Virus record (IMG/VR): IMGVR_UViG_3300033153_012477
Span: 1 to 55,436 of that record
DNA: 55,436 nucleotides
From: a virus
Reading direction: 5' to 3' (one strand)
The position numbers were made by a program, and so were the translations under genes. Positions 1-55,436 of the stretch are shown here, piece by piece; the first letter of the stretch is position 1; each line of letters opens with the position of its first letter. The notes beneath the pieces were generated by a model, which did not search any database, had not been told where the DNA came from, and was given only the letters and a program-made list of their open reading frames with translations.

Positions 1-110
1 ATTTACTTAATATCTTTTTCTTCTGTTTCATAAAAATTCCTGTGTAAAAATTAAAGTTAAACTAAAATTACAAACTAAGAACTTTCATAACAAACCTCTT
101 TTTATATTGG

Positions 111-193
111 TGGGGATGGAGAGATTCGAACTCTCAAGCCAAACTAGGCACTGGTTTCTAAAACCAGCGTGTATACCATTCCACCACATCCCC
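111..193 (-). tRNA. tRNA-Leu (anticodon UAG)
   Basis: A complete class II cloverleaf is readable on the minus strand. The acceptor GGGGATG pairs with CATCCCC, the anticodon stem CTGGT/ACCAG encloses loop TTTAGAA (anticodon TAG, reads CUA/CUG), a long variable arm follows, and the T arm is GAGAG/CTCTC. The next bases are CC, not a full CCA. It lies just downstream of the RNA ligase gene and is the last member of the leftward tRNA cluster. Confidence 0.95.
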
Positions 194-198
194 AATTA

Positions 199-1392
199 TT
201 AACCTTTTAAAGTAGCAATAGGTCTTAGTTTATACTTAATAGAAACCAAATCTCTTTGTTCTTCCATAACAGTATCAATATTTTTATAAGCACCTGTTGC
301 TTCATCTAAATCTTTTTCAGTTCTAATGCTATGGATGATACCAAGATCTTCCATATGCTTTATTTCTTGGGCTAGGTCTAACTCTCTTTGAGCAGCTTTA
401 CGACCTAGTTTTCTACCCGCTCCATGAGAACAGGACATAAAGGAATCTCTATTACCTAAACCTTCTACAATATAAGAAGGTGTTCCTGGAGATCCAGGGA
501 TAATACCTAACTCTCCTGCAAAAGCTTTAGTAGCTCCTTTTCGATGAACATAAACATTCTTACCATAGTGTCTCTCTAAAGACGCATAGTTGTGATGTAT
601 ATTTATCATGTCATCATTACCAAACTTATCAAAAGAGACAGCTTTATCCTCATACTTAAGCATGCAGTTTTTCACCACTTCCATAGTCTCATACATCATC
701 TTCTGTCTGTTTTTAAAAGCAAAGTCTGTAGCATAAGTCATATCTTCAAAATAAGCTAAACCTTCCATAGTATCCATAGATAAAAAAGCTAACTCTTGCT
801 TATCGTCTACAGAAGAAAAATAAAGCTTATTTATCTCTCTAGCAATCTTGTTGTAATGATCGCATATCGACATACCAAATTTTCTACTCCCTGAATGAAG
901 CATAATCCATAAATTATTTTCTTCATCCCTTTGAAATTCCAAAAAATGATTTCCCGAACCTAAAGTTCCTAACTGATAACGAGCAGGATTTATAAGTGTC
1001 TTCAAAAAATCTGAGTGAGGAAGGTTTGGCATAGCTTCTTCTGCACAAGGATTTTTGTGATTTTTACCTACACCCATAGGAACAACTCTACGAGTAACCC
1101 CCATTATTTTTTTAAGAGTATCTTTAGGTATCTCATCCTTAAAAGATGTCTTCACAGCAGTCATACCACAACCTATATCAACTCCAACAGCATTAGGTAT
1201 AACGTAGTTATCACAAGCTATAACGCCTCCTATAGGCATACCATAACCTTGATGTACGTCGGGCATTAGAGCAACATGACCATGTATAAAAGGTAAAGCT
1301 GCTAAGTTTTTAGCTTGCTCTATAGCTCCTTCTTCTGGGTTATCACACCAACACTTAATTACTTTTTTTCCATCTTCTTTAAAATATTTCAT
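199..1392 (-). CDS. rtcB: RNA-splicing ligase RtcB
   Basis: GTP- and Mn-dependent RNA ligase that joins 2',3'-cyclic phosphate (or 3'-phosphate) ends to 5'-OH ends. The 397 aa match the usual family length. The metal and nucleotide site is intact by motif: C75 in GVDIGCGM, H149 in GSGNHFLE, H166 in HSGSRKFG, H267 in HHNYA, and the guanylylated histidine H323 in SHGAGRKLGR. The start ATG has a clear AAGGAG site. It sits among tRNA genes. In bacteria RtcB is typically an RNA repair enzyme, and in enterobacteria rtcB lies in an operon with Ro60 (rsr) and Y RNAs. A Ro60 gene with Y-like RNAs lies about 28 kb to the right here, so a joint role in repairing tRNA or tRNA-like RNA is plausible but inferred. 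No archease or RtcA was seen. Confidence 0.96.
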   Translation of the reverse strand: MKYFKEDGKKVIKCWCDNPEEGAIEQAKNLAALPFIHGHVALMPDVHQGYGMPIGGVIACDNYVIPNAVGVDIGCGMTAVKTSFKDEIPKDTLKKIMGVTRRVVPMGVGKNHKNPCAEEAMPNLPHSDFLKTLINPARYQLGTLGSGNHFLEFQRDEENNLWIMLHSGSRKFGMSICDHYNKIAREINKLYFSSVDDKQELAFLSMDTMEGLAYFEDMTYATDFAFKNRQKMMYETMEVVKNCMLKYEDKAVSFDKFGNDDMINIHHNYASLERHYGKNVYVHRKGATKAFAGELGIIPGSPGTPSYIVEGLGNRDSFMSCSHGAGRKLGRKAAQRELDLAQEIKHMEDLGIIHSIRTEKDLDEATGAYKNIDTVMEEQRDLVSIKYKLRPIATLKG

Positions 1393-1418
1393 CTCTATCT
1401 CCTTGTCTAAAAAATTGG

Positions 1419-1503
1419 CGGAAGCGGAGAGATTCGAACTCTCGGAGGTGTTACCCTCGGATCCTTAGCAAGGACCTGGTTTAGACCGCTCACCCACGCT
1501 TCC
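1419..1503 (-). tRNA. tRNA-Ser (anticodon GCU)
   Basis: Class II tRNA: acceptor GGAAGCG/CGCTTCC with discriminator G, anticodon stem GGTCC/GGATC, loop TTGCTAA (anticodon GCT), a long paired variable arm and T arm GAGAG/CTCTC. It reads AGC/AGU serine codons. The same anticodon reappears in the permuted tRNA-like element at 29347-29478, which lacks the serine-type long variable arm. Confidence 0.95.
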
Positions 1504-1515
1504 GTAAAAATATGG

Positions 1516-1589
1516 GGAGAAGGACGGGAATTGAACCCGCAACAACCAGACCCACAATCTAGCGTTCTACCAATTGAACTACCTTCTCC
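1516..1589 (-). tRNA. tRNA-His (anticodon GUG)
   Basis: Acceptor GAGAAGG/CCTTCTC with the extra G at position -1 opposite C73, the hallmark of histidine tRNA. The anticodon loop is TTGTGGG (GTG) and the T arm GCGGG/CCCGT. Only 12 nt separate it from tRNA-Ser, so the cluster is probably one polycistronic precursor. Confidence 0.94.
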
Positions 1590-1597
1590 ATAAATGG

Positions 1598-1672
1598 CTC
1601 TGGTGGCTGGATTCGAACCAGCGACCCCCTGATTAACAGTCAGAAGCTCTAAACCAACTGAGCTACACCAGA
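1598..1672 (-). tRNA. tRNA-Asn (anticodon GUU)
   Basis: Acceptor TCTGGTG/CACCAGA, D stem GCTC/GAGC, anticodon stem TCTGA/TCAGG with loop CTGTTAA (anticodon GTT), and T arm GCTGG/CCAGC. Its 5' end overlaps the last codons of the upstream small gene by about 10 nt, so tRNA processing would cut that mRNA. Confidence 0.95.
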
Positions 1673-1923
1673 ACAAAATCTTTTACACTTCTCCTATCAA
1701 TATTTTTGTAACGAGGTTTTTTACCACAGTTACGTTTCCACTTATTAGCCCTTCTAGGACCATAACCACATCTTCCCATGCAGACGATACAATCAACAGA
1801 ACCGTCTCTCTCAAACAGCCTAGCAATTTTGTAGGTTCTGTTATCAGTAGTATTCTTTACTTTACTCTTGCACTTTTTCAAGCCCCATTTATTGGGAGTG
1901 CTTCCTCTGTAGGCTTTGCTCAT
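1663..1923 (-). CDS. Small basic cysteine-containing protein
   Basis: An 86-residue, strongly basic protein starting MSKAYRGSTPNKW. The ATG is preceded by GGAG. A central Cys-rich patch (DCIVCMGRCGYG) could bind metal, and the second half is Arg/Lys-rich, consistent with RNA or DNA binding, but I do not recognise the family. It is embedded between tRNA-Gln and tRNA-Asn and its stop lies inside tRNA-Asn, so it is probably co-transcribed with the tRNAs. The position suggests, without proving, a role in RNA metabolism. Longer readings upstream run into tRNA-Gln and are unlikely. Confidence 0.65.
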   Translation of the reverse strand: MSKAYRGSTPNKWGLKKCKSKVKNTTDNRTYKIARLFERDGSVDCIVCMGRCGYGPRRANKWKRNCGKKPRYKNIDRRSVKDFVLV

Positions 1924-1958
1924 ACTTATCTCCGAAGTTAACACTTCCTTATATTTGG

Positions 1959-2030
1959 CAGGGGTGGAAAGATTCGAACTTTCGGTACACAGAATCAAAA
2001 TCTGCTGCCTTACCACTTGGCTACACCCCT
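1959..2030 (-). tRNA. tRNA-Gln (anticodon UUG)
   Basis: Acceptor AGGGGTG/CACCCCT, D stem GCC-type, anticodon stem GCAGA/TCTGT with loop TTTTGAT (anticodon TTG), T arm GAAAG/CTTTC. One of two adjacent tRNAs with this anticodon. Confidence 0.93.
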
Positions 2031-2042
2031 ATAATTAGTTGG

Positions 2043-2115
2043 CAGGGACACTGGGATTCGAACCCAGATGGACGCTGTCAAAGAGCGTAATCCTAAACCG
2101 TTGGATGATGTCCCA
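2043..2115 (-). tRNA. tRNA-Gln, second copy (anticodon UUG)
   Basis: Acceptor TGGGACA opposite TGTCCCT, six pairs with a U1-U72 mismatch at the end; a weak 1-72 pair is characteristic of glutamine tRNAs. D stem ATCC/GGAT, anticodon stem ACGCT/AGCGT with loop CTTTGAC (anticodon TTG), T arm CTGGG/CCCAG. The body sequence is very different from the first Gln tRNA, so this is not a recent tandem duplicate. Confidence 0.88.
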
Positions 2116-2137
2116 TCAATTTTCATACCCCAAAACG

Positions 2138-2164
2138 CAAAAAGCCCCAAAATTAATTTGGGGC
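2138..2164 (-). terminator. Rho-independent terminator
   Basis: Perfect 8-bp stem GCCCCAAA/TTTGGGGC with a 5-nt loop, followed on the minus strand by TTTTT. It lies downstream of the secreted-protein gene at 2347-3333 and just upstream of the tRNA cluster, insulating the two. Confidence 0.85.
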
Positions 2165-2201
2165 TTCTATATTTGTTTAGTTAAATTTTAAGGTATTAGT
2201 A

Positions 2202-2279
2202 CTAAACAAACCTCCCCGACACAACTGTATTCAGTTGTTGACTTAAATTTAAATGGAGATTGCTCAATACTTTTTTCAT
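2202..2279 (-). CDS. Possible 25-aa peptide
   Basis: A short reading frame MKKVLSNLHLNLSQQ... ending in TAG, with a good AGAGGAAAT ribosome site 8 nt before the ATG. It lies in the spacer between the secreted-protein gene and the terminator, and contains a hairpin (ACAACTG/CAGTTGT, 2221-2238). It may be a real micropeptide, a leader peptide, or chance. Confidence 0.3.
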   Translation of the reverse strand: MKKVLSNLHLNLSQQLNTVVSGRFV

Positions 2280-2346
2280 TAATATTTCCTCTTGATACAT
2301 ACTACCGCTATATTAGCAGATTATCAAGTAAAAAGATTATTTATTT

Positions 2347-3333
2347 TTAAGGAGCAAAAATCTTAGAAGACATACCTGTATCAGAAGCTGTCCAGTTAAG
2401 ATTCCATAAACCAGCTACATCTAAAGAGGTAGCTGAAGCATTCTCATCTATAACTACTTCACTGCAAGTCTGACCAACTTCTCCTACCAGATCTCTAACA
2501 CACCCAATGGTTTGTTTAGCATCCCCATCGGCAGTATTTTGAATAACAGTTGTGGATGTAGCACCAAGAGCTTCAGCCACACCGCTGAAGGTAGCCTTAG
2601 CATCTACTTCCTGAAAAACAACTGAAGTAATGTTAGTTGACCAGTTTCCTTTAGCTACTGTTCTGGTACCTCTGTAATCTCCTACTGTATTATTTTGAAA
2701 AGCAACAATATAGATAAAACTGAAAAAGTTTCCAGGCTCAGTCCTAAAAGAAGTAGAGAACCTCTCAGCATCATTTAAAACACCTGTATTAACCATATAA
2801 AAATCGGCATACATTTGATTAGCATCTTCATTGTCATAGAACATATTGATTGTTCTAGTGCTACCACCTTCTTTAAAAGAGAACCATCCTGCTTTTCTTG
2901 AACAATCAAACTCAACTGTCATTTCTTTAGAACCATCAATAGATATTTCTAATCTTTTTTGATAAGAGGTTCCTTCGTTTGGAAAACTTTGAGGCTTGAT
3001 TTTAAGACTAGTTCCAAGAACCAGACTTATATTAAAAATAGTTCCATCGCCATCATATGTTCCTGATAAAGTTCCAGTTGTGGGAATGGCTGCACAAGTA
3101 GCAACGCTGTTTTGAATGAGTATCTGATCTGAGATATCTAGATAGTCATTCACAAGACCAAGCATACCCCCAAGATGTACTCCTGGTTGTAGAGAATCTC
3201 TAGTAGCAGCATCTGGAAAACCTGCAATAAAAAAGTAAGTTCTTCTAACATGATCTCTCAAATTTTCAGGAGAGATAGCAAACGAATTAAAAGAAAACAA
3301 AATTACAAAAATAGATAGTATAAATTTTTTCAG
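2347..3333 (-). CDS. Secreted protein of unknown function, probable CTG start
   Basis: About 328 aa. The frame continues upstream of the first usable TTG to a CTG codon 5-6 nt after a strong GGAGGA site; starting there gives a textbook signal peptide (KKFILSIFVILFSFNSFA) followed by a Ser/Thr/Asn-rich mature protein. The TTG (3300) is the alternative start and would truncate the signal peptide. The mature part has several cysteines (CAAIP, FDCSRK, IGCVRD, QTCSEV) compatible with periplasmic disulfides. Family not recognised. The upstream gene encodes a small membrane protein 10 nt away; together they look like an envelope-directed pair. Confidence 0.75.
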   Translation of the reverse strand: MKKFILSIFVILFSFNSFAISPENLRDHVRRTYFFIAGFPDAATRDSLQPGVHLGGMLGLVNDYLDISDQILIQNSVATCAAIPTTGTLSGTYDGDGTIFNISLVLGTSLKIKPQSFPNEGTSYQKRLEISIDGSKEMTVEFDCSRKAGWFSFKEGGSTRTINMFYDNEDANQMYADFYMVNTGVLNDAERFSTSFRTEPGNFFSFIYIVAFQNNTVGDYRGTRTVAKGNWSTNITSVVFQEVDAKATFSGVAEALGATSTTVIQNTADGDAKQTIGCVRDLVGEVGQTCSEVVIDENASATSLDVAGLWNLNWTASDTGMSSKIFAP

Positions 3334-3343
3334 GACAGTCCTC

Positions 3344-3502
3344 CTACTTCACACATTTCTGACCATCGCAGGTCATTTCTACTCTTGGAATAAGAGAAGT
3401 GTTTGGGTTAGGTTGAGGAGTAGTTTTACTCCCAAAAGTGTACACAAGCACTATAACAGCCACTACGACTATCACAGCTACAATCGTGGAAAGAGATTTC
3501 AT
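3344..3502 (-). CDS. Small single-span membrane protein (52 aa)
   Basis: Starts MKSLSTIVAVIVVVAVIVLVYTF, a 17-20-residue transmembrane helix, then a Pro/Asn-rich linker and a short tail with two cysteines (CDGQKC). The ATG has GGAGG 5 nt upstream. The stop (TAG) lies 10 nt before the start of the secreted-protein gene, so the two are probably translated from one message. Function unknown; it could be a small inner-membrane accessory or lysis-related peptide, but nothing specific supports that. Confidence 0.7.
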   Translation of the reverse strand: MKSLSTIVAVIVVVAVIVLVYTFGSKTTPQPNPNTSLIPRVEMTCDGQKCVK

Positions 3503-3561
3503 AAATCCTCCAGTTTAATATTATTAACAGACAATGTATTTTTATTATTCATAGATTATGA

Positions 3562-3745
3562 CCTAAATTAAAGAGGGTTGATTTTACCCAACCCTCCGAT
3601 AAGTCTTCTGTTTTTTAAGGATAAAACAGTTGTACTTCCTAAAAACCTGCTCTCCGCTTTTATGGGTAAAAGCACCTCGGCACAGAACCTAAAACCCCTG
3701 ACTCTAAACATTTAAAAGTACCGTTCCAGTCAAGTGGCTCCAGTC
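3562..3745 (-). ncRNA. Candidate structured ncRNA (about 180 nt)
   Basis: A non-coding stretch with its own promoter-like element on the right (3747-3766) and an intrinsic terminator on the left: GAGGGTTG/CAACCCTC (3573-3596) followed by TTTAATTT on the minus strand. Inside is a 7-bp hairpin GCTTTTA-CCCA-TAAAAGC. No open frame with a ribosome site was found. The size and layout fit a free-standing small RNA. It does not match tmRNA, SRP or RNase P RNA by eye; a 6S-like RNA cannot be excluded. Confidence 0.5.
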
Positions 3746-3746
3746 G

Positions 3747-3766
3747 CTTTATATAGGCTATATAGG
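3747..3766 (-). promoter_or_regulatory. CTATATA promoter-like element, double copy
   Basis: On the minus strand it reads CCTATATAGCCTATATAAAG, two copies of the recurring CTATATA element in tandem. It directly precedes the candidate ncRNA. The same word is found upstream of many other transcription units in this window in the orientation of the downstream gene. Confidence 0.5.
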
Positions 3767-3791
3767 TCTAGGGTTAATTGTCAAATTAATT

Positions 3792-4094
3792 TTAGATTTC
3801 TTCGCAGATAACGGTAGCATTTCTAATGAGGACTCTTTTGCCACCAATGTCAAAAGCCACCTGTCTTTCTGAAGGTTTGATATCAAAGTTGCCACGGTAT
3901 TGTTTAATCACCTTTCCCGATAAGGAATAGACAGTACAAGATCTAGTTAGACCCCCAAGCCACTCTGATTGAAAATCCTTAATCCCTCTCTTAGTAGATT
4001 CAGGAAAGAATAAGGGTACTGTGAAATATAGAAAAAAAGGGAGAATAATTAAGACAGTCCACTTTATCAATTTCTTTTTAGTTTCTTTTTTCAT
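3792..4094 (-). CDS. Membrane-anchored small protein (100 aa)
   Basis: A basic N-terminus (MKKETKKKLIKW), one transmembrane segment at about residues 12-30 (TVLIILPFFLYFTVPLFF), and an extracytoplasmic domain of about 65 residues with two cysteines (SCTVYSLSG and the terminal VICEEI). The C-terminal part looks like a small beta-rich domain. It follows the superoxide reductase gene by 19 nt and has GGAGAG-type spacing before its ATG. Family not recognised. Confidence 0.75.
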   Translation of the reverse strand: MKKETKKKLIKWTVLIILPFFLYFTVPLFFPESTKRGIKDFQSEWLGGLTRSCTVYSLSGKVIKQYRGNFDIKPSERQVAFDIGGKRVLIRNATVICEEI

Positions 4095-4113
4095 AATTAC
4101 TCTCCATATAAAA

Positions 4114-4548
4114 CTAAGCTTTACTTGGTATTTCCACTATCTCTTCAGCTTCTTCAACTGTATCAAAGATTTTAATGTCTCTAGGAATACCTTCCCAGAT
4201 ACCGTGCTTTGTGCAGTAAGCGTGAGCTACTAACCTAGCATCCTTTTCTAGTAGGACATTAAATGTCACAGAAGAATTAGCTTTCTTACCTTGACCCCCG
4301 TTTGCTCCTGCAAAATAAGTCATCTCAGCTAACTTCGTCTCTTTGTTATAAAGAGAAATAGTGCTGATGTAGTGATCTAGATCATCTGGGTGAGTATACT
4401 TATCTCCCACTTGAACAGTTACCTTAAAAGGTACTCCCTTAACTGCTTTTCCCTTACAGTTAACAAATGGGGAATGACGATCAATTAGATCTTTCTTGGC
4501 TTCTCTTTCAACTTCATCGATGTTTTCATACTTGTGAATCTTAGGCAT
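4114..4548 (-). CDS. Superoxide reductase (desulfoferrodoxin/neelaredoxin class)
   Basis: Reduces superoxide to hydrogen peroxide at a mononuclear Fe(His4Cys) centre. In the 144 aa all five ligands can be placed: H25 in RHSPF, H53 and H59 in THPDDLDHYI, C112 and H115 in the signature CTKHGIWEG. There is no N-terminal rubredoxin-like Cys4 site, so it is the one-iron class. The lysine near the active site seen in classical enzymes is not obvious here (RHSP instead of EKHVP). A good ribosome site precedes the ATG. The gene ends in TAG. It lies between a membrane protein and a candidate ncRNA. A phage-borne superoxide reductase is unusual and would fit protection of an infected micro-aerobic or oxidatively stressed host. 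Confidence 0.88.
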   Translation of the reverse strand: MPKIHKYENIDEVEREAKKDLIDRHSPFVNCKGKAVKGVPFKVTVQVGDKYTHPDDLDHYISTISLYNKETKLAEMTYFAGANGGQGKKANSSVTFNVLLEKDARLVAHAYCTKHGIWEGIPRDIKIFDTVEEAEEIVEIPSKA

Positions 4549-4599
4549 GCACCTTCTCCTTGTATTTAATGCTCATAAAATATTTAGTGTACACAGAAT

Positions 4600-4788
4600 A
4601 AAAAAGGCAGCTCACACCCTCCATGTTATGAAGACTATAGAGTGCTGCTACCGAACTAAAAGTAAGCGGTGTTGCTTACTAAAAGTCTAACTGTCCTCTA
4701 CCTGAGACCATACATCTAATACCAACACCTGCTAGAGAGTGGGCACATCAGGTCCTCTAAAACAGAATTAGCATATAGCTAACCCCAA
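4600..4788 (-). ncRNA. Candidate structured ncRNA with terminator
   Basis: A non-coding interval between two genes with strong secondary structure. The perfect hairpin AGTAAGC/GCTTACT lies at 4661-4680. An end hairpin GGTAGC...GCTGCC (4606-4652) is followed by TTTTTT on the minus strand, as in an intrinsic terminator. No coding frame with a ribosome site is seen. It could be an independent small RNA or the structured 3' region of the 4792-5070 message. Confidence 0.5.
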
Positions 4789-4791
4789 AGT

Positions 4792-5070
4792 CTACTCACA
4801 AATTAAACGATATTTTTTGCAGTCCATATAGCTACTGACATAGAAACTAGAGCCAATCATTCGGACGCTTGTACGTACACCTGACATAACAGAATCAAAA
4901 CAACCCATACTAGAAGTACCTGCGTAGTCTAACTGTAAATAACATCTAGAGGCTACATAAGCGGGTAGGTCTAAAAACTGTTGTTCTAAGGTAGTGACTC
5001 TTTCTTCAAGAGTTTGCTCTTGTGCAAAACAAGCACCTGAGAGCATTAGAAATAAGATAAGTGTTTTCAT
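4792..5070 (-). CDS. Small secreted protein (92 aa)
   Basis: Starts MKTLILFLMLSGACFAQEQ, a clear signal peptide with an AQ cleavage site; TTTTGGAG lies 5 nt before this ATG, which I prefer to a start nine codons upstream. The mature part begins with a short coiled-coil-like stretch (LEERVTTLEQQFLDL) and has four to five cysteines (SRCYLQ, GCFDS, DCKKY, LICE), suggesting a disulfide-stabilised periplasmic protein. Family not recognised. The stop is TAG. Confidence 0.75.
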   Translation of the reverse strand: MKTLILFLMLSGACFAQEQTLEERVTTLEQQFLDLPAYVASRCYLQLDYAGTSSMGCFDSVMSGVRTSVRMIGSSFYVSSYMDCKKYRLICE

Positions 5071-5112
5071 AAAATCTCCAAAATCCTTTTCGGACATAAA
5101 TTCGACTTAAAT

Positions 5113-5580
5113 TGGTGGAGCTGGGGGTAATCGAAACCCCGTCCGAAAGCTCTTCTTAGTCCTGATCTACGTGTGTAGTCTATTTCAACCTATAGACAGG
5201 CTGTGAGTTTTGGTTGTAGGTACACTGCCCGTATCACAACTTTATTTTGAGTCGCAGCTACCATTCGACTTGGGGGTGCTGTGACCTAAACCATAGCACC
5301 CTCCACCACTTACTTTTGAGAAAAGCAAGAAAACATGGGGAAAGTGTTATAACGCCCCTCCCACGTCTGCGGTCCTTCTCCTGTTTCTTGGCTAGGACAG
5401 CCTCATGGACTCAAAGCTATTAAGCTGCTAACCTTAGGCTAGGTGCTCTTTTCGCTCTGAATGCGTCCAAAGAAACTACATTTTCGTCAGTTACTTTTGT
5501 TTGAGTCTTTTAAAGAGTCCCGACTCACCTCTACACGCACAAAACTCGTCTGCTGCCCCCGTCGAAACCAGTGCAGCCCC
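5113..5580 (-). ncRNA. ssrA: Transfer-messenger RNA (tmRNA)
   Basis: The two ends form the alanine-tRNA-like domain: 5' GGGGCTG pairs with 3' CAGCTCC, followed by encoded ACCA. The 5' end continues with TGGTTTCGACGGGG and the T arm reads GGGGTTTCGATTACCCC, both typical of tmRNA. The tag frame (5494 down to 5420) encodes about 24 residues beginning VTDENVV and ending RLAA, followed by tandem stops TAA TAG. The remainder folds into pseudoknot-like hairpins, for example GGGTGCT.../...AGCACCC around 5270-5305. At 468 nt it is longer than most bacterial tmRNAs. It rescues stalled ribosomes and tags nascent proteins for proteolysis. tmRNA genes are rare in phages. Confidence 0.93.
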
Positions 5581-5585
5581 ACAAA

Positions 5586-5615
5586 ATTTTATAAATACAT
5601 CGTAGTCTATATAAG
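5586..5615 (-). promoter_or_regulatory. tmRNA promoter
   Basis: On the minus strand CTTATATAGAC (5605-5615) is followed after 11 nt by TATAAA (5588-5593), 7 nt before the mature tmRNA 5' end. A TTGACT lies just upstream of the first element. The spacing suggests the recurring CTATATA word replaces or supplements a -35 box here. Confidence 0.55.
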
Positions 5616-5734
5616 TCTAAAAAGTCAAAATATTTTTTTAAAAACTGGACCATAGGACTGACGTACTTATCATACGCTTACAAGCACCTGTCTAGCAGTG
5701 ACCCTACGTCTTACCCAGTAAAAAACAACCTATA

Positions 5735-5947
5735 TTAATCGATTATTCCTTTTTTATGCTCAACTATATCAAAAGCTTCTACAGTGTCTTTACCCATATC
5801 AAGAAGCTCTGCATAACGCACTCTCTTCCTACGACCCCAATTTCCCATAATAGGAGCACTCTCTACAGGAATAGGCTTGATCTTATCTTCACCATAAAGT
5901 TTCTTCATCTCTTCTTCAATACCGATATGTCCATTATCGATGTTCAT
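5735..5947 (-). CDS. Small unknown protein (70 aa)
   Basis: MNIDNGHIGIEEEMKKLYG..., a soluble charged protein with a basic patch (GRRKRVRY) in the middle. TAGGAGAG precedes the ATG. The start lies 8 nt after the stop of the upstream gene, at the distal end of a leftward operon. No recognisable domain. Confidence 0.65.
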   Translation of the reverse strand: MNIDNGHIGIEEEMKKLYGEDKIKPIPVESAPIMGNWGRRKRVRYAELLDMGKDTVEAFDIVEHKKGIID

Positions 5948-5955
5948 AAACTCTC

Positions 5956-6390
5956 CTAGTTGTTTGTTCTCTCATGAGGATTTTTAAAAGTAATTACTCT
6001 AAATTTACCTTCGTATGTTATATAAGCTGGTAACTTAAGATTCTCTTTATCAAAAATAAGATGAGCACCGTCCCTGTGGGGAAGATCTAATCTATCAGCA
6101 TACTCTTTACTCACCCGAGTACTGCTTAAAGGTATAAAATCAATATGCTTCATCATATGCCTAATTACTAGCCCATAGTCCGCATAAGCATTGTAGTCGT
6201 CTACCCTATATCTAATCTCCATACGAGGGATGGGGAGATCCAGGTTCTCTTCTTCTGATAGCTGCCTGATCTGTCTCCAGTGCCAATCGTCACTATAAGA
6301 TTGATCTTCAAGCTTTTGTTCTAGTTTATTAATTTTATATTCTGCTTCGTTTAATGAATCGTGAAGTCTTTCTTCTAGTGTCATAGTCAT
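5956..6390 (-). CDS. Unknown protein with N-terminal coiled coil (144 aa)
   Basis: Residues 1-35 form a charged helix (LEERLHDSLNEAEYKINKLEQKLEDQ) likely to be coiled coil. The rest is a mixed alpha/beta domain ending KFRVITFKNPHERTNN. GAGGG lies before the ATG and the start overlaps the stop of the preceding zinc-ribbon gene by 4 nt (translational coupling). Function unknown. Confidence 0.7.
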   Translation of the reverse strand: MTMTLEERLHDSLNEAEYKINKLEQKLEDQSYSDDWHWRQIRQLSEEENLDLPIPRMEIRYRVDDYNAYADYGLVIRHMMKHIDFIPLSSTRVSKEYADRLDLPHRDGAHLIFDKENLKLPAYITYEGKFRVITFKNPHERTNN

Positions 6391-6581
6391 AATTTAACCC
6401 TCACCTTTTTTTCACAATTAGGGCACACAATGTAGTTGTAATAATCTTTATCACCAAGGTAATCAGAAGTGTAATCTTCTTTAACCTCTATAGGAACATA
6501 GGAAAGGGTAACCCCGCACTTATGACAGATATCTTCTTTTATGACTGACTTGTGCGGTTCTTTATTAACGATATGTACCAT
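6387..6581 (-). CDS. Zinc-ribbon protein (64 aa)
   Basis: Two CxxC knuckles, CHKC at about residues 19-22 and CPNC at 54-57, separated by a 30-residue beta-rich insert with acidic and tyrosine residues. This is typical of a small rubredoxin-like zinc ribbon that binds nucleic acid or a protein. AAGGAG precedes the ATG. It is embedded in an operon of small genes. Confidence 0.75.
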   Translation of the reverse strand: MVHIVNKEPHKSVIKEDICHKCGVTLSYVPIEVKEDYTSDYLGDKDYYNYIVCPNCEKKVRVKL

Positions 6582-6582
6582 A

Positions 6583-6783
6583 TCAACTCCTTATAAACTT
6601 GATAGACTGAGGGGGATTTAAACAAGAATCACACACGTCGTCGGCTGTCTCGATATACCAGATCCTAGTAAGATTATCTCGACCCACTTCTCTAGTACAC
6701 CAAGAACAGTTATCTTCTTTTAGAGATAAGTGAAAATGTATAAAGAATTCTTTAATCTTCTTTAGGAAAGATATAAAAAACAT
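6583..6783 (-). CDS. Small protein with two CxxC motifs (66 aa)
   Basis: The start MFFISFLKKIKEFF is chosen because TGGAG lies 6 nt upstream; earlier ATGs lie deeper in the upstream gene. CSWC and CDSC form a probable zinc site. The C-terminus (PPQSIKFIRS) matches a short terminal motif found on three other small proteins of this window (9791-10096, 44859-45182, 54255-54587). The N-terminus is amphipathic and may associate with membrane. It overlaps the 3' end of the upstream gene by 32 nt. Confidence 0.65.
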   Translation of the reverse strand: MFFISFLKKIKEFFIHFHLSLKEDNCSWCTREVGRDNLTRIWYIETADDVCDSCLNPPQSIKFIRS

Positions 6784-7234
6784 TATAGTCTCCATTATCG
6801 CCAGAGGTATATCCATCAAAGATAAGTTCCTTAAAAGAAGAAAGTTTTTCTAGCAACTTAGGTGCTTTCGTTTTTAAATGAAAAACAAAACCCTTATTAG
6901 GAGAAGTTTCTCCCACCTCTTTTATAAGAAATCCTAGACTTACCAAATGAGCAAAAAGTTCGTCTTGTAGAAGTCTCTCTTTAGATTTGAGACAGTATAA
7001 AACTAGATAGTCATCTTCAGCATTAAGAGTATAACCGTCATAAGCCAGCTCTCCGAAGTCCTGTAGCTTCTTTAATTTTTCTTCTACGCCCTCTTCTTTA
7101 GCAACTGTTATTTCAAAAGCAGTATCATCATTAATATTTTTACTACCCTCAACAGAAAGACTGAGAGAAGATAACTCTGCTATAAGACCATTAACGCTTT
7201 TTAAAAATCTTTGCCTAGCTTTAAACTTATTCAT
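6752..7234 (-). CDS. Unknown protein with an internal duplication (160 aa)
   Basis: Two related halves are visible. KLKKLQDFGELAYDGYT... (about residues 53-85) and KLLEKLSSFKELIFDGYT... (about 130-160) share the pattern leucine-rich helix, acidic DGYT turn, then a beta strand (YLVLYCL / YNVFYIF). This suggests tandem alpha/beta repeats. The start overlaps the previous gene stop by one base. No known family recognised. Confidence 0.7.
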   Translation of the reverse strand: MNKFKARQRFLKSVNGLIAELSSLSLSVEGSKNINDDTAFEITVAKEEGVEEKLKKLQDFGELAYDGYTLNAEDDYLVLYCLKSKERLLQDELFAHLVSLGFLIKEVGETSPNKGFVFHLKTKAPKLLEKLSSFKELIFDGYTSGDNGDYNVFYIFPKED

Positions 7235-7791
7235 TACTTATCTCCTTCTAGTATATTTGGATCTTCTTGTTCCTTGTAATCTTTATAATCTTCACTCTCT
7301 GCTAAAACAGGCTCATTTGTATTGACCTCAGCCTTATATTCCTCTTGGCACCATTTTACCCAATCCCCATAAGGAATACGTTGGGGGAGGAAGTGGAGAG
7401 AATAGTCTCTAGCGGCACACGCTTCAGTATCCCTTAAAAGCAGTCCTTCCCAAACAATAGTATCTTCTTTATCAAAGACAGTTAAGTATTCACCACCTCT
7501 GAGAAAAACGCTCCATTCTAAAGACTTAAACTTAGTAAGAGGTCCATCCCATTTTTTTGTGTCATTGTTAAACTCAGGTGATTCGTGCCATCCTCTATCA
7601 TCGTGTAGATTAGAGGACATCCCCTCCATACCTGTTTCAAAATAGAATTCCAAAGTACCTTTGTAGGTGTGAGTATATTCTACTTCTATCTCGCCAGTTT
7701 TCTCATCAACAACTTTATAATTAGCAGCTTTAAGATCACGACCTAAAGACATTCTCTTCATTTCTTCTGGTTTTAGTTTCCAATTAATCAT
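7234..7791 (-). CDS. Unknown protein (185 aa)
   Basis: An acidic soluble protein with a beta-rich centre (YKGTLEFYFETGMEGM, WSVFLRGGEYLTVFDKEDTI) and a highly acidic C-terminal tail (SEDYKDYKEQEDPNILEGDK). Conserved-looking Trp and Cys residues occur around DYSLHFLPQRIPYGDWVKWC. Resembles phage proteins of unknown function; no motif gives a role. Part of the same leftward operon. Confidence 0.7.
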   Translation of the reverse strand: MINWKLKPEEMKRMSLGRDLKAANYKVVDEKTGEIEVEYTHTYKGTLEFYFETGMEGMSSNLHDDRGWHESPEFNNDTKKWDGPLTKFKSLEWSVFLRGGEYLTVFDKEDTIVWEGLLLRDTEACAARDYSLHFLPQRIPYGDWVKWCQEEYKAEVNTNEPVLAESEDYKDYKEQEDPNILEGDK

Positions 7792-7798
7792 GTAGCCC

Positions 7799-8080
7799 TC
7801 ACACAGTGTGTTTTGAAGTTTTTATATGTTGAGTATACTGGGTTAACCTTTGTTTACTACTCTCTAGTAAGTCTACCCAGGATAGCTTGGTCATTATCTT
7901 AAAGTATCGTTTGTCTTCTAACACATCGATGAGATCACTGCGTCCATAAGGAACCATTCTTTCCTGATACCAATACTCATGTATGAAGTAGTCTCCCTCT
8001 TCTAAATGAGAGTGACCACATGAGAAGCAGGTACTAGAATAAAATCCTGCTGAATTAGAATCACACTTCTCACATTTCAC
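7799..8080 (-). CDS. N-terminal zinc-ribbon protein (93 aa)
   Basis: Begins MKCEKCDSNSAGFYSSTCFSCG: CxxC at residues 3-6 and CFSC at about 18-21 form a likely zinc ribbon. The remaining 70 residues contain a DLLESSKQRLTQY helix. Located 8 nt upstream of the next gene in a tightly packed operon. Function unknown. Confidence 0.7.
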   Translation of the reverse strand: MKCEKCDSNSAGFYSSTCFSCGHSHLEEGDYFIHEYWYQERMVPYGRSDLIDVLEDKRYFKIMTKLSWVDLLESSKQRLTQYTQHIKTSKHTV

Positions 8081-8088
8081 AATAACTC

Positions 8089-8610
8089 CTAAAATAAATA
8101 ATTCTTCTTTTCTTCTTCGATAATCCTATCTCGAACTTGGGTTAATACTTCCCCAAGCCAATTCTTCCCTCTCCAAAATCGTTTACAAGTAGCTCCAAAC
8201 TCATTTTCTCGACAACCAATGCCCCAGATAGAATCATAGGGCGAAGCCTCTGCTAACTCTGTTCCTTTGGTAGCTAATAATAACTTTTTCAACTTTTCAT
8301 TCTGAGTATACTTAAGATAGTTGCCTTCAAACATTGCTTTCTTAGCAGGGTTATCATCAGCAAATTCTCCATACCATTTTTTCTCATCAAAGTCTTTAAC
8401 AGCTCTACCGAGCTTCTTCTGTTTCTTTGGGCTTTTCTCAGCCATGATTTGATAGCGAGTTGCAGTATCACCAAAAAACAGAGCTTTTCTAGCCATATAA
8501 AATTGTTCAGTACACGAGTACTTAACACCGCAGAAATCAATGAAGTAAGCTGTGTGGAAGTTACTAAAAGGTCCCCCCCAAAAAAATGTTATCTTTTCTT
8601 TCTCACTCAT
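8089..8610 (-). CDS. NADAR-family protein (YbiA-like)
   Basis: About 173 aa with the family landmarks FFWGGPFSNFH near the N-terminus, a YSCTEQFYMARKALFFGD block (about 31-48), SPKKQKKLGR, and the C-terminal SPYDSIWGIG (about 122-131). NADAR proteins have been linked to ADP-ribose and NAD chemistry, including removal of ADP-ribose adducts and riboflavin-intermediate N-glycosidase activity. In a phage this could counter NAD-based or ADP-ribosylation defence or adjust NAD metabolism, which is inference. Its ATG overlaps the stop of the upstream gene (8610). Confidence 0.88.
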   Translation of the reverse strand: MSEKEKITFFWGGPFSNFHTAYFIDFCGVKYSCTEQFYMARKALFFGDTATRYQIMAEKSPKKQKKLGRAVKDFDEKKWYGEFADDNPAKKAMFEGNYLKYTQNEKLKKLLLATKGTELAEASPYDSIWGIGCRENEFGATCKRFWRGKNWLGEVLTQVRDRIIEEEKKNYLF

Positions 8611-8897
8611 TAAAACAAAAACCCTTGTTCTTTCTTCTTCTTTTTTAACCTATCTGGTTTTTTAGAAAAAGTAGTCTTAGTCTCATCAACTTCTACTTTA
8701 TTTTTTTTAGTTTTCTTTATTTTATTTTCTTTATCTAAAGCGTCTTGCTTTATACCTTCTTTATATTCTTTGAGCCTTTCCTCAGATTTAAAGTACTCGT
8801 CTAAAAAGTCAGGATAACGTACATGCTTACCGTCTCTGAATATCTTGATGATATACTGATTCCAAGTCTCATTATCTTTTTTAACTCTATACTTCAA
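8610..8897 (-). CDS. Lysine-rich small protein (95 aa)
   Basis: Highly basic and probably partly disordered: a KDNETWNQYIIKIFRDGK start, then a second half made of Lys/Glu runs (KENKIKKTKKNKVEVDETK). Likely a nucleic-acid-binding accessory, but there is no domain evidence. It overlaps both neighbours by 1-4 nt, indicating coupled translation. Confidence 0.65.
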   Translation of the reverse strand: MKYRVKKDNETWNQYIIKIFRDGKHVRYPDFLDEYFKSEERLKEYKEGIKQDALDKENKIKKTKKNKVEVDETKTTFSKKPDRLKKKKKEQGFLF

Positions 8898-9313
8898 AAC
8901 TCATATCCTAAACTAAAGAGTGTACTCCTATTTTCCAGTATCTCTGCAATACCATAATACGCACCGTATTGCATTTTAAATCCTAAACCAAAAGTATATC
9001 CTAAGTTACTGTTTAAAGAGGCTCCTATTAAACTTACACCGTATCTTATTTTTTCTGAATTAGAAGCGTAGACAATTTTATCTCTATATATAATTTTTTC
9101 TTTATAAATTAGCTTATCCTTATAAATAACTCGATCCTGGTACACAACTTTCTCTTTAACTTCTGGAGAGCATTCAGCAATAATTGGAGAAGTGTTATTA
9201 TGCCTAGCACGATTCTCTAACTCACTATAGAGTAACCCAAAGACGTACACTGCTGATACAAGAAGTGTGGTAAATAAACCGTAAATAACTAAGGGTAGGG
9301 TTCTATCTTTCAT
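8894..9313 (-). CDS. Single-span membrane protein with repeated IYKDK units (139 aa)
   Basis: One transmembrane helix at about residues 7-30 (LVIYGLFTTLLVSAVYVFGLLY), then four consecutive six-residue repeats of the type V/I-Y-K/Q/R-D/E-K/R-V/I/L at about residues 56-80 (YQDRVIYKDKLIYKEKIIY), and a C-terminal half with alternating hydrophobic/glycine strands that looks outer-membrane-like (YGVSLIGASLNSNLGYTFG). It could be a spanin-like or periplasm-spanning protein, but evidence is limited to topology. It overlaps the next gene by 4 nt. Confidence 0.65.
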   Translation of the reverse strand: MKDRTLPLVIYGLFTTLLVSAVYVFGLLYSELENRARHNNTSPIIAECSPEVKEKVVYQDRVIYKDKLIYKEKIIYRDKIVYASNSEKIRYGVSLIGASLNSNLGYTFGLGFKMQYGAYYGIAEILENRSTLFSLGYEF

Positions 9314-9801
9314 ACCTTTACCACCACATTCATTGAGTAATAATTAACAGCAATAACAGGTCTATACATGTATTCTATATTTACCATTGAACGGTCTTCT
9401 TCATAGTGATCTAAAACTACGGCTATTATCTTTGCGTCTTTCTCAATATTTTTAGAAGCTTTCTCTTGTGCTTCTTCCAAAGAACCGTTACATAAAAAAG
9501 TTTTTGTTTTTAGCTCTTCTTCACCTTTAATAAACTCAATAGAATTTAACTGAGTCTTATAAGTAACTTTGTACACAGGGATCTCTCCCATTGAAATTTT
9601 AAGGTCTCTGTTGAAATCAGGAGCAGCGATTACTCTTCGATTATCTAGTTTACCTAAAACGGCTTCCATAGTTTTCTTTAAACTCTCTACGGTTACTGGA
9701 GCAATATCTTGATCTATAGAAGCTATACTGGTACTAAGCTCTCCCTTTATTAGGGAAGCAACCTCATCAGCAGCGACTTGTCTTAGGTCATCATAACTCA
9801 T
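9310..9801 (-). CDS. Unknown protein (163 aa)
   Basis: An N-terminal helical acidic region (YDDLRQVAADEVASLIKGEL) followed by a beta-rich domain (VYKVTYKTQLNSIEF, AKIIAVVLDHYEE, YMYRPVIAVNYYSMNVVVKV). It is coupled by overlaps to genes on both sides. No recognised family. Confidence 0.65.
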   Translation of the reverse strand: MSYDDLRQVAADEVASLIKGELSTSIASIDQDIAPVTVESLKKTMEAVLGKLDNRRVIAAPDFNRDLKISMGEIPVYKVTYKTQLNSIEFIKGEEELKTKTFLCNGSLEEAQEKASKNIEKDAKIIAVVLDHYEEDRSMVNIEYMYRPVIAVNYYSMNVVVKV

Positions 9802-10096
9802 CTTTGATAAACCTCACACTATTTGGGGTTATCTCAAATAACCATGACAAACTCGTATCAAAGGCTCCTACTAGTTTACGACCTTTAGATCTTTCGCTTT
9901 CAAGCCATTCTAAAATAATTTTCTGGGATTCAGGAGTATCAACACGCATACCGCTTAACTCTGCAGGACCCTTTATAAAAGCATAATTAGAAGATCTTGC
10001 TTCAGGAGCATCTTCAAGACCTGGCATTGCTCTAGAAGATATCCTAGACATGTGTATAGAAGAACCATCTGTATAAAGAGGTACAGATATTGCCAT
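9791..10096 (-). CDS. Unknown protein with C-terminal NSVRFIK motif (101 aa)
   Basis: MAISVPLYTDGSSIHMSRISSR... is probably structural or regulatory; no domain recognised. The C-terminus FEITPNSVRFIKDEL belongs to a small set of proteins here that end in (N/Q)S(V/I)xFI(K/R). AAGGAAGG precedes the ATG. It is the first gene of the 5.7-10.1 kb operon, with a CTATATA element about 30-40 nt upstream. Confidence 0.65.
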   Translation of the reverse strand: MAISVPLYTDGSSIHMSRISSRAMPGLEDAPEARSSNYAFIKGPAELSGMRVDTPESQKIILEWLESERSKGRKLVGAFDTSLSWLFEITPNSVRFIKDEL

Positions 10097-10127
10097 AAAC
10101 CTTCCTTAGTTCTCAAGCCTGTGTAAA

Positions 10128-10138
10128 TCTATATAAGT
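10128..10138 (-). promoter_or_regulatory. CTATATA element upstream of the 9.8-kb operon
   Basis: Minus strand CTTATATAGAT, one of about ten intergenic copies of this word. It lies 32 nt before the first ATG of the leftward operon. No convincing separate -10 box was seen. Confidence 0.4.
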
Positions 10139-10179
10139 TTATAAAAAGGATTATGGAAAAGCAAGTATATTGAGGGGTG

Positions 10180-10575
10180 CTAAAACAAAATAAATTTTAG
10201 TGCATTGCCAGCGAAGTAGGTATATTTGAGGCTCTTGTACTCTATCAGAAATGTTTCTGCCATGAATAGTTTCATCCTAAAGGTCTCTAGTTTAAGCATA
10301 GTAACATCAGTGTTTAGTTCATCGTATATCAGTTGGTATTCTTCCACTAGGGAGTCTATACGTTTACTTGACCATTTCTTTTGGTGTAGGTTACGTGGAG
10401 CGTTGACCCGCTTTTCTCTATCAAGGTATATCGTGCCCCTACAAAGTTCGTCTCCGTCTTCTGTAGCAATATGCCAGGAATCTCCATAAGTACAAGCATA
10501 CCCAGCAATTGCTCCGTCTTGGTAGGTGTAAAAGACACCCTCAACTTCAAAGTAAGGCTCTTGTTTATGATCCAT
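10180..10575 (-). CDS. Unknown protein (131 aa)
   Basis: Starts MDHKQEPYFEVEGVFYTYQDG; the first half is beta-rich with WHIATEDGDELCRGTIYLD, the second half helical (SLVEEYQLIYDELNTDV). The ATG is only 33 nt downstream of the protease gene stop. No known domain recognised. Confidence 0.6.
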   Translation of the reverse strand: MDHKQEPYFEVEGVFYTYQDGAIAGYACTYGDSWHIATEDGDELCRGTIYLDREKRVNAPRNLHQKKWSSKRIDSLVEEYQLIYDELNTDVTMLKLETFRMKLFMAETFLIEYKSLKYTYFAGNALKFILF

Positions 10576-10609
10576 AAAGAACTAATAAATTAGCAAAATA
10601 TAATATATG

Positions 10610-11488
10610 TCACTTAGGTATATAATCAGAAAGATATTTTATGGATGTAATCTTAGTAACCTCTTCACCCTTACATTCATTTACACCACAAACATTATTT
10701 ATGTAACATCCTCTCATACGATCATAAGCATAATCAGTTACTCCTCTAACTAAAATTCCTTCTACAAGACCAGTTTCTTGATTGATAACTGGAGAACCTG
10801 AATTTCCACCAAAAGTATCAAGATTAGCTACCAAATAATTTACAGCACTGTTGTCACGGACAATTGCTTGATCAGCTATTTTAGTAGGGAGTCCTGAAGG
10901 ATGCCCAATCACAATCAGGGGGGTATTATTTTGAACAGTTCCCGATGTACGGACTTGTAAATAATCCCTATCAACTACAGGTCTATCAAGTTCAACAACA
11001 GCATAATCGTTATCACTTTCTCGATCTAAAACATATTCTATTACTTTACATGAATAAACCTTATCTTCTGGTATAAATTGCTCACTTTCAATTATATTTT
11101 TTTGGTTATAATCAAATACCCACTTATACATAGAACAAGTATCTAAAACAGTCATGCAGTGTCCTGCAGTAACCAATATTGTTGGAGAAATTAAAAACCC
11201 AGTACACTCTCCAACACTGTTTTGCTCTAAAAAACGAGTATCTTTACAAAAACCTCTTTGGTGCTTTAATGGAGAATAACCAAGAGTGTATCCTTTTCTC
11301 TCTTTATCATAGGTCATGTTATCAAAATCTATTTGAGCTGCAGTCGCAAGTGCCATATCAACTACTTGATTATTAGGGTATTCATTCATGTTAAAACGAT
11401 TATCCTCACCGTAGATCACCTTATCAATAGCAAATGAACTAAAAGTAATTAAAATAGGGAGTAAAAAAGTAATTAAAAATAATCTCAT
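10610..11488 (-). CDS. Secreted trypsin-like serine protease
   Basis: 292 aa with a signal peptide (residues 1-20, ending FSSFA). The chymotrypsin/V8-fold triad can be placed: H110 in VTAGHC, D161 in SDNDYAVVEL and S230 in FGGNSGSPV. Cysteine pairs such as C111/C118 suggest an extracytoplasmic, disulfide-bonded enzyme. It is longer at the C-terminus than a minimal V8 protease, with a Cys-rich segment (GCYINNVCGVNEC). Such enzymes are uncommon in phages. It could process envelope proteins, help release, or act on neighbouring cells, which is inference. The ATG follows an AAGGAAGAGG-type site. Confidence 0.88.
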   Translation of the reverse strand: MRLFLITFLLPILITFSSFAIDKVIYGEDNRFNMNEYPNNQVVDMALATAAQIDFDNMTYDKERKGYTLGYSPLKHQRGFCKDTRFLEQNSVGECTGFLISPTILVTAGHCMTVLDTCSMYKWVFDYNQKNIIESEQFIPEDKVYSCKVIEYVLDRESDNDYAVVELDRPVVDRDYLQVRTSGTVQNNTPLIVIGHPSGLPTKIADQAIVRDNSAVNYLVANLDTFGGNSGSPVINQETGLVEGILVRGVTDYAYDRMRGCYINNVCGVNECKGEEVTKITSIKYLSDYIPK

Positions 11489-11610
11489 AGATAACCTCTT
11501 CCTTGTTAATTTAAAAACTACACTAAAACAGAGTTCTTTTTAGGATTCACGACAGAGGAAATATATGAAGAGATTATGTCTTTTCTATAAAATTGAAGGT
11601 TGGATAATGG

Positions 11611-11682
11611 TAGCAGTGGAGAGAATTGAACTCTCGACCCCATCTTTATCAGAGATGTGCTCTACCCCTGAGCTACACTGCT
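11611..11682 (-). tRNA. tRNA-Ile (anticodon GAU)
   Basis: Acceptor AGCAGTG/CACTGCT, D stem GCTC/GAGC, anticodon stem CATCT/AGATG with loop CTGATAA (anticodon GAT), T arm GAGAG/CTCTC, discriminator A. It lies alone downstream of two small basic-protein genes. Confidence 0.95.
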
Positions 11683-11689
11683 ATAATTT

Positions 11690-11821
11690 TTAAGAAGGAC
11701 GGACACACCTAACATTATTTAGGAGCCATCTATTCTTCTTATATGATCTTTTTAATAATTTTTTCCTGAGCTTAAATCTTTCTTTCTCACTTAGCTCATG
11801 AAATTGTCTTACTCTTTTCAT
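11690..11821 (-). CDS. Small very basic protein (43 aa)
   Basis: MKRVRQFHELSEKERFKLRK..., about one third Lys/Arg, probably a nucleic-acid-binding helix pair. Its ATG almost abuts the TAA of the upstream gene (about 2 nt), so reinitiation is likely; there is no strong ribosome site of its own. The stop lies 7 nt before tRNA-Ile. Confidence 0.5.
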   Translation of the reverse strand: MKRVRQFHELSEKERFKLRKKLLKRSYKKNRWLLNNVRCVRPS

Positions 11822-11823
11822 AA

Positions 11824-12048
11824 CTATTTCAATTGGTGTTTAAGTCTTCGTACTTCACTCAAAGACCTAAGATTTAATTTTTTAAGTTTCTCCATTTCAG
11901 ATAATTTATCATCGTGAAGAATTTCTTTCATTTTTTCTCTACGTTCTATTTTAGCAATAAGCTCATCTGTCACTTGAAAGTCTTCAGGATTAACAGTAAC
12001 CCCTTTATCCATATCTATTTCTTCTTTAATTAAATCTCTCTTGCTCAT
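11824..12048 (-). CDS. Small helical protein (74 aa)
   Basis: Start ATG chosen at 12048 because AAGGAG lies 6 nt upstream. Almost entirely charged helix (ELIAKIERREKMKEILHDD, LSEMEKLKKLNLRSLSEVRR), coiled-coil prone. It sits between tRNA-Tyr and a small basic-protein gene. Function unknown. Confidence 0.6.
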   Translation of the reverse strand: MSKRDLIKEEIDMDKGVTVNPEDFQVTDELIAKIERREKMKEILHDDKLSEMEKLKKLNLRSLSEVRRLKHQLK

Positions 12049-12064
12049 CACAATCTCCTTAAAA

Positions 12065-12150
12065 TGGTGGTAGCGGAAGGATTTGAACCTTCGAACCCCG
12101 AAGAGAACAGATTTACAATCTGCATGCTTTAACCCCTTGCATACGCTACC
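12065..12150 (-). tRNA. tRNA-Tyr (anticodon GUA)
   Basis: Class II body: acceptor GGTAGCG/CGCTACC, discriminator A and encoded CCA. Anticodon stem GCAGA/TCTGT with loop TTGTAAA (GTA), a long variable arm and T arm GAAGG/CCTTC. Confidence 0.95.
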
Positions 12151-12158
12151 TAAATTTA

Positions 12159-12235
12159 TGGTCTCGGCGGCAAGATTTGAACTTGCGACCCTCTGCTCCC
12201 AAAGCAGATACCCTACCAGACTGGGCTACGCCGAG
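12159..12235 (-). tRNA. tRNA-Pro (anticodon UGG)
   Basis: Acceptor CTCGGCG/CGCCGAG, discriminator A and encoded CCA. Anticodon stem TCTGC/GCAGA with loop TTTGGGA (TGG), T arm GCAAG/CTTGC. It lies 8 nt upstream of tRNA-Tyr in the direction of transcription. Confidence 0.95.
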
Positions 12236-12480
12236 ATATACTTATACAAATCTTTCGATTTATACTTTAAAAATGAATGTTTGTATTTTACGTGCCTGAT
12301 TAACGCCGACACACACTGATGTATTATCCCCTGTAGGGGATATAGATCGGATAGAAAGGAATGTAGATTGTCATAAATTTTTTCATAATAATTCCTACTT
12401 AGTACCCTATATTAATGGAATATTAAAATTAAGTCAACTTTTTTCTACTAATATTTTAAATAAAGTACAAGGAGGACAAC

Positions 12481-12627
12481 ATGGTAACATACACAACTAC
12501 AGCTTATTTTATTTCACCTAGTGGAAAAATGGTTAAACAAACGTATACTTTTGTGCAGGCAAATGTTGATGAAGAAGCAGAAACTGTCGCAGCAACTACC
12601 CCACATGTGGAAGTAGAAATTTCTTAA
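12481..12627 (+). CDS. Small protein (48 aa) on the opposite strand
   Basis: MVTYTTTAYFISPSGKMVKQ... with an excellent CAAGGAGGACAAC site. It has a beta-type N-terminal half and an acidic C-terminal half (NVDEEAETVAA). It is one of few rightward genes in this half of the window. About 240 nt of AT-rich upstream sequence carries the hairpin ATCCCC-TGTA-GGGGAT (12325-12340) and presumably its promoter. A strong terminator follows directly. An expressed monocistronic micro-gene with unknown role. Confidence 0.7.
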   Translation: MVTYTTTAYFISPSGKMVKQTYTFVQANVDEEAETVAATTPHVEVEIS

Positions 12628-12633
12628 GGATGT

Positions 12634-12669
12634 AGCCTCTACCTAGAGGCTCTTCTTTTCTTTTCTTTT
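12634..12669 (+). terminator. Rho-independent terminator
   Basis: AGCCTCTA-CC-TAGAGGCT (12634-12651), a perfect inverted repeat followed by a T-rich tract (CTTCTTTTCTTTTC). It terminates the rightward micro-gene and overlaps the 3' end of the convergent leftward gene. Confidence 0.8.
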
Positions 12670-12803
12670 AAATGTATTTTATATATCCAAGTTTTCCAAT
12701 CATCCCCTAACTGATCATACACTTCTTGGATAGCTTCTAGAACACTGTTTAAGTGCTCATTAGAATAGGTCCGTACATAATCTTTCCAGAACTTAGGGTC
12801 CAT
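12639..12803 (-). CDS. Small protein (54 aa)
   Basis: MDPKFWKDYVRTYSNEHLNS..., helical, with aromatic residues and a basic tail (KEKKRRASR). TCTGGAG precedes the ATG and the stop is TAG inside the terminator hairpin. It is the last gene of the leftward operon that begins near 14.5 kb and is separated from the gene upstream by only 2 nt. Confidence 0.65.
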   Translation of the reverse strand: MDPKFWKDYVRTYSNEHLNSVLEAIQEVYDQLGDDWKTWIYKIHLKEKKRRASR

Positions 12804-12805
12804 GT

Positions 12806-13048
12806 TTACTCCAGATAAACATTAACAGAAACTTTCTCGAAATTATACTCACTAGCATAGTGATCCATGTATACTTGAGCTTTACTAGGGGTAAACAAGT
12901 AAGCTTTTTCTTTATCAACGGGTTTAGGTAGTGAAAACGTCTGGTGAGAAGTTAAAGAAACATACTTTCCGTCAGGATACTTAATTAGAAAAAAGTTCCT
13001 CTGCCACTTCACTTTTTGGTTTGATTTCTTTTGTGTCATCTTTCTCAA
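12806..13048 (-). CDS. Small unknown protein (80 aa), probable TTG start
   Basis: The start TTG at 13048 is 6 nt after GAAGGAG; the next ATG (13039) has poorer spacing. The product is basic at the N-terminus and has a KYPDGKYVSL beta strand, a possible small beta-barrel-like or phage accessory protein. It overlaps the upstream gene by 68 nt in another frame. No recognised family. Confidence 0.55.
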   Translation of the reverse strand: MRKMTQKKSNQKVKWQRNFFLIKYPDGKYVSLTSHQTFSLPKPVDKEKAYLFTPSKAQVYMDHYASEYNFEKVSVNVYLE

Positions 13049-13523
13049 TTTTTTCTCCTTCGTCTGGTTGCACTACTAGAAAATAAAGTACGCCAGCACC
13101 ATGTCTTCTAGCAGCGTAAGCTCTCTTTCTCCCACTAAAACCCCAATAGCTTCCATCTTTAAATTTAACTACAATAGGAGCTTCTAAAAGGACATCACCT
13201 CTTTCCAGTTTGTTCTCTATCTCTTTATAGGATTGGGAGTATGTTTGGTCTTTTAATTTTTCCTCTACTTCTTTAGTCGAAGCAGCAAAGTTCTCTACTT
13301 TAGATAAGATGTCTTCGGTAAGAGAAACGAGTCTTCCTTTAGATAAAAACTTCCTTAGCTCCTTCTCATCTGAAAATCTTAGACCGTGTTTACCAAATAC
13401 AGAACAAGCTTCAGGATTATCAAAATAGCTTTCTATCTCATTACCTATAACTGGGTTTTCCCACTTAACACTGTAACGAGCTAGGAACATTCTAAGTATA
13501 TTATCAACGCTAGATTTTTTCAT
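12981..13523 (-). CDS. Unknown protein with a ParB/sulfiredoxin-like segment (180 aa)
   Basis: Residues about 110-155 read EAPIVVKFKDGSYWGFSGRK followed by RAYAARRHGAG. This resembles the ParB/Srx fold pattern (strand, then G-x-x-R/H-R-x-x-A-A-x-x-x-G helix). The N-terminal 100 residues are helical. If correct it would be a DNA-binding or nuclease-like protein, but the match is by eye only. ATG start taken at 13523; a TTG at 13532 is possible. It overlaps the upstream gene by 14 nt. Confidence 0.6.
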   Translation of the reverse strand: MKKSSVDNILRMFLARYSVKWENPVIGNEIESYFDNPEACSVFGKHGLRFSDEKELRKFLSKGRLVSLTEDILSKVENFAASTKEVEEKLKDQTYSQSYKEIENKLERGDVLLEAPIVVKFKDGSYWGFSGRKRAYAARRHGAGVLYFLVVQPDEGEKIEKDDTKEIKPKSEVAEELFSN

Positions 13524-14208
13524 TTTTATCAAACTCTTTTAGGTTTTTTTCAATTTCTTTATAACGTTCTAAAGTGTATTCCCTGTGGACATATATACTC
13601 TCCCCCTCATAGTTATTTAATTTGGATGGATAGATCCTACTATGTCCTGCTTGGTCTGAAGTGAATTTTAACTCCAAAGGATATTTAACATCATTAACTT
13701 TTCGTAAGTTATAACTACTCATTGCTTTAATATCATCAATAAGAACTTTATTCATTTCTTCTTGAGATCTATTTTGTTTCACTTTTTTAATAGTGTCTTT
13801 AGTAAGTTTAAATTTTCCAAGTAACTTAGCGTCTTCCAACACCTTTTCTCGTTGAATAATGTCTTGCTTAACAAGTTTATCATAGGCAGCTTCCTTAGAA
13901 TACATGTTACCTAATATCGAAATCATAGCTACAAGTATTGCTAGATTCCTAACGAAACCAGCAGGAAAGATTCTTCCAGCGGGAAGACTTGGTACATCAG
14001 CCTTTTTACTTTTTAAAAAGTTTATCATCTTAGGCATAGCAGAGTATACCTCTTCAAGATCCTTCTTAGATTTAATATGCTTCTTAATTAGTTTTATGGC
14101 TTTTTCTTTTGAAGGAAGATCAAAATTTTTCTTAATCCAATCCCCTATAAAATTTCCAGCTATTTTTTCATGATACCTGTCTATAGACGCTATTAACAAC
14201 GTATTCAT
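13510..14208 (-). CDS. Unknown protein with one membrane segment (232 aa)
   Basis: Start MNTLLIASIDRYHEK chosen because TGAGGTACAT precedes it. A hydrophobic stretch at about residues 86-106 (FVRNLAILVAMISILGNMY) could be a transmembrane helix. The flanks are Lys-rich helices and the C-terminal third has a beta segment (GHSRIYPSKLNNYEGESIYVH). Function unknown. Located in the 12.6-14.5 kb operon. Confidence 0.65.
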   Translation of the reverse strand: MNTLLIASIDRYHEKIAGNFIGDWIKKNFDLPSKEKAIKLIKKHIKSKKDLEEVYSAMPKMINFLKSKKADVPSLPAGRIFPAGFVRNLAILVAMISILGNMYSKEAAYDKLVKQDIIQREKVLEDAKLLGKFKLTKDTIKKVKQNRSQEEMNKVLIDDIKAMSSYNLRKVNDVKYPLELKFTSDQAGHSRIYPSKLNNYEGESIYVHREYTLERYKEIEKNLKEFDKNEKI

Positions 14209-14215
14209 ATGTACC

Positions 14216-14491
14216 TCAGACACTCTTATTGTAGGTTAAGTCATCGTTAATAGGGGTCAGTTTCACTCTTCTAAACTCTCTTAAGGACTGTTTCTCTAGA
14301 ATAGTTCCAATAGTCAGATGCTCACTAGTAACAACCTCCAAATCTGCAGAGAAGTCATCGTACTTAGTGATTATCCTACAGATAGGATCTAGAACGTACT
14401 CCCCAAAAGGATAACGTATCCAAGCAACGTGCTCTCCTTCACCTACCTCTAGATTATAATCCCAGTGTGTTATGTTATGATACAGTCCCAT
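14216..14491 (-). CDS. Small unknown protein (91 aa)
   Basis: Start MGLYHNITHWDYNLEVGEGE chosen by AAGGA 7 nt upstream. A beta-rich protein (HVAWIRYPFGEYVLDPICRI) without recognised motifs. First gene of a leftward operon; a 260-nt structured non-coding region lies upstream. Confidence 0.6.
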   Translation of the reverse strand: MGLYHNITHWDYNLEVGEGEHVAWIRYPFGEYVLDPICRIITKYDDFSADLEVVTSEHLTIGTILEKQSLREFRRVKLTPINDDLTYNKSV

Positions 14492-14632
14492 ATTATATTC
14501 CTTAGTATAAAGCATGGAATAATTAATTGATTATTCAGGATTTCATAAACTTGAGTAAAAAAGTAGGGTTTATCAAAAACTAATTAAGTGACATCTGAGA
14601 ATTTATTTAATTAAAAGAAGTTGATAACTAAA

Positions 14633-14735
14633 GGCAGTAGGGAGCATTCACTCCCTACCTGTGACTGCGAATATAGAGACTTGAGACTTCCTCTATAGAC
14701 AATAATCCTGTTTCAGAGTTGTTATATTACAACAC
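14633..14735 (-). ncRNA. Candidate structured ncRNA with three hairpins
   Basis: Between 14492 and 14748 there is no credible coding frame, but three consecutive perfect stems are visible: GTTGT/ACAAC (14718-14733), TATAGAG/CTCTATA (14672-14697), and the 8-bp GTAGGGAG/CTCCCTAC (14637-14658). No clear U-tract follows, so it may be a structured leader for the downstream operon or the 3' part of the protease message rather than an independent RNA. Confidence 0.4.
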
Positions 14736-14748
14736 TAAGAACTAATAT

Positions 14749-15771
14749 TTAAACTTTTACTTTAACCCATTCGCATTTTTTCTTTAACCAAAACCAGTAC
14801 CACATTCGCTTACACTTCTTAACCCACTTATACTCGACAGGATCTGCAGGACCAGGAATTTCTCCACCTAGTTTGTTCACAACAGTCTTAAACTCCCACA
14901 TAATACAATAGCCGTCACTTCTTTTACATATGTGAAAAGGGAGATACTGGTAACCATAGTCTCCGCAATCAGCTCCCCAACTATTCTTGATAATAAAGTA
15001 GCCGCCACCTTTAATAGAATTGTCTACCTTGTAACCTACAATAGAGATAGCGTGACCCCCGCTAGAAAACCCTGTAGTCGTCCTAATAACGCTTCTACAA
15101 TAGAGCATGTCTTTAGGAGTAGACAGACCAAGATAAACCACAGAACCATTGTCAAGAGCGTCTAAAGCTGCTTCAACATTGTCGCTGAGGTAAACAGAAT
15201 CACCAAGTCTCCATTTCCTATTAGATGCACAAGTTTCTTTTGGGTATGTTTCATTTTGACCCCAATCTTGCTCTCTGCAAACCTCATTACCGTCTTTAGA
15301 TAGAGCATTAACAAAAACTCTACTAGAGTATTGTTTGTACTTGCTCCATGTATCTCTTTCTGAAAGATCAATAGTACTTGGTTGATTAATCAAGTTTTCT
15401 AATCCAGCAACCCCACCAAAAGCAGTACAAGTCCCGTTCCATTGACTCTTAACAGAGGTGTCTCTATTTCTAAAGTCTACACCAAACCTAGCTCTTTCCC
15501 CTTGCCCACCACCTACAGGTGTGCCTTTCTTTTTCTTTTTCTTTTTGAGAGCAGCAAAGTCCTCCCCAAAAAGATCTTCCAGAGGCACAAGGTTTGCTTT
15601 TCTCCTCATTTCTTCAGGATCAATGGAACCTCTTTCCTCAGTTCCTTCGGGATCTTCAACCATCTGTGCGACAATTTCTTCATGAGATAAATAGTCTACG
15701 GATGTTGTAGAGCATCCTGTAACAAGGGCTACCATAACTAAGGTAAACCACAAAATAATGATATTCTTCAT
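14749..15771 (-). CDS. Papain-like cysteine protease, lipoprotein
   Basis: 340 aa. Lipobox LVTGC with lipidated C20, then a linker with a run of lysines (about 76-82). The C1-type catalytic elements can be placed: Q110 and nucleophile C115 in QWNGTCTAFGG, H240 in SGGHAISIVGY, N263 in IIKNSWGADCG. Mature C1 fold size is right. It is unusual for a phage to encode a lipid-anchored papain family enzyme. With the secreted serine protease 3 kb away this suggests envelope or extracellular proteolysis. A C-terminal basic Trp/Cys-rich tail (KWVKKCKRMWYWFWLKKKC) is odd and may contact membrane or peptidoglycan. Confidence 0.88.
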   Translation of the reverse strand: MKNIIILWFTLVMVALVTGCSTTSVDYLSHEEIVAQMVEDPEGTEERGSIDPEEMRRKANLVPLEDLFGEDFAALKKKKKKKGTPVGGGQGERARFGVDFRNRDTSVKSQWNGTCTAFGGVAGLENLINQPSTIDLSERDTWSKYKQYSSRVFVNALSKDGNEVCREQDWGQNETYPKETCASNRKWRLGDSVYLSDNVEAALDALDNGSVVYLGLSTPKDMLYCRSVIRTTTGFSSGGHAISIVGYKVDNSIKGGGYFIIKNSWGADCGDYGYQYLPFHICKRSDGYCIMWEFKTVVNKLGGEIPGPADPVEYKWVKKCKRMWYWFWLKKKCEWVKVKV

Positions 15772-15830
15772 TCAATTCTCCTATTCTGAGATTCTAATAA
15801 ATCATTTTTTCTTAATATACGTAGATTATT

Positions 15831-16787
15831 CTACACAAACAACGTGCTAACTGAGGTGTTAGAGCACACTCTTTTTATTACTTCTGCAAAAATGGGGGAC
15901 ACATCCAGAATTTCCAATTTTTCCCCGTATTTTTCCCTATAGTATTCTACAGTTTCCATATCAATAGGTATCGTATTTGATACTATTGTTCTCTCAAAAG
16001 GTGATGCTGGGTTTAAAAGCTTATGGTAAGCCTTCCCAGAAAGAACCCCATGAGTAGCATAAGCATAAACTTTTTTAGCTCCTCTTTCTTTGAGAAGATT
16101 TCCTGCTTTAACCAAAGTTCCACCTGTGTCTATAATATCGTCAATTATGAGAGCTGTCTTACCTTCAACATCCCCTATAATAGTCATTGAAGATATTTGA
16201 TTTGGCTTAGTACGACGTTTGTCAATCATCGCCATAGGAAGGTTTAGCTTATTAGCTACATTATATACTCTAACAGTACTCCCTGCATCTGGGGAGACTA
16301 TGACAAGATCCTCGTTTGCTAATTCTTTTTTAATGTAATCTAGCACAACAGGTTTAGAGTACAAGTGATCAAATGGAATATCAAAAAATCCCTGAATCTG
16401 ATCTGCATGTAGATCAATGGTAGCAACTCTATCCACTCCCGCTGTGACAATTAGGTTAGCAACTAATTTAGCCGAGATAGGTTGTCGGGGTTGTGCTTTT
16501 CTATCCTGACGACTGTATCCAAAATATGGAATAACTACTCCCACACTTTTAGCAGAAGCTCTCCTTAGAGCATCTACTATAATTAACAGTTCCATAATAC
16601 TTTCATTAACAGGGGCACACGTAGATTGTATAACAAAACAATCTTCACCACGAACAGTCTCTTGTATCTCCACACTGACTTCACCGTCTGAAAATCTTTG
16701 TAGAGTACAATCGGTTAGCTTAACGTCTAGATTTTTTGAGATTAACTCGGCTAAAGCAATGTTTGAGCTTCCTGAAAAAAGTTTCAC
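15831..16787 (-). CDS. prs: Ribose-phosphate pyrophosphokinase (PRPP synthase)
   Basis: Makes PRPP from ribose 5-phosphate and ATP, feeding nucleotide and NAD synthesis. 318 aa, normal length. Landmarks: IPYFGYSRQDRK (about 86-97), DLHADQIQGFF (125-135), and the PRPP loop IIDDIIDTGGT (214-224). The start is GTG with AGGAG upstream. It begins a block with ThyX and PyrB that would raise pyrimidine and dTMP supply during replication. The 3' end ends in cysteine and hydrophobic residues (NTSVSTLFV) like bacterial enzymes. Confidence 0.96.
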   Translation of the reverse strand: MKLFSGSSNIALAELISKNLDVKLTDCTLQRFSDGEVSVEIQETVRGEDCFVIQSTCAPVNESIMELLIIVDALRRASAKSVGVVIPYFGYSRQDRKAQPRQPISAKLVANLIVTAGVDRVATIDLHADQIQGFFDIPFDHLYSKPVVLDYIKKELANEDLVIVSPDAGSTVRVYNVANKLNLPMAMIDKRRTKPNQISSMTIIGDVEGKTALIIDDIIDTGGTLVKAGNLLKERGAKKVYAYATHGVLSGKAYHKLLNPASPFERTIVSNTIPIDMETVEYYREKYGEKLEILDVSPIFAEVIKRVCSNTSVSTLFV

Positions 16788-16938
16788 GGTGTTTTCTCCT
16801 GTTAGTGTTCCAAGTAGTATCCTCTACAGTTCTCTTGTAGATTCTATCCCACTCTTTATCTTGATTAATAAAAGTAAACAAATCATACAAGATGAAAAGG
16901 ATAAAAGCACCAATAATGTAGTAGTCTTTATGGTCCAT
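16720..16938 (-). CDS. Small membrane protein overlapping prs (72 aa)
   Basis: MDHKDYYIIGAFILFILYDLF has one transmembrane segment, followed by an Arg/Lys-rich tail. GGA lies 6 nt before the ATG, which overlaps the stop of the upstream gene (TAATG). The last 68 nt overlap the 5' end of prs in another frame, so either the C-terminus is dispensable or the overlap is real coupling. Moderate evidence only. Confidence 0.45.
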   Translation of the reverse strand: MDHKDYYIIGAFILFILYDLFTFINQDKEWDRIYKRTVEDTTWNTNRRKHRETFFRKLKHCFSRVNLKKSRR

Positions 16939-17381
16939 TATACATCCAAACTGTTTTCCATAATTTTGAGAATATCCTCTGACATTTTAAATCTCTTTGC
17001 ATTTATAGGAAGACTTTTATCAAGGGAACCTGTACCAATTTTCTTTCTTGACGCAGCTTTCCAATCGAAAAACATCTCCGTTAAATCAAGCAAATTCATC
17101 CCCGAGTAACCTTCTTTAAAGTGTTGAGGGTGGTGTCGGTTATAGGAGTAGTGATGATCTATAGCAGGTTGAAACTTTTCAAGTATAGCATTGTATTCAG
17201 GGGTGCCGTATTTAACGGTCTTAAACTCAGGAAGATGTTTCCCATAACTCTTACCTTCAAATAAAGTAAACTTAGAGTAGTCATGAATAACTCCTCTCCA
17301 AATAAGCTTAATACAAAATCTTAGGATATACCCAAGAACTAAAGCTTTGTGTTTTAATGTGTGCCACCAAAAAGGAAACAT
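16938..17381 (-). CDS. DUF5662-like protein
   Basis: Start MFPFWWHTLKHK chosen by GTGGAG 8 nt upstream (147 aa). The pattern LKHK..., GVIHDYSKFTLFEG, AIDHHYSYNRHHPQHF and MNLLDLTEMFFDWKAAS is characteristic of the phage/bacterial DUF5662 family, whose H-D and HH residues look like a metal or HD-type site. Molecular function unknown. It lies among nucleotide-metabolism genes. Confidence 0.75.
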   Translation of the reverse strand: MFPFWWHTLKHKALVLGYILRFCIKLIWRGVIHDYSKFTLFEGKSYGKHLPEFKTVKYGTPEYNAILEKFQPAIDHHYSYNRHHPQHFKEGYSGMNLLDLTEMFFDWKAASRKKIGTGSLDKSLPINAKRFKMSEDILKIMENSLDV

Positions 17382-17385
17382 AGTC

Positions 17386-17649
17386 TTATTCTCCACTTTT
17401 TTTTCTTTTCTTAAATTCATTGAAATCTAAAACTGTAGCAGTAGGTTCTTCCTCCACCAACTGAACTACATTATCTTTTTGAGTACCATACTTATTCTTA
17501 ACATAAGCGTGGTATCCTCTTGAGTCTTCGCAGTGAGAACATATCGATACTGTGACTGTTCCCTCATCCCCATCTTCTCCACCACCATAAAAGGAATGTT
17601 TTACGTAACCTTTATAATTACAGTGTTTACAACCTATTCTCTCGCTCAT
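17386..17649 (-). CDS. Zinc-finger-like small protein (87 aa)
   Basis: Start MSERIGCKHCNYKGYV chosen because GAGGATAAAG precedes it. CKHC and CSHC pairs form a likely DnaJ-type or rubredoxin-like zinc site with a glycine-rich loop (SFYGGGEDGDEG) between. The C-terminus is a basic helix (VLDFNEFKKRKKSGE). Overlaps the upstream gene by 23 nt. Confidence 0.65.
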   Translation of the reverse strand: MSERIGCKHCNYKGYVKHSFYGGGEDGDEGTVTVSICSHCEDSRGYHAYVKNKYGTQKDNVVQLVEEEPTATVLDFNEFKKRKKSGE

Positions 17650-17911
17650 CTTTATCCTCGATCCTTGATTTTTTCCATCGTTTAGAGTCCCATTCTTGGA
17701 CAACCAATTTATCTCCTACATCAATATACCGAAAATTTTCTACAATCTTAACTACAGGAGCATTTAAATAATGCTCATTGTAAAAGACTCTTATGATATC
17801 CCCAACTTCCCCAAACTTGTATAAGTCATCAGCAGGTAACCTGTTTCCTTTGCTTTTACTAAAGATAGGGTTGGCAAGCTTTTGACGATTATCTTTCAAA
17901 CCAAGCCCCAT
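17627..17911 (-). CDS. Small unknown protein (94 aa)
   Basis: MGLGLKDNRQKLANPIFSK..., with a central beta domain (VGDIIRVFYNEHYLNAPVVKIVENFRYIDVGDKLVVQEW) reminiscent of a small SH3/KOW-like barrel and a charged C-terminal tail. The start lies inside the end of thyX and is uncertain, as no strong ribosome site is visible. Function unknown. Confidence 0.55.
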   Translation of the reverse strand: MGLGLKDNRQKLANPIFSKSKGNRLPADDLYKFGEVGDIIRVFYNEHYLNAPVVKIVENFRYIDVGDKLVVQEWDSKRWKKSRIEDKDERENRL

Positions 17912-18575
17912 ACGTTTCAGGGAAAGTAGCTTTAACCAAGTCACCTAAGATAATGGCATATTCTCTTATTTCTAACTGAGCGTGATCGTGATCTCTTAGC
18001 TCAATAAAGTTTGCTACCGCTTGAAAAGATGCGGTCCAGTATACTTCAGTGTATTGGTTGAGAGGAAGTAGAATACGTGCTTGCTCTTTAGCGACACCTA
18101 AAGCTAGTAAATCTCTATAAGCTTTTAAAATGGATTCCATAGCATTATTAAAAGTAGCGTTAGCTCCTATGTGGTCTTTGACTAATCCTTCAGAAGCTTG
18201 CTTATTGTCATCAGACTGTGCTCGCCATTCAGTTGGAAAATAATAATCTTCCACAGGTTTATAGCGTCCACTGATCTCGTTCCAAGCATGGTCTTTAGTA
18301 GGATAAGATGATGTCGTTTCTGCTCCCACAACGTGCTTATACCATTGTCTCAGTACAAATTCAGGAGCCTTAACTCTAAACTGAAGCATAATATGTCTAA
18401 AAGGAGAATGGTGCTTATGTTCTGCTAAGTAGTTCATAAGACCTTTATCTTTTTTATCAAATTCTGTTTTACGATTTCCAAAAGAAACTCTAGCTGAATT
18501 TACGACAGTCAGATCTGTCCCCAGAGTATCAATTAATTCCACTTCGCCCTTGTCTAATACCTTGACAATATCCAT
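17889..18575 (-). CDS. thyX: Flavin-dependent thymidylate synthase ThyX
   Basis: Makes dTMP from dUMP with FAD and methylene-tetrahydrofolate, replacing ThyA. 228 aa. The flavin/dUMP motif appears in the extended form: RQWYKH (76-81) then WNEISGRYKP (98-107), the arrangement I know from many phage and proteobacterial ThyX rather than the compact RHRxxSxxxxSxR. The C-terminal LRDHDHAQLEIREYA helix is the substrate-binding segment. Next to pyrB and prs, it forms a nucleotide-supply operon. Confidence 0.94.
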   Translation of the reverse strand: MDIVKVLDKGEVELIDTLGTDLTVVNSARVSFGNRKTEFDKKDKGLMNYLAEHKHHSPFRHIMLQFRVKAPEFVLRQWYKHVVGAETTSSYPTKDHAWNEISGRYKPVEDYYFPTEWRAQSDDNKQASEGLVKDHIGANATFNNAMESILKAYRDLLALGVAKEQARILLPLNQYTEVYWTASFQAVANFIELRDHDHAQLEIREYAIILGDLVKATFPETYGAWFER

Positions 18576-18603
18576 TACCTTTCCTTGGTTAAAAACTATA
18601 ATA

Positions 18604-19713
18604 TTAGTATCCTAAAATCTCTTTATCTTTGTCAAATAGATAAGCTATTAAAGCTACCCTAGTCCACATACCGTTTCGACACTGTCTCCAGTACATTGCT
18701 CTAGGATCCTCATCTATCTCTATAGCTACTTCATCTCTTCTTGGTAAGGGGTGCATAATAATAGAATTTGGCTTCATCAAGTTAATGTTCTCTTTAGTTA
18801 ATTTGAATCCATCGTAACTCTTTTGAGATTCACCTTTTTCGGTATCGTGTTCATCCTGGATACGAGTCATGTATACAGCGTCGGCTTCAGGAAGACACTC
18901 TTCTAGATTATCAGAATAAGAAACCTTTAAATTGCTTGATAGTAAGATAGAGGTCGTATCTATTGCGTATCCTTCTGGTAAAGTAAACAAAGCAGAACCT
19001 TTTCCTTTTGATACAAAGGAATCTAAGTATTCTTCTCTCTCTTTTTCCAAGCAATTTAATTGAAAAGCTTTAGGAGCACAAAGTGTGACCTTAACCCCTT
19101 TGTAATGGGCAAGAAGTTTAAGAAGACTCTTAACAGTTCTACCTCTCTTCAGATCTCCACAAAAAAGAATGGTCTTTCCTTCCAGACCGTCGTTATTCTT
19201 GAAGGATCTTTGAAGAGTATACATATCTAACAATGCTTGAGTGGGGTGTTCCTTTGCTCCTGAACCTGCGTTAATTATAGGTACAGGTCTTCTTGTTTTA
19301 TCAAGAAAGTCAGCACTTTCTTCTGCAAAATTTTCATCAGAAGTTCTCATAATAATCAAGTCCACATAACTAGAAAGTGTTCTTAAAGAATCTAGTTTGG
19401 ATTCCCCTTTCACTTCTGAAGACGTTGAGGTGTCTCGAACCTCTGAAGTAGACATACCTAATACCTGGCAAGCATTTTGAAAAGACATAAAAGTACGTGT
19501 AGAAGGTTGATCAAAGTACAACATAGCTCTTTTATTACCTAGTACTTTTTTTAGGTATTCAGAACCTACTGTGGTCTTAGATATAGTTCTCACTTTATTT
19601 GTTACTTTATAGAGATGCTCTAAGAAACCTATATCAAACTGATCGGCATTAAGAATGTTGTTAAGTCTGGCTTGAATATAACTAGTTGTTGTCTCCTCAT
19701 ACCGTGTCCACAT
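18604..19713 (-). CDS. pyrB: Aspartate carbamoyltransferase catalytic chain
   Basis: Catalyses carbamoyl phosphate + aspartate to carbamoyl aspartate, the committed step of pyrimidine synthesis. 369 aa, somewhat longer than E. coli PyrB. Carbamoyl-phosphate loop STRTFMSF (71-78), HPTQALLDMY (156-165), and HPLPRRDEVAIEIDEDPRA with WRQCRNGMWTRVAL near the C-terminus; these support aspartate rather than ornithine specificity. No regulatory chain is seen nearby, so the enzyme is probably an unregulated trimer. Uncommon in phages. Confidence 0.93.
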   Translation of the reverse strand: MWTRYEETTTSYIQARLNNILNADQFDIGFLEHLYKVTNKVRTISKTTVGSEYLKKVLGNKRAMLYFDQPSTRTFMSFQNACQVLGMSTSEVRDTSTSSEVKGESKLDSLRTLSSYVDLIIMRTSDENFAEESADFLDKTRRPVPIINAGSGAKEHPTQALLDMYTLQRSFKNNDGLEGKTILFCGDLKRGRTVKSLLKLLAHYKGVKVTLCAPKAFQLNCLEKEREEYLDSFVSKGKGSALFTLPEGYAIDTTSILLSSNLKVSYSDNLEECLPEADAVYMTRIQDEHDTEKGESQKSYDGFKLTKENINLMKPNSIIMHPLPRRDEVAIEIDEDPRAMYWRQCRNGMWTRVALIAYLFDKDKEILGY

Positions 19714-19723
19714 AAAATCTCCT

Positions 19724-20632
19724 TTATATATTTAAAATACGCTGTTTCCGAACATCAATCTCACTGGTACACTCGTCTGATTTACAGATTAAACCCCGAC
19801 CCAACACTTCTCGCAAAGCTCTTCCATAAGAATCGTGTACGCTAAAGAATTTTCCTAAACCTTTCTTCTTGTAGTCTAAGCAGGGGTAAACATCTCCTTG
19901 AGATGATATATAAAAACAACTTTTACCGCAGTCACATCTGTAATACTTAAAGTTATTTATATTATTTGCCCATAAAAAACCTGGAGTAGTATCTTTCTCT
20001 TGAATGATACCTTCCTTCTCATACTTCAAATATATTTTTCTTGTTTTGTTTTTGTTCTGATTTAAAAACCACTTCACTTCTTCAGTTGTGAATCCTTGAT
20101 CCTTGTAATCTATTTTAAAAGGAGTGACATCTGAGCACACACTGCATATCTCTTCGTATACCTCTTGCAACATATTATAGGGAGTGTCATACATAAAAGC
20201 CACAGACACCTTAACGTTTTTAGACACCAGATATTCAATAGTCTCCAAATATTTTTTAAGATCTGTCTGACTTGGATGATAAGATGTTTCGAATTTTAGG
20301 TCAGGTCTTATCTCTAAAACTTTTTCAAAATAGCTCAACCCTTTACTCAAGTTAGTGAAAACTCCCAAGTCAATTTTAGGATCCAACTCTTCTAGTATTC
20401 TTAAAAAATCGGGATGAAGAGTAGGCTCCCCACCAAAGAGCGTTAGTATAATGTTTTTATTTTTACTAAGATCATTAATGAGCTTAAGGGTTTCCAGAGG
20501 ATAGTGGTAAGGCTCCTTGTAATGTAAAGTACAATACCTGCAATCATAGGTACAATTCCCAGTCACTTCCCAAGTAATCCCAAAGTCATTTGATTTAAGT
20601 GCTGGGCATTTATTTACTTCTAACACTTTCAT
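19724..20632 (-). CDS. Radical SAM protein with SPASM-like C-terminus
   Basis: 302 aa. The 4Fe-4S/SAM motif CTYDCRYC (about 28-35) is intact and LTLFGGEPTLHPDF provides the GGEP motif. A C-terminal cysteine set (YRCDCGKSCFYI, VYPCLDYKKKG, ICKSDECTSE) suggests one or two auxiliary clusters as in SPASM/twitch enzymes. Clear paralogue of 27602-28513 (same layout and same end CxxxxCxSExxxxKxRxL). The substrate is unknown; such enzymes often modify peptides or RNA. It is translationally coupled to the degenerate homologue at 20629-21510. Confidence 0.88.
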   Translation of the reverse strand: MKVLEVNKCPALKSNDFGITWEVTGNCTYDCRYCTLHYKEPYHYPLETLKLINDLSKNKNIILTLFGGEPTLHPDFLRILEELDPKIDLGVFTNLSKGLSYFEKVLEIRPDLKFETSYHPSQTDLKKYLETIEYLVSKNVKVSVAFMYDTPYNMLQEVYEEICSVCSDVTPFKIDYKDQGFTTEEVKWFLNQNKNKTRKIYLKYEKEGIIQEKDTTPGFLWANNINNFKYYRCDCGKSCFYISSQGDVYPCLDYKKKGLGKFFSVHDSYGRALREVLGRGLICKSDECTSEIDVRKQRILNI

Positions 20633-21510
20633 CGTACAACACTCATATTATCATCATAGTCACATGACGCATAGGTACATCTGGTATAACCCAATTTATA
20701 CAAGAAGTTCTTTTTAGTACCTTTGGAGAATAGGATATCTTTATGAGCATAAGCACTCATACAAGCATACAAATTTCCTGACAAATCCATTACGGCGTGG
20801 TTTTTAGTATCACAATAAAAATTCTTAAAATTATTATACCCTCTGACAATAATTTCCTGATAGCTTACTTTTTGAACAACATCCAAATCCTCAATAATCT
20901 GATGACTTGGGGTAGTGTTTTCTAAGGATCCTATCCTACTGGTGTAGAAAAAATACTCCTCACCTTGTTTGGGAGTTGGGTATATCGAAGCTTTAGGAAA
21001 CTTTTTAATAAGTGTTTCGTAGATATGCTTATCTAAGGATTTATTTGCTTCACTGATAATAAAAGAGGTTATACCTAAACAATCAGACTTTTGGATAAAC
21101 TCAAAGTTTCTCATAAATAACACTAAATCTTTCATAGAAGTTTCTGAATAAAACTCTGGAGTAAATTTCCATGAAAACTTGGTTTTAAAAGGGATCAAAG
21201 AATAGACAATATCTTTAAAAGAATCATGAGGAACCAATAGATCTGAATATATCTCAATATTAAGCTTATCTTTAAAAATACTATTAAGAGATAAAAACAA
21301 TTTTCCTAAGTTATCTGGAAGAACATGACTTCCAAATTCTGGAACCATCGGCTCTCCGCAAAATAAAATAACGTTAACTTTCCTGCCCCCTGTGTGTTCT
21401 TTTAACCAAGAAAGCTTTTTAGATAGCTCACCCGTTTTTTGGGGAGTGTTTAGGAATAGTGTTAAACCAAAACCGTCTTCATTAAGTTTAGTACATTTAA
21501 TGATATCCAA
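20629..21510 (-). CDS. Degenerate radical-SAM-like partner protein
   Basis: 293 aa, same overall plan as its neighbour (an FGLTLFLNTP start where the cysteine loop should be, VILFCGEPMVPEF in place of GGEP, and a C-terminal NFYCDTKNHAVMDLSGNLYAC/CTYASC region), but the CxxxCxxC cluster motif is missing. It therefore probably cannot cleave SAM itself and may act as a structural or substrate-binding partner, while keeping an auxiliary cysteine cluster. A 4-nt ATGA overlap couples it to the active enzyme downstream. The homology call rests on pattern, not on a search. Confidence 0.7.
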   Translation of the reverse strand: MDIIKCTKLNEDGFGLTLFLNTPQKTGELSKKLSWLKEHTGGRKVNVILFCGEPMVPEFGSHVLPDNLGKLFLSLNSIFKDKLNIEIYSDLLVPHDSFKDIVYSLIPFKTKFSWKFTPEFYSETSMKDLVLFMRNFEFIQKSDCLGITSFIISEANKSLDKHIYETLIKKFPKASIYPTPKQGEEYFFYTSRIGSLENTTPSHQIIEDLDVVQKVSYQEIIVRGYNNFKNFYCDTKNHAVMDLSGNLYACMSAYAHKDILFSKGTKKNFLYKLGYTRCTYASCDYDDNMSVVR

Positions 21511-21559
21511 AATGGAATCTCCTAAAAAATTCTTGATATAACGCTACCCTAACATTATT

Positions 21560-21578
21560 CTGTATAGGCTGTATAAAT
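21560..21578 (+). promoter_or_regulatory. CTGTATA promoter-like element
   Basis: Plus strand CTGTATAGGCTGTATAAAT, a tandem of the recurring word, 22 nt upstream of the ATG of the FAD oxidoreductase. It lies in the divergent region with the leftward radical-SAM operon and is likely the rightward promoter. Confidence 0.5.
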
Positions 21579-21599
21579 GTAAAGTTAAAAAGGATTTTT

Positions 21600-22865
21600 A
21601 TGAACAAATTTGATGTGGTAATTATAGGAACTGGTCCTGCAGGATTAGGGGCAGCTTTCCAACTAATCGAAAATGACCCAAGTCTAAAAATATTAATCTT
21701 AGATCAAGAAAAAATATGTTCTGGAGGACTATTAAACGACTGCAAACAAAACTACACCTACCCTGTTGGTTTCCCCACAGAGTATTGGGAGAAAGACGAA
21801 GCTGACGGTATGTTGCAGATAGTCAGAAAACACTTGAATCCTAAGATACTCCCTAAAGCTAATTTAGACCTGTATCAAAAAAGAGCTGAAAAAGTCAAAG
21901 TCTCTCTAATCAATATAGAGCAGGCACATGTTGGAACAGATAAAAGTAGATTTCTTATACTGGATCTAGTGACTCAGCTTATTGATAAAGGAGTCTATGT
22001 TCGACTTAATATTAAGGTTGAGTTTGTGAATAATGAAGTGAAGTATATAGACACCACTAAGATGAGCCGCATCTATTATAAAAACCTCATCATTGCTCCT
22101 GGACGTAAAGGGTTCAGCTTCTTACAAGAAGTGATGAATGAGTGTGGCGTAGAGTACATCGACAACACAGTGGATGTGGGGATTAGGATAGAAACCAAAC
22201 TTGAGAATTATCCTATTGTAAAAGACTACTATGACCCCAAGTTCTATTTCCCAAGGGGTGTAAGAACTTTCTGCACCAACTCTGGTAGAGCTTTGGTTAC
22301 AAGAGAGAAGTATAAAGACTTTGACATCGTAAACGGTCATTCCCTTTCTGATAAAGGGGATGGAGGAAATGGTTTAGTCAACTTTGCTATGTTGAAAACA
22401 ATAGGACTCAAAGACCCTGTGAGAAGCGGTCAACAAATGGCAAGCTTTTTAGCTAGACTCGCTAATGAAATTGGTGGAGGTAAACCCCTAATGCAAAGAG
22501 TGGGTGACTTCAGAGCGGGTAAAAGGTCTAAGAAGATAGATTTCAATGAGGACCTCTATGACTTCAAACCAACTTGTCCTGCCTGTCCAGGAGATCTTGG
22601 GTTAGCTGTACCCTCAAAGGTCATGAGAGATCTGTGGGCTTCTTTAAAACTGTTAGACACTATTATTCCAGGAATACTGCATCCTTCAACAATTCTTTAT
22701 TATCCAGAGATAAAAATGTATGCTAATAAACCAAAGTTCATCGACAAATATTTTAAAGTTGCTAAGAATCTTTATATGATAGGAGATGGAGCAGGAACGT
22801 CTCGTGGAATCACAGGTGCCTGGTCAAGCGGAATAAGAGCAGCAAACGGTATTATAGGGAAGTAA
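21600..22865 (+). CDS. FAD-dependent oxidoreductase
   Basis: 421 aa. An N-terminal Rossmann dinucleotide motif VVIIGTGPAGLGAAF (about 5-19), an internal YKNLIIAPGRKG segment, and the C-terminal flavin motif LYMIGDGAGTSRGITGAWSSG. Also a Cys pair KPTCPACPGDLG (about 320-331). Resembles the uncharacterised FAD-dependent dehydrogenase group (COG2509-like). Substrate unknown. Divergently transcribed from the radical-SAM genes and followed after 2 nt by a metallophosphatase, so a shared modification pathway is possible but unproven. AAAAAGGA precedes the ATG. Confidence 0.85.
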   Translation: MNKFDVVIIGTGPAGLGAAFQLIENDPSLKILILDQEKICSGGLLNDCKQNYTYPVGFPTEYWEKDEADGMLQIVRKHLNPKILPKANLDLYQKRAEKVKVSLINIEQAHVGTDKSRFLILDLVTQLIDKGVYVRLNIKVEFVNNEVKYIDTTKMSRIYYKNLIIAPGRKGFSFLQEVMNECGVEYIDNTVDVGIRIETKLENYPIVKDYYDPKFYFPRGVRTFCTNSGRALVTREKYKDFDIVNGHSLSDKGDGGNGLVNFAMLKTIGLKDPVRSGQQMASFLARLANEIGGGKPLMQRVGDFRAGKRSKKIDFNEDLYDFKPTCPACPGDLGLAVPSKVMRDLWASLKLLDTIIPGILHPSTILYYPEIKMYANKPKFIDKYFKVAKNLYMIGDGAGTSRGITGAWSSGIRAANGIIGK

Positions 22866-22867
22866 TT

Positions 22868-23611
22868 ATGTACGTGATAGGAGATGTGCATGGGTGTTTT
22901 AAAACGCTCATGGCTTTAATTGATAAACTACCGACAGATGAGCAAATAATATTCACAGGAGATCTTATTGATCGAGGTCCTATGTCTAAAGAAGTTGTTC
23001 AGTGGGTAATTGATAACTCAGATAGATGTAGGAGTGTTGTTGGAAACCATGAGCAAATGTTACTGAATGCTCGCAAAAAACCAACCATGTCTAATGTTTC
23101 AATGTGGACCTGGAATGGAGGAGACGCAGCACTAAATAGTTACTTTCCCGAAACTGTTTCAAAAACTGTTTTTGACGAAACCGATGAGGAAATAGAAAAT
23201 AAGGAAGCACTCCGAATAGCTCGGAGAAGAATAGATATTCCTCAAGAACATCTTGATTTTTTTGAAAGTCTACCACAATACATAATTGAAGATAAATTAT
23301 TTATCTCTCACACCAGTTGGAACACTAAGATACCTTGGGAAAATGTTTTAGAACTTGATGACTCAAATGGGTACTTCAAAGGACTAACTTGGTACAGAGG
23401 AGTTCCTGGTAAATTACCTGACGAACTATTTCATGTGTTTGGACACACGCCTGTAGAAGAACCAGAAATATCTGATTACTACGCCAACATTGATACAGGT
23501 GCTGTTTTTGTAGATTGGGATAAGGGCGGTCAATTAACCGCCCTTCACTACCCAACTATGCAAACTTACCAACAGGAGAACCTAGATTTTCCTGATAGGT
23601 TAGTTAGCTAA
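22868..23611 (+). CDS. Calcineurin-like metallophosphatase (PrpA/ApaH class)
   Basis: 247 aa. GDVHGCF (5-11), GDLIDRGP (about 31-38), GNHEQML (about 58-64), a later histidine in FISHTSWN and FGHTPVEEPE give a full bimetallic PPP-family site. Likely a protein serine/threonine or nucleotide phosphatase; lambda-type phosphatase is the closest functional analogy. A perfect 9-bp inverted repeat (AAGGGCGGT/ACCGCCCTT, near 23525) near its 3' end lies within codons. It converges on the RRM-protein gene, overlapping its end by 4 nt. Confidence 0.88.
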   Translation: MYVIGDVHGCFKTLMALIDKLPTDEQIIFTGDLIDRGPMSKEVVQWVIDNSDRCRSVVGNHEQMLLNARKKPTMSNVSMWTWNGGDAALNSYFPETVSKTVFDETDEEIENKEALRIARRRIDIPQEHLDFFESLPQYIIEDKLFISHTSWNTKIPWENVLELDDSNGYFKGLTWYRGVPGKLPDELFHVFGHTPVEEPEISDYYANIDTGAVFVDWDKGGQLTALHYPTMQTYQQENLDFPDRLVS

Positions 23612-24006
23612 TAGCTGTTGCTTCCCCAATTCTTTTTGCTTCTAGGTTTAGAATCATAATCTTGAAAACTATCATTATTATAATTACTACCCCCATTACC
23701 ATTACCGCTACGATCATTATAGCTGTTGTTATTATCTCGGCTATAATTATTATTGCTTGGCTTTTTTTTGTCTTCTGCCAAATTAACTTTCAAGTTACGA
23801 CCTTCAATTTCTTGACCGTCTAATTCAGATACAGCTTTGTTTGCGTCTTCTACAGACATTTCAACAAAACCGAAACCTCTTGATCTACCAGTCTCTCGAT
23901 CTGTGATCACTCTTGAAGAACTAACTGTTCCGACTTTTTCAAAAACTTCCTGAAGTTGCTCACTGCTCATTCCCCAGTTTAGGTTACCCACGTAGATGCT
24001 TTGCAT
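23608..24006 (-). CDS. RRM RNA-binding protein
   Basis: 132 aa. One RNA-recognition motif at residues 1-80 with RNP2 IYVGNL and RNP1 RGFGFVEM intact, then a low-complexity Asn/Ser/Gly/Tyr-rich tail (NNYSRDNNNSYNDRSGNGNG). This layout matches bacterial/cyanobacterial Rbp proteins and eukaryotic glycine-rich RRM proteins. Likely binds single-stranded RNA and may promote condensation or mRNA stability. AAGGAG precedes the ATG. It adds to the RNA-centred gene content. Confidence 0.92.
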   Translation of the reverse strand: MQSIYVGNLNWGMSSEQLQEVFEKVGTVSSSRVITDRETGRSRGFGFVEMSVEDANKAVSELDGQEIEGRNLKVNLAEDKKKPSNNNYSRDNNNSYNDRSGNGNGGSNYNNDSFQDYDSKPRSKKNWGSNSY

Positions 24007-24052
24007 TCCTTTCTCCTTGTAAAAATTTACTTTGTTGGGATTAAATTCATAT

Positions 24053-24454
24053 TTATGATAACTTTGATTTAACCAAAGTACTCACTAATCTTCCATCGAA
24101 TGGACCAACTATGTCTGCCTTAACAGCTTTCATAACCGCCCCCATATTACCTAATGCGAGGTGCTTATCCACTAGAGCAGAAATCTCTTCCTCACTCATA
24201 GCTTTAGGAATAAACTCCTCAATAATAGCTATTTCTTTTTTTAGATCTTCTAAAGCTTGATCTTTATATAAGTCCAGAGTCTTAGACATTTTTTTATGGT
24301 GACCCATAACAACTTCTAATTCTGGACTTGGTTTTTCGTTAATGTCGTTGTTCTGAAGAAGGGATTTGATATACTTTAGAGAATTTATTCTAAAACGGTC
24401 TTTACTCTTCATTGCTGACTTTATTTCTTCATTTATTCTTTCTTTAACTGACAC
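24053..24454 (-). CDS. GatB/YqeY-domain protein
   Basis: 133 aa. SVKERINEEIKSAMKSKDRFRINSLKYIKS at the N-terminus and IAIIEEFIPKAMSEEEISALV in the middle are the YqeY hallmarks; the C-terminal MGAVMKAVKADIVG..VDGRLVS-type segment is present as MGAVMKAVKADIVGPFDGR. These proteins resemble the tRNA-binding tail of GatB amidotransferase; their free-standing role is unclear, perhaps tRNA-related. Occasionally carried by phages. Confidence 0.87.
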   Translation of the reverse strand: MSVKERINEEIKSAMKSKDRFRINSLKYIKSLLQNNDINEKPSPELEVVMGHHKKMSKTLDLYKDQALEDLKKEIAIIEEFIPKAMSEEEISALVDKHLALGNMGAVMKAVKADIVGPFDGRLVSTLVKSKLS

Positions 24455-24569
24455 GATTCTTCCTATTGAAATTTTTAATGTATAAATACCTTATACTAAG
24501 GTTTACAGGTATGCAAATATTTTTTTATGAAGTGCTTGCGTTTGTAACTCACTAATATGATGGGTGTTT

Positions 24570-24698
24570 ATGGATAATAAATATGACTCTATACAGCCTA
24601 TAATTACTTTTTTGCTGATTATTCTTACCTCAATTGTACTTGGATTTTCTTATTATGCGGGATTGATCTTGTATTGCCTCGTTAAGCCTTTTATTTAG
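24570..24698 (+). CDS. Small membrane protein (42 aa)
   Basis: MDNKYDSIQPIITFLLIILT... has one long or two short transmembrane segments and ends LYCLVKPFI. The ribosome site is weak (GATGGG). Stop TAG overlaps by 4 nt the 3' end of the convergent leftward gene. It could be a small holin-like or regulatory membrane peptide; evidence is only composition and context. Confidence 0.45.
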   Translation: MDNKYDSIQPIITFLLIILTSIVLGFSYYAGLILYCLVKPFI

Positions 24699-25081
24699 CT
24701 TCCTTGAATAGAATAGAACTCATTGAAATGTTTTTCAATAGGATTTCCTTCACCTTTAAAATATATTTTAGGAACTTTCGCAGATATCTCTTCTCGATAA
24801 GTAGGTACTCTAAAAATAACATCACTCAATTCACTGAGTACCTCTGGATAAGTAATTACCTGGTTTGAAGAAAATTTATTTCTAGGGATAACGTATTTAA
24901 CAATAACGCTCTTGTTGTTCTGAGTAGCTGTTTTTATTTTTTTAACGATAGGTTCAGGATCAGACATAAGATAATTCCAACCCACTACAACACAATTAAC
25001 TTTTCCAAGTTTGTCTATTAAATGATCTGTGAGTGTTAGAATACCTAGATTTCTCTCATGTCCTATTAAACTTATAATCAT
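24695..25081 (-). CDS. P-loop-like protein lacking a clear Walker lysine (128 aa)
   Basis: MIISLIGHERNLGILTLTDHLIDKLG resembles the start of a nucleotide-kinase fold, but the expected GxxGxGK(S/T) is absent (GHERNLGIL). VVVGWNYLM and a DVIFRVPTYREE segment follow. It may be a degenerate kinase or a deoxynucleotide-kinase-like structural homologue. Confidence in the gene is good, in function poor. The 150 nt upstream hold a large inverted repeat. Confidence 0.6.
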   Translation of the reverse strand: MIISLIGHERNLGILTLTDHLIDKLGKVNCVVVGWNYLMSDPEPIVKKIKTATQNNKSVIVKYVIPRNKFSSNQVITYPEVLSELSDVIFRVPTYREEISAKVPKIYFKGEGNPIEKHFNEFYSIQGS

Positions 25082-25104
25082 AATTCTCGCTCGTCCTATT
25101 AAGA

Positions 25105-25207
25105 AGGGGAACAGTCACTAAGGGTAAGTATTTTAAGTGCTCGTCATAGACAAACACTAGATGTCAAACCGAAGTCAGACAGAAGCATAGAAGTAACCCT
25201 TAGCTAC
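25105..25207 (-). ncRNA. Candidate structured RNA/leader with long-range inverted repeat
   Basis: The spacer between two leftward genes has no coding frame but contains CTAAGGG near 25118 and its complement CCCTTAG near 25196, with about 70 nt of sequence between them. On the minus strand it would form a closed domain upstream of the 24695-25081 gene. It could be a small RNA or a structured 5' leader. Confidence 0.3.
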
Positions 25208-25231
25208 ACCACCTTGTTTAAAACCCTTATA

Positions 25232-25786
25232 TTAGTTGATTATGATATAATCATTGGCTGAAAAGTGATGGTTTACTCGTAGAGTAGTGTGTTTATCTAT
25301 CTCATGCAACCTTTGAATAAAGATACCAACGGCGGCATGTTGAGTGCCTTCTTTATCAAAAATACCCGTATTTCTAGAGTCATACCAGAAGCCTTTATGC
25401 TTCTTCCACATATGACTTAAGAACTCTGGGGAGGCTTTAAAACACTGCCCAGTACCAGAAAAAAGACGCTCACTAGCAACACTCTTAGCAATAGTGTCGT
25501 GTATGAAGATAAAATTAAAGTCTAAGGTATTCACGAGATCAAAAAAAGAATCTTTTTTAATGGAGATGTCATCTTGCATAAAAAGTACTGAGCTTTTTTT
25601 ATCCCAATGATTCTTTAGGAAGTAATCATAGGCTCCCCACTCTAATCCTTCATTAGGAATCAAATAAAAAGGGACACCTTGAGTGTCCCCTTTTTTGTGC
25701 ATAATTGTAACAGCGTCGTAGTTAGCTTTAGTTAAAGAAGCATATAGAGACTTACTATAGTCCCATCCCACAACACATATTTGCAT
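25232..25786 (-). CDS. Glycosyltransferase-like protein (184 aa)
   Basis: MQICVVGWDYSKSLYASLTK..., with VPFYLIPNEGLEWGAYDYFL and SVLFMQDDISI; the acidic MQDD pair following a hydrophobic strand and the NEG..EWGAY segment resemble small GT-A-like or DUF3431-type glycosyltransferase proteins. Too short for most full enzymes. A strong bidirectional terminator-like hairpin lies within its N-terminal coding part. It may modify DNA, host surface or phage proteins; all inference. Confidence 0.6.
   Translation of the reverse strand: MQICVVGWDYSKSLYASLTKANYDAVTIMHKKGDTQGVPFYLIPNEGLEWGAYDYFLKNHWDKKSSVLFMQDDISIKKDSFFDLVNTLDFNFIFIHDTIAKSVASERLFSGTGQCFKASPEFLSHMWKKHKGFWYDSRNTGIFDKEGTQHAAVGIFIQRLHEIDKHTTLRVNHHFSANDYIIIN
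25671..25689. terminator. Bidirectional terminator-like hairpin inside a gene
   Basis: GGGACAC-CTTGA-GTGTCCC flanked by AAAAA on the left and CTTTTTT on the right, so either strand shows a stem followed by a T run. It lies within codons of the 25232-25786 gene (about residues 31-38) and could attenuate its expression. Confidence 0.5.
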
Positions 25787-26151
25787 TACTCAGTAGCTTG
25801 TTCTTTTAGCACATCACAGAGCTTGTTAGCACCGCTTAGATCTGCTCTAACTTTCACAGGATCACAAGCAAATCTCTTAACGATTTCTGCTTCACCTAAG
25901 TCAACTAAGAAACCTGTAGCGATTGGACAAACAAAATCCAATGCCCCTTGCTCTCCAGTCTCCTCTTTACAGACACCTTTAGACGTTGGCTGAATCATAA
26001 AATCATACAACAAAGTTTTGTCACACGCCCATCTATCCGTAATCTTTTGGGCTACGATGTCAGTCCCTGTTTTCGCAAAATCACAAATTGGATTACAACC
26101 TACTAAAACAATAGACATTGCAACAATAACAACCATAAATAAATTTTTCAT
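25786..26151 (-). CDS. Small cysteine-rich lipoprotein (121 aa)
   Basis: Start MKNLFMVVIVAMSIVLVGCN chosen by AAGGAG upstream; LVGC is a lipobox. The mature protein has six further cysteines (PICDF, WACDK, GVCKE, FVCPI, FACDP, KLCDV) spaced as in a small disulfide-bonded periplasmic domain. A phage lipoprotein of this size could be a superinfection-exclusion or envelope protein, but the sequence does not say which. Confidence 0.7.
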   Translation of the reverse strand: MKNLFMVVIVAMSIVLVGCNPICDFAKTGTDIVAQKITDRWACDKTLLYDFMIQPTSKGVCKEETGEQGALDFVCPIATGFLVDLGEAEIVKRFACDPVKVRADLSGANKLCDVLKEQATE

Positions 26152-26212
26152 TTTACACTCCTTAGAAAAATTGGTTAATAAAATCAAAGCAAAAAACCTT
26201 AAAATTAGTTGA

Positions 26213-26521
26213 TTATCTTTTTCCTATTTTGTCAACTAGTATAAAGATGAGAATCAATAAGTTAAGTGGAAAGAACATCAAGTCCCTCACTAGTTTCAGT
26301 ACTGGTTTAGTATCAATTTTCTTTTTAATCTCATCCAAATCTGTGTCGTCTAGAATTTCTCGTATACGAGGATCATACGGGTTTCTACGCTTCAGTTCTT
26401 CTATAACAGTATAAAAAGAATCTTTTAAATATTCAAAGACTTTCTCTTCCATATTAAAAATGTAATATGGGATATTAAATATACAGGAAATGATTATGTA
26501 GTTAAGCAATAGGTCGAGCAT
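26213..26521 (-). CDS. Small membrane-associated protein (102 aa)
   Basis: Hydrophobic N-terminus (MLDLLLNYIIISCIFNIPYY), charged middle (EELKRRNPYDPRIREILDD), hydrophobic C-terminus (LMFFPLNLLILIFILVDKIG): probably two membrane segments. The first ATG overlaps the end of the GIY-YIG gene (GGTGAG site); an internal ATG at 26452 is an alternative. Function unknown. Confidence 0.55.
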   Translation of the reverse strand: MLDLLLNYIIISCIFNIPYYIFNMEEKVFEYLKDSFYTVIEELKRRNPYDPRIREILDDTDLDEIKKKIDTKPVLKLVRDLMFFPLNLLILIFILVDKIGKR

Positions 26522-26768
26522 GACTCACCGCCTTAGTCTCTTTGAAAGTTAAACATTTTGCTTTAAATAGAGATTTAATGAATTCTTTTTTTAATTGAGC
26601 TTCCTCCCGACTAACCGTTTGAGCTACATATACTAGGCTAAAAGGTGACTCAATTTTCACGCTATCAATCCCCTCTCTATGATCATTCATCTTTCTCCTA
26701 ATGTCCTTACAGGTTATACCGACGTATACTGTACTTTTAGGTCCCTTTATTATGTAAACATAACACAT
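26502..26768 (-). CDS. GIY-YIG nuclease-domain protein (88 aa)
   Basis: MCYVYIIKGPKSTVYVGIT carries the GIY (VYI) and YIG (YVG) strands; the catalytic-arginine helix is represented by IRRKMNDHREG. The conserved glutamate position is less clear (EEAQLKKEFIK). The size is that of a bare GIY-YIG domain (UPF0213/YhbQ-like), lacking the DNA-binding tail of homing enzymes. Start ATG preceded by AAGGAG. May act in DNA repair or as a small nuclease. Confidence 0.8.
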   Translation of the reverse strand: MCYVYIIKGPKSTVYVGITCKDIRRKMNDHREGIDSVKIESPFSLVYVAQTVSREEAQLKKEFIKSLFKAKCLTFKETKAVSHARPIA

Positions 26769-26807
26769 CCCCAACTCCTTAGAGTTTTTGTCAGATAAAC
26801 CTACACA

Positions 26808-26818
26808 GACTATATAGG
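26808..26818 (-). promoter_or_regulatory. CTATATA element before the GIY-YIG gene
   Basis: Minus strand CCTATATAGTC, 40-50 nt upstream of the GIY-YIG start and overlapping the last codons of the metallophosphatase. Part of the recurring set. Confidence 0.4.
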
Positions 26819-27595
26819 TTTGGAGAAAGATCTGTAAACCTTTTTTCCAGGAAACTTAACAGCCGCTAAAGGTCTGTCAGATCTAGCCCCACATCCCACA
26901 TCGATGAAGGCTCTGTGTTTAAAGAGCCTAGGTTGTCTATGATGCTTGAATTGATGACCGCAGATATGATACTTCTCCATATGCTTTATCTTACAAAGCT
27001 TGGAGTCTTCCATTGTAAATCCCCATCGCAAATCATATAGCATAGTTTCTAAGAAATAATCTTGACTTATTTTTTTACCAAAATCTAAATGATAAGATTC
27101 CAATCCTGAACAAAGAGATCTATCTAAAGGAGCGTGAGTGCATATGTATGCATCATTCTCATAGTAGGGGATAAGTCCATCAAGAAAATCTACCACCCCT
27201 CTAGCTAGACACTCTTGAGCCAACTCTTGCACAGACAGCATAGGAACACCCCAGTGAGCTTGCATGCTGTCCCAAGTACTAAAGGTATACTTAGTCCACC
27301 AGTTCTCGCCCTGAAGAGTAGTTATAAGCATTTCTTCATGATTACCCATAATAAAAAAAGCTTGATTAGGGTATTTATTTTTAAGTTCAATAAGAAGTTC
27401 AAAAACCCTAGCTGAATTAGGACCCCTATTGCAAAGATCTCCACAAAAAACAATATGGCACTTAGGGTTATTATCTAAAAAAGGAATAACCTGTTTTAAA
27501 ATATCCTCTAGTTTTTTATCTTCACCATGAATATCTCCGACAGCTATTAATTCCTCTGCGTGGTATAATTCTTTTTCACCATATCTGAATTCCAT
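26810..27595 (-). CDS. Calcineurin-like metallophosphatase (second copy)
   Basis: 261 aa. Motifs AVGDIHGEDK (about 17-26), VFCGDLCNRGPN (about 49-60), FIMGNHEEM (about 78-86), ICTHAPLD and YHICGHQF provide the two-metal site. Distinct from the homologue at 22868: different spacing and C-terminal half. Possibly a symmetric diadenosine-tetraphosphatase-like or protein phosphatase. It lies 6 nt downstream of the second radical-SAM gene, mirroring the first phosphatase next to the FAD/radical-SAM group. Confidence 0.87.
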   Translation of the reverse strand: MEFRYGEKELYHAEELIAVGDIHGEDKKLEDILKQVIPFLDNNPKCHIVFCGDLCNRGPNSARVFELLIELKNKYPNQAFFIMGNHEEMLITTLQGENWWTKYTFSTWDSMQAHWGVPMLSVQELAQECLARGVVDFLDGLIPYYENDAYICTHAPLDRSLCSGLESYHLDFGKKISQDYFLETMLYDLRWGFTMEDSKLCKIKHMEKYHICGHQFKHHRQPRLFKHRAFIDVGCGARSDRPLAAVKFPGKKVYRSFSKPI

Positions 27596-27601
27596 TTCAT
27601 C

Positions 27602-28513
27602 CTACTTTAGCACTCTCTTTTTAGGAACTCCTAGCTCACTAGAACAACTGTTCATTTTGCAAACTACTCCCTTAGTGCTTAATTCTTCAAATTCCTTCTT
27701 GAAGTCTCCCGTGTTTAGATCAAAGTATGGATCTGAATCCCGTCTTCGATAATCCAAGCAAGGATAGACTAAACCATCATATGCTACAAATATGTTGTGT
27801 ATTCCACAATCACACTTAAAGTATTTAAACTGATTCAAACTATTAGCGAATAAATAATTTGAGATAGTTTCTTTACTTCTTATCTCACCGTCCTCTTCAA
27901 AGGTTATTGTGAGATCTTCACCTTTTTGCTCACGCATGTACCAAGCTTCATCGTACTCAGACAAAGACTTTTGGTCAGTGTGTTCTACCTTAGCTATTAT
28001 TGAGGTAACACTTTCTGAACAGAGTTCTTTTATCTTTAGGTAGTCTTTTTTATATGTTGGAAAATTTGTGTCCAGCATATAAACTACCTCAAGCTTAGGT
28101 ACTTTATTAGATAAGTATTTCACCTTGTTGTAGAACGTGTCAAATTTTTCTCTACTAGGATGGAAGGATGTCTCTAACTCAATATCAGGTTTCACCTTTA
28201 TAACTTTATCATAAAAATCTAAACTCTTGCTGAGATTAGTATACATCTCTACTTTAACTTTAAGATTTTTAAGAACAGTTAATATCTCTGGGTGAAGAGA
28301 AGGCTCTCCTCCAAAAAGAGTAAGCTTCACATTTCTCAGAGTACCTACATAATTAATGAACTCCACTACCTTGTCCTGATTGGTAGACACCTCTAAACCA
28401 TAGAGGTCACAGTACTTGCAGGAGTAATTACAAAGGGTATTGATCTCCCAAGTAATGGCGTACCTATTAATTGGGGGCATGTGGTTGTGATCTTTTACTT
28501 CCAATATCTTCAT
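27602..28513 (-). CDS. Radical SAM protein with SPASM-like C-terminus (paralogue)
   Basis: 303 aa. CNYSCKYC (about 28-35) binds the 4Fe-4S cluster and LTLFGGEPSLHPE is the GGEP region. C-terminal cysteines KCDCGIHN, VYPCLDYRRRD and VCKMNSCSSE are the likely auxiliary-cluster ligands. Paralogous to 19724-20632 throughout. No strong ribosome site; the start is 38 nt after the CCA-ending tRNA-like RNA at 28549, so its message may arise by processing of the tRNA-like precursor. Substrate unknown. Confidence 0.87.
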   Translation of the reverse strand: MKILEVKDHNHMPPINRYAITWEINTLCNYSCKYCDLYGLEVSTNQDKVVEFINYVGTLRNVKLTLFGGEPSLHPEILTVLKNLKVKVEMYTNLSKSLDFYDKVIKVKPDIELETSFHPSREKFDTFYNKVKYLSNKVPKLEVVYMLDTNFPTYKKDYLKIKELCSESVTSIIAKVEHTDQKSLSEYDEAWYMREQKGEDLTITFEEDGEIRSKETISNYLFANSLNQFKYFKCDCGIHNIFVAYDGLVYPCLDYRRRDSDPYFDLNTGDFKKEFEELSTKGVVCKMNSCSSELGVPKKRVLK

Positions 28514-28548
28514 AGGTAATAATACAGTGGGAAGAATAGAATATAAAA

Positions 28549-28649
28549 TGGAGCGTGAGATAGGATTTGAACCTATAACCTTCCTAGATCTTCTTTCGCT
28601 TTAACACGAGATTCTTCCTAGACTGCTGACCAGACTCAGCTTCACACGC
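28549..28649 (-). tRNA. tRNA-like RNA with 30-nt anticodon loop, CCA encoded
   Basis: The body is a good tRNA: acceptor GCGTGTG/CTCACGC (one mismatch), discriminator T, encoded CCA, D stem GCTG/CAGC, variable region AGGTT, T arm ATAGG/CCTAT. The anticodon stem GTCTA(G)/(C)TAGGA closes a loop of about 30 nt instead of 7, so no anticodon can be assigned. The loop can fold into a short hairpin with the hexaloop GTTAAA, the same loop that caps the Y-type stem of the neighbour at 28655-28793. Only 5 nt separate the two, so they form a tandem. It may be an intron-containing tRNA, a tRNA mimic, or a degenerate relative of the neighbour. Confidence 0.6.
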
Positions 28650-28654
28650 ATATA

Positions 28655-28793
28655 TGGTGGAGAGGGCAAGGATTTGAACCTGCGACACCCTGGTTTACCA
28701 CGAAGTATGTCTAATCTACGCCACGCTTTTAACAGCGGGTTCAAACGATAAGACTCTTTTCTCCAGGTGCTCTACCAACTGAGCTACCTCTCC
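28655..28793 (-). ncRNA. tRNA with a Y-RNA-type stem in its anticodon loop, CCA encoded
   Basis: In normal order: acceptor GGAGAGG/CCTCTCC (7 perfect pairs), discriminator A, encoded CCA, D stem GCTC/GAGC, perfect anticodon stem CCTGG/CCAGG, T arm GCAGG/CTTGC. In place of a 7-nt loop there are about 68 nt containing helix GTCTTATC/GATTAGAC, the conserved internal loop (GTTTGAACC opposite TGGCGTA), and the end hairpin CGCT-GTTAAA-AGCG. The internal loop is identical to those of the three other elements around the Ro60 gene. On the 3' side, TGGTAA preceding ACCAGG looks like a threonine GGU anticodon context, but removal of the insert leaves an 8-nt loop. Either a spliced tRNA precursor or a Ro60-binding tRNA mimic. 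Confidence 0.75.
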
Positions 28794-28794
28794 A

Positions 28795-29112
28795 TTAAAT
28801 ATCTTCTATAGTACTTATCAAATCTTCTAAAGATTGTCCACCAACCTTAGTGTTTTCTATTTTACCATCCTTAAAGAAAAGTAAAGTAGGGATTCCTCTG
28901 ATGCCATATTTAGCAGCAGAAGTAGGATTATTATCTACGTCAATTTTCCTAACACTGATCTCAGGTTTTTTCTCAGCAAGTTCCTCAAGAACAGGAGCCA
29001 TCACCTTACAAGGTCCACACCAGTCAGCATAGAAATCTACAACGATAATTCCTTCTTTCTTTAAAACTTCTGATTCAAATTCCTTATCTGAGACGGGTAA
29101 AGCTGACGACAT
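28795..29112 (-). CDS. trxA: Thioredoxin
   Basis: 105 aa from the ATG at 29112 (AAGGGAG upstream; an in-frame GTG lies two codons earlier). Active site ADWCGPCKVMAP with C32 and C35, and the cis-proline in IRGIPTLLFF; the rest matches a canonical thioredoxin fold. It could reduce phage or host enzymes or act as a polymerase processivity factor as host thioredoxin does for T7, but only the redox role is supported here. It is inserted between the tRNA-like RNA elements: a terminator lies 30 nt upstream and the tRNA/Y chimera starts 2 nt downstream of the stop. Confidence 0.95.
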   Translation of the reverse strand: MSSALPVSDKEFESEVLKKEGIIVVDFYADWCGPCKVMAPVLEELAEKKPEISVRKIDVDNNPTSAAKYGIRGIPTLLFFKDGKIENTKVGGQSLEDLISTIEDI

Positions 29113-29134
29113 AAACACTCCCTTGTCATGTGTT

Positions 29135-29175
29135 AAAATATAAGGCTTCTCCTAAAATTGCTTCCAAGAGAAGCC
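29135..29175 (-). terminator. Rho-independent terminator of the Y-like RNA pair
   Basis: Perfect 8-bp stem GGCTTCTC/GAGAAGCC (29144-29175) with a 16-nt loop, followed on the minus strand by TTATATTTT. It starts within 10 nt of the end of the permuted element at 29182-29313, defining the 3' end of its primary transcript. Confidence 0.8.
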
Positions 29176-29181
29176 CTAAAA

Positions 29182-36134: not shown

Positions 36135-36551
36135 CTAGAAGATACCCCTAAAAAACCATAAAATCCTATGAAACCACCTTATCCTCTCAGGAAAATCATC
36201 AAATTTAAGCTCTGGGTAAGCCCAGTATAGCGTATTTATGTCTTTAAACTTAGTTGCCCTGGTCTGGTCGTTTTTTAACTCATCTACAAAATCAATGTAT
36301 AGCTCTTCTTTTGATTTCCTTGCACAGAAAGCATTACAGTCTTTTGCATGGTCTGGCTTATAACAAAGGTCTACATCATAAGAATCCTCAAAGTTAAAAC
36401 CACAAACATTGAGTCTTGTTTTATTAGGGAGCCTTATTTCTTTGTTATATTTGCAATTTTCAGGCAATCTACTAAGATTTTTTGCATAAATCTTCTTCAA
36501 ATGCTGATATTTGCATTGTTTAAATTTATTTTTAATCTTTTTTGCGTCCAT
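36135..36551 (-). CDS. Cysteine-rich basic protein (138 aa)
   Basis: Start MDAKKIKNKFKQCKYQHLKK, overlapping the end of the Rad50-like C-terminal gene by 20 nt. At least seven cysteines (FKQCKYQ, ENCKYN, NVCGFN, DLCYKP, KDCNAFCAR) suggest one or two zinc sites; the C-terminus is aromatic and hydrophobic (RWFHRILWFFRGIF), possibly membrane-associated. No family recognised. Confidence 0.65.
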   Translation of the reverse strand: MDAKKIKNKFKQCKYQHLKKIYAKNLSRLPENCKYNKEIRLPNKTRLNVCGFNFEDSYDVDLCYKPDHAKDCNAFCARKSKEELYIDFVDELKNDQTRATKFKDINTLYWAYPELKFDDFPERIRWFHRILWFFRGIF

Positions 36552-37185
36552 TAACAGTAATCTCACTCAGTTTCAATTTATTTTTAACACTGGAAGCTTT
36601 GTAAATTTTATCAGCATTATTGAGCATATCTTCCTTATGAGTAATTAAAGCTATAGTTAAACCTAATTGCTCACACACATTACTTAACAAAGCACTAGTG
36701 TTTTCAACATACTCCCCACTCACATGGGAGAAGGTTTCATCTAAAAATAAAAAGGGAGTTAATTTTGTCTGGAAAAGTGTAATAATCCTTAACAAAAAAC
36801 TCTCAATGTTAACAACTCCGCCACCGAAGCTATCTAAAACATCTCCCTCTGCAACACCAACTTGCTCTGTCTTAAAATTAGTGTATATAGTATTATACTT
36901 GGGTTCTATATTTATATGAAATCTTAAATCTTGGTCCGTGAAGACAGTTTTTAAACCATATGTAACTAGTTTCTGTATTTCCTGTTTTTTCTCTTCTAAT
37001 AAACTGTCAAGCAGATGTTTAAATAGACTGGATACCTTATCTAGCAACCCAATCTCACTTTCTAAAGATATGATTTCTGACTCTACAGAGGCTATTTGAC
37101 TCATGTTTTCTTTTCTCATGAAAGTTAACTCATTAACTTTCATGTCCAGATCAGATAATTGTGTTTCTAAATTTTCATAAGTCAT
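36532..37185 (-). CDS. sbcC: Rad50/SbcC C-terminal half (ATPase half 2)
   Basis: 217 aa. A coiled coil at about residues 1-60 and then the C-terminal ABC half: signature-like DSFGGGVVNIESFLLRI, Walker B PFLFLDETFSHV, D-loop SHVSGEY and H-loop ALITHKEDM. There is no Walker A, which is on the separate gene 39484-40752. Together they rebuild one SMC-type ATPase split at the hook. It lies about 2.3 kb downstream of the N-terminal half in the same operon, with an Mre11-like and a Cas4-like gene between. The coils are short compared with bacterial SbcC. Confidence 0.88.
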   Translation of the reverse strand: MTYENLETQLSDLDMKVNELTFMRKENMSQIASVESEIISLESEIGLLDKVSSLFKHLLDSLLEEKKQEIQKLVTYGLKTVFTDQDLRFHINIEPKYNTIYTNFKTEQVGVAEGDVLDSFGGGVVNIESFLLRIITLFQTKLTPFLFLDETFSHVSGEYVENTSALLSNVCEQLGLTIALITHKEDMLNNADKIYKASSVKNKLKLSEITVNGRKKD

Positions 37186-37408
37186 CTACAATTCCCTCTA
37201 GTTCTGAAGAATCCACTTCATCCATTATCATATTACAGAAGTCTTCCTTACTATATCCAAAAACTTCCTCTATGTAGGCATTAGGAACGTCATCTATGTT
37301 GAGGTACACCCCATCCACAGGAATCATTATGTTACCAACATTGGTAGCGTTACACTCCTGCATAAATACCCAGTAGATCTCTTTAGCTAACCTCATGAGA
37401 TCTAACAT
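37175..37408 (-). CDS. Small acidic protein (77 aa)
   Basis: MLDLMRLAKEIYWVFMQECNATN... with a very acidic C-terminal half (EEVFGYSKEDFCNMIMDEVDSSELEGIVDDL). It overlaps both neighbours (the coiled-coil gene by 26 nt and the Rad50 half by 11 nt), so it is translated within the recombination operon. Possibly a small partner or DNA mimic; not recognised. Confidence 0.62.
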   Translation of the reverse strand: MLDLMRLAKEIYWVFMQECNATNVGNIMIPVDGVYLNIDDVPNAYIEEVFGYSKEDFCNMIMDEVDSSELEGIVDDL

Positions 37409-37670
37409 TCCTCTCTATGCCTTCCAGGGTCGTCTTTATCCCCGAAACCTCTTGCTCCTTAGCACTAATCTGAGCTTCCATGTCTTGTTCCATCTTTTCT
37501 AAATCTTGTTTTAAAGTTTTTGGCTCAAAACCGAGATCCTTTATCTCTTTAACAATATCTCGTAGTATCTCTTCTTCTTTTTTTGCAGAAGTTTTAAGCT
37601 CAATACTAAGAGATTTAACGGACTCTATTTCTTTTTTAAGATTTTCTAAACGAGTTACTAAATCTGACAT
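37383..37670 (-). CDS. Coiled-coil protein (95 aa)
   Basis: Nearly continuous heptad-like helix from LVTRLENLKKEIESVKSL to MEQDMEAQISAKEQEVSG, with a short kink GFEPKTL at the centre (about residues 48-56), i.e. a helical hairpin. Located between the Cas4-like nuclease and the Rad50-like C-terminal half. It may supply coiled-coil or scaffold function to the split Rad50 complex; that is inference. Confidence 0.65.
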   Translation of the reverse strand: MSDLVTRLENLKKEIESVKSLSIELKTSAKKEEEILRDIVKEIKDLGFEPKTLKQDLEKMEQDMEAQISAKEQEVSGIKTTLEGIERNVRSHEVS

Positions 37671-37679
37671 AATTTTCTC

Positions 37680-38540
37680 CTATATAAACGAATCTAAATC
37701 ATTTTGTGAAATATCTTCTGCCTTTGCTGCAGCTCTCTCATTTTGATGCTTAATCTTGTCAATACACTCGTCTTGATAATTACAAAAAAGACAAGCTGAG
37801 TATTCTGGAGTAGCATCAAACTTTTTCTTATAAATTTTATATAAAACATCTTTCATGTCTTCTTGAAGGGCTTGTATATCGCTGTCGTCGAAATCAACAT
37901 ACTTAATTTCACCAGTTCTATAGAACCAGTACCCTATCTTGTCAGGATATTTTTTATACTGAAACTTGTACATCATGGCATAGAAGAATAACTGAGCAGG
38001 GTTCTTCATGTAGGTGCTCTTGTTGCTTGTAGCTTTCCCGTCAAGAATCTGCATACCTAAGTGGTTGTGTATCAGAAAATCGATCTTTGAGGTTAACACG
38101 ACGTGTTTGTTACTGCCGAAGTATTGCTTGATCTTGAACTCACTCTTAGCAAACTTACCTAAGAGTTTGTGCTCCTTGATAACATCGAGGTTAAGTCCAA
38201 TCATCTCAAGAAACTCATCATAAACATCATGCTTCGTCTTCTTAGATATTCTTGCGTTCCAATCAATAGTCATCCACCCAAGAGTCTTTTGAAAAATCTC
38301 TGGAGCTTGATTATACATAAACTCTCTACAAGCACCTCTTTTTCTAAACCACTCTCTATTATAGAAGTACTCAAATATTTTCTGAACTACTACTCCTGGA
38401 AGAGCATAATAAAAATTAGGAGGAGTTTTAGGCTTCCTTTGATCCACGTATTTCCACTTGAAGGATTGAGGACATTTTTTAAATAGGTCGTATCTACTGA
38501 AATCAAACTTGGTTATATTCTTATCATCTTTTATATACAT
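37680..38540 (-). CDS. PD-(D/E)XK nuclease with Fe-S cysteines (Cas4/RecB-like)
   Basis: 286 aa. C23 (FKKCPQSF) plus the C-terminal set SACLFCNYQDECIDK provides the four cysteines of a Cas4/AddB-type 4Fe-4S cluster. The nuclease core is SKIDFLIHNHLGMQILDGKAT (acidic D then D-x-K) followed by the QLFFYAMMYKFQY helix (QxxxY motif). Likely a 5'-3' or end-resecting DNA exonuclease acting with the Mre11/Rad50 homologues encoded on both sides. No cas1/cas2 or CRISPR array nearby. Confidence 0.85.
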   Translation of the reverse strand: MYIKDDKNITKFDFSRYDLFKKCPQSFKWKYVDQRKPKTPPNFYYALPGVVVQKIFEYFYNREWFRKRGACREFMYNQAPEIFQKTLGWMTIDWNARISKKTKHDVYDEFLEMIGLNLDVIKEHKLLGKFAKSEFKIKQYFGSNKHVVLTSKIDFLIHNHLGMQILDGKATSNKSTYMKNPAQLFFYAMMYKFQYKKYPDKIGYWFYRTGEIKYVDFDDSDIQALQEDMKDVLYKIYKKKFDATPEYSACLFCNYQDECIDKIKHQNERAAAKAEDISQNDLDSFI

Positions 38541-38541
38541 C

Positions 38542-39483
38542 TTAATCGCCTTTCTCTAAGTAGTAGTGCATCGCTTTGTCTATAATTGATTTTTCAAAAT
38601 TAAGGGATCTAATCTTCTCCCCGATATCATCTGTTTTACTCACGCTAATCTTATCTTTCATTTCGGTTATAAACTTCTCAATCTCTTCCTGCTCTTTTTC
38701 TTCTTTGTCTTTCATCTCAAGATCAAAAATCTTATCTGCCATTAAAACATTTAAGGGTATTTTCTCACAAGTAATGGAATAGTCATCAGCTATTTCGATA
38801 TAACCGAGATTAGGAATTCTGTTCAGCTCATCCTTCTTTAAAGAACCTCTGCTCAAAGATCCAACATTTATGAAGTGTTTGTTGTTATGTATTTCTATTC
38901 CTTGATCAGGATGATAGTGACCAAACACAAAGACACTAGGAGAAGTGTGTTGAAGATCTTGGTAACGATATACTTTCTCTCCAAACAAATCGGAAAAATT
39001 TGAACTAGCATTCACATGAGCTACACAAATTTGTACTTTCTCACCCTTATTTTCTTTATTGAACTCTTCTTCTGTAGGAAAAGAACAATAGTCCATACCA
39101 AAAATTCGGACTGCCCCATTATCAAACATCTCATCGTGGAGATAAGTTAAAGCTCCTGACTTCACTAAGGTGTAGAAGGGTTGCTTTGGTAAAGTTGATA
39201 TATTATCCTGTCTCAAATCATGATTTCCGTAAATAGAATAGATTGGGCAAGGAAAACTCTTAAATATATCAATAGTTCTCGAAACTAGATAATGACTATT
39301 TTTAGTAGGAGTTTTTATATGAAATATATCCCCACCGCACAACGCCACATCTATTTTTCTCTCTATACAGATATCCCGAGCTTGCTCCAGCTTATTAAGA
39401 ATAGATTCCATGTAATCGTCTATTCTAGAAGATGGGTTTTTATCAGCTAAGTGAATGTCTGTAAAAGTTATTGCTTTAAACAT
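38542..39483 (-). CDS. sbcD: Mre11/SbcD-like nuclease (T4 gp47-like)
   Basis: 313 aa. Phosphoesterase motifs in order: FTDIHLAD (D8, H10), LCGGDIFHI (about 48-56), YSIYGNHDLRQ (about 83-93), and VFGHYHPDQGIEIHN with a later NVGSLSRG. The capping/C-terminal region is helical (ERKI..., DKEEKEQEEIEKFITEMKDK) for Rad50 binding. It is encoded directly after the Rad50 N-terminal half (1 nt gap), as in T4 gene 46/47 order reversed. Processes double-strand ends for recombination-dependent replication. Confidence 0.93.
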   Translation of the reverse strand: MFKAITFTDIHLADKNPSSRIDDYMESILNKLEQARDICIERKIDVALCGGDIFHIKTPTKNSHYLVSRTIDIFKSFPCPIYSIYGNHDLRQDNISTLPKQPFYTLVKSGALTYLHDEMFDNGAVRIFGMDYCSFPTEEEFNKENKGEKVQICVAHVNASSNFSDLFGEKVYRYQDLQHTSPSVFVFGHYHPDQGIEIHNNKHFINVGSLSRGSLKKDELNRIPNLGYIEIADDYSITCEKIPLNVLMADKIFDLEMKDKEEKEQEEIEKFITEMKDKISVSKTDDIGEKIRSLNFEKSIIDKAMHYYLEKGD

Positions 39484-40752
39484 TTAAAATTCCTTATCGC
39501 ACAGAGGACAAACTCCCAAAGACTTATGAAGAGTGTCTCTCTCCTCTTGCCATTTCGTCAATCTTGATTCTGCATCTTTTGCCTGCTCTCTAAAACTAAT
39601 AACTTTATTTTTAGTTTCCAATAATCTCTTATACAGATCCCGTAATTTTCCAACTTTAGAAACATCAAAATCTTCTAAAGAAGTGACCTTATCAGGGAGA
39701 TTTCGATATAGTCTTATTTTATTTTTAGCTATCTCCAGTTTATTAGAGTATCCTAATATCTTAAGGTATTTTTCATATTCTTCTTTAAGATTAAACTCAA
39801 TATCTGAAACACTTGAAAGGTTAGAGTAGTGTGTTTGTTTCTCTTCGTAAGAAGTATATTTTGTAAGTAAAGATTTAAGAGCTATCAAAGTTGCCGCAGA
39901 GATACCTAACTCAAGCTCACCTACCTTTGCGATAGGAGCATAGGCATTCACCATGTTTTTGGAATGAGATACCTTTCTCAACAAAGTTTTTAAAGTAGTG
40001 ACCTTATTAAGATCAAGATCAAAAGAAGTAACATTTACTTCTCTAGCAGGACGTAGAATCTTTACCAAAGACACAGCTTTGTTAAGAGAGGATTCAACCA
40101 CCCTCAACTTACTCAAAGTGTCTCTAGACTCTTTTATTTCTTTTAAATTAGTTTTAAGAATATCAACGAGATGTCTCTGCTCATCTAGACCTACATAACT
40201 TTTAAGTTTTTCTTTAGCTGAAACACGGTCTTCTCTTCTTATGTTTAATCTACTTTTATTATTCTTTAAATCAGACAGACACGCTTTATTAGATTTGATA
40301 ATCCTGTTTAAATTACCAAGATTTGAAAGTACCTCAGTAACCTTTCCCCCAGTTTGATTTAATAAAAAGATGTTATTAAACTGAGAGGCAACTTGAACTT
40401 GGTATTTATCTTTATTAACGACTAATTCTTTAAAGCCTCTATCTGTCAAAACCTCAGGAACAGATCCAGCTAACTTAGTAAAATCATCTCCGTTGATCAC
40501 GTACCCTGCCGTTTTTTTATCTCGATACCATTTAACAGAAGTCCCGTCTGCAAAGGTAACCTCAACGCTACAGGTTTTAGTACCGTTTCGGATATAGGAT
40601 GCTTCTGATTTGTTATAGATCAAACACTCTAAAGCTCTCCTTAAAGCACTCTTTCCGATATTACTAGGTCCAACAATACAGGTAAACGCATTCTCTGGAA
40701 TCTCAAAAGAAACATCTTCTATTGATTGGAAATTTTTTATATGAACCTTCAC
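39484..40752 (-). CDS. sbcC: Rad50/SbcC N-terminal half ending in a zinc hook (T4 gp46-like)
   Basis: 422 aa, GTG start with AGGGG upstream. Walker A IVGPSNIGKSALRRAL (about 26-41), Q-loop region FADGTSVKWYRD, then long coiled coil (about 150-410) that terminates with GVCPLCDKEF: the CxxC zinc hook is the last thing in the protein. The Walker B half is a separate gene (36532-37185). In known SbcC/Rad50 the hook is in the middle of one chain, so this is a natural split at the hook apex. Confidence 0.9.
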   Translation of the reverse strand: MKVHIKNFQSIEDVSFEIPENAFTCIVGPSNIGKSALRRALECLIYNKSEASYIRNGTKTCSVEVTFADGTSVKWYRDKKTAGYVINGDDFTKLAGSVPEVLTDRGFKELVVNKDKYQVQVASQFNNIFLLNQTGGKVTEVLSNLGNLNRIIKSNKACLSDLKNNKSRLNIRREDRVSAKEKLKSYVGLDEQRHLVDILKTNLKEIKESRDTLSKLRVVESSLNKAVSLVKILRPAREVNVTSFDLDLNKVTTLKTLLRKVSHSKNMVNAYAPIAKVGELELGISAATLIALKSLLTKYTSYEEKQTHYSNLSSVSDIEFNLKEEYEKYLKILGYSNKLEIAKNKIRLYRNLPDKVTSLEDFDVSKVGKLRDLYKRLLETKNKVISFREQAKDAESRLTKWQEERDTLHKSLGVCPLCDKEF

Positions 40753-40770
40753 TCATACCCCTAGTAAAAC

Positions 40771-40789
40771 GGGGAGGGAATACCTCCCC
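40771..40789. terminator. Hairpin between recA and the Rad50-like gene
   Basis: GGGGAGG-GAATA-CCTCCCC. On the minus strand it follows the recA stop and is followed by GTTTTAC, so it could partially terminate transcription and set a higher RecA level than the downstream nuclease genes; on the plus strand it is followed by ATATTTTTT. Confidence 0.5.
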
Positions 40790-40796
40790 ATATTTT

Positions 40797-41996
40797 TTAA
40801 ACTTGACCTTCTAATTCGGTAACGGGTGGTTTTTCAACCTTTGGCTTTGCAGCCTTTGCAGTTTTGCTTAATTTCCGAGCAGATTTTTCTTCCTGCTTTT
40901 CCATTTCTTGTACTTCAGCTTTGATGTCAGCATCTTGTTTAAAGATTAGCTTATTAGCAATTTCCTTAAGCAGTCCTGGGTTATCGAGCACGATCTCTCG
41001 CATCTTGTCCTCACCTTGAACTTTAAATCCGCCCTCATCTTGCTTGTAAGATAGCCAAGACCCCGCCTTATTAATGATATTGTGGCTTACCGCCATATCG
41101 ATAATAGAGCGTTTGTTGTCGATCCCACCACCATACTTAATGAAGAACTCTGCCTTTCTATAAGGAGTACCTATCTTGTTTTTCACAATGGTAGCTCGCA
41201 CCTTATTACAAGAAGGAATGTCTTCCTCTACATTAGTTATAGGGTTAATACCTTTAGCAGTCTCTTTAGTTACTAATTTAAGCATGATCCTTTGAGTAGC
41301 ATAAAAGCGAATAGCTAACCCACCTGGAGTTTCAAATTCCCCACCAGCAGAAAAAGGATTAGTCTTGATGTTTTTACTCATCTGATTAAGAAGAACTAAA
41401 ATAGTTCCCGTGTCCTTAATCTTCTTAGTGACTTTACCTAACCACTGTCCAATTCTTCTAGCTTGAAGTGCCATAGGAGGTTCATCTCCCATAAGTCCTT
41501 CCATAACTACCTTTGGGAGCATCGCTTTAACAGAATCCATAACAGCAATATCTATCTTAGATTCTGAATGATTCTCAAGTAGAGTGTTTAAAATGTTACA
41601 ACCCTCTTCCATGTTCTCTGGTCTTAACCATGCAAATCTTTCAGGAGAGGTATCCACGCCAGTAGCTTCTGCAGCGTAATCAATATCTAGAGCGGCTTCA
41701 TAGTCAACAAAGCAAACATTACCGCCTCTCTTTTGAACTTCTCTACAAATTCCTAGAGCTAGTGTAGTTTTTCCAGAAGATTCTAATCCAAAGATTTCGA
41801 TCATCCTCCCTTTACCTACTCCACCTATTATTTCTTTCTTACCTAAGAGCTTATCTACAATGATAGAACCAGTGCTAACATACTCAATAACCTCATCACC
41901 TGTAACTAGAGTATCTTGACCGATACCTAATTTTTTGTCACCTCTAATGGTGTCTAAAACTCCTAAGAGTCCTCCACCAGTTTTTTTCTTAGCCAT
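40797..41996 (-). CDS. recA: RecA-family recombinase
   Basis: 399 aa. Walker A FGLESSGKTTLA (70-77 core), Walker B-like IDIAVMDSVKAM, and the LLNQMSKNI.. / GGEFETPGGLAIRFYAT L2 region; the order matches bacterial RecA more than T4 UvsX. The C-terminal about 60 residues are a Lys/Glu-rich extension (EVQEMEKQEEKSARKLSKTAKAAKPKVEKPP). Catalyses strand exchange for repair and recombination-dependent replication. AGGTCAT-type site upstream. Heads the recombination operon with RuvC-like and ssDNA-binding-like genes. Confidence 0.93.
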   Translation of the reverse strand: MAKKKTGGGLLGVLDTIRGDKKLGIGQDTLVTGDEVIEYVSTGSIIVDKLLGKKEIIGGVGKGRMIEIFGLESSGKTTLALGICREVQKRGGNVCFVDYEAALDIDYAAEATGVDTSPERFAWLRPENMEEGCNILNTLLENHSESKIDIAVMDSVKAMLPKVVMEGLMGDEPPMALQARRIGQWLGKVTKKIKDTGTILVLLNQMSKNIKTNPFSAGGEFETPGGLAIRFYATQRIMLKLVTKETAKGINPITNVEEDIPSCNKVRATIVKNKIGTPYRKAEFFIKYGGGIDNKRSIIDMAVSHNIINKAGSWLSYKQDEGGFKVQGEDKMREIVLDNPGLLKEIANKLIFKQDADIKAEVQEMEKQEEKSARKLSKTAKAAKPKVEKPPVTELEGQV

Positions 41997-42014
41997 AATA
42001 TGACCTCCACTTTT

Positions 42015-42593
42015 TTAAAATATAAAAAAAGATTCATTCTTTTTATAAAAAATTCCAGGTTTCTTTGATTTATTTTTAATAAAAATAAATTTCTCGGCTT
42101 CTGTTAAATCACTTTCTTGGATCTCTCCATAGTATAGTTGCCAAAATTTTTGTGCAAGGATACCCACCCAATAAGCATCAGCTTCATCATTGTTGATTTT
42201 CTCACGGGTATAGCCTAAAACTTTTTTTGTTTTAAAAACAATTTCGTTCTTTTCGGCTCTAGCGTTTCCTGTAGCGTATTGTTTAATTTGAGCTGGAGTA
42301 ATGTATACTATTTTGATATGACGAGTGTAGCATGCCTCTAACATGAATTGGTGTAAGGCGTATAGCTTTTCAGTATTGAATGATTTTAGAAAAGGTTGTT
42401 CGATACCTATATGATCAATTTTGTAATCATTGATTAAATTTACAAAACGATCTCTTTGGATCATCAGTCTTCTAATATCAATCCCATCTTTAGGTGCTGT
42501 TTTAAACCTACCAAAAGTATGTTTTTTCTTACCGTCGTGTAAAAACCATCCGAAGCTTGTCATAGACAAGTCGCATCCAAGTGTGTTTCGCAT
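42015..42593 (-). CDS. ruvC: RuvC-like Holliday junction resolvase
   Basis: 192 aa. RNase H-fold acidic residues: D in LGCDLSMTSFGW (residue about 6), E in HIGIEQPF (about 64), and DExD-type NNDEADAYWVG near 140. KSFNTEKLYALHQFMLEACY and PAQIKQYATGNARAEKNEIV are family-like (PxxVKxxxTGxGxAxK). Resolves Holliday junctions or debranches DNA before packaging. It lies between recA and the ssDNA-binding-like gene. Confidence 0.86.
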   Translation of the reverse strand: MRNTLGCDLSMTSFGWFLHDGKKKHTFGRFKTAPKDGIDIRRLMIQRDRFVNLINDYKIDHIGIEQPFLKSFNTEKLYALHQFMLEACYTRHIKIVYITPAQIKQYATGNARAEKNEIVFKTKKVLGYTREKINNDEADAYWVGILAQKFWQLYYGEIQESDLTEAEKFIFIKNKSKKPGIFYKKNESFFIF

Positions 42594-42618
42594 AATCCCT
42601 CAAAGTCCACGTTATAAT

Positions 42619-42644
42619 GAGGAGGAGTATCCTTACTCCTCCTC
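42619..42644. promoter_or_regulatory. Strong 11-bp hairpin between ssb-like gene and ruvC
   Basis: GAGGAGGAGTA-TCCT-TACTCCTCCTC, perfectly paired over 11 bp, with A/T runs on the right. On the minus strand the U-run precedes, not follows, the hairpin, so it is not a canonical terminator for the leftward operon; it may be an RNA stability element or a processing site. It contains anti-Shine-Dalgarno-like GGAGG. Confidence 0.45.
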
Positions 42645-42660
42645 TCTATTTAAAAAAAAA

Positions 42661-43305
42661 TTAAACTGTTTCAAGAATATCAGTTAATTCTTCATCGCTA
42701 GATATAACGTCAGAAGCTTGAGTGACTTCCATTCCTAGAATTTCTTTAAGCTCATCACCCGTCACTTCTTGCCCTAGTGATCTAGCAAGATTGGGACGTG
42801 CCGCTTCACTTTCTCCGTGAACAGCCTCTTTTATCTCTTGCTTTAATTGCCACAAAGACTCTTTACAAGGAACGAACTCTAAGTTTTGAAATTGATTACC
42901 TGTGCAAGTAACCATTAAATCGTGTTGTTTAAGATCCCACTCAGCGTGAAGACTCTTAAGTTGATTGAATTTCTTCTCAGTGAATACCCACTCAAGAACT
43001 TCAAATTCAAAAGGAACTGGTTGACCCTCATTTTTAATAAGAGATCCGTCTTTCTTGGTTTTGTATTTTACTACAAGACAACCAAGTCTAGTCTTAGAAG
43101 GTCCGAGCTTATCGGAAAAAGCTTCATGACCGTCTGATACAATATACTTGTCTACATACCAAGTATTTCTCATAACAAAAGGACCTTTCCCTCCTTCTTT
43201 AGGCCAAAGAAGACCAATACGGTGCTTCTCGCCTTCGATTCCCTTGTACTTCTCTTTGTACTTAGGTTTAATGTCTACATCACCAAAATCTAAAAAATCT
43301 GACAT
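42661..43305 (-). CDS. Probable single-stranded DNA-binding protein
   Basis: 214 aa from MSDFLDFGDVDIKPKYK (GGGAGGAAGTT upstream; an earlier ATG 15 codons before lacks such a site). The core is beta-rich (HRIGLLWPKEG, VKYKTKKDGSLIKNEG, VPFEFEVLEWVFTEK, HDLMVTCTGNQFQNLEF) and the C-terminus is acidic (SDEELTDILETV), as in phage SSBs whose tail recruits partners. It lies at the head of the recA-ruvC operon. Family assignment by context and tail, not by a sequence signature. Confidence 0.6.
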   Translation of the reverse strand: MSDFLDFGDVDIKPKYKEKYKGIEGEKHRIGLLWPKEGGKGPFVMRNTWYVDKYIVSDGHEAFSDKLGPSKTRLGCLVVKYKTKKDGSLIKNEGQPVPFEFEVLEWVFTEKKFNQLKSLHAEWDLKQHDLMVTCTGNQFQNLEFVPCKESLWQLKQEIKEAVHGESEAARPNLARSLGQEVTGDELKEILGMEVTQASDVISSDEELTDILETV

Positions 43306-43637
43306 AACTTCCTCCCGTGGAGTTATAGGTTTATAGCTTCGAGTCATCACAAAAGCATAAGCTGTTTCGGCAGTGCATAAGTGTTTTCTCTTGCTTATTA
43401 CAAGTATAACAAGTCTGTACAGGCTATGTTAAAATCTATACAGCCCATATAGGTTACAAATAAATTTCTGTCTATGTCAATAATAAAAGATACATATTTT
43501 AAAAAATCCATTTTTAGCTCTACGTCTGTTGCATATTAAGCGGGACTATGAGCACCTATATTCTTATACAAGTAGATTATTTCTTATTAAAAAAATAATT
43601 TACTTATCTTTCTAATAAAGTGTGGAGGATAAAATTT
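43306..43637. promoter_or_regulatory. Intergenic region with clustered promoter-like repeats
   Basis: About 330 nt without a convincing gene, between the leftward recombination operon and rightward micro-genes. At 43415-43453 lie CTGTACAG, CTATACAG and CATATAGG, three spaced copies of the recurring CT(A/G)TA(T/C)A word; on the minus strand they read CCTATATGGGCTGTATAG and CCTGTACAG. The similarity to the operator in front of Ro60 (CCTGTA/TACAGG) suggests a shared regulator. The right part is AT-rich with no further structure seen. Confidence 0.5.
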
Positions 43638-43775
43638 ATGTATTTTTTAATGGCATTTATAATACATCTGTTTGGAGGGCACATGGAATACCCCTATAGT
43701 AACTCCGAAACAGAAGCACCAGAAGGATACTACAAATGTTGTATCTGTAAGAAGAACATTAAAAAAGAAAAGTGA
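43638..43775 (+). CDS. Micro-protein with CxxC (45 aa)
   Basis: MYFLMAFIIHLFGGHMEYPY... has a short hydrophobic N-terminus followed by GYYKCCICKKNIKKEK, a possible half zinc knuckle. TGGAGGAT lies 7 nt before the ATG. First of two rightward micro-genes in a mostly leftward region. Confidence 0.6.
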   Translation: MYFLMAFIIHLFGGHMEYPYSNSETEAPEGYYKCCICKKNIKKEK

Positions 43776-43827
43776 GTTTTCAAAGATATGGATGACGTTC
43801 CGCTTAGTTTAAAAGGAAATAAAAGTA

Positions 43828-43950
43828 ATGACCACTTGGGATGCAGTCAAAATAGCACTCTTGACGCAGTTACTAGATATTGTAAAGCTAGTCTTAGTGT
43901 TCTATGGCTTAAAGTGGTTCGAGAATTGGTGGAAAACCAAGAAAAAATAA
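43828..43950 (+). CDS. Micro-protein, amphipathic/membrane helix (40 aa)
   Basis: MTTWDAVKIALLTQLLDIVKLVLVFYGLKW ends in a Trp-rich basic tail (FENWWKTKKK), typical of a small membrane-active or membrane-anchored peptide. AAAAGGAAAT lies upstream of the ATG. I prefer it to the overlapping longer frame starting at 43788, which has no ribosome site and no sensible composition. Confidence 0.5.
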   Translation: MTTWDAVKIALLTQLLDIVKLVLVFYGLKWFENWWKTKKK

Positions 43951-43959
43951 AAACCTTAG

Positions 43960-44784
43960 TTATTCTATCGTGATAGTAAACCCCAGCTTACCTGACAGTC
44001 CCCCCGCCTCATCTACCTTTGGTCGCACAACACCTCTCACTGAGGGATCAGCATCAAATCCAGCATCTTGAATTAAACTACCTATATAGTTGGGTATTCT
44101 ATTTTTTAATAATTCAGTAACTTTAAAACTAGCCCTCTCTGGATCTGTCTCAGTCATCATTTTAAATGCAGATTTATATTCTTCAGGTTTAGCATCAGTA
44201 GCGAATAACTTTAGATAGATAACACCCACATTAGGATCTTTCATTGGTGTCATCTTCCAGTTCAAGTGTTTATAATCTCCAAAAAACTTACTAAGGATAC
44301 TTTCTTTAATCTTGTCGTATTTTGCTTTACCTTTGAATAAAGCTTTATACATCTCTTCTTGATCTTTATCTAAGCTTTCTTCCCCACTATCAATTTTTTC
44401 TAAGATAGCTTTAATCTTAGATATAGATCTTAGTTTTTTCTTGTACCCGTGAGATATCCCATCCTCAAAATCTAAATAGTAATTATGAGAGTTATCCCCA
44501 TACACTACTTTAAAAGTAAAAGGTCGGTCTTTTATTTCACCTTTAATAAGTATATCAATAGGAAGCTTTCTTCTTGCTCCAGTGCTGAAAAAATAGTCAT
44601 CTTCTGTTGTTTCATTTGGTTTTTTACCATTTATAAGGACAAACTGGTCATCCCATTTCACTGGCAGATCTAAAAGAATTTTTTTAGTATTTCTAGGAAA
44701 GTGTTCTTCGATCACCCCTGAGTGTAGAAGAAAAAAAGCAATTCTCCCTAACTCTTCATTTACATATTTAGCTAGTCTATCCAT
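43960..44784 (-). CDS. Unknown protein (274 aa)
   Basis: MDRLAKYVNEELGRIAFFLLHSG..., soluble, alpha/beta. Notable segments: KKILLDLPVKWDDQFVLING, DGISHGYKKKLRSISKIKAILEKID, NWKMTPMKDPNVGVIYLKLF and a C-terminal KVDEAGGLSGKLGFTITIE. Possibly a structural or replication accessory; nothing diagnostic. It starts after a spacer of about 75 nt from the preceding gene. Confidence 0.68.
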   Translation of the reverse strand: MDRLAKYVNEELGRIAFFLLHSGVIEEHFPRNTKKILLDLPVKWDDQFVLINGKKPNETTEDDYFFSTGARRKLPIDILIKGEIKDRPFTFKVVYGDNSHNYYLDFEDGISHGYKKKLRSISKIKAILEKIDSGEESLDKDQEEMYKALFKGKAKYDKIKESILSKFFGDYKHLNWKMTPMKDPNVGVIYLKLFATDAKPEEYKSAFKMMTETDPERASFKVTELLKNRIPNYIGSLIQDAGFDADPSVRGVVRPKVDEAGGLSGKLGFTITIE

Positions 44785-44858
44785 TATATCTATCTCCAGA
44801 AAATAAGTATTCCCTAGAAATATACAAAAATACTGAATTATTCTGCAACAAACTGATA

Positions 44859-45182
44859 TTAGCCCTCTCTTATAAATCTCACAGAATTGTTTAATTCATA
44901 TGGAAATATTTGCTGAAAAGTGGTCAAATTACGTTTATTTATTTTAACAAGTAAGAAATCACAACCCTCTCTAAAAAGACCCTCCAATGTTTCCAACTCA
45001 TCTGTTAAAAATACCTCTTTAACGTCTGATAAGCTTTTGCATGCTTTAAAAGGGTCAATCCCTGGTTTGCCCGTAACAATATTATGTTTATATATTCCTC
45101 TAGTAGATGTTTGCTCATGTATCTGATCTCGAAACATAAGATATGTCATTTTCCTAATAATCTTATCTTTAGTTGTGGACAA
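44859..45182 (-). CDS. Small protein with C-terminal NSVRFIR motif, TTG start (107 aa)
   Basis: A strong GGGGGAGG site lies 5 nt before a TTG at 45182, which I take as start; the in-frame ATG at 45197 lies before that site and has none of its own. The domain LETLEGLFREGCDFLLVKINKRNL precedes the C-terminus ELNNSVRFIREG, the terminal motif shared with 9791-10096, 54255-54587 and 6583-6783. Preceded by a CTATATA element at 45216-45231. Function unknown. Confidence 0.62.
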   Translation of the reverse strand: MSTTKDKIIRKMTYLMFRDQIHEQTSTRGIYKHNIVTGKPGIDPFKACKSLSDVKEVFLTDELETLEGLFREGCDFLLVKINKRNLTTFQQIFPYELNNSVRFIREG

Positions 45183-45215
45183 AGCGACCTCCCCCATTTA
45201 TATGATGAGACACCA

Positions 45216-45231
45216 GTCTATATAGGCTATA
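45216..45231 (-). promoter_or_regulatory. CTATATA element with downstream TATAAA
   Basis: Minus strand TATAGCCTATATAGAC followed 13 nt later by TATAAA, the same arrangement as in front of the tmRNA (11 nt). Drives the 44859-45182 gene. Confidence 0.5.
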
Positions 45232-45248
45232 CCTTTTTGGCAATAGAC

Positions 45249-45473
45249 CTACCTAAATATTTTCTGAAGAGCACCTCGCACAGATTTCCACCCCTCATCT
45301 TCACTCTTAACTACCTTTTTACGTACCAAATACTTAACACAGTCTGCAGCAGTCATATTGCCCAGAGAAGCGAGTTTAGTATTATAGAGGTAATCCTTGG
45401 CGTAACTGGTCGAGTGACCTTTTTTGATGATAAAGTTGAAGCAACCTTCTTCAGCGGAGACAGAATTAGACAT
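45249..45473 (-). CDS. Small unknown protein (74 aa)
   Basis: MSNSVSAEEGCFNFIIKKGH... with AGGAGAATTT before the ATG. The C-terminal half is a basic helical region (DCVKYLVRKKVVKSEDEGWKSVRGALQKIF) that may be a small DNA-binding helix-turn-helix. Not recognised. Confidence 0.58.
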   Translation of the reverse strand: MSNSVSAEEGCFNFIIKKGHSTSYAKDYLYNTKLASLGNMTAADCVKYLVRKKVVKSEDEGWKSVRGALQKIFR

Positions 45474-45519
45474 AAATTCTCCTAATTTAATTCTAGTCTA
45501 TTATTAAATTAGGAGAATA

Positions 45520-46260
45520 TTAATTAATATTTTTTTCTATTAAACTGACCAGTTTTTCTAAATGCTCATCCTTATATAAAAGAAATCTTCCAAAATTAGC
45601 ACAATCGTCTAAACTAACCCCCATGGGGATCTCAAGAACCTCGGTATAGTCGTGTCTTTTATACTTCTTGTCTTTAAAAAAATTTCCTCTAGCAGTTTCG
45701 ATATATAATGAAGCATAATACGCTTTAGTCTTATAACGTAGCTTAATATCTAATCCTTTCTCATAATCCTGCTTTAAAGAGTACCCCTGCTTTGTAAATA
45801 GACCACTTTCTAAACAAATAGTGTAAAAATGAAGATCTCTCAAAAGGGAAGGATATGCTCTCAACACTCTTGGGAGAAGAGCATAACCGTCAAAGGTATG
45901 ACTATATCTCCTTGGGTCTTGATACTCTTTTTTCAGAATAAAGATAGATTTTGATTCTTTAACGAAAAAAGTATTTAAATATTTTTTTGATAATTGAGAT
46001 TCAGAAGGGACCTCCCCTTGTTCAAAAATAAAATCATAAAAGGAAGCTATCATTGGGGGAAGCTCATAGTGCTCCACAAAAGTACTCACTTTTTTATTAT
46101 TACCCGAATACTTAAACCCACTAAGAGTATCTTCAATACTTTTTCTTGTTAGATTAAAATCTTTCTTTTCAGTATTTCCATCCGAAAAAACTTTCAAGAT
46201 AGACTTCTGAACGATAACTATATCATTAATTCTGGGACCAAAGAGGTTGTCTTTAAGCAT
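45520..46260 (-). CDS. Unknown protein (246 aa)
   Basis: Start MLKDNLFGPRINDIVIVQKS (GGGGGAT upstream). The sequence is rich in aromatic and basic residues, with TFDGYALLPRVLRAYPSLLRDLHFYTICLE and KRHDYTEVLEIPMGVSLDDCANFGRFLLYKDEH. The conserved-looking Arg/Tyr/His residues suggest a DNA-associated enzyme, but no catalytic motif was identified. It overlaps the helicase stop region by a few bases, hence co-expressed with it. Confidence 0.65.
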   Translation of the reverse strand: MLKDNLFGPRINDIVIVQKSILKVFSDGNTEKKDFNLTRKSIEDTLSGFKYSGNNKKVSTFVEHYELPPMIASFYDFIFEQGEVPSESQLSKKYLNTFFVKESKSIFILKKEYQDPRRYSHTFDGYALLPRVLRAYPSLLRDLHFYTICLESGLFTKQGYSLKQDYEKGLDIKLRYKTKAYYASLYIETARGNFFKDKKYKRHDYTEVLEIPMGVSLDDCANFGRFLLYKDEHLEKLVSLIEKNIN

Positions 46261-46261
46261 A

Positions 46262-48163
46262 TTATCCCCCATTAGCCTTTAAATAGATCATCTGTTTATA
46301 ATTGTCCTCATCTTCTACGTCTAAAACTCTCAAGGAAAAGTACTTCTCTTGATGAACTCGATATACTTCTTTTATGAAACGACTCATTTTATTAGGTTTT
46401 GCCCAATCGTGTTGACCATTCATAAACTGCATATACATTCTTAACTTTTTTCTAGCTCTAGTTATTGCCACATAAGCAAGACAAAATTCTTCTTCAAGAC
46501 GAGCAACATCCCCCTCATCTTCTGCTTTTAAGAAGGGTATGCCAAACTCATTCATATTCATTATATGAACACTATCCCACTCAAGTCCTTTAGACTGATG
46601 TATAGTAGAGATAATAACCTTCCCCTTATCAGCGTCAACATCATCCTCGTTAATATAAAGACTGTCTATACCTTCGGAAACAGTTTTAAATCCTAGAAGA
46701 TAGTCATATAGTACGTCAAAAATAATATTTTTTTTGTTACTAGGTTCAGAAGGATCTTTTTTACCATAGCGAGTAACAAGATGATGGTCATGTAGAAAAT
46801 CTAACCCTCTTAGAAGTAGTTCTTTGTTGTCATCTTTTACTGAATCTAAATGTAAATAGTCCTTAAATGCTTTAGTTTGAGCATACCTTGCTTGTGCCCC
46901 GTGAAGAATGCCAAAGTCGTTCCCGTTCTGCACAACAGTCTCTGCCAGCTTCATAGCTGTCTTAGGACCTACTGCGGGGAGGATGCCCATAGCATTCACT
47001 AAAGAAACTTTTGTAGGTTTAACAATACTTTTTAGAACTGATAGATAGTTTTGAATAAAAGGAGCGTTTAACTTATCGGTCCCCCCTCTAACAGTATAAG
47101 GTATATTGTCTCGTCTAAGTAAAACTTGAAGACTTTGCATAGAAACAGGTTTAACAGACCTCGCTAAAACAGCTATCTCATCTAAAGGTACTCCATTTCG
47201 GATGTCATCTTTGATAGCTCGGAAACATTGAAAAGCAGCATTATCACAGATAGTATACACGGGTTTCACACCGTTTGAAGCAGTAGCTATTAGATCTTGA
47301 CCTTCAAAGCTAGGAACTTGTTTCAAAAGAACATTGGCAAAATTAATTATCTGTGGAGTAGATCTATAATTATAGGCAAGAGGATACACAATATCTGCTG
47401 TTTTTGCCATCTCCTTAAAAAGATGAGGAGCAGCTCCCCTAAATAAGTAGATAGACTGTTTGGAGTCACCTACAAATACAGCGTTCTTATTTGATAAGAG
47501 ATTAGCTATCTCGATTTGTTTAGCATTATTATCTTGAGATTCGTCAACAAAAATCCAAGTAAATTTTGAACTAAACATCGGGTCTATACTTAGTTGGGAA
47601 GCAAACATATAGAGTATATCATTAAAGTCTACTAGGTCTTGCTCTGTTTTTTCTTTTTGATAAATATTATGCACCTTCTCGCAAATCTCAGGAAAAGGTG
47701 AAGCTTGCTCCCAAGTGCAGTGTGTGTTTCTTTTTTTCTCAATGCTATCTACTATATCTTTAAACACCACTATATTCTCTTCTTCACCTTCATCCTTAAT
47801 TACCTGGCGGTAGATGTTCTTTAAGTAATGAGTTGCCTCTACTGGAAGAATAATATTAAGTTTCATTTTTTTAATCTGAGTTAAGTAGCGAAACCCCAAA
47901 CTATGAAAAGTACCTATCCACAATCTTTCCAGGTCATCTTGACCAACACCTATTTGACGACTAAGTTTAGACTTCAGATCTCTACCTGCCTTATTGGTGA
48001 AGGTGGATATAAACATCTTCTCTAAAGGCACTCCGTCCTCTATGTGCAGCTTTCTAATCAACTCTATGGTTGTTGTTGTTTTACCACTGCCTGCACCAGC
48101 GACTACTGCTACTTTACCACCAAGTGTCGCCACTATTGCTTTCTGTTGTCCATTTAATTGCAT
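46262..48163 (-). CDS. UvrD/PcrA-like superfamily 1 helicase
   Basis: 633 aa. All SF1A motifs: Q motif LNGQQKAIVA, I AGAGSGKTTTT (about 22-32), Ia STFTNKAGRDLKSK, II WIFVDESQDNN, III FVGDSKQSIYLFRGA, IV YNYRSTPQIINFA, V VIISTIHQSKGLEW, VI LAYVAITRARKKLRMY. 3'-5' DNA translocase for repair, anti-recombinase or replication restart, analogous to T4 Dda/UvsW-type support functions. AAGGATTA precedes the second ATG, taken as start. It lies upstream of the recombination block. Confidence 0.93.
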   Translation of the reverse strand: MQLNGQQKAIVATLGGKVAVVAGAGSGKTTTTIELIRKLHIEDGVPLEKMFISTFTNKAGRDLKSKLSRQIGVGQDDLERLWIGTFHSLGFRYLTQIKKMKLNIILPVEATHYLKNIYRQVIKDEGEEENIVVFKDIVDSIEKKRNTHCTWEQASPFPEICEKVHNIYQKEKTEQDLVDFNDILYMFASQLSIDPMFSSKFTWIFVDESQDNNAKQIEIANLLSNKNAVFVGDSKQSIYLFRGAAPHLFKEMAKTADIVYPLAYNYRSTPQIINFANVLLKQVPSFEGQDLIATASNGVKPVYTICDNAAFQCFRAIKDDIRNGVPLDEIAVLARSVKPVSMQSLQVLLRRDNIPYTVRGGTDKLNAPFIQNYLSVLKSIVKPTKVSLVNAMGILPAVGPKTAMKLAETVVQNGNDFGILHGAQARYAQTKAFKDYLHLDSVKDDNKELLLRGLDFLHDHHLVTRYGKKDPSEPSNKKNIIFDVLYDYLLGFKTVSEGIDSLYINEDDVDADKGKVIISTIHQSKGLEWDSVHIMNMNEFGIPFLKAEDEGDVARLEEEFCLAYVAITRARKKLRMYMQFMNGQHDWAKPNKMSRFIKEVYRVHQEKYFSLRVLDVEDEDNYKQMIYLKANGG

Positions 48164-48165
48164 CA

Positions 48166-48492
48166 TTAATCCTTATCAAAGTCGTGAACTTCATCCCAAG
48201 ACACACTGTGTTTATCACAATAACGAGGGTCTACCTTAGACCAAGTATCGTCACACATTACAGCGTGTCGGAGGTGACCTCGAACCCTTGGTCTATCCGC
48301 ACTCTGATATATCTCTTTTAGTTTACTGAACTGTTTGTCTGTTAAAAATGTTTTTCCTTCTATCGACCTCACAAAAGTAGATTCCCACTTGGTAGTGTGT
48401 TTTCTCTGAGCACAATCTTTGTACATACGAGAAATATCTCGCTTCCTACGGTCAGCAGTATAATACTTGTTACCTGGAATTTTCTTAAGCAT
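48166..48492 (-). CDS. Basic small protein (108 aa)
   Basis: Start MLKKIPGNKYYTADRRKRDI overlaps the stop of the upstream gene (ATGCTTAA), indicating coupling; an earlier ATG at 48510 is possible. Highly basic first half, with cysteines and histidines (KDCAQRKHTTKW, RHAVMCDDTW, RYCDKHSVSWDEVH) that could form a metal or HNH-like site, but no clear signature. Ends 2 nt before the helicase start. Confidence 0.6.
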   Translation of the reverse strand: MLKKIPGNKYYTADRRKRDISRMYKDCAQRKHTTKWESTFVRSIEGKTFLTDKQFSKLKEIYQSADRPRVRGHLRHAVMCDDTWSKVDPRYCDKHSVSWDEVHDFDKD

Positions 48493-49630
48493 AATCTCTA
48501 AAAAACTCATCTTCTGCTTGCTGCCTTTGATATTCTCTTTTGTTTTCAAAGAAACCTCTATCTTTCTTAAGCTTACTGAAGATATCCACTATATTGTTAT
48601 TTTCTTCTTGTAAAAACTTAGTTACTTTTTTCTTTGGTTCATACAGGTTACTCTCGTCCCAAACAGTTTGCTCGTCACACTCTATCATCACCTTCATGTT
48701 TAGAACATGGTCCGTGGGAGGGCACTCCTTTGGAGCTGTATGAATGCATAGCTCTTTTATAAACTTACCTTTATCATATACTCTCAAATGTTTTTGCTTA
48801 TTAAATACTTGATACCACCTACCAGAATCTCCTTGAACCATCACAAATCCGTTAGTGATGTACTTACGGTACTCCTTCTCAGAGATCATATCTCGGAGTG
48901 TAGCACGAGCTTTAATCTCAGCAACCGTAGCTTGAATAGTTAGGATATCTTGTCGAGAAGGAAGAACTGAGATAGTTAAATTTTTCTTCAATGTTTCTCG
49001 GATAACTTCTTTTATAGCTCTGCTGGTATAATTGGGAACCTCTATAAAAGAATCACACAGAATCTCAAATTCCAAGTCAATCATCTCAAGGTTAGTGCCT
49101 CTGTAGTAATCTGGGGTATCTTCTCTAAGAAATGGAAAGTTAGTTCTCTCATACCTTCTATCTAGCCGAGTTATCACAGGATTTATTAATTTCATCCTTT
49201 GAGAATATTCAGGATTACCCATGTTAGCGTACATGGTATAATTTCTACTCTGAAGATAATAAAGAATGTCGTCAGGGTGATACCTGATTTGCTCTCGGTG
49301 TCTCAATCCTGTAGGAAGATTATGTCTCTCTAAAAAAATATCATCTAATGGTACTAATCTTCCTTTTTCATCTTCCAGTTCAAGCTGATCGTGTATTTTT
49401 CTATGTAACCAGGAATCCTCATTATGGTTCCTTCGGTGATCCCTCGCTTCAAGAGGATCTCTGGGTATACGGATTCTAAAGGTGAAGGCTGTTTTACTTA
49501 TTGTTGGGTCATAGGCAGGTTCCATAACATCAAGAGAGTCCCCAATACAGTGTACTGGCATAGCAAACATGCTTGGAGATCGCATTGGATCTAACATCTC
49601 TCTTGTTTCAACGCCACGCAGAATTGCCAT
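48485..49630 (-). CDS. Unknown conserved-looking protein (381 aa)
   Basis: Start MAILRGVETREMLDPMRSPS (CAAGGAAGG upstream). Soluble, Arg/Asp-rich: TFRIRIPRDPLEARDHRRNH, LERHNLPTGLRHREQIRYHP, PVITRLDRRYERTNFPFL, and a C-terminal charged coil (FENKREYQRQQAEDEFFRDYA). In position (first gene of the operon with helicase) it could be a replication or structural protein. I do not recognise it. Confidence 0.68.
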   Translation of the reverse strand: MAILRGVETREMLDPMRSPSMFAMPVHCIGDSLDVMEPAYDPTISKTAFTFRIRIPRDPLEARDHRRNHNEDSWLHRKIHDQLELEDEKGRLVPLDDIFLERHNLPTGLRHREQIRYHPDDILYYLQSRNYTMYANMGNPEYSQRMKLINPVITRLDRRYERTNFPFLREDTPDYYRGTNLEMIDLEFEILCDSFIEVPNYTSRAIKEVIRETLKKNLTISVLPSRQDILTIQATVAEIKARATLRDMISEKEYRKYITNGFVMVQGDSGRWYQVFNKQKHLRVYDKGKFIKELCIHTAPKECPPTDHVLNMKVMIECDEQTVWDESNLYEPKKKVTKFLQEENNNIVDIFSKLKKDRGFFENKREYQRQQAEDEFFRDYA

Positions 49631-49689
49631 AAATAACCTTCCTTGATTTTGACACAGTAACAAAATAATCTCAATCTGTAAATGTTAAA

Positions 49690-49717
49690 TTGACGAAGCC
49701 TGTAGATCTATATAAAC
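49690..49717 (+). promoter_or_regulatory. Promoter for the rightward 49.7-kb genes
   Basis: TTGACG (49690-49695), 15-nt spacer, TATAAA (49711-49716) inside TCTATATAAAC. The -35/-10 spacing of 15 nt equals that of the Ro60 promoter. It lies 34 nt before the ATG of the membrane-protein gene. Confidence 0.55.
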
Positions 49718-49750
49718 TATATTTTCTTTATTGAAATTATCGGAGGAATC

Positions 49751-50017
49751 ATGAAAGCAAAAGCGATCTTATCAATTATCCTATCAGCGATTTATTTATT
49801 TGTAATAAATCTTTACTCTTCTTTTCAAGGAAGCATTGAATCACAAATTGCAGTAAAACAATTAGACGATAGTATGTTATCCTATGGGGCATCAAACTTT
49901 GTGATAAGCAGCAATGTCTATTCAGTAATTCATTTTATTTTTTGGGCATCGATGGCATACATGTGGAGTCACACAATTATAAATATTATTAAAAAACAAA
50001 TGAACGAGGAGAAGTAA
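49751..50017 (+). CDS. Small two-span membrane protein (88 aa)
   Basis: Two hydrophobic segments (AILSIILSAIYLFVINLY at about 4-21 and VIHFIFWASMAYMWSHTII at about 57-75) joined by a polar loop, with a lysine-rich C-terminus (KKQMNEEK). CGGAGGAATC precedes the ATG. It ends 2 nt before the SPFH lipoprotein gene, so the two probably assemble in the same membrane. Confidence 0.7.
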   Translation: MKAKAILSIILSAIYLFVINLYSSFQGSIESQIAVKQLDDSMLSYGASNFVISSNVYSVIHFIFWASMAYMWSHTIINIIKKQMNEEK

Positions 50018-50019
50018 GC

Positions 50020-50988
50020 ATGAAATTTTTATTACCTTTATTAATGATGAGTATGTTAGCAGTAATGACAGGATGTGGTCCTGCTAAGGTTATCCCTTAT
50101 GAAACAATTAACACTAACGAAACAGCTTTTGTGGTTCCGCTAGAGGGAGCTACTAAGGAAAATCAAGGGAAGTTTATGTCTCTGGATTATTTGAAAGAAG
50201 CTAAGGTCGCTACTAAAAGAGTTATGATTCCAGTAAAGGAATATACTACAGGTAGAGGTCCAGGAGCTTACAAATGGATCCCAACTGTCCGAGTCATTAA
50301 GGTCGATAGAACTCCTGTTACAAGAGAGTGGACTTCTGATGAATCCACAGGAACTACATCTAAGAATGAAGCTATAGAAGTAGAGTCCTTAGATTCAATT
50401 GGATTTAAGCTAGGTGTGAATATCACGGCAATGATTCAAGAAAATGACGCTTCACTTTTTCTTTACACCTACGCAGGTAAAAGTCTTTCTAGTGTAGTTG
50501 ATCAGGATGTACGTGGTAAAGTGCTATCTATTCTAAGTAGAGAGTTTGGAAGTAGAGATCTTGCTAAATGTAAAAAAGAAAAGAAAGTAATTTTTGATCT
50601 TGCTCGTAAAGAAGTAGGAGAACACTTTAAGAATTATGGTGTAACTATTTCTAACTTAGGGCATTCTAAAGGTCTAACTTATGTTGATAAAGAGATTCAA
50701 GATTCCATCAATCAAGCTTATGTTGAAGAAATGAACATTCAAGCTCAATCAAAGAAAAATGAAGCTCAAACAAAAATCAATGAAAGAAATGTAAGTATTG
50801 CAAGAGCAGAGAAAGACGCTGCTGTTGAATTTGCTAAAGCTAGAGTAGCTAGAACACAGATGGTCGAACTAGAGATCAAGAAAATAAAAGCAGAGGCTTT
50901 TAAAGAGTTGGCAAATAAGTGGGACGGTAAATATCCAGAAAAGATGATGCCAGCTAATGCTAATATGTTATATAATTTAGGAAATTAA
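50020..50988 (+). CDS. SPFH/prohibitin-like lipoprotein
   Basis: 322 aa. Lipobox AVMTGCG (C19) then a Band-7-like domain: VPVKEYTTG.. region, AIEVESLDSIGFKLGVNITAMIQ, VVDQDVRGKVLSILSREF, FKNYGVTISNLGHSKGLTYVDKEIQDSINQA. It continues into a long Lys/Glu/Ala coiled coil (MNIQAQSKKNEAQTKINERN) typical of stomatin/prohibitin oligomers. Lipid anchoring in place of an N-terminal hairpin is notable. SPFH rings stabilise membrane microdomains or inhibit proteases such as FtsH; in a phage this could protect lysogeny or lysis proteins. AGGAGAAGTAAGC upstream. Confidence 0.85.
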   Translation: MKFLLPLLMMSMLAVMTGCGPAKVIPYETINTNETAFVVPLEGATKENQGKFMSLDYLKEAKVATKRVMIPVKEYTTGRGPGAYKWIPTVRVIKVDRTPVTREWTSDESTGTTSKNEAIEVESLDSIGFKLGVNITAMIQENDASLFLYTYAGKSLSSVVDQDVRGKVLSILSREFGSRDLAKCKKEKKVIFDLARKEVGEHFKNYGVTISNLGHSKGLTYVDKEIQDSINQAYVEEMNIQAQSKKNEAQTKINERNVSIARAEKDAAVEFAKARVARTQMVELEIKKIKAEAFKELANKWDGKYPEKMMPANANMLYNLGN

Positions 50989-51004
50989 ATTAATAAAGGG
51001 AAAA

Positions 51005-51050
51005 TCTATATAGGTTTTCCCTTGACACTTTGCTAGTTAAAATTAGATTA
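51005..51050 (+). promoter_or_regulatory. GroE promoter region
   Basis: TCTATATAGG (51005-51014) then TTGACA (51022-51027) and, after 16 nt, TAGATT. It lies between the SPFH gene and groES. No CIRCE-type inverted repeat was found, so heat-shock repressor control is not evident. Confidence 0.45.
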
Positions 51051-51084
51051 TTGTAAAACGATATAATTCACAAGGAGAATTTAC

Positions 51085-51357
51085 ATGAATTTTAGTCCCA
51101 CAGGTGACAGAGTGCTCATTGAAAGAGCAGAAGTAGAGAGTAAGACCGCAGGAGGTCTAATTATTCCTGATACTCAGGATAAAGAAAAACCTACACAAGG
51201 TAGGATCATTTCAGTAGGTGATTTGTCTGTAAAGGATGAATTGTTTAAGGTGGGTAACGTAGCTCTTTTTACAAAATGCTATGAAGTAACAATTGAAGAT
51301 AAGGATTTTGCTGTAGTCAACAGTGAAGATATTCTTGGTATTTTTAAAGAACAATAA
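51085..51357 (+). CDS. groS: Co-chaperonin GroES
   Basis: 90 aa, full length. [30 protein letters not shown] includes the mobile loop ([10 protein letters not shown]), and [11 protein letters not shown] is the conserved GxVxxVG-like turn; the roof and C-terminal [11 protein letters not shown] are present. AAGGAG before the ATG. It caps GroEL. Ten nt separate it from groEL, a normal bacterial-type groE operon in a presumed phage. Confidence 0.95.
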
Positions 51358-51364
51358 GGAGTAA

Positions 51365-52981
<1,617 letters not shown>

Positions 52982-52992
52982 TTTAAATTTAC

Positions 52993-53019
52993 AAGGGGGC
53001 TTTTTGCCCCCTTTTTTTT
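52993..53019 (+). terminator. Rho-independent terminator of groESL
   Basis: AAGGGGGC-TTTTT-GCCCCCTT followed by TTTTTT, starting 11 nt after the groEL stop. A textbook strong intrinsic terminator. Confidence 0.93.
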
Positions 53020-53028
53020 GGTTTTAAT

Positions 53029-53790
53029 ATGGAAGTTAAGATAAATTTATCCTCAGAGGACATACCCTATATAATACGTCTTGCCTTAGCTGGATGCTCA
53101 GAGCTGTTAAATTATCCCAAGCTATGTTCTTTAGTAAACGAAGATTGGGAACCTGATCGAAGTGAATATGATCACAGAAGATGGGCGTGGTATAGAAAAG
53201 CCACCCCTGTACACGCCCTAGCTTTTAATGGGCATTCTAAAATTTTAGATTATCCTCAGTATCTAACATTAAAAAACGAAGATGGTGACACCCCTCTCCA
53301 TTTCCTAGCTCAATCCTGTCTCCCTCGGGGTTGGAATGATGAAATAGTAGTTACTCCAGAAATAGCAGAAGTCTTTGATAAGATTCTTAAAATAAAAGAT
53401 TTAGATAAAAACACAGGATATGAAGGAGTCACCCCTTTACACTTTATTGCTCAAATGGGGTATCTTCCTGTTTTAGATTATCCAGGAATTGAAAAGATTG
53501 AAACTCCTGGATGGAATGCTCAGGGAACTCCCATGACCTTCCTTTATGAATCGGCAACAACAGGACTAGGAAAACTATTAAGACATCCTCATATCTTCAC
53601 AGAATATGAAAGCCATGGATCCCCTCTTGAATCCTTAGCCCATAATAAAGAATTAAGACCAACTGTTAAAATTCTCAAAAGGTATGGTTTTAAATTCAAC
53701 CGAAAATGGCACCCCTCAAAGAAATTAGATAGGGAAGTTGTAAGTGATATGCTGTCTATACCAAAATCCATAAGATTTATGATTTATTAA
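53029..53790 (+). CDS. Ankyrin-repeat protein
   Basis: 253 aa with about four to five repeats of the ankyrin type: ATPVHALAFNGHSKILDYPQ, GDTPLHFLAQSCLP, GVTPLHFIAQMGYLPVLDYP and GTPMTFLYESATTGLGKLLRHP, then SPLESLAHNKELRPTVKILKRYG. The TPLH cores make the call safe. No other domain; likely a protein-protein interaction module, perhaps binding a host protein. It starts 10 nt after the groE terminator and is read from a new promoter or read-through. Confidence 0.85.
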   Translation: MEVKINLSSEDIPYIIRLALAGCSELLNYPKLCSLVNEDWEPDRSEYDHRRWAWYRKATPVHALAFNGHSKILDYPQYLTLKNEDGDTPLHFLAQSCLPRGWNDEIVVTPEIAEVFDKILKIKDLDKNTGYEGVTPLHFIAQMGYLPVLDYPGIEKIETPGWNAQGTPMTFLYESATTGLGKLLRHPHIFTEYESHGSPLESLAHNKELRPTVKILKRYGFKFNRKWHPSKKLDREVVSDMLSIPKSIRFMIY

Positions 53791-53962
53791 TTTTCTACCC
53801 TTGACGTTCAATAATATGATATTATCTTGTATATTGTAAGGACAACAATAACTATTGGAGAAGGAAATGCACGAAATATAGGTTAGATTAATAAAACCAC
53901 CTTGACCCATCTTTTTAAGATTCAGTTTAATTTTCAAAAAAACTACTTAAAAGGATGTAAAA

Positions 53963-54262
53963 ATGACTAATGTAAAATTAGAAATCAAAAAAGAACTAAA
54001 ACAACTTGCTCAGGATCTTAGGATCCAAAAAAGACTATTTAAATCTAAACAAAGAGAAGGAACAGATACCTACGCTGACCTATGTAATAAAGATTCACTT
54101 AAATGGGAATTCAGGCACAAACACATAGCTAGATGTCTTTTAAGAGGGACTCCTTATGAACGCATAGAGCCTAAAGTGGGCTACGGTAATGAGCCTGATA
54201 TGGATCTTGTAGAGAAGTATGAAAAAGAGTACCTCGCTCGTTTTGAGGTGTCTCATGAGTAG
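53963..54262 (+). CDS. Small basic protein (99 aa)
   Basis: MTNVKLEIKKELKQLAQDLRIQKRLFKSKQREG..., two helices rich in Lys/Arg; contains KWEFRHKHIARCLLRGTPYE, a pattern that occurs in phage small proteins. AAAAGGATG before the ATG. Ends in TAG, overlapping the next gene's ATG (ATGAGTAG). About 170 nt of AT-rich spacer with a TTGACG/TATTAT promoter-like pair (near 53801-53830) precedes. Confidence 0.68.
   Translation: MTNVKLEIKKELKQLAQDLRIQKRLFKSKQREGTDTYADLCNKDSLKWEFRHKHIARCLLRGTPYERIEPKVGYGNEPDMDLVEKYEKEYLARFEVSHE

Positions 54263-55436: not shown

What the first reader, a model, noticed from the sequence alone, without database searches (positions are those of the whole stretch)
5113..5580. 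Phage-borne tmRNA with an unusually long tag
The ends, tag frame and tandem stops are clear. The tag frame encodes about 24 residues (start VTDEN, end RLAA), longer than typical tags of around ten, and does not end in the common ALAA. The resume codon (GTA or ACT) is also atypical versus GCA. It might direct tagged proteins to a different fate or be adapted to a particular host.
Basis: partly seen in the sequence, partly recalled or inferred. Interest (0 to 1): 0.7.

Follow-up and report, generated by a model that had tools for sequence, protein, structure and literature searches.

The report
Phage ribosome-rescue RNA, long tag
A large bacterial virus carries its own complete copy of the RNA that bacteria use to free stuck ribosomes, with a destruction tag about twice the usual length that starts at an unusual codon; viral copies of this RNA are already known, so it is a modestly unusual member of a known kind.

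Summary
The tmRNA is real. Rfam RF00023 matches full length (1-374, 127.5 bits) at exactly 5580-5113, minus strand. It is a one-piece tmRNA with an alanine-type acceptor stem (G3.U), encoded CCA, a PK1-like element and a tag ending in tandem TAA TAG. The source is a 192,712-base virus record with phage tail, helicase and recombinase genes, not a bacterial chromosome.

The covariance alignment, and four surveyed viral tmRNAs with the same UAACU directly before a GCN resume codon, place it at GAC. The tag is 22 residues, DENVVSLDAFRAKRAPSLRLAA. RLAA ends are ordinary (12 of 66 unique viral tags). The tag is slightly longer than any of 21 unique one-piece viral tags (9-21 aa), but two-piece viral tags reach 31.

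Most likely it works as a normal tmRNA using host SmpB, with the LAA end sending tagged proteins to host ClpXP; function is inferred. The record lacks SmpB, ClpP, Clp-ATPase and SspB matches but encodes a complete LonA protease. A private tag-Lon pair, as in Mesoplasma, is therefore possible but unproven.

The parts
5113..5580 (-). one-piece tmRNA gene (ssrA), 468 nt, 5' end at 5580
   Evidence: RF00023 full length, 127.5 bits; fold more stable than shuffles, z -2.23
5574..5580 (-). 5' strand of the acceptor stem, GGGGCUG; pairs with CAGCUCC, third pair G.U (alanine identity element)
   Evidence: sequence; model alignment
5503..5532 (-). PK1-like element: GAGUC/GACUC stem with AGAG/CUCU loop pairing
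   Evidence: read from the sequence; stem in Rfam alignment
5489..5493 (-). UAACU, the element just upstream of the resume codon (U at -5, A at -4)
   Evidence: Rfam alignment; the same UAACU precedes GCN resume codons in L020, L040, L089, L092
5486..5488 (-). resume codon GAC (Asp)
   Evidence: position-weight ranking divided between GAC and GTA, ACT excluded
5423..5488 (-). tag reading frame, 22 codons: DENVVSLDAFRAKRAPSLRLAA
5417..5422 (-). tandem stop codons TAA TAG
5113..5151 (-). 3' tRNA-like part: T arm, acceptor 3' strand, encoded CCA
5599..5628 (-). promoter-like TTGACT-N18-TACGAT 18 bases before the mature 5' end (weak; 4 such sites in the region against 2.8 expected)
54923..54998 (+). 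tRNA with anticodon CUA (amber-suppressor type), possibly linked in function

Best explanation
It is a functional phage-encoded one-piece tmRNA. Host AlaRS charges it (G3.U pair, CCA) and host SmpB and EF-Tu bring it to ribosomes stalled on broken or non-stop mRNA in the infected cell. Translation resumes at GAC, adds Ala plus DENVVSLDAFRAKRAPSLRLAA, and stops at UAA UAG. The C-terminal LAA sends the tagged chain to host ClpXP, and the extra residues between resume codon and LAA act as a spacer. Shown: gene, ends, domain structure, tag frame, absence of matches to SmpB, Clp ATPase and ClpP in the record. Inferred: expression, charging, use of GAC, and degradation route.
For: RF00023 full length. 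Intact acceptor stem with G.U at position 3 and encoded CCA. Tag frame not expected by chance (0 of 3000 shuffles). Resume region aligned to GAC with high posterior, and UAACU directly before GCN in four other viral tmRNAs. Phage setting: tail fibre, baseplate, helicase, UvsX/RecA-like and DNA ligase genes, with nine tRNA genes in the first 12.3 kb. No SmpB, ClpP, SspB or Clp-ATPase C-domain in the record, so a working tmRNA must borrow host factors. Phage tmRNAs are established: 402 of 18,146 phage genomes (PMC9004378).
Against: No expression data and no relative with the same tag, so conservation of the tag cannot be tested: tag-pattern searches gave none and close-relative scans failed. A weight matrix from two-piece tmRNAs ranks GTA above GAC. 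A complete Lon in the record offers another degradation route.
Confidence: 0.68

Rival explanations
1. Private degradation pair: the long tag is read by the phage's own LonA protease rather than by host ClpXP, as the long Mesoplasma florum tag is read by its Lon.
For: The same record encodes a complete LonA (N-domain, AAA, lid, S16 domain; Walker A, PKDGPSAG serine, GGIKEK lysine) at record 100653-102956. No Clp ATPase C-domain or ClpP. Of 48 viral records bearing the tmRNA 5' pattern none has Lon_C, and of 26 viral records with Lon-like hits none has a tmRNA over the cut-off, so the pairing is unusual. Precedent: Lon degrades ssrA-tagged proteins in M. florum (Gur and Sauer 2008, as described in PMC8138137).
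Against: The tag keeps the LAA end that ClpX reads; the two genes lie about 95 kb apart; no relative shows co-inheritance; many surveyed records are fragments; Lon also takes ordinary tags (Choy 2007, cited in PMC8012679), so Lon needs no special tag.
Confidence: 0.12
2. Readthrough insurance: the phage's CUA-anticodon tRNA causes readthrough of amber stops into mRNA ends, and the phage tmRNA clears the resulting non-stop ribosomes.
For: CUA-anticodon tRNA at 54923-54998. A role of SsrA in coping with readthrough caused by suppressor tRNAs is the title finding of Ueda et al. 2002, cited in PMC8012679.
Against: 51 of 220 predicted ORFs of the record end in TAG, so strong suppression would also harm the phage; the amino acid carried by this tRNA is unknown. 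Not exclusive of the main explanation.
Confidence: 0.1
3. Resume at GTA (24-residue tag VTDENVV...).
For: A weight matrix from two-piece viral tmRNAs, and one from all surveyed tags, rank GTA first.
Against: The covariance alignment puts GAC on the resume codon. In L020 the identical string AAAAGTAACTG runs into GCA-AAC-GAA, giving the canonical tag ANESSYALAA. U at -5 is lost with GTA.
Confidence: 0.15
4. A decaying or decoy tmRNA that titrates host SmpB and is not translated as a tag.
For: A TLD-only tmRNA is known in mycobacteriophage DS6A (PMC4131195); several internal helices score poorly in the model alignment.
Against: Intact TLD, resume element and tag with tandem stops; 0 of 3000 shuffles keep such a frame.
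Confidence: 0.06

Closest known systems
Bacterial one-piece tmRNA (ssrA; Rfam RF00023)
   Same: TLD, PK1-like element, resume element, tag with LAA end, tandem stops, CCA
   Different: resume codon GAC instead of GCN; tag 22 instead of about 10 residues; 468 nt against 374 model positions; tag starts DEN where typical tags start ANDEN, as if GCA AAC were lost (compare L020)
Phage-encoded tmRNAs (Bacillus phage G, mycobacteriophages, two-piece tmRNA of phage Melnitz)
   Same: complete tmRNA in a phage genome, often with tRNA genes
   Different: phage G tag read here is 13 residues (AKLNITNNELQVA); Melnitz has a two-piece, riboswitch-controlled gene (PMC9004378); this one is one-piece with a longer tag
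Mesoplasma/Mycoplasma tmRNA with Lon-specific long tag
   Same: long tag, a Lon encoded in the same genome, no ClpXP in that genome
   Different: Mesoplasma lacks ClpXP altogether, whereas a phage host will usually have it; this tag ends in LAA; recognition by the phage Lon is untested
SspB adaptor of Pseudomonas phage pf16
   Same: phage gene feeding into the ssrA degradation route
   Different: pf16 has the adaptor without a tmRNA (PMC5587285); here a tmRNA without SspB

Membership tests
tmRNA (RF00023) | full-length match to the family covariance model above its cut-off | tested here: met
   127.5 bits against 47, model 1-374
tmRNA (RF00023) | alanine-accepting TLD: G3.U pair, T arm, CCA end, no anticodon arm | tested here: met
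   sequence and alignment; charging itself not tested
tmRNA (RF00023) | tag reading frame with hydrophobic end and in-frame stop | tested here: met
   ...RLAA TAA TAG; 0 of 3000 shuffles
tmRNA (RF00023) | resume codon placed by conserved upstream bases | tested here: met
   UAACU before GAC; matrix ranking divided between GAC and GTA
tmRNA (RF00023) | pseudoknots PK1-PK4 | tested here: inconclusive
   PK1-like pairing present; the downstream helices align partly and no relatives were found for covariation
tmRNA (RF00023) | tags proteins on stalled ribosomes with SmpB | not testable with these tools
   no SmpB in the record; host unknown
phage-encoded tmRNA | lies in a virus genome, not a bacterial chromosome | tested here: met
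   192,712-base virus record with tail, baseplate, helicase and recombinase genes; no terminase family hit with phrog_2
Lon-specific long-tag system (Mesoplasma type) | Lon in the same genome that reads the tag | not testable with these tools
   complete LonA present; recognition needs an assay

The most novel reading that the evidence does not exclude
The phage carries a self-contained tag-and-destroy pair: a tmRNA with a long tag and a LonA protease matched to it, so that proteins from stalled ribosomes go to a phage protease instead of host ClpXP.
Probability: 0.1. Interest if true: 0.75.

Novelty: new member of a known kind. Interest (0 to 1): 0.33.

Why it matters
It adds a one-piece phage tmRNA with an aspartate resume codon and the longest one-piece tag in this survey, and it shows that default gene finders miss such genes or misread their tags. 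The presence of a complete Lon in the same record makes a concrete, cheap test possible: do phages pair their own tag with their own protease?

Tried and rejected
ARAGORN tag calls for this gene at loosened settings (EGPQTW..., ATQNKV...) are artefacts lying downstream of the true tag. Search for the same tag in viral contigs: stricter pattern none; looser pattern 25 hits, all inside open frames without tmRNA context. tblastn of the tag against phages: none. Close relatives through RtcB and Lon peptides in viral contigs: none. Relatives through GroEL: 25 large records, two with a tmRNA, none with Lon_C. Alternative genetic code: coverage is not clearly better than under code 11, so rejected. 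Prophage or bacterial-chromosome origin: rejected for lack of flanking bacterial genes and presence of phage structural genes.

Full report
What is there. The window is the first 55,436 bases of a 192,712-base IMG/VR virus record, 35.7% G+C, standard code with 94% ORF coverage. Phage hallmarks are spread over the record: tail fibre and other tail proteins, a baseplate wedge subunit, a DNA helicase and a UvsX/RecA-like recombinase, and NAD-dependent DNA ligase. No terminase family hit was obtained with phrog_2, and best matches to known phages are distant, so this is a poorly represented lineage.

The tmRNA. RF00023 matches the minus strand from 5580 to 5113 over the whole model (1-374) with 127.5 bits, the same ends as the finding. 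The gene starts GGGGCUG and ends CAGCUCC-A-CCA; the third pair is G.U. A PK1-like element (AGAG GU GAGUC GGGA CUCU UUAAAA GACUC) lies before the tag. ARAGORN misses the gene by default and misreads its tag when loosened. The minimum free energy is 2.2 standard deviations below shuffles.

The resume codon. The covariance alignment sets model AAAAAAUAAuUGCaAACg against CAAAAGUAACUGACGAAA, so the model's GCa falls on GAC. In the survey, four viral tmRNAs have UAACU directly before a GCN resume codon and a canonical tag: L020 AAAAGTAACTGCAAACGAA (ANESSYALAA), L040 and L092 AAATAACTGC (ANDNVALTLAA), L089 TTTTAACTGCC (ANDNVEVDYALAA). ARAGORN reads L020 as VTANESSYALAA, the same misreading as the finding's VTDEN. 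Weight matrices over all surveyed tags and over two-piece tags score GTA above GAC, one from one-piece tmRNAs scores GAC above GTA, and all exclude ACT; the weight of evidence is for GAC. Comparison with L020 suggests that the usual GCA AAC (Ala-Asn) has been lost, leaving DEN; this is inference. The bases just upstream of the resume codon contact SmpB and set its position (PMC8012679).

The tag. DENVVSLDAFRAKRAPSLRLAA, 22 residues, then TAA TAG. Shuffling the internal region 3000 times never produced such a frame with tandem stops. RLAA ends 5 of 21 and 7 of 45 of them. So the length is at the edge for one-piece tags, the RLAA end is common, and the non-alanine resume codon is the most unusual point. 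The survey leans towards what ARAGORN can find; the present gene shows that it misses long-tag cases.

Setting and mechanism. The tmRNA lies among tRNA genes on the same strand. A weak promoter-like site lies 18 bases upstream of the mature 5' end, at a density no better than chance. The record has no match to SmpB, ClpP, SspB or the Clp-ATPase C-domain, so trans-translation would rely on host SmpB and, by the LAA end, host ClpXP. The record does encode a complete LonA protease (100653-102956, minus): all four Lon domains, Walker A, the serine in PKDGPSAG and the lysine in GGIKEK, about 40% identical to other Lon proteins. Lon_C was absent from 48 other viral records bearing the tmRNA 5' pattern; no tmRNA over the cut-off was found in 26 viral records with Lon-like hits; 25 GroEL-bearing viral records had no Lon_C and two tmRNAs. 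Many of these records are fragments. In Mesoplasma florum, which lacks ClpXP, Lon degrades proteins bearing an ssrA tag of unusual length and sequence (PMC8138137). The co-occurrence is therefore suggestive but not more. A further possible link is the CUA-anticodon tRNA, because SsrA is reported to help cells cope with suppressor-tRNA readthrough (Ueda et al. 2002, cited in PMC8012679).

Known context. Phage tmRNAs are established: 402 of 18,146 phage genomes, 133 unique structures (PMC9004378); eight mycobacteriophages and phage G in an earlier survey (PMC4131195). Phage G's tag, read here, is 13 residues. The present gene is a new member of this kind, with a longer tag and an aspartate resume codon. 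Whether the long tag changes the fate of tagged proteins cannot be decided by sequence.

Noticed in passing
record 100653-102956 minus (L129:5653-7956), outside the window: Complete LonA protease in a large phage record, about 40% identical to other Lon proteins; rare among viral records checked.
   Followed up: partly
window 28552-31076 minus: Ro60/TROVE protein split over two overlapping ORFs (29498-30397 and 30351-31076), next to two sub-threshold YrlA (Y RNA-like) hits (29213-29272, 29375-29440) and two tRNA-like hits (28658-28793 with about 61 extra bases in the anticodon loop; 28552-28649). With RtcB at 199-1392 this looks like a phage RNA-repair / Ro60-Y RNA locus.
   Followed up: partly
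window 54923-54998 plus: tRNA with anticodon CUA (amber-suppressor type, called Pyl by ARAGORN) although 51 of 220 predicted ORFs end in TAG.
   Followed up: partly
record 62149-76530 (L127, L128) and window 19724-20632, 27602-28513: Many radical-SAM proteins in one phage record.
   Followed up: no
window 4114-4548 minus: Desulfoferrodoxin domain protein close to the tmRNA, suggesting an anaerobic or redox-stressed host.
   Followed up: no
window 51368-52981 plus: Full-length GroEL, about 60% identical to bacterial GroEL.
   Followed up: partly
L163 (192,537-base viral contig) 751-3392: Lon-like protein lacking the protease domain (no Lon_C in that record) and interrupted by another reading frame, perhaps a homing endonuclease insertion.
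   Followed up: no
ARAGORN output for L020 and L030: ARAGORN extends tags upstream of the likely resume codon (VTAN..., VKAN...), a misreading where the upstream frame is open.
   Followed up: yes
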